A DNA stretch of 64,000 bases from Patiria pectinifera. Lineage: Eukaryota; Echinodermata; Asteroidea; Valvatida; Asterinidae. Position 1 is the stretch's first letter. Every line of letters begins with the position of its first letter. This document shows, piece by piece, positions 1 to 64,000 of this stretch. The notes below the pieces were generated by a model. That model was given only the letters and a program-made list of their open reading frames with translations, was not told the DNA's origin and made no database searches. A program made the position numbers and the translations under genes. The stretch spans positions 1,178,001 through 1,242,000 of the forward strand of contig CM057130.1 in NCBI GenBank assembly GCA_029964075.1. Direction: 5' to 3'.

Positions 1-291
1 AGTTGTCTGCGTGTACTCGAGGGTAAAAGGTAGTAATTGATGATTTTTGTTTTTCCTCATTTTTTCCAAAAACAAATTAGGGTAGGGGCTGTCAAAAAGG
101 GAGGTAGGGTAACCGGACGTGGAACTATTGGGTTTTTTTTTATTTGGCCTTACCATGCATTGATTCCAAGCACAAATTGGCAAGCATAACCACAATTTAA
201 ATATGTCATAAATTAAAAAAAAAAGATTATCAAAGAATAAATTTGAAGTGGATATGAAAATAAGAAAAATTTTCAGCCTAATTTTACTTAC

Positions 292-846
292 CATTGTCCA
301 AATATGCAGGCCCAGACAGAGAATGAAATACAGAAAAAGTATGGCAATGGTGAACTTGAACTTATGCACAAGGTATCCCACTAGCCCAGCTTGAAATACG
401 TAGGTGTTGAAGAACATCAAGAATACAACGATCGTCGCAAAGATGAGGCAAATGTCTTGGATTCTGCACAAGAAGAGGCAAAGATATATATTCTTTAATG
501 GTTTACATATCATTTCAGTGGCTAAGATTTAAATTCATTTCAACCCTGTTAATCCCCAACTACAGCAAAACTGCCTGAACTATAGTTGGAAGTTGGACAT
601 TCTCAACTATCGCAGTAACAATTATAGTTAAGATGATCTCCATTATAATTCATATTTTACGAAATTTTAACTTTTAAATCTTCCTGATAACAAGTGCAAA
701 CAGCTTTGTGGTGATACTTACATAAATAACACAAGTTGGGTGACATTGTCAAGCCGAAGGAGATCCACAAAAGAATTGACGAATAAATCAACAAATATGA
801 GGAAGTATTGGAGGTACAAGACCCACCGATACTGACTCTCTCTCAT
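292..846 (-). CDS. TMEM138: TMEM138, transmembrane protein 138 (5' two coding exons, partial)
   Basis: Two minus-strand exons are visible: 846-722 (start codon 846-844) and 463-292. They join in frame (125 + 172 nt) to give the first 99 residues; the family is usually about 160 aa, so the rest lies left of the window. Diagnostic stretches are DLFVNSF near the start, TQLVLFIIQD across the splice, and FLMFFNTYVFQAGLV in exon 2. Three hydrophobic segments are seen (about residues 8-26, 37-60 and 75-96), fitting the first three of four membrane spans. The family is known for a role in ciliogenesis (Joubert syndrome gene in humans). Donors are GTAAG at 721/720 and 291/290. An acceptor with a pyrimidine tract ends at 871, so the start-codon exon has 24 nt of 5' leader and an upstream noncoding exon is expected. 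The gene is divergent from DERA. Confidence 0.9.
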
Positions 847-2100
847 ATTTGTTGTTTGTATGAAATTCTCCTGTTCAACAAAGAAAAACAAGATTTACAT
901 GTAGGTCAGTAAGACAAGCTTACATTTCTTTACCAGGAAAGAATGTTGCATCCGATGATATCCTGAAATCATCAGATATAGGCCTAATCTCAATGAATGT
1001 CAGTCATTGCAAAAATGTTGGAAAAAAACATGAATCTGGGACTGAGAAACGTTTCCAAATGTTGTCAGAAAATACTTTGAAAATGCACTCAACTCTGTAT
1101 ATACTTTATACACAACCAATGAAGTGCCACATTCTGTCCCTTTACCATTCAGATCATTTCCAGAGGGGGGTGGAGCACAGGCCTTTAGCAGGGTGGGTGG
1201 GGTGGCATCCCTCTGAATGCACCTCCACCACCCCCTTAGTTATGCAACTAAGTCAGAGTATTATTTAAACATGGACCCATTGCTCATCTTTTGTTTTTTT
1301 AACAATAAGGGTTCCAAGTTAATACTCCAAGACTAGTAATAAATGCTAACCATAACCTTCCCAAATCCTCCAAACTCCTCTTTGCAAAATGGAGGATTTT
1401 GCAGGATGGAGGCTATATGGCAAAAGTGTGTTGCTGATTTCAGAGGATGCACTGTGTCAAGGTCTTGGGCCAGACCTTGTGATGTTTATGCTCAGCAGTG
1501 CATAAATTGAGGCTTAGATTATACTTAAATCCTCTGCACTGCTCCAGGATGTCACTGGCTCTGTCCAACATGTTGACAATGATCGCCAAAGGATTTTGCA
1601 GGACTGACATGACTGAGGCACAGAGGCAGTGCTCACCCCTCCAAGGACCACATTCAAGAAATAACTGAGGATTTTGCAGGATTGAGGCTGTATGCTATTT
1701 TTACATGGACATGATGGAGGCAGTTGGAGGATTTTGCCGAATTAAGGTTACATGCTTGTGTTCTTTCTAAGTTAAAACAACAAACAAAGCACATTGCAGT
1801 GTGCAAGCTTTTTTGATGTGTCTGGCATGTCATGTGTACATAGACCACGGACCATGTTGATGTTGGGCAAGATAGGTCAATCTGTGTGATCGGTCAATTT
1901 GCGTGATCAGTCGATCACATTACGCGATCAGTCATTCCTTAGGATATCTCGGATTTTCTAACCTACTTTCATGACTTTTAAAGAAAAAAATCTTCCAGAG
2001 CCATGAATTAGAAAGAAAAGGTTTTTGACTTTGACTTGTGGTAGCGACATCGACTGATACCGTCATGATCGACCAAAGCACAATGCGATCTACCAATCAC

Positions 2101-2850
2101 GTAGACCCGTGAACGTGGCTTGTAAACTACGCCACGTTCTTGTGTCATTTTGAACCTGGCGAAATTGTCCCTCTGACTCCCTCCGTTACACACACTGGAT
2201 GTTATTTTGCCCATGTAATAAGTACTCACATATGAAGCTGTCTTGAAATCCGTTTGCACGTCAAAACTTGCATTTGACGAAATTTGAGGAAAATTCTGGC
2301 CCCGATTTTCCGGTTTATGAAGTCCTGCTAGCTGCCATTTTCTCCCAAGTGACGCATGCGCATTGCGTTTTATTGTACCGTCCTTCGTATAATTCTGCGG
2401 CTGTTTACTGTCGCAGCTAAAAGAGACATCGTTTTAGACAAGTTTCAAGTCCTTTCCTCTCTCACCGCACCGCACGCTGGCGCACGTGCGCCCACGTGCA
2501 TGAGCGCACACGTACACGTCATGAGCCGAACAGCCAATCGGGTGCGGGGTTGTTTTTTTCGGGGTTGCGACATGAAACAGCCGTCAATCTGTCCAAGCGA
2601 CTCGTCCAGGGTCATTTGTTAGGGTCACTTGTCATGTAAAAATGAAATTTCTGTACACGTTCGTATGGGTCTTTACTGATGGGCAAATTTCGTTGAAATT
2701 ACACAGCCTAAACAATCGGACGGGCAAAGTTAGATTTCTAGGTGAGTACTCAACACCCATACGGAATTATGTATGGCGGATCGATTTTCGCTAGGTTCAA
2801 AATGACACAAGAACGTGGCGTTGTATACAACGCCACGTTCACGGGTCTAC
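2101..2850. repeat. Inverted repeat with about 60-bp arms
   Basis: The left arm (2101-2161, GTAGACCCGTGAACGTGGC to TGAACCTGGCG) recurs in reverse complement at 2789-2850. Each arm itself contains a small hairpin around GAACGTGGC/GCCACGTTC. Similarity may extend inward, since GTGAGTACT occurs in mirrored positions near 2222 and 2742. The enclosed 630 bp is CpG-rich. It may be a non-autonomous transposon or an old inverted duplication of promoter DNA. Confidence 0.7.
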
Positions 2851-2903
2851 CAATCACGCAGATCGACCGAACACGCCCAACATAATTAAATGATATGGAA
2901 TGT

Positions 2904-3130
2904 GGGAAAAAATGTTGCAACCTGACGCCTCTTTTGTCTCCATAATCATCTCAATGACGGTCAGTCATTGCAAAAATGATGATAAGACATGAATCTGGGA
3001 CTGAGAAACATTTCCAATTTCGTTAGGAAATACTTTACAGTTAAAACTTAGAAAATTTTCTTGATTCTCCATAGACTTTGTACACAACTGACAACCGCTG
3101 AAGTGGCGTCAGGTTGCAACATTTTCCCCA
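2904..3130. mobile_element. Short inverted-repeat element (MITE-like), ends AATGTTGCAACCTGACGCC
   Basis: The left end, about GGGAAAAAATGTTGCAACC, is mirrored at the right end by GGTTGCAACATTTTCCCC. Terminal inverted repeats are about 25 bp and the interior is noncoding. A related left part lies at 22809-22920 and a diverged copy at about 935-1140. The superfamily cannot be assigned because no clear target duplication is seen. Confidence 0.75.
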
Positions 3131-3294
3131 AAATTTAAGCTGACTGTATGGTTAATCACTTAATGTCTCACCTCCAAATATAATTACTAAATTAGTTTTC
3201 AAGAACTTTAACTTCCCAGCAAGAATTATGCTATGGTCATCACATTTCACTTTTGTCTGTCAACTTGTGCTGAGTATGTTGTTGTGATCATAAC

Positions 3295-3304
3295 TCTCGC
3301 GAGA
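3295..3304. promoter_or_regulatory. TCTCGCGAGA palindromic promoter motif upstream of DERA
   Basis: A perfect 10-bp TCTCGCGAGA lies 193 bp upstream of the DERA start codon. In vertebrates this palindrome is a known core-promoter element of housekeeping genes, bound by BANP (earlier attributed to Kaiso/ZBTB33). Its position fits the DERA promoter. Function here is inferred from motif and position only. Confidence 0.55.
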
Positions 3305-3497
3305 TTTGGGAAATACTTTTTATTTAGACTTAATTTCTCTATGTGAAAAAAAAAATCGAAATTAATTTAATTTATGACTAAATATCAAAAATGTACGCCA
3401 TGTATTAGCCATTACTGGTGTCATATTAGGGCGCTAAATTACAACTTTGACACTTACCTTTCTCGAGAAATTCCGCAAATCTCGTCAACTGAACAAG

Positions 3498-6400
3498 ATG
3501 GCGGCGCGCAATCCTGGAACCGAACTTGGTAAACTCGAGTAAAACTTTTCCATTTTATAAGCAACCTGTAAGATAAAATGTGGTACATTTGCCACATGGG
3601 TACATATACAATGTGAATGAAGTTACTCTGCATTTATTGAGTGAAATTTCTTTGTTTCAGAGGGTAAAATTGTTTGACTTTCCTGCGTTCCTTGTATTCC
3701 GCATGTAGGAAGGAGGCCTGATTCGCCCCCCTGCGTTCCACAGTTAACGCTGTCCGTAAACAAAGTCGCCCCAAGTGGTGTGTTGTTGAAAGATTCCCAT
3801 ATCTGGCCATCACTTATTTTTCCCTTCAGTGACCTATCGACCGTCAAAAGGTGATAGGCCTAGTCCTAACAAGTCAAAATTAGAAGGGAAAATATTGAAG
3901 TATTTTATTACTTTATATTAGGCGTCTACTGAGAAAACACTTGTCTAAGAAATGTTCAGACCCATGCCAGTCCCATAGGATTTGTGCATAGGGTGACAAG
4001 TCGTCACCGTTTTCACGAAGGGGCGAATTTCATGAAAATCGTCAGTTTTTCGAAATTTGGTTTTTTAGTGAAAACGAATAAAGATATTAATATCTACAAC
4101 CTGGTGAGGCTATAGGCCTACTTTTAAAAAATTAATTAAAATTGTAATTAACCTAAAATAGTGAATGGGCGAATTTGCCAAAAGTGCCGTTTTGCATTTT
4201 CACGAAGGGGCGAATTTCCGCACTCTATGTTATTAATAAATTTTCAGTAAATAAATACATTGTAAAACAATAGCGCGTATATCACGAAAGGGCGAATTTC
4301 AGGCGCGTGCAATAAAACGTTTTCACGCAGGGGCGAATTTCAAGGCGCATGCGCAGTAGGGCAGACTCAGGCCGCAGAAGGGCGAAATCTGCGCGTAGTC
4401 ACTTTAGCGTTTTTACGAAGGGGTGAATTTGCTAATTGGTCTTTTATTTCGTTTTCACGAACAGCCACTTCTCTTAATTGGTTAATTCTGCAAAACTAAT
4501 CACCTATTTTTCTTAAAGTTTGCTACATTTAGGAAGATTAGAAGCTCTTCTTTCCTCTGATACCTAAATCTTGCATATTTTATGCATCTTTCAGTTTCAG
4601 TTTCAAATTGTCAAATGAAAAAATGACCAACTTTAAACGCGATTATCTCGAATGTTTGTTCAGACAGTGAAATACTAAATTTGCCTCTTCGTAAAAAAGG
4701 TGACGAAGTGATGGCAAGACATGGGAATCTTTCCAAATGATAAAAAAAGGTGACTCCATCATCAACCATGGCGTAATGTCCATGGACTTAATATTAGAGA
4801 GTTCCATGGATGGCATGGTAGTTTGTTCTTTATTTACTTTCCGTTGTCACACAACAATTTAAAATTTAAGGCTATATCATGTTTGCTGGCCTTGACTTTG
4901 TAAGTTGTATTGTAGGTAGCCCCATAAATGTGGCCAATTTACTGGACTACCTCCGGTCCGTAATCAAAGGCCACACTTGGAACATGTACCTGAACATGTA
5001 GAACTTTGTCAAATTTTGATTTTCACATTTAGGCTTTGTTAGTAGGTATTTTTGGTTTTTTTTGCTTTAGAAGCATACTGACACTATATAGGATAAAAAA
5101 AAAAGTGCTGCATTTTTCAGACGTCTGTTTTTCGTGTAATTTCCAGATTCGTTTGCACACAATAGCGTATCAAAATTTCAATATGAAATTACACGCAAAA
5201 TAGACATCTGAAAAAGGTGGCACTTTTTTTACTATCCTATAAAGAGGGTGAGTATGCTTCTAAAGCAAAATAAATCTACAAACAAAGCCTAAATGTGAAA
5301 ATCAAAATTTGATAATGTTCTACATGTTCGGGTACATGTTCCAAGTGTGGCCTTTATTTACGGAGGTAGTCCAGTAAATTGGCCACATTTATGGGGCTAT
5401 ATTGTAGGTAGGCCTGGCTAGCATAAGTAGGCCTACCGGCCTAAAAAGTTATAAAAGTTGTAATTTAAAGAAAAGTTGACATGAAATGTCAAAAAAAAAT
5501 GAAATGAAAAAAATCGCTCCTTGTTCAGAAGTATTTAAAAAAAAAAAAAAAACATTAAAAACTTGAAAATAGTTCAAAGAAAGTTAAACTTTTTAGCCTA
5601 ATTGCACCAAGTGATGACTCTCTGTTATTTCATGCTTTCTCCTATGCCTCTTTGTGGGTTTGTTTTCCTCTCACACCAAATATTTCTGTTGCTTTACATG
5701 AAATTGTTTATTTTGCATTTTTTAAAAAACTTTTGGTCCAAATTTTCATTTTAGATCTTGAATGGGTTGAAAGTGTGCGAGTGAATAAACCAGCATGCTT
5801 CAGGAGAGCAGAGGATTTGAAAGTGAGAAGAGGGGTCAAGAAAAATACTCAGGTAAGTAAAGGGTTAAAGCTACAAACGGATAATTAAACTTTAAGTATA
5901 AATGCTAAGAAAATGAAAAGTTTTGTATGCAGAGCAGGGCTAATACAATTTTCATTTAATTACGGCAGTTTTTTAATTATTATATGTTTGAATGCTATTG
6001 TATTGGCCCAGCCTCAAAGCACATGCTTTATTGGGTATGAATTTTGTAATCATACCCAATAAAACATGAAACATCTTGCCTGATTGGGAGGTAAATATCA
6101 AGACGCAGATTTTTTTGGCGTTGGGGAGACGCGTTAAAATTGTTTCTTTGTGGTACATGTATATGGTGAAAACAACAGTGAAAATAAAGCCTAAATTAAG
6201 AAGTGGCATTGGTTTAAAGGGAATATACATCATTTGCTTTTGCTGTAATTTTCAGAAATGGATGGAATTGGCGGGTTGGATATAGCAAATATAGTTACAC
6301 TGACTTTTTTTTTTTTTGGTTCGTCTCAAAAAAAAAAAAAAAAAAAGAAAAACATTTTTTTTGTAGTCTGGTTCTGACTCCACTCCAGAAGAAGAAGCAC

Positions 6401-9400
6401 AGAGCAGTTTACATACAATTGGGAATTGTAAGGTCAGGGAACCAGTCTAGCTGGCCCGTACCCGCATTGTGTAATCGATTGCAAACAAGCAAGTCGATGG
6501 TCAATTGGGGCCAGTGAAAAAAAAAAAAAGTTTTCCATCAGCGATCAGCCGATCAGCGTTGTTGAAAAAAATAAAAAAAATCTTGAAAATGACAGTATAC
6601 CAGGTGCCATGATTTTACAGGATGCTTTACACTGTCATTCACTAACAGTCCAGCAAGGTATTTCAAAATGATTTGGTAGTTTTATTTTTTGATGTTTGCA
6701 AATGTTGTATTTTCCCTTTAAAGGAAGATGGTCAAAAAGCAGTTTGTCCACATGCAAGTCTAGTGTGGTCAACACAATAGCACTGCACACACAAATAACT
6801 GCAGTAATTGTACACCTGATTAGGTCGACATGACTGACATAGATGTAGACAAACTATTTTATTACTGTTGTTCTGTGAACGGCCGCTTTTTCTCACTTTG
6901 CGCTTTATTTTCAATGCCTGTTGCACCAAATTCAACCAAGAACTTGCAGTTTAGCAATATCTTAAAACAATTTCAACATGTCTCTTCAATTTTGCGAAAT
7001 CTGCCTCTGAGAAGTGTCAGAACAAATTGGACCACCCTGTATTAAGAGTTTATGATTGCACATTAATAACCTTTTCCCTGCAGATTGCATGGTTGCTAAA
7101 GGCGATGACCTGCATTGACCTGACAACCTTGTCAGGTGACGACACAGAGACCAATGTGGAGAGACTTTGTTTCAAGGCAAAGCAACCAATCAGGACTGAC
7201 CTTCTTGAAGCTGTTGGCATGCAAGACAGAGGTTAGTGTTTATTGGCTGGAAAGATATCAAAACTTTGCTTAATGGACTATTGTTTCTAAATGATTTTTA
7301 GAAACTTTTTAAAATTCAAGATGCAGCATTTAATTGTCTGCTATTCACAGACAAACACAATTTTAGTGAGAAGAATGAAATGAAGTAATTAGTGATAATG
7401 GCTGAAATCATATTTGTGAAATGATACAATCTTTTCAAGGTAGAAGTTGAGTGTCATCCTCAAAAAAAAAAAAGGTTAATTGCATGAAACACATGTATAA
7501 CAAACAATTCAAGTTTCGTATTGTTATATTTTGATAATTGTATAGGTCTGACAGTCGGAGCAATCTGTGTGTACCCGGCTAGAGTCGCTGATGCAGTCAA
7601 AACGCTGAAAAGACTGGGCGCATCTCACATCCCTGTAGCATCAGGTAACTGACACCCGATTTAGGCTGTTATGTCAGGTTCACACCCACTGATCTCTATA
7701 TAATGACTGGATAGCATACATATCTTTCTAATAATATCATTTTCATTCAGGTACGACTTATTATTTATTGGTTTCATTTGAGTTCTTGCGAGAGGGCGCA
7801 GCACTGACACTCGTATATTCTGCAAAAAGTGCGGAATTCCCCTGTGTGCAGGACAGTGTTTCAGGGTGTATCACTATGTACGTGTATGTGACTTCTATTG
7901 ACTTTCCAATATACCAAGGATATACCAGAGAGCAACAACAACAAATTTAGTGAGTAAAACTTATTTACTTTTTTTTTGGACAGAATTTTTAACAATTACA
8001 AAGACTCGAAGTTGGGCACTTTAGGGTTAAACTTTTCAAATTTCGCGGGCACTGAAAGATTTAAAAGCAGTTTGTGCATTTTGGTTGCAAGCTCTCAGAC
8101 ATCACTGCTGCATAATGCTGATTTTATGAAATCAGTCAAGGGCAAGCCGCAACATTCATTCAACTTGTTGTTGATGTTCTCGTGTAAAGGTACGGCTACT
8201 ATGCAATCCTGTAGTTCCCGAGTCTGAAAATCATCCTTATGATGGATTTATTTTGTTTGTTGCTGACAGTATTTGTCACTTGTTTCATGTCCTTAGTTGC
8301 TACTGGTTTTCCTGCCGGCCAGACACATTTCAAGACAAGAGTTGAGGAAATCAAAATGGCCGTAGAGGATGGAGCCAGGGAAATCGACATTGTCATCAAC
8401 AGAGCCTATGCCTTGGCAGGAAACTGGAAAGGTATTAACTTGAACAGTCATTTTTTCTTTTTACATTTATGCTCATAAACACACTTCAAGTCCTTATTTA
8501 GGTTTGGAGGTTTGTACAACAGTCTCCCTGGCCTCTGGCATTCCAAATTTATCGGTGAGAATCTTTTTCACCTCGTTGGAGGGAAATGCAGCATTCTCAG
8601 AACATGATTCTGGGATTCCACCGCAGCGAAGATTGTAGCTGCGAGAATGCCACTCTAGCTTGAGGGTAGCTTATGTTATGTTATGTTCATGTTATGTTAT
8701 GTTGTTATGTTCATCTTTGCGGTCTGCATTTCGATGATCAGCCGGGAGATCCTCTCTGACATGGACTTGTGCTTTGCTTGCATTTCTTCCATTGATTTGG
8801 AAGAAAAGCCCAGTGACTCTTCCATTTCCTTTTGTTTGTTCTCAACACCTGTGATTCTATTCAGGAGTGTCTCTTGGTTGAGGATTGCTTTGTCCATCTT
8901 GGAATTTAACTCGGCTTCCAGCCCTCTGATTTCCCGTCGTAGTGCTGCGATGGCATTGGTGTAGCCGGATCCGGATGTTGGATCTGATGGTTGGTTGACC
9001 AGGTCACATGATTTCAATGGCGCGATGCCTGAATCATCCGATTCTTTGACAGCAGCTGATATTTTTTTGTCTTTCCTCGGCATTTTCTTGCCGCAATTCG
9101 CAGATTCACGGCTGCTAATGTTCTTGGTAGTAGGAAGAGTGTGGATTCCTGGTTGACATATCAATCCGAGGGCCAGAGAAGGTTTTTCTGGGTCGAGTGG
9201 TGACGATTTTTGTGGAGGATTCACAGAATACGTCTGTTGCACATGACTGATATCTGAGTGCAATCTCAAATGAGAACGCAAGCACCAATGGGTGATCAAT
9301 AACACAGGAGATCCGTTTTCAAAACGCATTTTTATTGCTTGGCCTGGCTTGAGATTATTAAAATGACTCGTGATAACTTAAAGTTTACTTGGGCTCATAT

Positions 9401-12400
9401 TTTGTGCAACTTTCTACTCATAAATGTATGAAAACTATTGGACATTCCTTTTTGGTTAATTTTAGTCAAAAGAGCACTTTTTAAAAATTTCAAATTGTCC
9501 ATGCTATTCTTGACAAATGAGGGCGCTATTGCTGTGATGTCATTTCAGGAAGACACTGTTCAGTGTCTGTGAAAACTATGCTCAATGGCAGTATAGTGTA
9601 TTAAATGAAACAACGAAACACCAAAGAAAAGAAAATTTACGATAGCAAAAAATACACAAAATTGTGGCAAGTTTTGATGCTGAAATAGCTGTAACATTAA
9701 ACTTTCTGCCTGAAATTACATCACACTTTTGCTCAAGAACATGCAAATTTGCATAAGCACAAAAACTGAAAAAGCACCAAAATTCCCATTAAAAATGGCA
9801 AAATGAAAATTGAAAATATTAAATGGGACATGAATGTGCATTTCCAAGGATTGAATGGAAAAATTACATTGCATGGCCTCTTTAAAATTATATGATTACA
9901 GCTCCTGCTTTAGTATCTTAGTGTTATTTGCAGTTTCTGAAGTACCCCCTCACGGGTTGAAAAGAGAGGGGCTGGTGGGGAGACGTTAAATTTGTTTTAA
10001 TCGAGCGCCATCTTGCTTTGTGACACCACAACCATTCCCAGGTTTTAGGTACATGTACATTGAATAAATATGGAAGACCGTGCGTGAACTAGCGAAGTGC
10101 ATGTCCCACCAAAGAAGGTACTGTTGCTGGGCAAAATGCGCCCTCTCTTGGTCATGCACGGAGCTCATAGCCATGATCCTAGAGACTTTTGTCAATGGTG
10201 GTTGCAACCTCAGTAGCAACAAAACCTTACTTTATTTAGCTGAAATCTAACCTTTTCTTGAATTCACATTGTTGTTTTTAGATTAAGATAAGATGTACTT
10301 TTGATGTTCAAAAGAAGGTTGTGTTAATGGCAAGTTAGTGAGTTCAAAATCTTTTGTGTCGTTTTCCCTTCTCAGATGTGTATGAGGAAGTCAGAGCCTT
10401 CCGTGATGCTTGCGGACCAGCTCATATGAAGACTATCTTAGCCACTGGTGAACTAGGCTCATTGGTGAATGTGTACAAGGCAAGCCTAGTGGCTATGATG
10501 GCAGGTAAAGCGAAGAGGACCCGGCTAAGGATAACAGTATGACAAATCTCTGATCATGCCATTTTTGGGGAGTGTGAACAGAAGTGATTCAACTGCTTTG
10601 TTAAACGGATTTCTCTTGCGTTTGTACCCAGCAAATGGCGTGGTTAGAGTGCCCTCGTTCACTCTGAAACATGCCCTTTTCTAAATAATTGGAGTGTGAC
10701 TTCTTTAAATCATATGTGTGTAACACCATTTCAAACTAGTGTTCAGAGTTGTGCAATAACAATAGACCCAGGGTGTAATGACGTAATGGCTTTGTTTACA
10801 TATGCGCTTTCCAATGGGAGGAATTCGGGATGCCAGATAAAGCGGGGACCATCTAGGAAAGCGTACATGTAAACAAAATCTTCTGTTAGTTAGTCCATTT
10901 GGCTTGCATTTGCAACAGTCGCAGTTTTCAGTTCTTGCAGGGCACATGCTTGGTGAGAGGCTAAGATGTTTTCAGAAACCCTGACCTGTTTCATGTTGAA
11001 TTAATTTAATGAATCGGAGGTTTGCAGTAACACCATGTGAATGATAAGTCTTTTTGAGTTGTGTGTTTCTGAGAAGAACCTGTTGGTTTTACTGGCTTTA
11101 CCACAGCAAACAAGCCAGTTATAAACCAAGTGGTTCTTCTCCGAACACACAACTCACAGAGAGATATCATTCACATGGTGGTACCGCAAACCTCCCATTC
11201 ATTGATCATGTCCACCATGTAAAACCCTTGAAGTCTCATTGAAATACCTTGATAATTTTTTTTTGCTTAAAGGCTCCGATTTCATCAAAACTTCAACCGG
11301 CAAAGAGGGAGTGAATGCCATACTGCCTGTTGGTTTGGTTATGGTTAGAGCTATCCGAGATTACTACAAGAAGACAGGATACAAGGTGAGATCACTAAAA
11401 AAAATTGAAATTTTAAAATTACACTTTGCTTTTTCTGACATAATTTCTGTAAGCAGTGTTTACTCAGGTCTGTCCTAGAGCTCGCGAGAAAAAGAATGCT
11501 CAAGGTTCTTGCATACTAGAAATGATTTTATGCTCCACCCTAATAAATAAATGAATCCGGTTTGTTAGTTTGACGTCATCTCAACTTAGCCACGCGTACT
11601 TCACACAGTGTAGCATAGCACGAATGGAACCGGAAGTTAACGAAACTTGGATGTTTAGCCAATGGGCGCTTGTAATCAGTGGCAAGCGTGCGTGTATGAC
11701 GAAGTCACTAACGAACCGGATTGACAACAGCATAGCTGTTAACTGTTACGAATTTTTCGTAATTATTACGAATTGTTTGTTAAATTACGAAAATACGATT
11801 TGCCACTAAAACATTACGAATTTCCCATTTTCTACCTAACGAAAAAAAAAATACTTGTAAAGTATTGTTTTTGACCAAAAACTTCTGCCGAAATGTCGCG
11901 ATAATGGATGGAAAAAAAAAATATGCGCACGTTATTATTGTTATTATTTATTTGACTTCAACAAACATTTTTTTAATTATCTTTTGGCCTACAGTACATT
12001 ATTATTCACAACAAGAAGGGTATGCACATGCATGTGTACATGTAAACCATGTACCTGTACTCGATGTTGGTAAAGCTTTTGATAAAATGAGCAGTTGAAA
12101 ATGACTGCTCGGGTTGATTACTAATTGGGATTTTGAAAAGTTGGCAGCTATGCAACAGTGCGGTAGGATTATACATATTCATTAGTACTGTTCTTTTTTT
12201 TTTTTGCCATTCTGATTCCAGGTGGGTTTCAAACCAGCTGGTGGCATACGCACAGCTAAGGATTCCTGCACGTGGTTGGCTCTGATGAAGGAAGAGCTAG
12301 GGAATGATTGGTTGACCCCTGACCTTTTCCGTCTAGGTGCCAGCTCATTGTTGGGTGATATTGAGAGACAAGTCTTCCATGGAGTAACTGGTAGATATGC

Positions 12401-12428
12401 AGCGGCATATGAATTTGCTATGGCCTAG
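3498..12428 (+). CDS. DERA: DERA, 2-deoxyribose-5-phosphate aldolase (8 exons, complete)
   Basis: Coding exons: 3498-3528, 5755-5852, 7084-7231, 7546-7644, 8297-8431, 10376-10504, 11273-11385, 12222-12428. All borders are GT..AG and phases join to 960 nt, 319 aa plus stop; human DERA is about the same length. The enzyme cleaves 2-deoxyribose 5-phosphate to glyceraldehyde 3-phosphate and acetaldehyde in deoxynucleoside catabolism, in the cytosol. Visible catalytic residues are the Schiff-base Lys219 in SDFIKTSTGK, the relay Lys255 in VGFKPAGG, and Asp156 in EIDIVIN. The short first exon encodes MAARNPGTEL and joins a phase-1 intron to give DLEW, matching the vertebrate N-terminus and deciding the start. 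Intron 5 carries an antisense LINE ORF1 fragment; introns 1, 6 and 7 carry inverted-repeat elements. An AATAAA at 13841 is a candidate poly(A) signal. Confidence 0.96.
4917..5399. mobile_element. 483-bp foldback element, TAGCCCCATAAATG ends, 9-bp target duplication
   Basis: Arms of about 220 bp (4917-5140 and 5165-5399) are near-perfect reverse complements, so almost the whole element folds back. It is flanked by a perfect 9-bp direct repeat TATTGTAGG (4908-4916 and 5400-5408). Long arms with a 9-bp duplication are typical of Mutator-like elements; that assignment is inference. It lies in DERA intron 1. A single-arm relative is at about 23363-23512. Confidence 0.88.
6214..6721. mobile_element. 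TTAA-bounded element, copy 1 (TTAAAGGGAA ends)
   Basis: It starts TTAAAGGGAATATACATCAT and ends with the mirrored TACAACATTTGC form, giving terminal inverted repeats of about 24 bp bounded by TTAA on both sides. An internal hairpin around GATCAGCCGATC is conserved in position with the other copies. TTAA target sites are typical of piggyBac-type elements, which is an inference here. No coding capacity. It lies in DERA intron 2. Confidence 0.85.
8660..9329 (-). mobile_element. LINE ORF1-like fragment with microsatellite tail
   Basis: An uninterrupted 210-residue minus-strand frame (9329-8697) lies in DERA intron 5, antisense to DERA. It has a polar, Ser/Pro-rich first half, a basic MPRKDKK stretch, then a long charged coiled coil (about residues 125-200) with heptad-like pattern (IAALRREIRGLEAELNSKMD). 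This layout resembles the N-terminal half of L1/Tx1-type ORF1 proteins; the RNA-binding and C-terminal domains are absent. The frame runs straight into an AACAT/ATAAC simple repeat (8666-8715 on the plus strand), as in elements ending in short tandem tails. It looks like an internally deleted insertion. Family assignment rests on architecture alone. Confidence 0.6.
11011..11200. mobile_element. 190-bp foldback element in DERA intron 6
   Basis: The sequence from GAATCGGAGGTTTGC to GCAAACCTCCCATTC is an almost complete palindrome. The arms share TCACATGGTG, GAGTTGTGTGT and GAAGAACC in mirrored order around a short centre near 11100. There is no coding content. The element ends 72 bp before DERA exon 7. 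Confidence 0.85.
11554..11722. mobile_element. MITE-like element with AATCCGGTT ends, copy 1
   Basis: It begins AATCCGGTTTGTTAGT and ends ACTAACGAACCGGATT. A diverged second copy lies at 61792-61954 in an INCENP intron, sharing GATGTTTAGCC-like and GACGAAGTCACT-like internal words. Terminal inverted repeats are about 16 bp and the interior is noncoding. Confidence 0.8.
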
Positions 12429-15289
12429 AGGTATTTCCATCGTTGGTTTTCAGCCGTCAGTACAAAGTTTGGTTTCTGAAATGAGTCTTAAATATTGATG
12501 GACCATTCGCAAGCGATGTATGCTGACTGTTCCAAAGTTAACTTTGAATCATCTGCAGAACTGGCTTCTTCAAAAGTTGCATATGAGATATGTTAGGCAT
12601 TCTGGCAAATGAGACAGAACTGGGCAGATGTCAAAATGAGGGTTGGTGGGTATTAGGAAAGAGCATAAAGTTCCCCTTATTCGGACATTTCTTTGACAAG
12701 TTATGGTTGTTTAAAGTGTCAAAAACGTAAAATACTGAGGAAAAGGACTTTAACGTTTCAAGTTTTGTAGTCATGCAAGTAAAATGCCTCCCCCCCTTTA
12801 AAACTAGTTTATTCAAGTTTTATACTATTTGTTTTAAAATATGTGTAGTAGATTTATCAAAGATTACAAATATCAGTACATCTGAAAGTTGAAAAAAAAT
12901 TACCCCCCTTTTTTTGAATTTTTCTCCACTACCGCCTGTGCCCAATTCCATCTCATATTGCGAGAATGCCTCACACATTTGAAAGCTAAAATTACAGGAG
13001 TACCAAGTAAAATGTGGTGATATTTCTCCCCTATTCAAAGCTGAATATCAGTGCACATTGAAAACTGCATGTGGTGCCTTCAATCTGAATAATAAAAAAA
13101 AAAAAAAAGAGTTAAAGTTACTGCAGTTTCTGCTCAGGAAGGATCGTGCAAGTCTGTTTGATACGCAGTATGTGAATGATATAAACCTCTTCACAATTTT
13201 GAAAGATAAATGTATTCTTTTAAAGTTGATGTCAAATGCAAAGAGCCAATTTCACAACTAGTGAATACTTGAGAGTTTATGTGGTTTTTAAAATCAAAAT
13301 TGGTACGAATTTTGTAAATACAGTTTGAAGAAATATGTTTTGATGTTTTTGTTTTAAGTTTCAGTATATTTGTTTTTCTCTACCAATGATATGTTGTTTC
13401 ATTCAAAAGCTTGTAATGGTGGTTAATGTAGTTTCATATAAATTTTATCAAAATGCACAAGTGCATTAAAGGATTGTTGTTACGGCTGTTATTAGGCTTA
13501 TATATTGAATGGGAGACTTTTGAAACGTTGGTGGCAGCAAACACACCGGTCTTCTTCAATTGTTTTACGTCATGTTTAAGCTAAAGTGCGCATGCTCAAT
13601 ATGACGCAATCAATGGAGAAAGGACCGGTGTGTTTTTTGCCACCAACGTCTCAAAAGTTTTAAAAGGAATGTCTTCGAATGGGTGAAGTGAATTGTGTGA
13701 TTAAATGACAAACATACCACATTTACAAACTTCATGAAATCAGCAATTATATGTTTATTTGGACCATATTTTCTTTATAACTTTATCAAGCTTAAAAACA
13801 GTGTCAAACTGTAACATATATATTGTACAAAGAAATCATGAATAAAAATTGAATTTCCATTTTAATTTTAATACATTTGTATCTGATGTTATTTTGTGTC
13901 TGTCAAGAATAAAGTCAAACCACTCTTTTGTTTAGATGTCGGTAAGATGAGATTTAAAGTTCGCAGGATGACATGCGCAATAACAATTAATAGTTTGAAT
14001 GGTGCAACCAAACGTACTCTCATGAATGTTATTACAAGGAGAAAATTTAAACTTGTTGTTTTCGCCAGTGTTTTAGCTTCCATAACTGAACAGGATTATG
14101 AAGATATCGAATTTTTATAAATCTTCATACTACTCTGTGGAAACTCAAAGTGACCTTTGCCCCTTCAAGGAGAATCGACAATCAGATCAATAAGCCATGC
14201 GCTAACGACCTGACAAGCAACCAGTCCATTCATCAATCCAAAACCGATCAATGCATCTTTTGTTAACTCCGGACGGGCCTGGTGGTGCGTGAATAATGCA
14301 GGAAGGACCTTCCAATATGCTCTCTTTGATGACAAAACTCCTTTTGATCCGCTGTAGTAGGAGGATTACAACGCCAACATAAAGAAACAACGACCCTTAG
14401 TGAAGGAGCCTGACGAACCTTCAATTATTAAACCTGTTGCATATAACTGTCATGAAAGAATAATCATGATGGCAACCCTAATAGCGGTTGCCCACAATAT
14501 CGATCCTTATCCGTATAACCTTATCTTGCCCCCCCCCCCCAATGTAATAAAGTACTTCGGAATAAATATCTCCGGTCATCAAACTTGTATCTGGCATTCG
14601 CAAGAAAGATTTATTTGGATTTCTCGCATTGCTACATCACCTTATCTATTAGAGCCTAGAGGTAGTGACAGTGATCTTTCAAATGATTCAATTCGATTCA
14701 ATTTAAATTGCTTTATTTATCCATAAAAAGGCAACTATATGGTTGGACAGCTCACTATTAAAACACTGAAAGTTAATTTTACATCAGATAAATCAATAAA
14801 CAAATTTACGCTACATGTATTTTCACGAAAAAAAAAGTGGAACATGTGATTCACTTGACTGGTTTGATCACCCTCTATCAACCCATCGCCTCACCCCGTT
14901 GTCTGGGTATGGGTGCAACGTCTGACTGGTTCACTTCACACACATTCAACACTGAACAAAGACTCGTTATTTTCTATGGGACACCAGTGAAATGCAAACA
15001 AACCGGATGACACGAGAAACTTGTGTTATTTCAATCGATTGGGTGTCGGTGGGCCTTAATACTCAGACACGTTTCATGGAACGACCACTCGAAGCAAGGG
15101 AAACGGACCAACAAACATCCAGAATCGCACATACATGTACCTGGAACTTTCGGTGTAGGCCTACGTTTACAGCAGTGTAAAATGTTGTGAGAACAAGTGT
15201 CAAGTGAAAACTTCACTTCCGAATCAAATTTGGCTTCAACAGTTGACAGCGAAACTTTAATAGCAAGCCGGTTTGCGGTTTATCCATTG
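12429..15289. other. DERA 3' flank and gap before the unrecognised gene
   Basis: The first 1.4 kb is AT-rich and probably DERA 3' UTR. AATAAA words occur at 13091 and 13841; the latter is followed by an AT-rich tail. A foldback element sits at 13516-13658. From 13.9 to 15.2 kb there are only short open frames without recognisable domains, a poly-C run near 14530, and nothing I can assign. Confidence 0.5.
13516..13658. mobile_element. 143-bp foldback element downstream of DERA
   Basis: The left end ACTTTTGAAACGTTGGTGGC is mirrored by CCACCAACGTCTCAAAAGT on the right, and ACACACCGGTC is mirrored by GACCGGTGTGT. The arms are about 38 bp. It lies about 1.1 kb after the DERA stop codon, probably in or just past the 3' UTR. 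Confidence 0.85.
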
Positions 15290-18200
15290 ATGATGACTGC
15301 ATCATCCAGTAATGAGGAAGAAGTGATGGAGGCAGAATCTCCCTGTCGTGACCTGCCCCCTGACAGGTAAGACTAAACTTGATCAGAACTTAGAAAACGG
15401 ATTTATGCGACAATTTGGTACAGGTTTTTTAAATCATGGAGTGAGTATTTACGCAAGCCTGTAGCTCCAGACATTATGTTGAATAAAGGTGGTTCGGAAA
15501 TCGTGCAAATCTGATTACAAGTTTCATTTTCCTTCTTGCAAAATCCCCATTCCACAAATATCTCGTCAATCTGAGCGATTTATCATTCCAGACTTCTCCA
15601 TGGGTAACTGCAGGAGCACGGACACTTTCTCCTTGAAGTGATAAAGGGTGCATAATCATGTGGTGTGTGAACAGTGTCACCAAATCAACAAGAGGCTAGA
15701 ACATTTTACGTGTCTTCATTCAATATATCTAGTTGTCTAAAATTAATTCTACAGGGCGAGTAAAAAAAAAGCGGAACCGGAACCCCATAAAATATATTTC
15801 ATATTTAGAACAATATGTAGCACCAAAAATAATAATGACTAGAAAGCTAATTTCATAAAATACTTTTAGATGAAAAAATTACTGAAATTGCTCAATCCGT
15901 TTAAAGATTTTCACCATTGAAACACAATGACCCTAAAACCTGTCTCGTCTAAAAAAAAAAGAGTTCATTGTGTGTTTTAAATGTTTGGAACAACAAACAA
16001 AATGACACAGAATACTACTGTAGTAGTACACAATATCTTTATTAACAACCCTGGTTAGGCAAACATATGGTTTATAAAAGGACAGGCCTTCGTCAAAGAG
16101 ATTCTGTTGAATATTTTTAACGTTTAAACTGAGATTTTATCGCTGGTGATGTTTGAAGACAATTGCGACGACGATTCTTAAAATCGCATTTTTTTGGACG
16201 AGACAGGTTTTAGGGTCATTGTGTGTAAATGGTGATATTTTCTGAACGGATTGACCAATTTCAGTCACTTTCCAGTCATTATTTTTGGTGCTACATATAT
16301 TTTTAAATACAAAATATAATTGTTGGTGTTTGGGTTCCGCTTTTTTTTTTACTCACCCTGTATATTAAACTTTCATCATTAATGTTTCTTACGTTTCCTG
16401 GTTATTTTCGCAGCATCCAGGAGGCAATTTCAAAGCAATGGCTGGACAGTCTCGAAGAAACTAAACCCACACCTTTACCTATGGAAACATCGACAAGATT
16501 GGAGACGGGGATTTTTCTCCATCAGTTAACCAACAGCGTGAACCGAGCACTCCATAAGCAGAACTGCACCTGCAACGGCAAGACGTACACAGCGGACGAG
16601 TTACGCTCGATCAGCAACCCCGCAATGTTTGCTCCTCCTTCCGCCGTGCCGACAGGAAAACCCGACCAAGGTATATTATCACTTCCCCCAATCGAGGATG
16701 CCGTCAAGGGCACAGCCAAAGACATCCTAGCTGCTAATAATTCCCCTTTGAAGGTTTACCTTGATCGGGAGAGTGGAAAGAAACTTGGACCGTTCGCGAA
16801 AAGGGGAACGCCGGGAGCAAAACCGTTAGGTGGGGCGTTTGTCACGGAGAAGGAAAAAGAGGAGTTGAAACTTCCAAACATCATAGACGTCATGGATGTC
16901 AATGGAAACAACTGGAAAATCGTACAGGATGTTTCTAGGCAACGTCAATCCAGAGCTGCACGTTATGATACGAAGCTTTTCGACGGGCAGAGTGCTAACA
17001 TGCAGGACTGTCGCTCACCTCCCAAGACACCGTCAGGTAATTCCAGGATTGGAGGTGTGCGTGAAGGACAGCAAAGTCTTGGAGGAAGAGCAACTGATGA
17101 GGCGATATATGCTGTGACACGTTCCAATTCACCCAGAGATCTTGATGCTTACAACGCTCAGGGTTCTGAGGCAGGTTTACACGAAACTGCTATGTCAAGT
17201 CCATCGCTGGAAGCGTTTACGCGTAGTGAAGAGAGGACTAAAGAAACAACTGATCATCTACCAGAACTCGCCCCAACTTGTACTTTGGTACAGATAAACC
17301 AATCACCGCGCCTTAATGTTGACTCAGTTCAAACCTCTTATGACGAGGCTGAGCGAAGGTCACTGCTGCTGCAACTTAACTCGGCGGTACGAACCGGCAA
17401 AATCCCATACTCCGAGTTCCTGAAACGAGTCTCCAGCCTCGCTCCCAGTTTTAGAATGGAGAATGGTCGAGATAAACGTGCACGAACGTCGAGCATGGAG
17501 CAAGCCATTCCTGACAGATCTAAGAGGCAGGATACCAGACACACAAGTGACCAATCATCGGGGACTCATGAGCCAAATAGTGCCAACTGCGAAGCAACTA
17601 CGGCCAACACGCTTGCGAGCTCTAGCTACACCGGCATTTACGCGAAAGAACCCCACGCAATGTTCCCGCCAGAATTGCAGAACTTGTACGCTAGAGGTGG
17701 ACTATTAAAAGTAAGAACCCTTAAGATTGATGTAGGTGATTCATTACCAGACAATTTTCTCACACAGGACCGAGAGGAACTTCGAGTTCTGTATCCCATG
17801 TATGGCTCAAGAGTTGATCAGGAAAGGGAGAACATGATTGCTAGAATGAACTCACTTCAGTCAAAAGTAAGAAAAGCTCATGGAAATTCTCCGAGACAGA
17901 ACAAGACCAGCCTGTCAAATGATATGCGCACGCTTCTCCTTCCGTCCAATGATGTGCCCGCGTCAGCCAGCCCAGATGATTTCAAGTTAAAGTTCAAGGT
18001 ACGAAAAGGCACAGACGGGCGGAACCGAGAGGGGAGAATGTACTGTCTTCAGGGGAGGCAGTCGATATCTAGAGAAGGTGAAATTCTCGACTTACCTCCG
18101 GAGAGTTACGTGAGACGCATCAGTGGCACGGAGAGTAGAGAAAGTTTCTGTCCATCGCGGAGTTTTCCCAGACAGCCTCCGACGACGCCAGCGGACGATC

Positions 18201-18919
18201 GGTACCGTATGATACAAAGTCAGGACGGTGGAATAGAGCCGATCGCCAGGTCGATTTCCAACGTGATACCCGAAAATCAAGATGCGGACAAGAAGCAAGA
18301 AAGTGATAAAAACTATCATAATCAAGATAATTCCGCGTCGAAAACTCTTCGTGTTATACCAGAAGATCCCTTGGACGCTGTCTCTCACGCGAACACATAC
18401 GGTACCGAGTTACACCCCAAAAGACTCCTTGATACGTTCGGGGAAACTCGTGACAAAGAGGAGACGATGAATAAAGAATACGTACATGTTATGGTTCCAA
18501 CGAACAGGAGGATGAGCGGTAAAGGAAGACGTGTGTCTTGGCTACAGGGTGGGGACGAAGATGACGCTACAGAGTTTACAAAATCACGTGAAACATTGCA
18601 GTCCATACGAACCTACGAAAAACCGTCGACACCAGATCGTCTGCAGATGGCATTAACCATCAGTGACGTATCAGAGCGAAACTCCGAGCGTGGCGATGAA
18701 CTCAGACCGGCTGTGAAAGTCTTACAGATTGATAATAGTAGCATAGGAACCTTTGAGTCGTTAGCAAGAAGGAGGCCACTTTATGTGCCTCTTGATGTAC
18801 ACGGACAGTCAGATGAGAACACAAATGCTGCTTGTGAGGGAAGAAAATCTGGTCCCGTTACTGTTAGTACACAGAAAGTTGTGTTTGTCAGCCCATTACA
18901 AGATCAAAGAGAAAAGTGA
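15290..18919 (+). CDS. Unrecognised two-exon gene, 860-aa largely disordered protein
   Basis: Exon 1 is 15290-15366 (ATGATGACTGCATC; 25 codons + 2 nt, donor GTAAGA) and exon 2 is 16414-18919 after a TTTTCGCAG acceptor. The join is in frame and gives 860 residues. The N-terminus is acidic (NEEEVMEAE), followed by a more ordered-looking block (about residues 27-100) with LETGIFLHQLTNSVN and a CTCNGKTY cysteine pair. The rest is rich in Ser, Arg, Asp, Glu and Pro, with no signal peptide or membrane span. Short hydrophobic islands (about residues 330-350 with SLLLQLNSAVRTGKIPYSEF, and near 430 with ELQNLYARGGLLKVR) could be binding motifs. I do not recognise a family. An intact 2.5-kb frame in this AT-rich, stop-rich DNA supports a real gene. 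Upstream in-frame codons from 16382 are intronic if the splice model is right. Confidence 0.8.
15752..16360. mobile_element. 609-bp long-TIR element with TA target site (Tc1/mariner-type)
   Basis: It begins CAGGGCGAGTAAAAAAAAAG and ends CTTTTTTTTTTACTCACCCTG, flanked by TA on both sides (15750-15751, 16361-16362). Arms of about 200 bp are mirrored, including GGTTTTAGGGTCATTGTGT and ATTATTTTTGGTGCTACATA. TA duplication and CAGGG-type ends fit Tc1/mariner-like non-autonomous elements. The interior has no transposase. It fills most of the unrecognised gene's only intron and ends 53 bp before its exon 2. Confidence 0.85.
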
Positions 18920-19018
18920 AACTTATTTCTAAGAATTAATAATGGCAGCTATCTTTGGTCCGTTTCCAAGATGCACAGAAAATAGGAACGATGTGTCGGT
19001 TTAATACATGTAGACAAT

Positions 19019-19168
19019 TATCATGTTGCAGCCATCTTGGCTTTTCCCATTAGAATCAACATAACCAAAACGAGGCTGGAAGGAAAATAGTCTGGTTCCT
19101 TTTCATTATTCATTATCCCTCGTTGTTTGGATACAGGGAACATAACTGAAATGGTGGCAGCATGATAA
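19019..19168. mobile_element. 150-bp inverted-repeat element, TATCATGTTGCAGCCAT ends
   Basis: TATCATGTTGCAGCCAT-like sequence at the left is mirrored by ATGGTGGCAGCATGATA at the right. A second copy lies in opposite orientation at about 27344-27506 in COPB1 intron 3, sharing CCAGCCTCG and GGAACCAGACTATTTT. It has no coding content. Confidence 0.75.
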
Positions 19169-20790
19169 AGGTCTATAAAGAAGGAATGACTAAATGCACC
19201 CAAGCACGTATTAAATCTATAGGCTAAATACCGTTCGCATGCCCCCCCCCCCCGAGTTCTACCGCCTCCATATTTATTTCATAATGCATTAATTATTTGA
19301 CTTTTTGTTCTAAAGAAGCAATACAAAAGTTATTCATTTTAAAATGAGGAATCTTGCGAAGAAATCCGACCAATGTTCGTTACTTACATGTAGGCCTACA
19401 TTTAATATTGAATTACATGTTTTGGCGGCCGACAACAATTCCCAAGACACATCTACCCATAATACACAAACTTTATTTGGTGGTGGGGTGGAAGGGGGGT
19501 TATACAAAAAAGGTCTTTGTACATTATATCATACAGATTGAAAATTCGTTAGAATGTTTTAAAGAGCACGGAAATATAATATATCATTCAATTCCAAAAA
19601 AAAAATTGAGTGTGAAGTAAATATGCACCATATAGGCTACTTGGATTGCAGTATATACGTTAATGTGAATAATGACAACCAGAAGGCAATCACATTATTG
19701 CACCGTTCCGATTGAAGTTATTAACGGTGTTATTTTGTTTGCAAACACGTTCCTCAGTGCAACCAGCAGCAGTATCGTACAGGAGGGGGAGAGAGGAGGG
19801 CGTGTTGGGCGATGGAGGCGTGCCCCATGCCCCTTGCACTCAGCGGCAGTGGAACGGTTTTCAAAAACTGGGATGGGGGGCATCACCAAAAAGGGGCACT
19901 TGAAAATGGCATCTTCCTTCGGTGAAGCAGCGTTTCCAGCATTTTTGGGGGGGGGGGTGCTGAAATGTCGACACGCTTTTTTTCACCAAACACTTGGCCT
20001 ACCATCATCCAACACTTGGTATCATCTGCCAAAATAGGGGACGCTTTTTATAGGAGGGGGGGGGGCCATTATGCAGACTACATGTACGTACCCATTTGGG
20101 AGAGCGCATTGTATGGGTTTTTGGGGCTTGGTTTTCATATTAATTCCTCGTTCATGTCAGACCTACATCTATATACCATTTTGGGAAATGGTTACTGAAA
20201 ACAAATTATCCATAACGTTAGGGCCAGTTTTATTTTCATCTCGAGGGGGCACACTTATGCTCGAGGGGGCGCATTAAATTTATGTCCGCAAGAGAGACAC
20301 TTTTGGGTAAATCTAGGGGGGAGGGCAAATTCCGCCGCCCGTGATTGCATGCACTACTGATGACCAGCAGGCAAGGTTTATTGCAGGTTTGATGTGTGCT
20401 TTGCCCAACAAAATAGTCTTCTAAACTCTCACATTATTTAGGTGGTAGGGGGAAGTTATCTGCCGAGCAATTTCTTAAATTTTTGGCAAGATTTGTAAGG
20501 GTAAAAAAATCAGAAGTTTAGATCCCAGAGACAAACAAAGGTCATGTGTGTAGGTTGCCATTCATCACTTGCATTAATAAGTGGTAATAAACTTTAAATG
20601 TCACAGTGCACAGTCAAAGTTGAGTAATTCATGTACCGAAAAATGATTCAATATTGTTTCATAGACGTTGTCTGCCGTTTTGGGCTTTTGTTTCTTTACC
20701 ATCAATTGTTTTTATTTTGTTTGTCATAGGCATTTTTATTCAAAACGAAATTTCCTTAAATTAACTTACTTGGAAAAAAAAACTGTTAAA

Positions 20791-21318
20791 GGTGGGGGGA
20801 CTGACGACAACTTGACTTTGGACCTCACACCCTTTGCAACCGGAGGTTTATATATATTAAAAATTCCCGGCTTGGCAAGTGCGAGTGTGTAGCCCATTCG
20901 GTAGAATGCCGTTCTCAGATTTTGGGGTTGGGGGGTTCGAGGCCCCAGTATGTTACAAACGAAATGTATTTCTTTCCTCAGAGCTCTGGGGTGGGGGAGG
21001 GACTGACGACAACACGTGACATTTACGATAGCAGCCGGGGGCTTACATAATTATATTATAAATTCCCTGCTTGGTAAGTGCCAGCGGGTAGCGGAGTCGG
21101 TAGAGTGTCGTGATCAATTTGGGGGTTGGGGGTTCGAGCCCCACTAGGATATGTCACCACGAGGTTGTCACCCAAGATTGATGATCCGAGAACGGCACTC
21201 TACCGACTTGGCTACCGGCTCGCACTTTAGCAAGACGGGAATTTATAAAATATATAAGCCTAAGGTTGCAAAGGGTGGTGACATCAAAAATCACGTGTCG
21301 TCGTCAGTCCCCCACCCC
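20791..21318. mobile_element. Cluster of three tRNA-like SINE units (two plus, one minus)
   Basis: Unit 1 (about 20791-20950, +), unit 2 (about 20990-21150, +) and unit 3 (about 21318-21160, -) share the order GGGGGACTGACGACAAC, an AT-rich spacer, AAATTCCC, then a tRNA-like block. That block has an A-box-like TAGCGGAGTCGGTAGAGTG and, in units 1 and 2, a B-box GGTTCGAGCCCC or GGTTCGAGGCCCC. Spacing between the boxes (about 30 bp) fits an internal RNA polymerase III promoter. None folds as a convincing functional tRNA: flanking stems are poor and the boxes differ between units. Confidence 0.65.
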
Positions 21319-21744
21319 CTCCGCTCTGACGAAAAATAAAACTGTCGTTGTTGACCGTAGCACGCTGAGGAGAGGGCTAGGGCAGAAACATAAAATGGAA
21401 CAGCGCCCTCTATGAACACAGTAGCGGAGTAACTAATTAGCCAACGTGTCAAATCTGAGACTCGAAACCGGGGAACAGTCGGCAGTGGAAAACCGTACAA
21501 TTTGTTGACTTCAAAACTAAGTGCTGTAAGGTACACTACTTTCTTAAAAAGAGATTTTTTAAGAATTATTTGCATAGGTAGGAATTTGATGAATGCATGA
21601 TTCAATAATATTGCGTGAATACTGAAGAGTGAAGTGCGTGTATTGTTAATGTTATTGGGTTAGTAGGTATGGTATTTCCGACAGTATGCATATGTAGCTT
21701 TCGAGTCAACTCGTACCTTGGGCGACTCGTACCTTGGACAACTC

Positions 21745-22520
21745 TAGCCCCACTAGTGTGGCCGTCGGTATGCTGCGCTGAACCTCTGGCCACACACCGT
21801 GGTACCGCGTGCTACTGAGGACGAAGTTTCATAAAATCTGCAGTCCGTTTCTTACATTCTCAGTTTCTTACTTTCTTATGGTTGTATTCTATGATGTCTA
21901 ACCTATCACTTCTGGGATGTTTAGGTCTAATGATATTCCATTTTCCGAGATATTCTTCAATCTTTCTGGAGCCCATATCAATTTGCACTCGTGAAACGCC
22001 TGGTGGTGATGGCAGCCATTTTGAGTGACAAGAGATGACCTCAAGCTGTGACGTCGCGTTTATGCAAATTGCTTGTCGAGCGCACGAGGGCGCGAGTTGC
22101 AAATGCGACGGCTGTTTCCTGTACCATGCATTTATCGTCAGGGGGACATGTGCACTGATCTCTATTCAGGATGTACGGCACAGGAAACAGCCGTCGCATT
22201 TGCAACTCGCGCCCGCCCTTGAGGTCATCTCTTGTCACATTCAAAATGGCTGCCATCACCACCAGACGTTTCACAAGTGCAAATTGATATGGGCTCCAGA
22301 AAGATTGAAGAATATCTCGGAAAATGGAATATCATTAGACCTAAGCATCCCAGAAGTGATAGGTGAGACATCAAAGAATACAACCATAAGAAAGTAAGAA
22401 ACTGAGAATGTAAGAAACGGACCGCAGATTTTATGAAACTTCGTCCTCAGTAGCACGCGGTACCACGGTGTGTGGCCAGAGGTTCAGCGCAGCATACCGA
22501 CGGCCACACTAGTGGGGCTA
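21745..22520. mobile_element. 776-bp foldback element with 9-bp target duplication in a minisatellite
   Basis: Arms from TAGCCCCACTAGTGTGGCC inward (21745 to about 22130) are repeated in reverse complement from about 22165 to 22520, with near identity over most of their length and a roughly 45-bp length difference near the centre (22055-22100). The element is flanked by a perfect 9-bp direct repeat GGACAACTC (21736-21744, 22521-22529). Mirrored open frames in the arms (for example around MGSRKIEEYLGKWN) are arm duplicates and resemble no protein I know. It shares the TAGCCCCA terminus and 9-bp duplication with the 4917-5399 element. Confidence 0.92.
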
Positions 22521-22612
22521 GGACAACTCGTACCTTGGACAACTCGTACCTTGGCCATCTCGTACCTTGGATAACTTGTACCTTGGACAACTCGAACCTT
22601 CAATTAAGGAGC
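22521..22612. repeat. 16-bp minisatellite, unit about GGACAACTCGTACCTT
   Basis: About five units of GGACAACTCGTACCTT or close variants follow the foldback element, and about two units precede it (21707-21744). The array was therefore split by that insertion. A third block, in reverse orientation (AAGGTACGAGTTGTCC-type units), lies at 23195-23320. Confidence 0.85.
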
Positions 22613-23194
22613 AGCGGTCGGTCGTGCGCGGTACCGATGCCGGTGACTCGGAAGCGGCCGGCCTGCGAGCTGCGTGGCGCGCGCGGCAGTGCCATTCTGT
22701 TTTTAATGGAATTACATGTACTTGTACATTCATTGGGCATATTCAATGTTTAATTCGGTGAAAAAAAAAGAAAAAAGTAGTTCAGGCGATTATAGGGATC
22801 AATAACAGGAAAAATGTTGCAACCTGACGCCACTTTTTTCTTCATATATCATCTCAATGATGGTCATTCATTGCAAAAATGATGGTAAGACGCTAATCTT
22901 GGATAAAAACATCAGTTCCATAATATTTTCACGTAGCCTAAGTCTCTAAACGTAACGGCAGACTGCATCAATGGCACGGATAGTGGGCCTGTGCATGCCG
23001 CGCACACAGTGCGTGTAAGCTTCCGCGGCCGGCTTCGTGCTAAATAAATTCCTCTTTTGGGGGGAAAGAGAGCCCATACCAAAAAGAGATTCACCTTTAT
23101 TTTAATAAGCAGTCCACTTTCAATGAGTTACGGTCCACTTTATTCAGCCTCGGATCATTATCCTTATTATCATTATCCCATTATTACGCGTGAT

Positions 23195-23320
23195 GGTACG
23201 AGTCGTCTTAACTGAAGGTACGACTTGCCGAAGGTGCGAGTTGTCCAAGGTACGACTCGGTATAATGACGTCGAGTTGTCCAAGGTACGAGTTGCCCAAG
23301 GTACGAGATGACCTGGGCGG
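23195..23320. repeat. 16-bp minisatellite block, reverse orientation
   Basis: Units such as CAAGGTACGAGTTG, CGAAGGTGCGAGTTGTC and CCAAGGTACGACTCG are reverse complements of the array at 22521-22612. The two blocks flank about 580 bp and may be the arms of a larger inverted structure. Confidence 0.75.
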
Positions 23321-23769
23321 AGGGAGGCTCCGTGCACAAGTAGGATGGGACGTAACGACACGTAGCCCCATAAATGTGGCCAATTTACTGGACTGCCTCC
23401 GAAAATAAAGGCCACACATGGATAATGTACCTGAACATAACTTTGTCAAATTTTGATTTTCACAATTAGGCTTTGTTTGTAGTTTATTTTTGCTTTGGCA
23501 TGTTTAGCATGCTTAGCTAAATATTTAGGGTGCATTACTAGTCCGGCACAGTTGTAGAATACCCCGGATACGGAGTCACGCTTAGATGCTCAACCAAAAC
23601 CACACGCGTGCGTGTCCGCTAAACATGCTAACATGACTTTCCGACCTTTTTTTGCAGTTCGCCATCTTGCCTTTTTAATATATTTTGTTTGTCATCGTCA
23701 TCTTTAACCCCTCATAAGTTAAAGCCCTGCCCTCTTTCTACAAAATTAAACCTGCTGATATTCAAGAGG

Positions 23770-24040
23770 CATGGGCGTCGCGAGGGGGGGGGGCAAGGGG
23801 GGCACTTGCCCCCCCCCCTGAAAAAGCAAAAAAAACCAAAAAAACAAACAAACAAAGAAAAAGAAAAGAAAAAGAGGCGCGAAGACAAAGTGGTGTAAAT
23901 TTAATGAGTTGGGGGGGGGGGGGCAAAATGTCCCTACCCCCTCTAAAACTGATAAATCGAGAATGTGTTGAGAAATACACGCATTTTTTGGCAAAATTTT
24001 TTTTTGCCCCCCTCTAGAAAAAATCCTGGCGACGCCCATG
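23770..24040. mobile_element. 271-bp hAT-like element with 8-bp target duplication
   Basis: Ends are CATGGGCGTCGCGAGG and CCTGGCGACGCCCATG. An exact 8-bp direct repeat TCAAGAGG flanks it (23762-23769, 24041-24048), the length typical of hAT transposons. The interior is G- and C-homopolymer-rich. Reverse-strand frames such as MGVARIFSRGG are products of the terminal repeat, not a gene. A 5'-truncated copy lies at 63300-63485. Confidence 0.88.
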
Positions 24041-24756
24041 TCAAGAGGTGTCATTGCCAAATGTTCAAATGTGCCAAGAAATATCAGAATGTCACTTTTG
24101 ATTGTCATTTAGTCAGCTGCTTTGGTGAGTCTTTTAACCTTATAAAGTTATACAGGAAAGGGGTCCTAAAGGTAAGGATTACCCAGTTCACGTTGTCCCT
24201 GCTGGCCGCATTTCTTATTACGGGGAAATAGCGCCCTCTATAGACCCTCCACCGCTCAAATCCTCCCTGTGTATTGTAATTCTGCAACATTTTCCGACAG
24301 GACTGCGTAGCCATTTATTGTTAGGGGGTAATTTCCACGTGGCGGGGTATTCTGCAATTACTCCCCTAGTCCGAGTAACTAGGACTCTATGGATCGCTTT
24401 TTTAACATTTCGACATGGTCGGGCGATAGTAGAGTCCGAGATCGATGGCCCTATTGCGGTTACTAATCATTTTTTTTTACCATTTTCACTCATACCCCCA
24501 ATCAAAATCGTCAGATTTCACCCCCAAAACAGTCTTCAAACTGCCTTATGTGCCCCTGTAGGCTTCAGTGGGAAGTGAAAATACAAATGGTGGTGGTTAA
24601 GTTTACACACCTGTGGGAAGAAAAGAGAAATTTTACCTTCAATTCGGAAAACATTCTTGTCACAAACGCCTTGTTTGAGGCTGCCATTTTGAATTCATGA
24701 AAAGTAGACTTGTGCATGACTCTGGCTACACTGTTTCCTGGCAAGCACCAGACAGA

Positions 24757-24820
24757 CCAATCACAGGGCACTTTGATTGGTCACCTGACCAATCACAGGG
24801 CACTTTAATTAGTCACCAAT
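24757..24820. promoter_or_regulatory. Cluster of four CCAAT boxes upstream of COPB1
   Basis: CCAAT occurs at 24757 (+), 24776 (as ATTGG), 24789 (+) and 24816 (+), within a tandem 32-bp duplication containing ACCAATCACAGGGCACTTT. It lies about 250 bp upstream of a likely first-exon donor (AAG|GTAAGT at 25070/25071). A pyrimidine-tract acceptor at 25354 starts the exon that carries the COPB1 start codon, so a noncoding first exon ending at 25070 is likely. CCAAT clusters bind NF-Y in animal housekeeping promoters; use here is inferred. Confidence 0.5.
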
Positions 24821-25388
24821 CCAGGTGACCAAAATGCAGAGAATTAACTGTGTTATTTTTTTCGAAAATTGTTTTCCAAATGTAGCCGTTTTTGTAAAAA
24901 TGAACAATTTGTACATGTCACGCTTCGGTTGAGGGCGTCAACATGCAGTGACATGCAAACATTTACTAAGTTGGCCACACATTCACCTACAAATCTCTCT
25001 TAAAGACTTTGCCAACGTATTCCTTACAGTTCTCACATGAAAGTAGGGCCTATACTCTCCGAGGTACAAGGTAAGTAAAACAAAAATGTCTTTTTTTCTC
25101 TGTTTCGTCAGGATGCAACGCTCTTTCCCAGTCATTTGTGTTGTGTAACTCTTCCTTTTCAAATTGATATAAACAAATCCGCCGGTGGTGTGGTTTATTC
25201 CATGTACGAAAAAAGGCAATACGTGGGGTCCAAGTTACTCAGACTAGGCCTAGGCCTAATAACATGACATTGAAAGTCTGATCTGAGTAACTTAGCCTTT
25301 GCTTCACTGTCTTTTTCCTCCAGTCCTATGACAAGAATATCTTTTTCCTCCTAGGACAAGAAGCTGTTGAGACGAACTCATCATCAAG

Positions 25389-28300
25389 ATGGCATCCTCG
25401 GAGCAGCCTTGCTACACATTGATCAATTTCAACATGGACGTTGAACCACCAAATGAAATGACACTCAAGAATGACATTGGTAAGATGACACTCAAAGGGT
25501 TTTTGAAATTTGACATTTGTTTCCAGTGTTGAAAAATAACTGGCCTGTCATCATTTTATGTGTTCTAATTCTTGTTCAGCATGCCTACATGTACCTCCAG
25601 TACTAAAAATCCTTCTTCAATTCCATTGTTTGTTTTTCATAATTATAATAGGTACAATGTATGCTTTGTCCACGATTCTCACAATGTGACTATAGTAATT
25701 TTAATGGCTTTACATGTACATGTACAAATACATGAAGTACAAAACAATACTGGCCACTGAAGTGGAAAACATGGAGGAATTAAGTATATTGTTACAATTT
25801 TGGCATTGTAACTTTTGGCTAAGTAAATACACTGTAGTCATTTTTGGTTAAGTAAATAGATGTGTTTGCCAAGGGAAAGTGCATATGATGCCCTAGACCA
25901 GCGCTGATATTTTATTATGACTGATTGTGACGGGTGTATAATTGATTGTTTTTCCTCAGAAAATGGCGACACCAAAACCAGGACCGAATCCTTGAAGAAA
26001 CTGATCTACATGATACTGAATGGAGAGAAGATGCCGGGATTACTGATGTCTGTCATCAGATTCCTGCTGCCCATGACGGTAATAAGCCCGGTCAAAGGTC
26101 AAAACGGACCGCAAGGTCATACAGTCACCACCGCTTGCCTACCACAAGCAACAGTCAAGTGTCTTATGCGGCCACAGTGACCTTACAGTGAATTAAAAGT
26201 AGTTATGATGAAAGTACAAAGTGTCTACTCATGGGTATCACAGAGGAGCCAAGTACCTGTTATCAATCAATACAAGGTGTCTATTCATTGCCTAAACCCT
26301 TCAGTCCCTTCGAATCATCCCTCCAGATCTTTTAACCCTAACTCCCTTGGCCCTATTTGCTAGGAACCACCCTCAATCCTTCAAACTTCTCAAAAAATGT
26401 TGCGCTTATGTTCAAATGAAAGACACCCACTGCCTCAATCCTTCACAATCCTCCAACAGCCCTGCCTCTCAATATGCACTTAGCCTCAATCCTCCAAAGT
26501 CAACTGATACTGAATGTCCGTGTGCCCTTAATCCTCCACAATCCTCCAAATTTGTATGTTGCATGTAGCCTCAATCCTCCAAAATCCTTCAAAACTGCCC
26601 GGAGGACTTTTGAGGATTGAGGAGGTTTAGGGTAAATTTTTCCCCCCTTGGTAACGTGCTTTTTCCCCTGCTAGCATACATGTAAGGCATAAGATCACTC
26701 AGACATCTTCACTCATTCATCTAAGTTATGACACCATCTTCATATGGACCTCTCTGTTTAGGACCACACCATCAAGAAGCTTCTGCTTATCTTCTGGGAG
26801 ATTGTTCCCAAGACCCACCCGGACGGCAAGTTGCTTCAGGAGATGATCCTCGTCTGCGATGCGTACAGGAAGGATCTCCAGCATCCCAATGAGTTCATCC
26901 GTGGCTCTACTCTCCGCTTCCTCTGCAAGCTCAAGGAGCCGGAACTCCTGGAGCCGCTCATGCCTGCCATCCGTCTTTGCTTAGAGCATCGTCATAGTTA
27001 CGTACGACGTAACGCAGTCATGGCCATCTTTACCATTTACAAGTAAGATCCAAATAAATGAGGCTTTTGTTTTTGTCCTGCAAAATTTGTTGAAACGTAG
27101 TATTTGTATTGTGCTCTTTGTTTACAAACCAAATGGTGTCTAATATGAGTGGACTGTTTTGACAGTTTTGAACCAGAAAATTGCTTGATTTCACAGTTGT
27201 GTCTTTTCACCTATAAAACAAACCGGTAAGATGATTTTTGTCATTGAATTAACTTACTTTGATGTAAGATTTATTACATGTCTGCATTTTTCGGAATATT
27301 TTTTGGAGCAAAATTGTATCCAAACTGGGTTAGCCATAGACTTTTATCATGCTGCCATCATTTCAGTAATGTTCCCTGTATCCAATAACAGTACTGAATG
27401 ATAACGTTTGTTGTGCAAAAAGGAACCAGACTATTTTTCCTTCCAGCCTCGCGTTGGTTTCGTTGATTTGAATGGGAAAAAAATCAAGATGGCCGCAACA
27501 TGATAATGGTCTTTAACAGCTTTTCCAAACCCTGTTATCTCAATGTATGCAAATAACAGCTCCAAGCCAAAGTTTGATGTTTCCTTTGGAATATGACCCC
27601 CTACTTCGGAGCTAAACCATTCCTTCAGGAAAATGAAAAATGCATTCCTTCTTAATAATTCCGTATTTTCCGCTTTTTTTTCCTTCAAGGAACTTTGACT
27701 TCATGATCCCAGATGCTCCTGAATTGATCCATTCATTCCTTGAACAGGAACAAAATGCAATCCCCTTTTCCCGATTTACCATTTCATTCCTCATAGGAAC
27801 TTCTGCTTCCTGATCCTGGGTTTTCCTGAGCTGATTTCTTCCTTGAGGAGGAGCAAGATGCAGCCCCCTTTCGCAATTCCTTATTTTCCTTATTTTAGGG
27901 CTTTTTCCTTCCTAACTCTGACGTCCTTATCCTGGAAGCTCCTGAGCTGATCCACACATTCCTTGAGCAGAAAAAATACAATTCGGCTTTCACATTTCCT
28001 TGTTTTTCCTATTTACTATTTTTTTCCTTCAGAACTTTGACCTCCTTATCCCAAAAGCTCCCGAGCTGATCCACACATTCCTTGAGCAGGAAAACAATGC
28101 AATCCCCCTTTCACATTTCCTTATTTTCTTTATTTATCATTTTTCCCCAAAGGAACTTTGACGTCCTTATCCCGGAAGCTCCCGAGCTGATCCACACATT
28201 CCTTGAGCAGAAAAAAATGCAATCCCCCGTTCACATTTCCTTATTTTCCTTGTTTATCATTTTTCCCCAAAGGAACTTTGACTTTCTGATCCCGGATGCT

Positions 28301-31300
28301 CCTGAGCTGATCCACACATTCCTTGAGCAGGAGCAAGATGCATCCTGTAAGCGGAATGCCTTCATGATGTTGATCCATGTGGATCAGGACCGTGCCTTGG
28401 ACTACCTGAGTACTTGCATTGACCAGATTACGTCATTTGGGGACATCTTACAGCTTGTGATTGTGGAGCTGGTTTACAAGGTAAGTATTGTCAAAACTGA
28501 AATCAGTTGTCATGTTGTCAGCCCCGTACTAGGTCCACTGATTTTCCACTTCTCCAGTAAACGGAACATACTTTTGAGCAAGGAATTCAGATTTTTGTAA
28601 ACCCTACAATATGTGCACAAAAAAGAGATACAAAACATGTAGTTTCAGAAAGCACAGTGTACAGCTTTTGGCAATTTTGTGACATTTGTGAAAGAGAAAC
28701 TCAGTGGCTTTAACCTGAGCAATACAACATTATCAGAAAGAATCCAGTACAAAGTGTGGAATTTAAAAACGCTGGACCGAGCAGTGACGTGCCATTCCCT
28801 AACGTGCTGGCTCCCTGTACACTGTTTGCTATTTACAGTGGAAATAGGTCTCTCTCAAATGATGCATCGTTATTTTGGGCGTCAAATTTTCGTGACGCGC
28901 ACCGGCTGTGCCGTATCTCAAAGATATCGTGAGCAGCACGCGTGCGTGTTTAGAACACATTGCACATAGCGTGTACGCGCGTCTGATGGGGTTGAACACG
29001 CAGTTGTAATTTTCTACGAAGATGGCATCCAATTAGAGAGATCTATAAAACAACTGGAGTAATTGGAACCCTAGACCCAATTTCATGGAGCTGCTAAGCC
29101 GAAAAATATTGCTTAGGAAATGTATGTGCTGAGCGTGAACTAGTTGAGAACCAGTTAAAGACCATGTACATTGAATGAGATTTTGGCTGGCGACCTGATT
29201 TGGCTGAGCTGATAATTGACATGTTCACAGCTCCACAGATTTAGCCCCTGGTAGTTCTGTAGTCTTACCCTGCCAATAGTGACCTAAAGACTGTTTTTCC
29301 CCCCTAAACCCTAACCCCTTAGGCCCTTTTCTTGCTGGGAAACAATCTTCAATCCTCCAAAATCCTCCAAAATTTGCACTTATGTTCAAATGAAGGGTAC
29401 CCACTGCCTCAATCCTTCAAAATCCTCCAACAGCCCTGCCTCTCAATATGCATTCAGCCTCAATCCTCCAAAATCCTCTTGTTCATACAAACATGCAGCC
29501 CCAATCCTCTAAAATCAGCCTGCACTAAATTACCATGTGCCCTTTAATAATCCTCCAAATTCCTCCAAAACTTCAACTTGCATTCAGCCTCAACCCTCTA
29601 AAATTGTCTAAAAACCAGCCGGTTGATTTTGGAGAATTGAGGAGGGCTAGGGTTAATTGATTCTTGAAATGTTTGCACTGTAAAGGTGTGCCATGCCAAT
29701 CCGTCCGAGAGAGCTCGCTTCATCCGTTGCATCTACAACCTACTGCAGTCTTCTAGCCCTGCGGTACGCTACGAAGCAGCTGGTACCCTGGTCACACTGT
29801 CCAGTGCTCCTACTGCTATCAAGGTATGTAGGAACCAGCCAAGGATTTAGGAACAGGAGTCTTGATGAAACATCGATTTGGGCCTTTATTAAGTTTAATA
29901 GTTCAGATGTTTTGATGGTTTATGATCAACTGATGTCCAATATTTGTTGATTTGTAGGCCGCAGCGTCTTGCTACATTGATTTGATCATCAAGGAGAGCG
30001 ACAACAATGTCAAGTTGATTGTGTTGGATCGACTGGTCTCACTCCGGGAAGACCCAGCACATGAGAAAGTCCTGCAGGTAAGTGGCGTGTTGTCATTGGT
30101 CAACGTTTGAAGAGCTTGCACTTTTTTAGACTGGTGTTTGAGAATCGCACTGAACCAAATTATTCCAAAGATTTGAATTAAGTACATGAAATATTTTATT
30201 TTTGAATCAGTCGGGAGTGACTTAGTTGAAAGATTAACTGTTGCAGTTGTTCATAATAATTCTGGATTCCAGTCAAGGGAAGATTGAGGCATAAAGGTGG
30301 CTTGTTTGAAACCAAATTCTATTTGGGTAGACCTCAGTTGCTCCTAATACTATAAAGTTCAGCTTGACTCTGAAATGTCGATCTGAAAAAGGTGTTATTC
30401 CTGTTCATTTTTTAGCACTTTGCAGCGAATATTCCCACATAGAAACAGCATTGCAAAACTACTGTCACTAAGGAAAGGATATGCAATGTATTTCAAATGT
30501 GAACAGATATGTTGCAACAAAGCAAGACATTTCAAGCATACTGAGGTTTGAGATGCTTCCTTGCGCTGATGGAGTTTGTAATAAATGTCATTACGAAAAC
30601 AGATAATATTCAGAGAATCCCGTTGGAGTTTGCTGTAATAAACCTGGTTTGCAGGCTTTAGCTGTTTAATTCTAGTGGGATTGGCATTCAAATGTTGAAC
30701 ATAAGAAGGTCAGAAAAGTACAACTTCATGAATCTGACTTTGTAGGAATCATTGTGGATAATGTGAGTTCTCTCCGTCAAACACAGGAACTTGTCATGGA
30801 TATTCTGCGTGTGCTGTCCTCATCTGATTTGGAGGTCCGTCGTAAAACTCTAGACCTGGCCATGGATCTGGTGTCATCTAGGAATGTTGAGGAGGTGCGT
30901 TGACCTTGTGTCTAGTAAAATCTGTAAATTATTTTATGTGACTGCTAGAGTCTTAAAAAATACCAAGAAAGATTGTAAAAGGAACAAAGACAGTATCATT
31001 TAAGATATAGTAACATGGTTTTATCGTATGCTTTCATCGTTGACTCGGCATCAGTTGTTTGGGTTAATGAACACTATTTATCTGGACAATTTTAGATGAA
31101 TGTGACCACAAAAACTGTTGACTGGACTTGAGCCCAATGCAGCTTAATTCAAAAAGATGTAAGGCTGTGTCGTGGTTTCTTGGCTGTGGCTTGCATTCCC
31201 ATAGGATCTGTCCAGTTTGTAAAAGAAGACTCATTGTTCCAGTTCTTGGATACCGTTGGATTGAACAAGTTGCATATGTAGAGGGAAAGATATCTTTCAG

Positions 31301-34300
31301 ATGCCCTCCTTTTTAGGAACAAGCCATAGGATTTTTTTTTCTGAGTTGCAACTTTTTTGGCTTTGTTGATATTTTTAGATGGTTCTTGTGCTGAAGAAGG
31401 AAGTTAGTAAGACGCACAATGTGGGCGAGCATGAAGACACGGGGAAGTACCGACAGCTTCTAGTCAGAACTCTGCATTCATGTAGCGTCAAGTTCCCTGA
31501 CGTCGCTGCTCAGGTTATCCCATTGGTATGTATTGCTAGCTTTTTGTGTTGCATATAATTGAGTTATGGAAGTAGCGTTTTTTCCGTTCGTGACATCTTT
31601 GTGAAAATCATGCTTGCTTTCTTTCATCCGGCATTTTCAACAAGGCCAACCCAGCCGTCAAAATCAATCAAGTGACTGTTTTTAACAGTTGAGTGCTCCC
31701 TGCCTTCATAAAGCAGGATTGACTGGCTGTGATTGTTATGAGACCTGATATATGCCATGCTTTGACTGTAGGTGATTGATAAGCCAGCTGTGACTACCAG
31801 TTACCTGTTTTTGTCCGTTGATGGAATTTGACTAGTCACAGTGTTTATTGAAATATGATCGGACTGTTGGTGACTAGCCTGTGTAAAAGGCATGGCAGGG
31901 GAACAGGATTGAATTTTAGACTGTCTGTGACTGATCAAACAAAAGGAGGATTAATAGGATTATATATCCTTTTCTTCTGAATCGGTGAATCTTGTTTTCT
32001 TTTTCTTTCTTTTGTTTTTGGGTGTTTTTCAGACTTGTAATGGTTGACTTCCATTAAAAAAGGCACTCTGTCGGCCTATAATTTTGAAAATTTAGCAAAA
32101 GCGATTATACTAAACCAAAGACATGAATATTTTTTAAATAAGATACCACACTAAGGCCAAAAAAAATAATAAGTCGGTCTCTGGTCAGCGCGCGCGTCGA
32201 TTTTAATCATGCGCGTCAATCTTTTTTTTTCCAAAATGTTCCACGGTATTTACCAAAGAGCACCAAAGAATGGGAAATTGCACCAAGGCAAATGATTGAG
32301 AGCACCAAGGCAAATTATGGAGGACACCAATGTACATGAGGACACCAAAAAAGCAAAATAGTACCCCACCTTGTCTGTACAATCCAAGCTTGAAAAAAAA
32401 AAAAGCCGCGTTCCCGCATCATTTCCAGAACTTTGGTCTGACCAGAGACCGAATATTTTTTTTTTGGCCTAACATTGGTTTTTTTTTGCACTGTTACAGA
32501 ATGTAAAAATTCTCTGGTATTTCAGCAACTCATTACCACTCCTGCATTTGTGCATTGATTACTTTGTACAGTTGATGGAATTCCTGAGCGACACCAATGA
32601 GTTGGCTGCTGCCGACGTTCTTGTCTTCGTCCGTGAGGCCATCCAGCGTTTTGATCAACTCAAACCTCTCATCGTCACCAAACTCCTAGAGGTCTTCGCT
32701 TCCATTCGGACAGTCAGGTAAAGACAGACATGAAATCAGGCTGTATGTAATCATGCAAAGAAATGTCACCAGGGTTTGTTTACATGTATGCAAAAGCCAA
32801 ACGAACAAGGCAGACAATAGGCCTTTGCGATTCCCGCGTGATCACGGGGTTTCTTTATGGTGCCGCCCGAACGAGGAAGGCCGACAAGGGGCGGTTGTTC
32901 CATACTGTCAAAGGGGAATCTTCAAGTTTACGGCGGTTTCGCGTTCAATTCCGGTAGGCCTTCCATGTTTATTGTGATTGAAAATAAAACCCTGGAAAAT
33001 CCAATAAAAACCAATAAAATCCCCCCCCCCCAAAAAAATGCACTTACCAAATTAGATGAATCAATTTCAGAAAAGAACGATTCTGCTTGCCCCTTTGTTG
33101 GGTTGAAAGTCAGTTTATTGTTTTTTCTTTATTCTTCTCAATTACCAGACAAGTTTTACTGTTACCATACTGTCGTGACTTCATTTTAATTTCACGGAGA
33201 ACATGATTTAACTTTTTGAAGGCAAATGGATTTCAACAAGACTGTGGCCTGTGCATTAGCTACATAAACGATCCATGATGCATGTCGGCGAGTTTGCAAA
33301 AAATGCTGGTCGCTTAAGACGAGGTATCGGATATTACGAGGTATTGTCAGAAGTCCCATGGACCTCGTATTAACGAGAGTCGACTGTATAAGTTTGAAAG
33401 AAGTTTGTCTGCCTGATGCACCTAAAATCCACCTTAAGCCTAACCCTAACCGCCCTAAATCCTTCAAAATCCTCTTTGCCAAAGTGGAGGAATTTGGAGG
33501 ATTGAGGTTACATGGCAAAAATGCGTTACTGATTTCGTAGGATGCACTTTGTCAAGGTCTTGGGCCGGACCTTGTGAAGTTTTTGCTCAGCCATGCATAA
33601 ACATAGGCCTGGATTATGCTTGAAATCCTCCGTACTGCTCCAGGATGTCACAGGCCAAGCCTCAACATATTGACATTCACTGCCGCAGGATTTTGCAGGA
33701 TTCAGGCAGTGGTCACCCCTCTATGGACCATATTCAAGAAATAATGGAGGAATTTGCAGGATTGAGGCTACATGCTATTTTGCCTTGAGGCCAATTGGAG
33801 GATTTTTCAGGATTGAGGCCACATCCTTGCAAAAGGCCTAGGGAGTTAGGGTTAGTCCTCTTCATCGCTGTCATTTTTGCCAGTTTACTTCTTTACCAAC
33901 CCCACTTATGCCTGTCTTTACGTTCACGGATCCCATCTCCGTTTTGTCTGTAGGATCCACCGTGCAGCACTGTGGATCCTCGGTGAATACTGCACCACCA
34001 GCGATGAGATACAGAGCTTGATGAACGAGATCCGTAACTCCCTGGGTGAGATTCCTATCGTTGATGATGAAATGAGGAAGGCAGCAGGAGACGACACTGA
34101 GGGTAAGTGGGAGTGATCATTGATGGAAGGGTGTTCATTATTTGGTGTAATATCAAGCTTGCCATTGCTGGAAATTTGTTTGACTCAAATGTGAATGTTA
34201 ACCTTTTGGGGTTGTAAAAAGAGAGTGGAGAAACTTCACTTTGCAGTCATTTGGAATAGGGTAGCATTCTTTTTCTTGGAAAAATAAAATTTACAATTTC

Positions 34301-37300
34301 AAGATACATTTCAACAAAGGAAATGGACTACAATTGGTCTGTTACTCGCTGTCAATTTAGACGGTCAAAAAGCTTGTTGGTCTTCTTGGAATGTTGTTAT
34401 ACCGAACACCGCTATACCCAACATCGTCCTTGGCTCCCGATTTTTGTGTACAAACATGCTGAACATTGTTGTTGAAAATGTCAATAGAAAAGCACAAGTG
34501 GTTATTATTTCCCCAAGAAATAGAAGGGAAAAGCCACCGATTGTTGTTGGCAGTAAGCTCAAAAACTGTGTAATTACATAATTCCATAGTCAGCACGTGT
34601 TCAGAGTCATCTTTCAGTAACTACCGGAATACCAGGGCGTGCAGGTTGAAGTTCTGGAGGGCGCTATTTATTGTAAAGTGAGTACCTGAGCACCGGCAGC
34701 TTAAAATCGCTACACCGAACGATCACTATTACGGACAATTTCTGTGGATCCCGCGATGTTCGTTATAGCAGTGTTCCACTGTATTTATGAAACCTTCCTG
34801 CATGTCAATCAAATTAGATCATGACTTTTCTGGTCTGGTAACAAAGGTAGGTTGCTTAAACTTGGTCACCAGCACTGCAACAAACGTCCGCAAACCAAAG
34901 ATGGGTGGGTAAGATGGGTGGCCAAATCTGGAAGAGTTGATTTCCATGTTTGCCTAATGTTCTTTTCTTGCAGAGGAGTCTATCGTTATCTCCAGTCAGA
35001 AGCGTCAGTTGACAGAGATGGGAACCTATGCCACACAGAGCGCGCTCAGTTCAGCTGCTCCCAAGAAAGAAGTCGAAACAAGGTGGGCAACGAGTCAGAG
35101 AATAGCTGGAGTATCAGATCAGCATGTCTCCTTGAATAACTCTAACAAAAAGTCAATTTAAATATTTGCAAGCGGCAGTGCAGGCCCTGTGTTTTTGTAT
35201 ATTCTAGCAGTTGGCCAGAAGACCACAGAGAAGGAGTAGTCACATCACAAAGCTGTCAGTGAAATCATTGTGAAGTCGTTGCCTGCTGTTATATATGAGG
35301 TCAAGTCTTTCAGTGTGTGTAGGGATAATATAGGTCAAGCCCAAGAATTCGCGTACGCTGTGTCCCATACATAACAAAAGTTTAACCCTCTAAGATATTC
35401 ATTGATTTGGCTGTGCTGTTTATTTTGCTGTTGGGCATCTGCAAGGAGAATACCCGCAAGAATATTTATGTTGAAAGTCCTTGCGATTATCATCTAATTG
35501 AAGCAAACATGGCATTACGTATTGTTAGTGTGAGTGACTTCATTGTTCGGATAATCATTTTAAATATTTCTGTTTTCCAGACCTCCATTGCGTGGTTTCT
35601 TGATGGATGGGGATTTCTTCGTTGGAGCGTCTCTGGCCACTGTACTGACTAAATTAGCTCTCCGCTTCATTGGTCTCAACACGAATGTCAAGAGGCAAAA
35701 TGTACGTTCACATTGATGAAGTTAATTGTAACATGATCGTATACCCTGCTTTTTAATGCATATGTGGAGATAATGACATTTATCTTGAACAGTGATTATT
35801 TATTCGTTGTAGTTATAGAGAGTTTTGGTTTCAAGCAGTAACTGCTGAGTAGACTCTGTTGCCTGTGCATTCAGAGCATAGAGCTGATACTTTGATGTTG
35901 CATTAATTGATATTAAAGGGAATATACATCATTTGCTTTTGCTGTAATTTTCAGAAATGGATGGAATTGTGGGGGTTGGAAATATATAGCAAATATAGTT
36001 ACACTGACTTTATTGAGGTTTTGGGTTCGAAAATGCTATAAAAACCAAGAAAAACAATCATTTTCCTGTAGTCTGGTTCCCTGACTCCATATAAGAAGAA
36101 ACAGAGCAGTTTACATACATTGGTAGCTGGCTTGTACCCGTTGATAGGTGTGTAATCGATTGCAAACAAGTGTGATGGTCAATTGGGGCCAGTATTTGAA
36201 AAAAGCCAGTTTTTTTCCAACGCTGGTCGGCCAACCAGCGTTGGAATTGATACAAAAATACCACTTTTCTTGAAAATGACAGTATACCAGGCGCCATGAT
36301 TTTACAGGATGCGTTACACTGTCATTCACTAACAGTCCAGCAAGGTATTTTAAAATGATTTGGTAGTTTTATTTTTTGATGTTTGCAAATGTTGTATTTT
36401 CCCTTTAACCTTCCTAGAACGAAATGTGTATGTGAACCTTGTGCAAAATTGGCATGCAATAATTAAAACAAAAATGGAAAGACAAAACTTTAGAACGTCT
36501 TTGATTGTTTCCTCTTTTGTTATTTTATTTTATTTCATTTTCAGACTTTCTTGGCAGAGTCTATGCTAATCATGGCAACGGTCATTCATCTTGGAAAGTC
36601 TGGACTTGCCAAAAATGTAAGTAAAATGAAGAATGTTTTGACACACTGTTGTCAGACTTGTCCATGTAATTGTCCAAATTCAAAAGATCTCAGCATCCCT
36701 TCAGAACATTTTTTTTTTGCAATTATAGGTATCTTGCTTTACAGACATTGCTTATAACTTAGATAAGCCACAATTTGGTGTAACTTTTGTGCGTTACATG
36801 CATAATTGAAGTGATAATTTCATGTTTGTCAATTTAATTGGTTTCAGAACATCACGGACGATGATCTAGATCGTATCGCCATGTGTCTGAGGGTACTCGC
36901 TGAGCGACATTCACTCATGTCTGAGATCTTCACTAACGATTGCCGAAACTCACTTCAGACGCTGATTCTGACTAAACAGGCCGAGGAAAAAGAACAACAG
37001 AAGGTGAGAATAAAAAAAAAGGAAAGAGATCAATCAGACTATGGGGCATGCTCAGAGAAGGGAGTCCAAACATTTGTGACCCGCTCCAGGAAAAGGTGAT
37101 ATAAGTCGCGCTGTGCCTTTACGTGTAAAGGCCTGCTGAAAGTTTAGAGAGTGAAATTTTCCCTCAAAATCTGAATTCCTTTTTATGTCTTAAGTGGCAT
37201 CTTTGATACCTAAAGTTTAAGGATTCATTCACAGAAATGTTGATTTCGATGAATAAAGTGAAAAAAAATAACCTTATTTTGTATGCATTGTTCCCTTTTT

Positions 37301-40300
37301 TTTACATCCAAAAACTATAATTTAATCAATATGCAAATTAGCCAAAAGATAGTAATCTGCTTTCAAAAAGTCTCGTTTCCCCAAAAATCATTGAAAATAA
37401 TCATTGTAGAATCACTATCCAAAGTTTTAAGGTGATAATAAAACAGGAACATGTTGGTTGCTAAGATATTCAAAGTGAGCTTTTCATGCCCAAATCTACA
37501 ACAGAGCCAGTTATTTCAAAGCCTGTTTTCTCAGTTGTGTAATTTGAACTCCATGGAACTAATTAATATGCAAATTTGTTATATCTCCACAACGAAAATG
37601 GCTATACAGCTGTATCATATACCAAATGAAAGCTTACATTGTGGGCTTTCCAGTCGTGTATATAACTTGAATTTTAATTTTTACGACTTTATCACCTTTT
37701 CCTGGAGTGGGTCACATTTGTTGTTGAATTTCAAGATGCCATTTAATAACTGTTTGTCAAATATTTTTGTCGTACAAACATGTATCTCCAGCTCTGAGTT
37801 ATCCCTGGTTGCGATTTCCCAGAATTGCAGCAATGGTTATGTTGCCAGCATCATTACTTTTTGGCTTTCTCTTGTAACAATAAATTATTCAATTTTGACT
37901 TGGGGTGGTTCACCATCCAAATGCGACAAACTGCTCATTGTACTGCAATGAGCGGTCCGATTAATATCTCATGCTGGTTATCGTGATCATTCCATTTTGA
38001 GTCTTTTACAATTCAATGACCTGTACTGTTTTAATTTTGGCAAATTTATGTATAGATTTGTAAATAATACATTACCTCCTTGTTTTAACTCTCCTTTACA
38101 TTAACCTGTGGCATTCGTTTGTATACTACCCGAAGCACTAGTGCGACATATTTCTATGTCCAATTTAACAGAACGACGTTGTCCAAAAATTGTGTTATAC
38201 AGCGTGACACTTTATACTGGAACAGCTTAGATGACTCCTTAAAAATCATCATTGAATCAACCCTCCTTCTTTATATTTGCAAAAAACCTGAAAGCTCATC
38301 TTCTCGATTTATGTTCACATAATTAGTTATAATTTATGAACTTAGTTTTATGCTCTCACCAGTTTGTCTATTATGTTTGTTCATATGAGAATGTAACACT
38401 CTATGCACAATGGCAACATTGAAATAAATGTTTTAACTAAAAAAAAAATCATGGCATGTACGCGTGATAGCATCCGACTAGAGCCCCACAAACTAAAAAA
38501 TTGACATTTTGGTGATGCCGCCAGTATAGTGCTGGATAACTCAAGTTGATGAAAGTGCCAACATGCATTCTAGAGGTTATGGGTTCAAATCCTTACCCTG
38601 TTATTTTATGAGAATTTCCGTTTGGATGATTGTGTCGTGTAGGGGTTAGACAAGAAGCTAGTCTCCGTTCAAGCTGATGATCCCATCAACTTCCTCCAGC
38701 TGCTGGCCAAGGCTGATAACGGTGGGACAGAGGTAAGCATTGTTGTGATATTGAAAGAAATTAGGTTATGTATCTGGAATTAACCTATTGAGTTCCAGGC
38801 AAGATTTGTCCGTTCTTTACACTCACATTAATAATGGTATAAGTTGACCAAGATCTTAATTCCATCAAGCCATTATTTTGGGTTTGTTGGTGGAAATTTG
38901 ACTGCATTAGTGTCTTTCTGTGCTTGCTATTGAGATATGCAAATTAAAAAGGGCCTCCCAAATTGACTGATTTAAGAAGTGTAGATGTTGTGTCTTAGAG
39001 TTCTACGTACCCACTTAATGTGCCATGGCATCCATAGATTGCATGGAGTGAGTAGGGATTTATCACTGTTTTTTTCTTTTCTGTGATCAGGATCAACTGA
39101 CGATGAGTTTATCTCTCGCTACCATGGGAACCACAGGCAAGAAGGAGTTACATGACATCAGTGCATCCAAGTTGAGCAAGGTGCGCTACACAAGCAGCTG
39201 CTTGACCCCCTGGCCCTCTCTAGACACCCAGCTGAATCCAGCTAACTGGTTTTGCACTTTGGTGTGGAACTGGGCCCAATTTCACGGCGCTGCTTAACAG
39301 TTAGCAGAAAAGTTCTGCTTAGCATAGCAGAAAAATGTGCTAACCTTAAACACTATTTCACGGCGTGTGTGAGCTAACAGTCGCCCGTGCATGGAGATTT
39401 CTATTGTTACGTCACTAGGTTAAACAAATTTTTCCTTTAAGGTAAGCGTGCCTTTTGCTGTGCTTATGCATACGGTCTCCATGAAATAGACGGAGGCTCT
39501 CTTAGCAGAAAATCGTGTGCTTAGCAGCGCCGTGAAATTGGGCCCTTGTCATCCTAGGCCTATCCCTAAACCAGTGACATTTAAATTTATTTTGATTTAT
39601 TTGGGTGAATTCATCAAATTACTTGGCCACAGGTATTCTCAGAGCCCTGTGTGTGCTGAGGTATAAATCATTTGATTTTATTTGATTTGGCTGATCAGGT
39701 TACCCACAGTGTCAGATATTTTCTACTACACGATGAAACAATAATTAGATTTCATTAGATTCATCAGGATCCAGTGGACGTGTTTCTCTGATCCCATGTA
39801 TGTTGAGGCATACATCAGTATTGTGACATTTAACCTGACATGATCTGATTTGATTGGGATCAGATTTGATTTGGATCAGACATGATTTAATTTTGATTTG
39901 ATTTCGATAAGGTGACCCAGTTTTCTCTGACCCTGTGAATGACATGGCATATTTCAACATCCAGTCAGTCGCTGGCATGATTTGATACAAATTGATTTGG
40001 TTTGCTTTAAATTGACTTGATTCCTCAGGTGACCCAGCTGACAGGTTTCTCGGACCCAGTATATGCTGAGGCATACATCAACATCAATCAGTATGACATC
40101 GTGTTAGATGTCTTGGTTGTCAACCAGACTGCGGATACACTGCAAGCATGCTCCTTGGAACTTGCCACACTCGGTAAGTCAAAACAAACAGTACAGCTCC
40201 TTTAACCCTAACTCCCTAGGGGGTGTGCAAAATCGTATTGAATTTGGAGGATTCAGGACTTTTAGGGCTCTGAAAAGACTGGAGAAATTCTTCCAGCAGT

Positions 40301-40592
40301 TGAAATTCAATCTCCGGGGAAATTTAAGACCAATTAAGTTAAGGCCAAAAAAAAAAAAAAGTTTCTGGTTCTGCGCGTGTCGTGTGCGCCATGCATGCGC
40401 GTCGGCAAAAAAAAAAAAAAAAATTTTAAATAAGATGATGTCTCAAAAAAATCCTGCTGCTGCACAATTTTAGCGTTATTTAGATGGGGGATTTTTCGAT
40501 GGGGTTATGATCGAATAAACTCTCTGGCTCTCTTTCCCCATATATTTTTTTTTGCACTAAGTTTAGTCAGGCAGGATTGCAGTCATCAGGCG

Positions 40593-40631
<39 letters not shown>

Positions 40632-43629
40632 ACTTTTCCAGCAACTTTTTCCATACCACCAACGACTTTTTTTTTTTGGCCTAATGAATCAATTATAAAT
40701 TAATTTGCTTTCAGGCCACTTGATTTCATTCAAACATGATAAATCCGAGGAGTTTTATGTTTTTGCCGCTCCTCAAAACAGGACATTCCTGCTGAGTGCT
40801 CCAAAATTAATTGACATACTTATCGCCTTCAACTCGGTTAACCCCAAAATTCATACTTACCCTTCCCATATCCCTCGAAATCCACCTCATAAAGTGTTAA
40901 GAGGATAAGTGTTAATAAAAAGTGGAACGTTTAGAAAACCCAGAATTTGAATTGTTTTGCTTTTCTAGGTGACTTGAAGCTGGTGGAGAAGCCTCAACCA
41001 ATCACGCTGGCTCCTCACGACTTCTGTAACATCAAAGCTAACGTCAAGGTGGCCTCTACAGAGAATGGAATCATCTTTGGTAACATCGGTAAGCTTTATG
41101 TTTCTTCATAAAGATGAGAAGTCGGAGGGATGGCGGCAAGTTTGAAGCGAGCTTTAAAGCACCTTCCATGATTAGTTTCCTTATGCTTGACTGGAATAGT
41201 AAAGACACACTGTAAAATCTTATTCATTGAATTGCAGTGATCGACTTCTGCATGGATTATATTCTGGCCTCTGTTACATGATATGGATCATATATTTTAA
41301 TGATGTCATCAGGGGCGGATCAAGGAATATTTGCAGGGGGTCACATTATTGTTCATGTATTTCTGTGACAAAAAAACACAAATTTTACTCAGAGCTGGGG
41401 GGGGGTGGTGTTTCAACTCCCCCCCCCCCCTCTGGATCCGCGCCTGGTCATGATCAATGCATCTTAATTGTTACCAGACATGCAACTTTTCCCTCGGATC
41501 CGCTGATCTCTTTGTTTTTCAATTCACACTTATGCCATTAAACATTGAAAAACACTGTACAAAGTTTTGTAAAGATTGGAGTTCCCTTTTTTTGTTACTT
41601 CCAAGTTGCGTGCCTGTGCTACTTCAGATTTAGTGGAACTGCAGTAAGCAAGAAAAAAATAAAGACATCTAATGCTGAGGCTTCCTCTGAATGCCGTGCA
41701 AAATGTCAATTTTGGACGCTCCATCTATACAAGTTACAGGCTTACTTGTACAGCGTACATTCAGGCCCATTCATTGATGTGGTTTTTGACATTCTGAAAT
41801 CATAATTTTTTTAACTGCTGATGTTTCTTGAATTTTTTTTTGCAGTCTATGATGTGTCTGGTGCTGCAAATGACCGTAATGTCGTTGTCCTGAATGATAT
41901 TCACATTGACATCATGGATTACATCGTCCCAGCATCTTGCACTGATCAAGAATTCCGCAGTATGTGGGCCGAGTTTGAATGGGAAAATAAGGTAGGCTCG
42001 GAAGTATTTGATAAAAATGGCCTGTTTTTGTATGGGATTGAAATAACAGTGTTTTTTCTTCTTGTTTCTTCATGGTTTCTTTATTTGACTTTGAAAGCAT
42101 TGAATTCCAATATCAGATGCGATTCTCAGGTGAAAAAATTCCTTTTTCTTAAATTGAATTTGAAAAAGTATTTTGGCGTTGATAAAACATGTCGGTGATG
42201 CTGATCTGTTCACTGACGGTTTGATGATGAACACCCTAACCCCGTTTGCATTTTTGTGGTTTTGTAGGTGACAGTCAACACCAACATCACAGACCTACAT
42301 GGGTACCTGAAACATGTCCTCAAATCAACAAACATGAGATGCCTCACACCAGAAAAGGTAGGCGTTCAAATGATTGCTTTTGTGACTAACGTTCGTTGAA
42401 CAGCTTTGTTTCCTTATTTGCTTTGGTTTGATTAGTACGGTAGAAATGGATTCCCTTATTTGACTAAGATTAGTTCCCAGGAATCTTTGCTATTTAACTG
42501 ATTCCTTCATATTCTGGTTTTGGTTTGAAGTTTTGGAAAACAAGGTGAGGACACGACTCTGAACAATTGAGCTATCAGTTGGTTAAGAACCTGTCAAGGT
42601 GACAGTGTTACCCTCCTATTACAAGACACAAAATTACCAAATTTACTTATGAAACTGTACTAGTCAGTTTATTAATGTTCATTGGTTTGATTGTGAACAC
42701 ACATTTGAGTTTTAACCCGTCACCCTTAAAACTTACAGATAATATACAACATGTGCTTTTGCTGTAATTTTAACAAAATAGAGGGATTTGGGGGTTAGTA
42801 TTTTATAGCAAATATTGTTACACTGGCATGTTTAAAGTTTTGTGTTCATAGATGCTGGAAATACCAAGGAAAAAAATGCTGTTCTTGTAAAGTGGTCCCC
42901 TGACCCCATTTCAGAGAAAACGGAGCAATTTATTGTCAGGTCAGGGAACCAGACTAGCTGACTTGCACCCGTTCCTGGATGTGTAACCCATTGCAAACAA
43001 AATGTGGACTAATTAAATTTGGTAAATTGTGAGCAGTATTTGGGGAAAAAAGTCAGTTTTTTCCCAACGATGGTCGGCTGACCATCGTTGGAAATAGATA
43101 CAAAAAGTCCACTTTTCTTGAAAATGACAGCACACCAGGTGTCATGATTTCAGAGGATGCTTCAGACTATTATTCACTTACAGTCAAGTAAAATATTTCA
43201 TAATAATGATTGTAGTTGTATTACCTTTAAGTAATGACTACCCACCTGGATGTGAACCTCTAACCATCTGTAATTCATGACTACAGATTAGGTTGTGAGC
43301 CTGTTACCATCAGATTACAAATCCTGAGTGCCTGCGTTATCCCACGTTCCCGTACCTATCATTTCATTGTGTGATACGCATCATCAATCTGATATCTCGT
43401 ACAGGCTATCTCGGGAGAGTGCGGCTTCATGGCGGCCAATCTCTACGCCCGGTCCATCTTCGGTGAAGACGCCCTGGCTAACGTTAGCATTGAGAAGCCG
43501 GCCAGCGCTACCCCAGAGACACCCGTCACTGGTCACATCCGCATCAGAGCCAAGAGCCAAGGCATGGCTCTCAGTCTCGGGGATAAGATCAATCTGAGTC
43601 AGAAGAAAGATGCTGGATCCAAATCTTAA
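25389..43629 (+). CDS. COPB1: COPB1, coatomer subunit beta (beta-COP), 21 coding exons, complete
   Basis: Exons: 25389-25479, 25960-26078, 26762-27042, 28273-28480, 29686-29823, 29958-30077, 30787-30894, 31379-31525, 32572-32717, 33954-34102, 34974-35082, 35581-35701, 36545-36616, 36848-37003, 38643-38732, 39091-39180, 40029-40173, 40969-41088, 41846-41991, 42268-42357, 43405-43629. Phases join to 2871 nt, 956 aa; human beta-COP is 953 aa. It is a core subunit of the COPI coat for Golgi-to-ER and intra-Golgi transport. The N-terminal adaptin-like helical solenoid (about residues 15-540) includes [18 protein letters not shown] and DYLSTCIDQ. The C-terminal appendage (about 715-956) includes [27 protein letters not shown] and [20 protein letters not shown]. 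Family identity is unmistakable across every exon. Two exons are preceded by arrays of decayed copies of themselves (27690-28272, 39618-40028). AATAAA at 43808 is a candidate poly(A) signal. Confidence 0.98.
26331..26635. repeat. CCTCAATCCTCCAAAATCC-type dispersed repeat, short form
   Basis: The interval starts TTTAACCCTAACTCCC, contains many CCTCAATCCTCCAAAATCC units, and ends with mirrored GGAGGTTTAGGGTAAA. Similar short forms lie at about 29305-29660 (COPB1 intron 4) and 47970-48378 (upstream of INCENP). It is related to the longer form at 33441-33854 and 51089-51490. Confidence 0.75.
27690..28272 (+). pseudogene. Array of five decayed tandem copies of COPB1 exon 4 (5' end plus acceptor)
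   Basis: Copies start at 27690, 27797, about 27913, 28032 and 28153; the functional exon starts at 28273. Spacing is 107, 116, 119, 121 and 120 bp. Each copy has a pyrimidine-rich tract, an AG (lost in the third), then exon-like sequence resembling AACTTTGACxTCCTTATCCC and CTGATCCACACATTCCTTGA. A remnant of a sixth may lie at about 27610-27665. No copy keeps the exon's 3' part or a donor. The last copy has an upstream acceptor context (TTTTTCCCCAAAG) identical to the functional one and is open in frame through to it. Confidence 0.9.
31650..31960. repeat. About 300-bp dispersed repeat, COPB1 copy
   Basis: This stretch in COPB1 intron 8 matches about 61035-61350 in an INCENP intron in the same orientation. 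Shared words include CTTTGACTGTAGGTGATTGA, AATTTGACTAGTCACAGTG and TTGGTGACTAGCCTGTGTA. Many CAGT/ACTG-type words give it a self-complementary look. Its class is unknown. Confidence 0.75.
32152..32472. mobile_element. 321-bp inverted-repeat element, TAAGGCCAAAAAAA ends, copy 1
   Basis: The left TAAGGCCAAAAAAAATAATA and GGTCTCTGGTCAG are mirrored at the right by CTGACCAGAGACC and TTTTTTTTTTGGCCTAA, giving arms of about 35 bp. It lies in COPB1 intron 8. A second, poly-A-expanded copy lies at 40340-40684 in intron 17. Confidence 0.82.
33441..33854. mobile_element. TAACCCTAAC-bounded element, long form, copy in COPB1 intron 9
   Basis: It begins TAACCCTAACCGCCCT and ends AGGGAGTTAGGGTTA, so the terminal inverted repeat is TAACCCTAAC plus a few bases, compatible with a TA target site. 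The interior contains repeated GGATTTTGCAGGATTGAGGC words and CAAGGTCTTGGGCC. Sister copies: 51089-51490 (opposite orientation) and a diverged one at about 1348-1760; a fragment lies at 40203-40290. There is no coding content. Confidence 0.82.
35913..36408. mobile_element. TTAA-bounded element, copy 2
   Basis: It has the same TTAAAGGGAATATACATCAT start and TTTTCCCTTTAA end as 6214-6721, and is bounded by TTAA with different outer flanks. The internal hairpin CCAACGCTGGTCGGCC/AACCAGCGTTGG (36217-36244) is nearly perfect. It lies in COPB1 intron 12. Confidence 0.88.
37077..37714. mobile_element. 638-bp inverted-repeat element, TGACCCGCTCCAGG ends, 6-bp duplication
   Basis: The left end TGACCCGCTCCAGGAAAAGG is mirrored by CCTTTTCCTGGAGTGGGTCA, giving about 25-bp terminal repeats. 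CATTTG flanks both ends (37071-37076, 37715-37720). The interior is AT-rich and noncoding. It lies in COPB1 intron 14, immediately upstream of a LINE fragment. Confidence 0.85.
37820..38450 (+). mobile_element. 3' end of a non-LTR retrotransposon (reverse transcriptase C-terminal remnant)
   Basis: Across several disrupted frames, the pieces read in order [52 protein letters not shown] and [14 protein letters not shown]. This is the usual C-terminal layout of CR1/L2-type and related LINE ORF2 proteins (YGILVWG-like motif, QKRAIRLI-like helix, GKFMY, LWNSLP-like motif). Stops and frame changes show it is dead. It ends with an A-rich tail at about 38437-38448. It lies in COPB1 intron 14 in the sense orientation. 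Confidence 0.75.
39272..39545. mobile_element. 274-bp inverted-repeat element, GGGCCCAATTTCACGGCGCTG ends
   Basis: GGGCCCAATTTCACGGCGCT is mirrored by AGCGCCGTGAAATTGGGCCC, and internal TTAGCAG/CTGCTTA words repeat. It lies in COPB1 intron 16, just downstream of exon 16. A diverged relative (CCCAATTTCATGGAGCTGCT) starts at about 29075. Confidence 0.85.
39618..40028 (+). pseudogene. Array of about four decayed copies of COPB1 exon 17 (5' end plus acceptor)
   Basis: Copies are recognisable at about 39618-39665, 39700-39735, 39759-39830 and 39902-39970; the functional exon starts at 40029. The third copy is clearest: GATTCATCAGGATCCAGTGG followed by TTTCTCTGATCCC, TGTTGAGGCATACATCA. The fourth has AGGTGACCCAG, TCTCTGACCCTGTG and GGCATATTTCAACATC. 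Spacers are rich in TTGATTTGATTT. Stops and lost splice signals show they are not coding. Confidence 0.82.
40340..40684. mobile_element. TAAGGCCAAAAAAA element, copy 2, with expanded A-runs
   Basis: It begins TTAAGGCCAAAAAAA and ends TTTTTTTTTGGCCTAA, and contains GCGCGTGTCGTGTGCGCC near the left, like the GC-rich part of the 32152-32472 copy. An A-run of more than 30 bases lies at 40597-40630. It lies in COPB1 intron 17. Confidence 0.75.
41310..41446. mobile_element. 137-bp element, CAGGGGCGGATC ends, direct GTCAT flanks
   Basis: The left CAGGGGCGGATC is mirrored by GGATCCGCGCCTG. GTCAT occurs directly on both sides (41305-41309, 41447-41451). The ends resemble hAT-type termini although only 5 bp of duplication is visible. 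It lies in COPB1 intron 18. Confidence 0.75.
42726..43230. mobile_element. TTAA-bounded element, copy 3 (diverged)
   Basis: The order of features matches the copies at 6214 and 35913: ATATACAACATGTGC start, GCTTTTGCTGTAATTTT, AGGGAACCAGACTAGCTG, the hairpin CCAACGATGGTCGGC/TGACCATCGTTGG, and TTACCTTTAA end. More divergence suggests an older insertion. It lies in COPB1 intron 20. Confidence 0.78.
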
Positions 43630-46600
43630 ACTCAATGCGAGGAGAAAAATACTCTCCTCTATAATCGATGAAACAAGATTATAAAGTAAAAGTCATTAAG
43701 TGTACTTTGGAGGATAAACTTGTAGCCGTTGTCATTTTACGCTGATTATTCCCTGCTAAGTAGTTTAACTGGGGGCTAGATGTGCAGCAGAGGTGAAAAT
43801 AAAATGGAATAAATGTTTAAAAAAGTATTGTTACATTCAACATGGGCATTGGCAAACGGACATGGTGTGTACTTTGTCATATAAGGTATTGGTAATGGCA
43901 TGCTTGACTGGGGTTGCTTTCATGTATACCCAGCTTTACCATTGCCCTGGCTTCATTCTTGTGAGTGGGCTGTGCCGCACATCAGGAGATCGAGCCCAAA
44001 AGCAATATATTATTACTTACAGGCAAGTGAGAACAAGAGATTGCCTATCAAATAAACTCTGCTTAAATGCTCATCTGTCATTTTGCATCCGTGTTTACTT
44101 ACTATTGCTGTGTTGAGTTGGATAGTCGGGCACGATCAACTATAAGAGTTGTTTTACATTTATAGTAAACTGAATACTGACAGAGCTGTTGCTTTCCATT
44201 CAGAAGTCATCACTAGGTTCATGTATTGAACTGAAGTTTAAGATCTTGCCTTTCTGTCATTCATTGAGCACCATCATGTTCATTTCAGAGAAAGACAACT
44301 AGTATGCAAATATTGACTGCTTTGAGTGGTGTAGTAAAACTAGCCTCCTGAGGCGATCCATGAAGCATTCTATTTGTCCGACGCGAAGCCGAGGGAAAAT
44401 AGAATGCGCCCTGGATCACCTCGCAATGCGCACACCCGTATATGCATTTGCACACAATAACTGTTCTTAGGCATAGTACTCTGGTTGCTACGGGTATATT
44501 ACTTTGGTTGCTACAGGTAAAATACTTCTGGCTGTGCGCAGCATGATACCAAAAATCGCAAATGCCATGTGACTTGCTCTCGGCCAATCAAGATACAGAA
44601 TCTGTGGGTGAGGTGTTATAATTGGGACTATGACTAGACTATACACAGCACAGCTCATGGAGCATTTCAAATAAGCTGCTAAGCCTATCTATCAATATGA
44701 AGTGGTGGTGGAACGCTCGGACACTGAGAGGCTTTTTTTGCATTCAATCTTCATCATAAAAGAAATTTGTCCTCACATTGATCAGAAGATAGTTGATGAC
44801 ATGTTTGGCCCAAAGCGCACACAGTTGTAACTTGTGAAGTTATATGACCACATCTTATCTTGATATCATCATCTACATGTGTTTGCTTTCATGGAATTAA
44901 GTTTTCCTTTTTTGAGGGGAGGATATATCTAAGTTCGTTATTATATGCCTTCTTTATTAAAATTACAGTTTTGGTTGTGGAATTTGGATTTTGTTGGAGA
45001 ATTCCGTTACAGGATGTTTCTTTCCCAGACTTTTCCATAAAATCATCTAGTTAATTCCAAATTTACATAAATAGTAATCGTTTTCTGTCGTTTATGTATT
45101 ATTTGCATAACATTCAGGCAACTTTCAGTGGTTTTCCATCATGTCAAAAGAGATGTTGGTCACTACGGTTTGCTTTTACAACTGAATCTATTTGTGATAA
45201 ATCTAAACAGCAAAAAAGAATCTCGTAAAACTTGAAAAATATTATTAACCTCATCCTTCCATTTTAAAGCATATATGTAATCATTATGTTTTATGGAGAT
45301 TAATTAAATTTGTTCCTATAACTAAATTGTAGGTTAAAAAATGTGAAATGCATTCGAAGATTCATTAAAGCACCACAGTGTAGTAACTGAAAACCTAGTT
45401 CACTGTTTGATACGATTAGTTTTCCTTTTTAGAGTGCAGTTGGGGATTGGTTGGGGCGTAAGCAAAAACTGTCGATGCATTGCGCTATAGGGGCAGGCCA
45501 AAAAAAAGAATTGTTCCTCTCCCTTTCTTTGGATCTACCCTGGTAGTTTCGGATCAAGACGCTGGTGATCGACAGTGGATTGTGCATAGTGCGCCCTCTA
45601 ACGGCACAACAGTAAGACGACCGTTTCCCACCCCTAGTCCGAAGGACAATGGGGACAGGGACCAAGACTAGCAGACCAGCGTGAGTGCCTACCAAAGATC
45701 ATATAGCGCCGTAGCACTAAAACTTAGTAGGAGAAAGTAAACAAAAGTCGTGCGAGGGCGCTCTCCTAGTGGGCGAACGAGAGTGGGTGAGCTCTCCAAC
45801 AATAACAACAATCACTATAGACTAGACGTGGAGGAAGAATGCTATAGATCACTGATGTCTTCTACATCTACTTCATAGAGCTGTACAATCTATCTACATC
45901 TAGCTGGATTCTCCACCAAAATTACGGTTGATCCGCAACCAGGCCCACTAGAGTCTTGAGCCAAGACTATTCTGAATGGTAACCCATGACATTCGTGTGT
46001 AATGCCATCATCAAAAGCTCATCATTATGAAGCTGAATACTCCAAGATTCAGCTTTTGATTTTTGGAGCAAACATAAGAACGAATTGCTGAAACAATTAA
46101 TGTTGTATATCCATGAAGGAAGGAATTCAGTCGGAACTGTACAACCTTTTACCCCCTAAAAACATTCGTCATTGCGTGCATTTCAACGGAAACATAATTT
46201 TGTTTTTGTGTGGCGCCGATACGTGACACCAACTGCACGTGCGTTATAAAAAGTCGCGCACGTCATAGACATACCGCGTTGTGATTGGTCAATGGCTACC
46301 CACCAAATTTGAATGGTAAGATATTGTGGTCGTCGTGTAGATTCGTCGCGAATATTGCATTGCAGGTACGTTTTTAGCCAAATTAAAGGTTTTTAACATA
46401 TTTATGATAAAGATGCATCGATTTAGTATAACATAGATTAAAGAAGTGCCTACTTAAAGAAAATTTTAGATTTATTGGGCGTGAAATTGGATAAAATGGC
46501 AGTGGCGATGTGATCTCTGGACCGCTTTCGTTGAGGCCAAATTTGTGTAGGCCGCGCCTGGGCATAATGGGGGGCAACGCCATTGCGTGCAGGCCGCGGC

Positions 46601-48570
46601 CGGCGGGGCATGCAGGGTGCACCGGCAGAAAAGTGCGGTGGGCAACTGCACTGCCATGACTGCTAGTATTAGTCCAGGTTGGACGACGTCTTCATGCAAA
46701 TTTTGCATTACACAACCTTGGCTACTGCACTGCATGCTGTCAATGTGCAAACATGGCAAAGTTAGAAGAAAAATTTATTTTTGCGTGATTTTCCGATTTT
46801 ATTTTCAAGTGCAAAGTGAACCCTTTGAAAATGCCCCGAAAAATATGGAAACAAATTCTGACAAACGTCTGGCTAGGTTACTTTTTAGGTATGTAAATAG
46901 AGATGATAATTGTTTATCAGAATTTATCAAGTTTACAGAAATTCTTAAATGTTTATTTGGAATTTTCTGAGATTTATTTAAGTGCGCCACGTTAGGTAAC
47001 ACTCGGCATGTTCGGCCAATTTGCGGACGCCACCGTGTTTGAATTTTGGATTAAATTTTATGAAACCGAACTTGTTCACAGAAGTTAGGCCTAAATAGCA
47101 AGCATTAATAAGGTAAAGTACCGGTATTTTACTACATGAATTTGAGGTTTGTCAAGAAAGAGGTTTGGCAACAATAAAAGTTTGGGAAAGATTTCCATAT
47201 ACGAAGTTCATTCAACACCCTGTGTACAAACCCTAATGCTTGTATTTTTTCACTGCTCAAATTGACTTTGATGACATGAAATTGCTATTTGGGGGCTTGT
47301 TAGTCAATACAGAGGAAAATTAGTGAACTTCGCATATGGTAATATCTTGCCAAAGTTTGGCAAGGAAAGTTGGGTAAGCTTCGAAGTGCGCCACGTTAGG
47401 GAACACAACTACATGTATACAGGAATACAAAAGTACAATAAATACAGCATTACACTACAGCCTAGGTCAACTTGTCACATACACCATGGAGGAAGGAACA
47501 CATGCGAACATGTGGCGAACCAACTCGTACACTACCAACTCATCACAGGACAAAAATCGTATTCAGTTTGGGGTAATTTTTTGGCGATCGTGTAGGCCTA
47601 CAGGTGGTTGATGTCTTGACAAATTTTCCCAATTCTAAAATTATTTAACTGAAAAACTAGTAGTAAAGTGCTGATAAAATTGTAATGTGGTCGATGATTC
47701 TCGACTCTGTCCAATCTGGCAACGGTATAGCGTTCAATTAAAATTAGCTAATTTCGTCCCGCGTACGAATTGGCTGGGATACAGTTTTTCCCCATATTTT
47801 TGTCAGTTTTGTTTGGTTTTACGTCAATCCTTTGCTTTGTGAATGATTCACAAAGCAGTACTGCATAACGACTAAAATAATATGAATAAAAATGATGATT
47901 TTGGCAGCTGTGTTGAGGTCAGTTTCTCAACGGGAAAGCACCCCAATACATGCAACACCTCATATCACCTTAATTTAATCAATCCTCCAAAATCCTCCAA
48001 AATTTTGCAACTCCGACTAAATTTTTCAAAATTGTCAGACAGTCCTGCCTCAAAATGCATTCATCCTCAATCCTCCAAAATCCTCCTCATCCCAAAATTT
48101 TGCACTCGTGTTTAATTGAAGGATAAACCAACGCCAAATCCTTCAAAATCATCAGACAGTCATGCCTCAAAATGCATTCATCCTCAATCCTCCAAAATCC
48201 TCTTGTGCTTCAATCACCATTCATCCTCAATCCTCCAAAATCCTCATGTGCTTCAATCACCATTCATCCTCAATCCTCCAGAATCCTCATTTGATTCTAT
48301 CACCATTCATCCTCAATCCTCTAGAATCCTCCAAAACTGCCAGGAGGATTTTGGAGGAGTGAGGTGGGTTAGGGTTGGTCAACTAGGTTCTAGTGATGCA
48401 CACTTGCTTGTGGTTCCATCTTCAAGGTTGAAGAACTGAGAAGACCACCTGGAGGGAATCTTGAACTCGTTATTGCTGATGGCTCGTGAAGCTCATACGA
48501 AGACGCCATCGGTACAGTTCTTGCACAGTCCATAGTGCCACTAACATACTTTGTCTGATTTTGTTTTCAG
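43630..48570. other. COPB1-INCENP intergenic region and INCENP upstream intron
   Basis: The first part is the COPB1 3' UTR (AATAAA at 43808). A small hairpin with ATTCTATTT/AAATAGAAT arms and a GAAGCCGAGG loop lies at 44345-44435. A CpG-richer stretch at 46200-46400 carries a plausible INCENP promoter. A 127-codon open frame at 46587-46970 has no recognisable domain. A 25-bp palindrome TGCTTTGTGAAT-g-ATTCACAAAGCA is at 47833-47857. CCTCAATCCTCCAAAATCC repeats fill 47970-48378. Confidence 0.6.
46245..46367 (+). promoter_or_regulatory. Candidate INCENP promoter (TATA-like, CCAAT, CHR) and noncoding first exon
   Basis: In order: TATAAAA at 46245, an inverted CCAAT box (ATTGG) at 46284, a CHR-type TTTGAA at 46308, and a GCAG|GTACGT donor at 46365/46366. 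The INCENP start-codon exon begins after an acceptor at 48570, so a noncoding first exon is required upstream; this is the best candidate. CCAAT plus CHR is the known arrangement of G2/M genes controlled by NF-Y and DREAM/MuvB, and INCENP is a mitotic gene. Function is inferred. Confidence 0.45.
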
Positions 48571-48589
48571 CCTTATTTCCCATGTGATA

Positions 48590-51500
48590 ATGTCAGCACC
48601 AACTACAATGACAATGGGGGAACTGCCAGGATTCTCCCTTCATCTGGCCACCACGGCGAAGATCAAGAGCTTTGATGAAGCGTTTGAGGAGAATATGACA
48701 TGGCTACAAGAAGTGTTGGAAGACGCAAAGAAACAGTTTGGAAGGTAAGATGCGACAACAGCCTAGGGCAAGTTCGCGCAAGGACTATAGTTAACCATTG
48801 GTCGACTAACGCTTGCCCGAACTCTGTCTAGTCGACGATGGTTAACTACGCTAGTCGACTATTTGGAACCAACCTACTGGGGCTGGTTGCTTCGCTGGTA
48901 ACCATAGCCACGCGCGTTCATAACGTACAGCAGGGAGCCAGGATCCAGACATTTTGCAATTGTGACCAGCGTTCGACTCGCACTTTGCTATTAGTGCGCA
49001 GGCGTAAGGTACGTCACAAATCAACCACTAGTCGACTAATGGTCCTTGCCCGAACTTGGCCCTAGAAGTCATTATGCCACAGGTACACCGTACAAGTGCA
49101 AGTACAGCTAGAAGAATACATTTGTGGATTAACACATGGCATTTTGTTAATGCATGTTTAAGTCGTGTTATAGATTGATAGTTTGCACACCCAAGATATA
49201 GATACAGCTATAGGCCTTAAAAAATGCACCTTTAATGTGACATCACACAACTCACATTTCATGTGATGATGTCGTAAAGGACGTTGTCTTTGTAACTTAA
49301 AATTAAAAGTGAAAACCTTCTGATTGACTTTTTATGCCCCGCGGCGAAGCCGAAGGGGCATACTGTTTCCGCCTTGTCCTTCCGTGGGTGGGTGTGTGTG
49401 TGTGTGGGTGTGTTAGTGGGTGGGAGTTTGTGTTACATACCCTATGTGGACTTGTGAACAAAAGAGGTCCACATAATGCAGGTTGTGTTAACCTTATGTG
49501 GACTAAGCCGTGTCCACATAAGGTTTTGCCCTTTCTGGAAAACAGGTTTAGAGGCATTTTTGGGTTAGGTTTATCTGTAGCAGAATGAAGAGAAACACTA
49601 TAGGGAATCATAGAAAAAATATTGGGTTAAAAGAGTTTTCACAGTTTAAGTAAAGTGATTTTTTGTACCGAGTTTTCTTAACTACACGAAAACAAAGCAA
49701 TGTCCACACAAGGTATGTAACACACGTCTGGGTGTGCGTGCGTGTGTGTGTGTGTCCGGATAAATCTTGTCAGCGCGATAACTTGAGAAATACTTAACAT
49801 ATGAACTTCAAATTTGGTTTGTGTATTGTTCTTGGTAATCCTAAGAACCCTTTTGCATTTGGGGCCGAAAGGTCAAGGGTCAAGGTCACAGTGACTAAAA
49901 CAAAAGAAATTTTGTCAGCGTGATAACTTGAGAAATACTTTACATATGAAATTCAAATTTGGTTTGTGTATTGTTCTTGGTAATCCTAAGAAGCCTATTG
50001 CATTTGGGGCCGAAAGGTCAAGGGTCAAGGTCACAGTGGCTGAAACAATAGAAATTTTGTCAGCGCTATAACTTGAGAAATACTTTACATATGAACTTCA
50101 AATTTGGTTTGTGTATTGTTCTTGGTAATCCTAAGAAGCCTATTGCATTTGGGGCCGAAAGGTGAAGGGTCAAGGTCACAGTGGCTGAAACAATAGAAAT
50201 TTTGTCAGCGCGATAACGTGAGAAATACTTTACATGTGAACTTCAAATTTGGTTTTTGGATTGTCCTTGGCAACCCTAACAAGCCTATTGCATTTGGGGC
50301 CAAAAGGTCAAGGGTCAAGGTCACAATGGCTAAAACAAAAGGAATTTTGTCAGCGCGATAACTTGACAAATACTGAACATGTGAACTTCAAATTTGGTTT
50401 GTGGATCATTCTTGGTAATCCAAATAGGCCTATTGCATTGGGGGTCAAAAGGTCAAGGGTCAAGGTCACAGTGGCTAAAACAATAGAAATCTTGTATTTA
50501 TTCTGAGAGCAAAGGGATTAGGGATTAATTCATATAATACCTACAGAAGACACTAATGCTGTCAATGAACGTTCCATGTGACCAAGGTACATAAAATGAT
50601 GTTAAAAGAGTGGTGTTATGTCGTGGGAACAGTCACGGTTGCGGGGCATTTGTGTTTGTAAACACACCTGACTTGTTTTGTTTTTTTCTTTACATTTGGC
50701 AACAGAGAGGAAATGGCCATCTTTCCCAAGACCCCGGCCATGCGGAGAAAACGCCAGCGAATCCGAAGGGTCTCAGCCATACACGATGAAGAAACTGAGA
50801 ATCAACCGCCAGTTAGGAGAAAAAGGTCAGCCATGGACTATAGTTGAATCTTTCTCTTAGAAAGATAAGTTGGAGGGTTCGGTTTAGAATTACTTAGAGT
50901 TCATCATGTACTCAAAACCCAATGATCGTTTTTTGCTACATTGAGAATCGTTTTTGCAAAACCCAAGATTGATTTACATGAAGAATGAAAACAAATTGTG
51001 GAACATCAGTGTCATGTCCAGATTCCATCAAACTAGTTAAAAGCTGGGGATAGGATGTCGGAAGGATTTGAAGTACACAGGGTTACTTTAACCCTAACTC
51101 CCTAGGCCTTTTGCCGGGATGTAGCCTCAATCCTGCAAAATCCTCCAATTGGCCTCATGGAAAAATAGCATATAGCCTCAATCCTGCAAATTGCTCCATT
51201 TCTTCAATATGGTCCGCGGAGGGGTGACCACTGCCTGAATCCTGCAAAATCCTGCAGCAGTGACTGTCAATATGTTGAGGCCTGGCCAGTGACATCCTGG
51301 AGCAATACGGAGGATAATCCTGGCCTATATTTGTGCATGGCTTAGCAAAAACAACACAAGGTCTGGCCCAAGACCTTGACAAAGTGCATCCTATGAAATC
51401 GGTAACGCACTTTTGCCATGCAACTTCCATCTTCCACATTTCTCCACTTTGGTAAAGAGGATTTTGAAGGATTCAGGGCAGTTAGGGTTATTACATATGT

Positions 51501-54500
51501 AAAAAAAAAATCAAAAAAAAATCAAATTTTAAATTGAATTGGCTAAAGCTATTGAACATTTGTAATTAGAAAATGAATTTGGGTATTTTTTTTTAATTTG
51601 TCATATTTTTTTATCTCTCTGTCCTACAACAGAAGCAGCAGAGCATCTATTGTTGGTAAGACTCGTCAATCTCGTCAGTCAATCGCACCGGTCAGGAGAA
51701 GTGCCCGTGCCTCGGCCCGATCAACAGTCATGACCCAAAATGGCCGATCTCGTTCGCGTACCTCAAAGAAAGTCCAGATGTGCGAAAACAATGTTGAAGC
51801 AATGCAGGGTTTCAGTTCATCTGATACAAGCAGTTGTTCAGAGGATGTCGATGTTGCTGAGAAAGCTGCAGTGAAAGACGAGCCTAAACGAAGCACAGAT
51901 TCAGGGGTGATCACGACTGCGGAGACACCAAAGGACACTGAGGAAGGCACCCATGAAGTGGCACCTGCAGATCTTGTAGATGGCGTCAAAAGTATCAAAG
52001 CTAAAGATCGATCCAATCGTTCAAGTATCAAACGAAATGCTGTCTCAAAAACCAAACAGGAATCAAAGAAATTGCGACTGAACGGTGGCGAAGCGGTCTC
52101 TACTGTTTCGGATAGCACCTCCTCTGATGAGTGTGAAACAGTTAACAAGGCACAGTCAGTCACAGAGACGGCTTCTTCATCAACCCCTGTCAAGAAGGAA
52201 GCAGAACAAGTTCAAGAAACAGTGACCGGACCTGAGTCTGCTGTAACGACAACGACAAAAACGGGACGGCCAAAGCGCAACAATGCTGCTTCAAGGTACA
52301 AAGACCACGTCAAACGTCTCATCAGTCATCACGAGCACCTAATAGCAGACGTGGTGTCCAGCTCCGATGATGAGTTCCAGTCTCCAAAACATCAGCGAGT
52401 TTTGAGAGAGACAGTCCAGAAGCCCAAGCAACCGGTTCCGGTGAAGAAGATACAGCAGAAGAAGAGGGTGGAGGAAGAAGTGGCCAGAGAGTCTCAGAAT
52501 AAACAGGAGGGTACATCGGAAGAGAAAACTGATGATGAAGTTTTTGTCAGTCAGATTGATGGGAAAGTTCCTGAATTAAAGAAAGAGGAAAGCCCAGAGA
52601 AGATACAAAAGCAACCTTCACCCAAGTCTAGTCCTACCATCCAGAATTCAATTCCTGAAACTGTGAAGAGTAATGAAGTGACGCCTATCAAAGATGAAGA
52701 CAAAACAGACTCAAAGGAACCACATGTCAGTGAATCTCAAGATGTTGAGCAGCCACAAGATCCCGTACCTGACGCTGCAGATGACGTGAAGATGGAAGGA
52801 GAGCAACTGAGCATAGTTGAAGATAGCCTTGATCAATTTAGCATTGCAGAAGACAGTCTCAACAAGATAAAAACACCTGAAAACGACACCAAACAGCCAA
52901 GAGGAGTGAGTCCAAATCAAGGCGATATGACCACCGACAGTCTTGACCAACAGAATATAACAGAAGATAGCCTGGATCACAATGACATCACTTGCGATAG
53001 TCTCAACCAATCTACATCAAGAGGGCGCACGACTCGTCAGAGTCTCCGCAAGAATCTGTCTCAGTCTACACGACGCTCGTCGATCGCAGTCAGTCGCTCT
53101 AAGAAGCGATCTTCTGTGTACCAGCATAGAACCTCCATCAGGAAGTCCCTACGCCAATCTCTGCGTAGTACCCGAGCCAGTACCAGGGCCAGTATGAGAC
53201 GAGCTACCATGGAGCAGGTCCTTCAAGAGAACAGTGAAGATGATGCCCAAGATGTTGCCATGGAGGAGGTGCTTCATGAGGAAGATGCTACAAATTCTCC
53301 CAAGGAAGAGAAAACCACAACCCCAAAGAGGTAATTTGAGAATTCGGTTATTTCTTTTGTGGGTATTGATGTTGCCTAAATTTGTGGTAAATTGACAATC
53401 AGGGTAACAGAATTTATACAAGTAAATACTTTTCTGGATACATATACACATAGATATGACATGGTGTCATAGACCACACGTGAGTAATGGAACCTTTGAT
53501 TTAGAATTATCTTATTTTGTTGATCATGTTGTCTATTGTTGATATTCTACCAGCGTGTCAACACATCCACTAACCATCAACCAAGAAACACAGCGGATTA
53601 CCAGGGCTGCCTCAAGGCTTGCAGGGAAACAACAGGAATCATCTCCCGAGAAGCAAGACACATCCTCAGATACTCCAAAGTCAGTGGAATCTACACCAGA
53701 CGACAATGCTCATGATACTTCGTGGTAAGGCCTGATCAATCAAGGACATATTTCATATCTTGGAAGTTACTTCTAACACGTTAAACATTCTGTTTTGGCA
53801 ACCAAAACTCAACACTGCTAGACTTAACACAAAGTTTATTCTTGCTTATGAAAGGAAGTGTAATGTCCATGACAGAGCCAATTAACCATGATATCTAATT
53901 AACCCTGCCGTATCACTGCGTCAGGTGTGAAAGTCTGTGGGACCTTAATGCATTGAGCTATCAACACCATTGTATAAAATGCCAATTCCGAAACATTGAG
54001 AGCTAGTCCCATTGTATCATGCAGCAGTTGGTGACCGCAGACTCTCAGGCATTTTGGCCTTGATGTTTTTGATCTGATGAATCTTGGCAGGCTTGTCATT
54101 TCGACAAACGTTACATGTTGCTGCATTTAGCAGGGTTTCTAGCCAGAATACCCTGGAGGGTTAGGGTGAATGATTCAGGGAAATACCCAAAACTCCTAGT
54201 CTGTAATCTCCTTGATCATTACTAGATGGCGGATGTATTAGATTTGAAAAACACTTTTTTGGGTTTATTCACTGAGCTCTTAAAAGCTCTGTCATGGGCG
54301 TTACATTTATCACTTGAATTGCCCATCTACAGATTCGACATTGATGACAGCATCTTGGGATAACATACTTGGGATAACATGTACAGTCGAGTCTCGTTAT
54401 AACAAACTCGTTCGGACCTAGCCAAATTGTTTGTTATATCAGAATTTTGTATTAAGAGGAACATCAGTCCCATTCATTGTGCACATAAATGCACAGTTGG

Positions 54501-57500
54501 GACCAATGCCTTATGTTTGTTATAACCAGAATTTTGTATTAACAGAGTTTGTACTAACGAGAGTCGACTGTATGTAGGGTCTGAAGTAATTTTGAGAGGA
54601 CGTGGATCCTTTTAAGACATCAGTGTTAATTTTTTATTCCTTGTGGATATCTTTCTGAATCTGAATTAGTTTCCAAATCATTCTCTTTGATACATCAAAC
54701 CAACTTGTTGGTCAGTATCGCACATGGAGTCGGACATTGAAATGTGTACAAACAGCTAGAAAATTTCTTGCCTGAGCTTGGTGTGTAATATATGTCATTG
54801 CTATTTTGATACATGATTCTTAACAATTGTTCCATTCATCTCCGCAGTTCTTCCGACGAAGATATTGTTAGCAAGACACCTTCACCGGAATGCCCGCCAA
54901 ACCAGGTAAAAGCAATTCCACACACAAAACCTGAAAGAATTCAATTCACAACTTTGTGCCATAACAATGTATGTTTTGCGGTTCATAGTTTGTATACATT
55001 AACCCAAACCACCCCAACCCTTCAAAATCCAACTGCATGTTTTGTTTGATTCTGTTGGAGTGAGTACCGCACTAATAAACTGATTATGCTTTACATGGGG
55101 TCAGGCATACCACCATAATCAGAGTCCAACAGTTTGGGTGTTGAGTTTACCATATGGTGTTGGATTTTGCAGGGGTGAGGAAGGTTCCTGTAATTTGTGT
55201 AATTTATTGAACCGAATGGGAACAGAGGAAATACTTGTTATATCAGGCATGCAACTTTTCCTCAGATCTGCTGATGTCCTCGTTTTTCAATTCTCATGAA
55301 TGCCATTACAAATTGAAAAACACTGTTCAAAGTTAGGAATTTCCTCGTCTTTTCTAAATTCCCAGTTGCATGCCTGTTATATGCAATCTAGTATTTGTGT
55401 CCGACTATGTGAGGTTTTGTGGGAAAACTTTGGTTGATGAGATGTTTTGTTTTTTTCCAGGTTGTGCGACCCAGAGCAACATTCCTATCGTCTGGTAAGA
55501 AGGAACCCAAATACATCAGCAATCTCCATGGAATGGTATCTTCATTCATCAAGAGAAACACACCACAGAAGCAAACAGCAACTGTGAGAACCCTTTCCTT
55601 TACCTCTTGGCTACTTTCAGTGAAAACTAATGTTGTTCATTCATTTTGTCCATCAGTTTGTTTCATAGGCCAAGTAAAAAAAAGTAAACCAGTTTCTTGT
55701 CCCTCCCGATTTTTTTTAAAATTTATTCATACATTACAATTGTTTTTGTATGTATATCGTCGATTTATTGTCTTTTTATTTGTTTCTTACAAAATTGTAG
55801 CTATGTTGAACAGGTAATGGCTCCTTTGGACAAAATTTTGTATCAACAAAAGAGTCGAGAAAATGGAAGAATCCATCCAGCATCTTGAAAAATCTTGGGG
55901 GAAAAAAGCGCCCACCTCCTTCATTTTTTTTCACAAAAAGCCCAGACAAGAAACTATTATATTTTTTAACTTGACCTTATTTTGCCATCTGTACGTAAGA
56001 TCTTGAACGAAAATTTGACTGTTGAGGATTTGGGTGTTAAATAAAAAGTTAAAATAAAACTTTTGTCATCAGTTGCAGAAGTCTGTTCCGTCTTCCCCTT
56101 GCCTTCGCCCTATGACAATTTTCCTTTTATTTTTGAAGCCATTTGTTTAAGACATACATGTATTTGATAATATTGAACTGTTGTAATTTTTCTATTTGAG
56201 TTAGTTAATTCATGTTTCTGTAAAACGTTGAATATTGTTAATTTACAACCTTCAATGAACAGTATTTTTTTTTTTTCACAGGAACGTCAGCAGGAAATCA
56301 AGAAGAATATTCTGAATAAACAGAAGCGAGACGAAGAGATCCGACGAAAGCTGGAAGCTGAAAAGCAGAAGCAAAGAGAATTACAAAAAAAGTAGGTCAT
56401 ACATGAAGGCCAAAAATGGTTTATTATTGTCGTCTGCACTTGCTAGGTTGAAGTTTTGTTGTTGTTTTTTTAAAAATCACACCAATTTGTCGCTTGGGAT
56501 AAGAAAACTGTTTGAGTGTTTTCAACTTTAAGTGTTGACCTTGACACTTTCAGCAGTTGCCTTGTTTGTTTTTGTTTGTTTTTTTGTTATTGCTTGATTG
56601 ACATCTCTGAAACAAGTCTTGCATAGTCAGCTGTTTTCTCCAATATATTCACACTATGTAAGCGTACACTTTTAGCAGTGAACTGTGTACTGTACATGGT
56701 CATGGTACTGGAGCATTCAGTATAAAACATTGATGAATATTCACCTTTAGAAAACGCGAGGAGAGAATCAAGAAAGTGACGGAGGCCCGCGAACGCCGCG
56801 CAGCCATTCAGCAGCAGAAACGACTAGAGATAGAACAGAAGCAACAGCAGATGAGCAAGCAGACGACCAGGAAGATTGAGGATAAGAAGCAGGAGGAGAT
56901 CATGAGGAAACAGATGCAGAACAAGAAGAAAGCAGAGGCTGAAGAAAGACGAAGACAAGAAGAACAAGCTAGGATGATCAAGATGCAAGAACAGGTAGGA
57001 TATGTATGATGGCTTACATCGTTTGTCATGCCGCATTGACGTCTGATTGCAAAATACACATGTAAAGAGTGTGCCCCAAAAAAGTGCAACATTCACAAAA
57101 CAAATAATTGAAACTGTTTAATGATTTTTTTTCTTCGCTGAAACTATATATTTCATTAAAGTCTGACTGTTTCTCAATCCACTCCTTTTTACCCCATTCC
57201 ATTTGGGACTCTAGATCCAGAAATACAATCAATTAAGTGAAAGGGTGTGCATTTTACTTGGGCCACTCTCACCTGGACATGCTGAATCTGGGTTGAGCAT
57301 TGAACAGGCACTGAAGTTTGTGACATCACACAAACTAAAATTTACACCCTTTCATTTAATAGATTGTATTTCAGGATCTAGAGACCCACATGAAATGGGG
57401 CAAAATGGAGTGGATTGAGAAATAGTCAGGCTTGAGGGTTGCATTGAATTGAAATAAATAACAGATTATTTTTTTTTTCGAACATTTTTTTTGGACATAG

Positions 57501-60500
57501 AACTTGATGCTTGGTCGATGTCTTCCTAAAACTTCTATTACGGCACTTAGCAAGGAGGCATGCTTGACCCAAAATGTGAAGGCAAAAAAGAGAAATGCTT
57601 TTTGTTTACGCTATTAAACATTGCAAGCGATAATGTTTGATAAGTTTTGGTCAGCGATAATACCTGTCTCTGTGGGAAGTGGAATCCAGTTGCTTCCGTA
57701 GGAGCATGTGTAATTGCAAGCCGTAGCGACTAGCGAAGTACTTTGACGTAATAATGGTATTTGTCGTTTGGCAGGAGGAAGAACAGAGACAGCATCTTGA
57801 GATGATACAGCGCAAGAAGGAGTACGAAGAGCAAGAGAGACAGCGTCGTATTGATGAAACAAGACGTCTGCAGGAGCAACGTCGAGCTGAGATGGAGAGG
57901 CAGAGACAAGAGGAGTTACAGAGACGAAGGGAGGCAGAACTAGCCAAGGAACGAGAGATGCAACTACTCAAGGAAGAACGGTGAGATGGACTGAAACTAA
58001 AGGGCCTTTCAAACTGTCTACATTCTCCGTGTTTGACCCGGGTCCAACACAGAGATTACAGGAACTCCTTTCACACTAGCAAGAAGTCAACACGGCTTCA
58101 ACACGAGTGTTTGTACGGATAAAATCCTACTGTGGTAGGGACCAGGGTAGAGAGGCTGTACCTGGGTAGAAAATCTCAAATCTACACCTGATCCGAGTAG
58201 ACACCGGTGTAAGTGTGAACGGGAAGCATTGCATACCCCTGTGCCATGGGACGCTGTGCTGCTTACGGCAGACCAACATGGGTAGGCGAGACGGAAGTCT
58301 GAAAAGGCCTTAAGCTAATGGTTACCTGGGGTCCGGTTCTGCCAATGGTAGTTACTTGCCGATCAGAAATGAGGGGAGAACCAATTCAGCAATAACTTGT
58401 TCGTACTTGGCAAAACTATTTGACTGATAATTATGTTTAGTCAACCTTTAGTTAAAGCAAGAAACCCTTTTTTTTTTAAAAGTTGTCGCGGCAATCTGCC
58501 GGATTAAGATATACTTCACATAAAAATATCGTCGTGCGAAGAAAACAGTTTAAAAAAATGAACTACTAAAAAGGAAAACATCTTAAATACTGAAACATAC
58601 CTGCTGAAAAAAATTATGGTGAAAGGTCATTCAAATAAATTATGTAGTCTAAAGGAGAATGTAAAGAAAACTCCTACTAAAAACTTTACAGTTTTAAACC
58701 AGGAGCGAAAAAAAATATAGAAGAACAACGTTCAAAAGGCAAGCCAAATATATATGAAAAGGAGCACCAATAATAAAAGAGAAAAAAACAGATGGAAAAC
58801 TAAATTAATCACAATTTGCTCTGCTGCCTTTTCAGCCTCATGTGCAATATTAAATTCAGTTTACTGTTTAGGTCAGCTGTAAGCAGTGTGTCCACTGCTT
58901 TCATGTAGCCCAATAGAAATTGAAATATTATCTTTGCGAACTTGCGTTACACGTAAGAAAAATGAGAATACAACAGATAGGGTAAATAGCAAAGGTCAAA
59001 TTTGATATAGATGCATTATAGCATGACAACTGTAAAACAAGACAACTTGTGAAACAAGAACGAATCCAACACTTTCCATTCTCTCTGCGATACAGAGAGC
59101 GCGAAAAGAAGGAAGAGCTGGAACGTAAGCGCGAGCAAGAGAGACGGGCAAGAGAGGAAGCCGTGGAGAAAGAAAGACGTATCGAGGCCGAGAGGTTAGC
59201 TCGAGAAAAAGAGAGACAACAGGTAAGAAATGGCTGATGTCGCTACATTTATACACAAATATGGACTTTTCTTATGTGGCTTAATTGCGTTGACAAAGTT
59301 GATGCACTAGTAACATACCAATCCATGAGATTGCTTATTTGTGACATGTTTGCGGAGAGCAAATCTTGTTTAGTTTTGGATTCCTTTGGTTTGTCTTCTA
59401 TCTGTGAAGCTACTACTTTTTTCGTGCTGATTGTGCTTCAAAAATGAACATCAAAAAAGAACTTGAACCTCTTTCTGAATTAAGCTGTTATATTAAAAGA
59501 GGTTTAATATAAGTTTCACAGCAACCTTTTTTGTCTGCTTGTTAGGATCAGAAACACCTTGCAGATATCATGCAGAAGGAACGTGACCTCAGAGAGAAAC
59601 AGCAGGAGCAAGCCGAACACGAGAGATTGAAGGCATCCATCTTGAAACACAACACCAGCGCCTGCATGAATACCAGCAGCTCATGCCTGAATACCACCGT
59701 CACTAAAGATGGCTCACCCAAGAGCTATGATATGACCCCACAGAGGTGTGTATTGCCTGTGACTGTTGCCACACCTATCAACCACACCTATCAACCACAC
59801 CTTCCAACCACACCCTCTAACCACACCCAACAACCACACCCTCCAACCACCCTCCAACCACACCCATCAACCACACCTTCCAACCACACCCTCTAACCAC
59901 ACCCATCAACCACACCCATCAACCACACCCATCAACCACGCCCTGTTTCCCATAACACCTGCCTGAATATATGCAGCTCATATTTCAATACTACTGTGAT
60001 TACAGATTCACCTAAGACCTATGGGAGTTTACGAAATCCTGACTTTGTCTCTGCCTTCCTAAAAGCCCAATACTCATAAGAACACTACTACATGTACATG
60101 TACGTTGAAATCCTATGGAAACACTGCAACCACTAACCTTTTGTTAGACAATGTGGTGTCTCTGTAGCAGAAAGTGGACCAATGTTGTAATGATGTCTGT
60201 TGAGTCGGGGGAACTAAAATCATGAAGATGGAGCATGAAACTAAAAGCCAGAGAACGGAGAACTACTACCTCCCAACGCACATTGCCATGAATCAAGATG
60301 CTGATAGAAAAGGATTATAATACAATAACAATAATCAAGAGTATACATGCTCTAACCTTACATACTCTTTGTGGACCTGTGAACAAAAGAGGTCCACAGG
60401 ATGCAGGAAGCGTGAACGCTTTGTGGACTTGCACACGTCCACACTAGGTTTCCCCCTCTCTGGAAAACAGATTTAGAGGCATTTTGGGGTTAGGTTTATT

Positions 60501-62215
60501 TGTCGCAAAATGAAGAGGAACACTCAAGGAAATCATGATAAATAAAATTGGGTTGCAGAGTGTTCACAGTGCGAGTAAAACGATGTTTTTTGTCTTCGAT
60601 TTTTCTTAACTCCTCGAATACAAAGGAATGTCCACAGTAGGTTTGTAAGGTAAAGCTTTAGTGTATTTACAGGTGTAACTTGATGGTCTTTTTTTTGGGG
60701 GGTAGAGTACCGTTGCCTTCCACATCTGAGAACTACAACATTGATGACTTGGATAGCGGTGATTCCACGGATGAAGACGACCACCCTAAGAAGACGATAC
60801 CATCTTGGGCTCAAGGTGAGTCTAGCTGCTATCACCAACTTTCATTGTGCTCCAATCACAGTGATTAATAGGCATTGCTGTTGAATGAATGAGCGTACTG
60901 TAATGAGGTTACTTCCTGATACAAACACTAGAAAAAGCCTGTTTATTGAAGCAGATTAGTCGTTTATATTTAAATCCTGAAAATAAAGATTGTAGCAATG
61001 TAAGTAAATGCAAACATACATTCAGTGCAAAGTTGTCCTTTCAGTCAAAATCAAGCAAGTGACTGGGTTTTTTTTAACATTTAAGAACCCCCAGCCTACA
61101 TAAATCACAATTGACTGGCTGTGACTGTTAATGTAACTTGATACAGCTATGCTTTGACTGTAGGTGATTGATAAGCCAGCTGTGCCAACCACTTGCCTGC
61201 TTTTTTGACTGTTGACTGAATTTGACTAGTCACAGTGCTTACTGCAATGTGATCTGACTGTTGGTGACTAGCCTGTGTATATTGGCATGGCAGGGAAGAG
61301 GATTGAATTTTGTTGACTGTCTATGACTGTTCAGACAGCAGGAGGGGAATCAAAATAATTGAAGGAGGTACTTTTTACCACCTGAATTGGATCAGTGATG
61401 AACATTCGAAATTTGTTTGTAAAGTTTTGTTTTTGAAGCTCAATGCTTGAATTTATGTGCACATGCAAGCCAAAGGGGAAATTCAAACCGCAACAGTATA
61501 CAACGCCATGTGATTAAAGGTGTGTTGGAAGGTAGAGATCTGTTCATAAACCGGGTAAAGACTAAAGGGCCTTGACTAAAGGCTACATAATTGACCTATT
61601 GCGGTAAAATCGCATAAGAATCGCGTCAACGCAGCTTGTGAGATATTGTCCAATTACATGATATACAAATGGACGCGGAACGCGCAAAATCTGAGACAAA
61701 CAAAACTTAGTGTAGAAAAACTCCATAGGGTTGTCTAAGGGGCATGGCGAACTCGCAAACGGTGATAGGTCAATACCTGACCAACTTTCTAAATCCGGTT
61801 CGTAAGTGTGACATCACTGCAGTTTAAACCACACCCACTGCACATTAAGTAGCATTGGAACTTGAATTAGTGCAAAGTTGCATGTTTAGCCAGTGGGTGC
61901 TGGTATAACTAGTGGTGCATGCGCATGTTTGATGAAGTCACTCACGAATTGGATCTTGAGAAATTGACATTGCTGTAATAAACTTCATTATTTTGATTGT
62001 CACTAACACTCTTGAGTCTATCGTTTCTTGTTTTGTCAGGAGCTGGTTTGAAGGCAGGTTTGATCAAGCAATATTACCATCCACCGCCCAACCTGGAGAC
62101 GTTGTTTGGGCCTCTCCTACCGCCAGATCTTACCATCATCTTTGCGAAGAAGAAACCGCGCTACATGAAGAGAACCAGCTCGGCTGTGTGGGACTCGCCG
62201 TTACTGAAGGTGTGA
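48590..62215 (+). CDS. INCENP: INCENP, inner centromere protein, 13 coding exons
   Basis: Exons: 48590-48744, 50706-50825, 51633-53330, 53554-53724, 54848-54905, 55461-55583, 56282-56391, 56751-56994, 57775-57980, 59096-59222, 59546-59745, 60706-60815, 62040-62215; 3498 nt, 1165 aa (human 918). INCENP is the scaffold of the chromosomal passenger complex with Aurora B, survivin and borealin. Visible parts: an N-terminal CEN-box-like helix ([15 protein letters not shown]) followed by a basic [17 protein letters not shown] segment; a very large exon 3 (disordered, Ser/Arg/Lys/Glu-rich, with repeated EDSLDQ-type units near residues 485-555); SSFIKRNTP; a long Arg/Glu-rich single-helix or coiled-coil region (about 776-1025); then the C-terminal IN-box from SWAQG to [11 protein letters not shown]. 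The TSS triplet (1153-1155) phosphorylated by Aurora B is intact. The AAG|GTGTGA at the end could alternatively be a splice donor. Confidence 0.95.
48763..49064. mobile_element. 302-bp inverted-repeat element in INCENP intron 1
   Basis: The left CTAGGGCAAGTTCGCGCAAG is mirrored by CTTGCCCGAACTTGGCCCTAG, and TTGGTCGACTA by TAGTCGACTAATGG; arms are about 45 bp. The interior has further TAGTCGAC words. It begins only 18 bp after the exon 1 donor. Confidence 0.85.
49334..50649. mobile_element. Composite element, ATGCCCCGC ends, core of 145-bp tandem repeats
   Basis: The outer ends are ATGCCCCGC (49334) and GCGGGGCAT (to 50649). After a GT-rich run comes a core of five 145-bp tandem units starting at 49769, 49914, 50059, 50204 and 50349, each beginning GTCAGCGCGATAACTTGAG or close. 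A second transposon is inserted in the GT-rich run (49430-49723). Elements with short inverted ends and a tandem-repeat core are known from marine invertebrates; that comparison is from general knowledge. No protein is encoded. Confidence 0.82.
49430..49723. mobile_element. 294-bp inverted-repeat element nested in the composite element
   Basis: The left GTGTTACATACCCTATGTGG is mirrored by TGTCCACACAAGGTATGTAAC. A second copy is at about 60355-60652 in INCENP intron 11, sharing AACAAAAGAGGTCCACA, CTGGAAAACAG and TTAGAGGCATTTT. It interrupts the GT-rich run of the host element, so it is the younger of the two. Confidence 0.85.
51089..51490. mobile_element. TAACCCTAAC-bounded element, long form, INCENP intron 2 copy
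   Basis: It begins TAACCCTAACTCCCTAGGCC and ends GGGCAGTTAGGGTTA. The body is the reverse complement of 33441-33854, sharing the CAAGGTCTTGGGCC motif in reverse and GGGGTGACCACTGCCTGAA. It fills half of INCENP intron 2. Confidence 0.82.
54384..54570. mobile_element. 187-bp element, CAGTCGAGTCTCGTTA ends, TA target site (pogo/mariner-type)
   Basis: CAGTCGAGTCTCGTTATAAC at the left is mirrored by TAACGAGAGTCGACTG at the right, flanked by TA on both sides. An isolated right end of the same type (CGTATTAACGAGAGTCGACTG) is at 33366-33386, and a related end (GTTCGTTATAGCAGTGTTCC) at about 34759-34778. The ends resemble pogo/Tigger-type termini. It lies in INCENP intron 4. Confidence 0.82.
55249..55375. 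mobile_element. 127-bp element, CAGGCATGCAACT ends, copy in INCENP intron 5
   Basis: CAGGCATGCAACTTTTCC is mirrored by CCAGTTGCATGCCTG, and TTATAT flanks both sides. A related copy lies at about 41475-41617 in COPB1 intron 18 (GACATGCAACTTTTCC to CCAAGTTGCGTGCCTG), sharing the internal CATTGAAAAACACTG-type hairpin. Confidence 0.78.
57161..57433. mobile_element. 273-bp foldback element in INCENP intron 8
   Basis: Arms of about 85 bp run from CTGACTGTTTCTCAATCCAC, through CTAGATCC and TGAAAGGGTGT, and are mirrored by ACACCCTTTCA, GGATCTAG and GTGGATTGAGAAATAGTCAG. The interior is noncoding. Confidence 0.85.
58000..58313. mobile_element. About 310-bp inverted-repeat element in INCENP intron 9
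   Basis: AAGGGCCTTTCAAACTGTC at the left is mirrored by GTCTGAAAAGGCCTTAA at the right. The interior contains ACCCGGGT and ACACCGGTGT palindromes and is noncoding. The element begins about 20 bp after the exon 9 donor. Confidence 0.72.
59771..59945. repeat. Pyrimidine/A-rich minisatellite, CAACCACACCCAT units
   Basis: About fourteen units of CAACCACACCYWY (12-14 bp, variable) lie immediately downstream of INCENP exon 11. Open frames reading NHTHQPHPP-type peptides across it are a by-product of the repeat. Confidence 0.88.
61792..61954. mobile_element. AATCCGGTT element, copy 2, INCENP intron 12
   Basis: It begins AATCCGGTTCGTAAGTGTGA and ends GAAGTCACTCACGAATTGGAT. It is a diverged sister of 11554-11722, and ends about 85 bp before the last INCENP exon. 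Confidence 0.7.
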
Positions 62216-62560
62216 ATAAAAATGGGTACCGTCACTTTCCTTTACTCCAAACACCCTAACAAAGTAGCAGTTTGGGTCTAATTGATGAAAATTCTTCCCG
62301 GATGGAAAGTTTTCATACCGGTTCAAACGTCATTGTGCTTTGTTTTATTATTTCCAACAAAGGCAATTAAATTTGAACACAAAAGGGTGTATAGGTTTTG
62401 TTGTAAGTATATGTAGATGAAGTTTGTCTCAACACAACATTCATGTGTCGGAGGTATGTTTCTGGAAAATCACTACATTTGTTTTTATTTTTGAAGGCAA
62501 CTTACCTTGGGATTTTTTGATTGGATATTTATATGTGACGAAAATGCTGAGTAATCATAG

Positions 62561-62722
62561 AGCCCGGTTCATGCGAATGTGAAGCGAATTTGACGTCATG
62601 AAATATTCGCTACGAAATTCGCCGGAGTTGAAATGTCTTCAACTTTGGCGAATTCGCAGCGCGAATACTTGCCATGACGTCACAGATTCGCGTTCGCTTT
62701 CGCGCCGAGTATGAACCGGGCT
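62561..62722. mobile_element. 162-bp foldback element downstream of INCENP
   Basis: AGCCCGGTTCATGCGAATG at the left is mirrored by GAGTATGAACCGGGCT at the right. Internal TGACGTCATG is mirrored by CATGACGTCA and GCGAATTC by mirrored words, so the element is an almost complete palindrome with CRE-like TGACGTCA motifs in both arms. Confidence 0.85.
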
Positions 62723-63299
62723 TAATGGGGAAGATGATAAATTGTTTGAACAAAGATTGATTAAATAATCCTCATAATCATTAACCCTCCTTTTCAAATG
62801 GATGAAAGCAGATTCTCCTTCTCAGGGCATTGTTGTATTCTTGATGTTCTTTCATCTGAATTTTTTATTTTCAAACCCTTTCCAAATCCACTCTGTGGTA
62901 CTCCTTTGGCAGATTTATTCTATTTGAACAAATGTGGACACCACATTAAATTGATGGTGGTTGGTTGTACAGTACTGCATCCATCGAAATCATGCAGACG
63001 ATTGTGGCTGGTTAGTGTTCGAAGAGTGTAAAATAAATGAAAATTTCATTTGGGCGATTTGTTGATCTAATTTTTGTAAAACGTGTGATTAGAGAGATTT
63101 AGATTTACTAATTGTTTTGTTCCATTAGATATAGAAAAAAAAATTGCTACCAGAGATGTGATGGGAAGTTTTATCGTGTAACAATACAGACCTGTATTTG
63201 TTTTTTTAGACTTGCATGTATAAACAATAAGAGAAGCATATACTAAAAATAACAATACTTGCTTTAGAATGTTAATTTCGTATTGTAAGATTTCAACCG

Positions 63300-63485
63300 G
63301 AAAAGCAAAAAAAAAAAAGAGACGCGAAGTCATAGTGGTGTAAATTTAATGAGTTTCTTGGGGGGGCAAAATGTCCCTGCCCCCCTCTAAAATTGAGAAA
63401 TTCGGAATATGTTGAGAAATACAGGAATTTTTTTGGGAAAAATATGTTTTGCCCCCCTCTAGAAAAAATCCTGGCGACGCCCATG
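63300..63485. mobile_element. Truncated copy of the hAT-like element at 23770
   Basis: It matches the right two thirds of 23770-24040 (AGTGGTGTAAATTTAATGAG, GGGGGGCAAAATGTCCCT, CTAGAAAAAATCCTGGCGAC, ending GACGCCCATG) and lacks the left terminus. Confidence 0.85.
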
Positions 63486-64000
63486 ACTACTAGGGCATTT
63501 GGACATCTTATAAGGAGCTGATAGTGTTAGTGTGTGAGCTTGTACATAACCGATTACTATGAGAGCGAATTTGAGGTCAGGAATGTGTATCTTACAACTG
63601 TTTCACACTTGCGTTCAAGTGTATTTGGAATTACCTCACATAAATTGGATCCACCTAAATAGAATTTGTTTCCAGACAGGCGAGCTTTACATGTCAGTTT
63701 TTCATTTACCAGGTTCTGAACGACTGCACCTGTCCATGTTTCACGTGAACACACTCCTTAGTTCTCTTAACTAGTTCAGTGCAGCGTCCGTAGGAAACAG
63801 GTGTTTTTTAGACTCAAAATATGACATCGTGCTTTGTTTGCACATGTGTTTTTCTGGGAGAAAATTTGCTTGAGTGAAATGCACCTCTGATGTTGCCGAA
63901 ACGTTTTTCACTTTGCACTAGCCGACCAACTTTTTAGAAAACGATTAATCGGGAGGATTGGTACGAGTGGCTTCAAAATGCTGCGACTTCCCTCAAATTG

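Follow-up and report, generated by a model that had tools for sequence, protein, structure and literature searches.

Exon 4 of the beta-COP gene (COPB1) of the starfish Patiria pectinifera is preceded, 120 nt upstream, by a second site that resembles its own acceptor. This raises the question whether the upstream site gives rise to a longer protein or is a decoy that splicing has to pass over. COPB1 is an essential gene. Its product, as predicted from the window (the whole stretch of 64,000 nt that was analyzed), contains the Pfam domains Adaptin_N, Coatamer_beta_C, and Coatomer_b_Cpla, and the part encoded by exons 3 and 4 aligns without gaps with the coatomer beta sequences 9qpq_H and 5a1u_G. 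The features discussed below are collected in Table 1.

Two acceptors and a row of repeat units before exon 4

The original prediction had placed exon starts at 28153 and 28273, and had described the bases before them as identical, the interval between them as open and in frame, and the upstream copy as the last decayed one of exon 4. This description proved correct. Upstream of the two acceptors, precisely 20 consecutive nucleotides are identical; read on from exon 3, the interval contains no stop; and five units precede the real exon, the copy at 28153 being the nearest to it. Splicing from 27042 to 28153 would keep the full COPB1 frame open and result in 996 aa. Both acceptors are preceded by TTCAC with its A 40 nt 5' of the respective exon start; for the real exon 4, this branch-point-like A is found at 28233. 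The expression "perfect decoy" is justified for the 20 nt before the cut but not beyond them. Likewise, to speak of a "handful" of differences between the two exon starts is correct within the first 57 nt, where there are 5, whereas 8 mismatches and 2 gap positions are counted over 73 nt. Half of the 40-residue insert is translated intron. The openness of the insert says little, because 35% of the trials in which the intron half was shuffled also gave open inserts and because a length divisible by three has a 1-in-3 chance.

The five decayed units occupy about 27650-28272 of intron 3. Each consists of an intron tail of 40-50 nt followed by the front of exon 4, and none represents a whole exon because only ~70 of its 208 nt are copied. 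When the five units and the real one were compared with a common profile, which had been built from the same six units, nhmmer returned E values of 4.6e-26 to 3.4e-36; TRF reported a 120-bp array at 27864-28330 with a score of 608. The likeness of the six units is beyond chance. Successive exon starts are spaced by 107, 116, 119, 121, and 120 nt. The AG at the corresponding place is present in C1, C2, C4, and C5 and missing in C3. Read singly from exon 3, each of the five units is free of stops, but only C5 has a length that is a multiple of three. In a search of the assembly (613.5 Mb, 1020 contigs), the array had a single DNA match among the matches listed, namely itself.

Table 1. Positions in the window of the COPB1 features and of the copies of exon starts. 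A slash marks the splice cut.
Feature	Position	Strand	Remarks
COPB1 (beta-COP) coding region	25389..43629	+	21 exons, 956 aa, without stop or frameshift
COPB1 exon 3	26762..27042	+	ends in phase 2; donor AA/GTAAGA after 27042
Possible older remnant	27604..27648	+	nhmmer E 0.18 only; sits where one more unit is expected
Unit C1	27653..27765	+	acceptor ...ccttcaag/gaac; exon-like start 27690; nhmmer E 7e-29
Unit C2	27757..27868	+	acceptor before 27797; exon part hit by deletions; nhmmer E 4.6e-26
Unit C3	27869..27985	+	AG of homologous acceptor gone (cct/aac); nhmmer E 1.7e-30
Unit C4	27989..28107	+	acceptor ttttttccttcag/aac; exon-like start 28033; nhmmer E 2.4e-31
Unit C5	28109..28227	+	exon-like start 28153; TTCAC with A at 28113; nhmmer E 1.9e-34
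In-frame segment added if upstream acceptor is used	28153..28272	+	120 nt, 40 residues, no stop
COPB1 exon 4, real	28273..28480	+	208 nt; acceptor ccccaaag/gaac; donor AAG/GTAAGT
Far decayed copy of exon 17 start (second COPB1 mirage)	39758..39818	+	AG before 39768; blastn E 7.2e-07
Nearer decayed copy of exon 17 start (second COPB1 mirage)	39866..39970	+	AG before 39912, 117 nt upstream
COPB1 exon 17, real	40029..40173	+

Other classes of duplication were considered and rejected. For a processed retrocopy or a dispersed repeat, the DNA search gave one match, the array itself, and the protein search gave six at E 0.001 or better, all of them at this locus (among the matches listed); a retrocopy recording the spliced form was likewise not found among the DNA and protein matches listed for the assembly. 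Duplication of a mutually exclusive or cassette exon does not fit, since the copies hold the ~70-nt front part and not a complete exon with its donor; a second match to the donor boundary of exon 4 was not detected in the window at E 0.01. NAGNAG-type tandem acceptors do not apply either, as the two sites are 120 nt apart and each has a separate TTCAC.

History of the units and ranking of their acceptors

The resemblance of the two exon starts had been taken as a sign that the duplication was recent, an argument that did not withstand closer comparison. Aligned exon-first, as exon part plus following tail, the unit 28033-28152 matches the unit 28153-28272 with 112 identities, 7 mismatches, and 2 gaps. 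This is better than the match of C5 with the real exon 4 in the acceptor-first register, for which 106 identities, 13 mismatches, and 2 gaps were counted. The C3 unit shares 97 identities with the C4 unit and 100 with the C5 unit. Over 73 nt, the exon part of C5 has 68 identities with that of C4 versus 64 with exon 4, and the intron tails 5' of C5 and 5' of exon 4 have 42 of 45 nt in common. Judging from these alignments, the last event most likely duplicated the live acceptor plus a piece of exon that by then differed from exon 4. With the copied fragment most likely divergent from the outset, the likeness of the exon starts does not date the last event. Pairs among C3, C4, and C5 share 62-68 identities over 73 nt, pairs with exon 4 share 58-64, and in the 57-nt comparison C3 shows 6 differences each from C4 and from exon 4. 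A faint trace of homogenization within the array may be present.

The exon parts were also compared for silent changes. Between C1 and exon 4, 6 of the 8 differences are silent and 2 change an amino acid, which gave p values of 0.027, 0.053, or 0.074 depending on the transition weight, uncorrected for four copies; this excess of silent differences is borderline and was not taken as evidence. No excess was found for C3, C4, or C5 (p values of 0.21 or more), and C2 was excluded from the counts on account of its deletions. The codon positions of the variable sites were distributed 5/2/8 (p = 0.17). As an observation in its own right, C1 (27690-27747), the oldest clear unit, has retained a good acceptor and a near-perfect coding sense, and its differences are mostly silent.

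Acceptor strength was assessed with a position matrix derived from the 19 remaining acceptors of COPB1. On the basis of only these 19 sites, 28273 and 28153 each scored 4.9, 27690 scored 6.4, 27797 scored 3.3, and 28033 scored 12.4. The C4 acceptor at 28033 is the top-scoring one in intron 3 and exceeds 19 of the 20 real COPB1 acceptors in a leave-one-out comparison; the acceptor of the real exon 4 ranks sixth lowest among these 20. Since 28033 outscores 28153, the latter is not the strongest decoy. A stop would be met 41 residues after splicing to 27690, after 51 residues with 27797, and after 12 residues with 28033. Only 3 of the 48 upstream AGs in intron 3 (28087, 28090, and 28153) keep the whole frame open, and 28153 is the sole unit acceptor whose use spares the frame. 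Use of 28033 or 27690 would truncate the product, so that, if they are recognized at all, the gene would have to favor the 3'-most site or lose output. For 28033, any recognition would mean that something already stops this site from winning. Located inside a decayed unit, this best-scoring acceptor of the intron is a possible poison splice site.

Decoy or isoform

Tandem repeats across an intron-exon boundary have been described as mirage minisatellites in the lancelet genes for Adh3, the globins BflGb6 and BflGb9, troponin C, and PGBD5 (PMC3087553, PMC3902484; these and all further sources are cited from excerpts). In BflGb6, the 3' end of an intron and the 5' part of an exon are repeated in 6 or 3 units of 150-160 bp with 81-100% identity (PMC3087553). 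Either boundary can be repeated, and splice signals are retained in many units, not in all (PMC3087553, PMC3902484). RT-PCR in a lancelet case suggested normal splicing (PMC3087553), and mirages with intact splice signals reportedly leave splicing undisturbed (PMC3087553, PMC3902484). The mirage features considered were boundary-spanning units, partial retention of signals, concerted evolution with exclusion of the cluster edge, copy-number polymorphism or somatic instability, and undisturbed splicing. The two anatomical ones are seen in COPB1: like the lancelet mirages, the array spans the intron-exon boundary, and splice signals occur in many but not all units, most of which have the AG. Unlike the lancelet mirages, it resides in an echinoderm and in COPB1, its spacing is 107-121 nt, its units are more decayed, and the frame continues without a stop through its last unit. 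Exclusion of the cluster edge is at most weakly indicated. The acceptor at 28153 is best read as belonging to the most recent unit in a minisatellite of the mirage type, a structure already known, here in a phylum probably other than that in PMC3087553 and PMC3902484.

We consider it probable that the five decayed units constitute such a minisatellite and that their acceptors are decoys which splicing mostly ignores. The repeated segment would have combined 40-50 nt from the end of intron 3 with ~70 nt from the beginning of exon 4 and would have gone through several rounds of tandem duplication, for which slippage or unequal crossing-over is the probable mechanism. The final duplication would have comprised the exon fragment and the intron tail next to exon 4, so that the live acceptor was copied exactly, and the real exon 4 would retain the normal protein. 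The reason why splicing would mostly ignore the upstream acceptors may be that a complete exon follows the 3'-most one alone. Low-level leakage is likely at 28153, since this site alone among the unit acceptors spares the frame.

Related arrangements have been reported. As in COPB1, a natural tandem array includes a splice site in the intron 18 VNTR of ABCA7, where a cryptic donor retains exactly one unit; unlike COPB1, the donor side is concerned, the array is made of 25-bp units numbering from about 12 to 427, and retention of one of them causes a frameshift (PMC5954066). Laboratory pre-mRNAs have likewise been made with two acceptors separated by part of an exon, but they differ from COPB1 in being engineered globin transcripts that were spliced in vitro: with 14, 55, or 205 nt of proximal exon, only the distal one of the duplicated 3' splice sites was used, and this inefficiently (PMC5389562). 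Intron gain by tandem duplication likewise involves partial exon duplication with splice signals, but the COPB1 copies lie within an existing intron and create no new intron position (PMC2891723). A partial BRCA1 exon duplication that also duplicates splice sites (PMC11839443) left our reading unchanged, as did PMC12480690.

The main alternative is that 28153 is regularly used and that 40 extra residues are inserted into the N-terminal helical solenoid of beta-COP; we regard this as unlikely. One HEAT-like repeat is about 40 residues long, approximately the length of the insert. The equality of 28153 and 28273 in 20-nt context, score, and branch-point-like site supports use of the upstream site, as does the in-frame interval without a stop, and the equal scores and branch-point-like sites count against a decoy. 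Where alternative 3' splice sites are separated by 20 nt or more, the upstream one is preferred overall, which points in the same direction; in the excerpt, this preference is significantly reduced, not shown to be reversed, if both flanking introns are large, and the closing statement is that exon definition favors sites closest across the exon (PMC9225289). The introns flanking exon 4 measure 1230 and 1205 nt. Regular use of 28153 is, however, disfavored by an insert that is half translated intron, by the lack of any insert at the exon 3-4 point in the three aligned solved beta-COP sequences, and by C5 having no excess of silent changes relative to exon 4 (3 of 5, p = 0.24-0.38). An AlphaFold prediction for the insert plus exon 4 (109 aa, without alignment) gave a mean pLDDT of 56.7 with most of the insert below 50 and decides nothing. 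A decoy at 28153 that is mostly ignored and perhaps leaky is favored over a live isoform, because of the undisturbed splicing reported for lancelet mirages and because the truncating acceptors 28033 and 27690 lie upstream.

It appears improbable that 28033 and 27690 serve regulation by giving stop-containing mRNAs that would lower COPB1 output under some condition, with 28153 as a by-product. The scores of both sites, that of 28033 being the best in the intron, and the stops that follow them would suit such a role, but the units decay without clear upkeep, as is evident from the lost AG of C3 and the damage to C2. Collapse or expansion errors during assembly are a very improbable source of the extra units: tandem arrays are error-prone in assembly and there is one assembled copy only, but the units are too diverged, even the best compared full-length pair (C4 and C5) differing as given above and other pairs being less similar, whereas an assembly duplication would yield near-identical units.

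With the upstream acceptors read as decoys, intron 3 holds a natural series in one essential gene, consisting of an exact 20-nt duplicate acceptor, a better-scoring decoy whose use would run into a stop, and several sites that have decayed, each of them 5' of the same exon. It would thus represent a natural competition test of splice-site choice, the choice between identical sites being otherwise studied in engineered transcripts (PMC5389562, as excerpted). An echinoderm case would extend mirages beyond lancelets, as judged against the excerpts of PMC3087553 and PMC3902484 alone.

Copies of exon borders elsewhere in COPB1 and in the assembly

Up to 700 nt of each of the 20 COPB1 introns was scanned for copies of the adjacent exon borders. 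Copies of exon starts were found in two introns (3 and 16), and copies of exon ends in none, with one intron tying with the shuffle maximum. In the second mirage, the start of exon 17 is repeated in two copies, both decayed. Their local scores of 56 (far copy) and 51 (nearer copy) compare with maxima of 29 and 25, respectively, in 500 shuffles; the nearer copy runs into an in-frame TGA after 8 codons.

In a wider survey, whole exon matches were compared with 1495 nt on each side, and the score was again set against the shuffle maximum. By this procedure, COPB1 was positive in 2 of its 21 exons. For the other loci, the 30 matches with the highest scores were taken from sets of 42 and 61, a non-random sample that includes near copies of each other and long open matches besides single exons; one of the 30 adaptin loci, L007, is the window itself and was excluded. 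Two of the 30 CCT-family loci exceeded the threshold (L046 upstream, 45 versus 28; L066 downstream, 132 versus 24), as did 1 of the 29 adaptin loci. The latter, L024, is a short match of 24 bp with a score of 33 versus 26, which was judged to be chance and rejected as a mirage. Mirages were accepted at 2 of 59 loci outside COPB1, both in one gene: L046 and L066 are 5.4 kb apart on G000 contig C1 and apparently belong to a single gene, which we take to be CCT3-like. At L066:1651-2100 (about 4.227 Mb), the exon end and donor are repeated downstream, making this a donor-side mirage. Two of the downstream copies retain GTAAGACAT donors, and either one, if used, would meet a stop. At L046:1368-1457 (about 4.233 Mb), an acceptor-side copy of the exon start ends 44 nt before the exon match, and the AG at the corresponding place is absent.

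If the structures in the two genes hold, cryptic splice sites, and possibly new introns, would arise from mirages more widely than is apparent from the lancelet papers alone. Only tentatively do we extend this to a general picture, in which mirages would not be peculiar to lancelets but would form recurrently in this echinoderm genome, at acceptors as well as at donors, essential genes would repeatedly be exposed to exact duplicate splice sites, and at COPB1 exon 4 the 3'-most site would normally win, with 28153 leaking into a beta-COP longer by 40 residues.

Several minor observations were made along with the survey. CCT-family matches occur in two parallel sets on G000 contig C14 (14.696-14.705 Mb and 14.841-14.852 Mb), and so do adaptin-family matches on G000 contig C1 (28.854-28.861 Mb and 29.087-29.094 Mb). 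These sets, roughly 140-230 kb apart, are either recent duplications or unmerged haplotypes. Consistent with an echinoderm host, the assembly gave one match to bindin, an echinoderm gene, at E 1.0e-33; 0 matches were obtained for COX1 and for the GFP family, the latter in a search whose control likewise gave no signal. Within the window, CCTCAATCCTCCAAAATCCTCC-like stretches recur in COPB1 introns 2 and 4 (26290-26620 and 29280-29640) and, as a 43-bp array, 3' of COPB1 at 48175-48331. Another tandem array, with 5.1 copies of a 145-bp unit and 92% matches, is located at 49762-50495.
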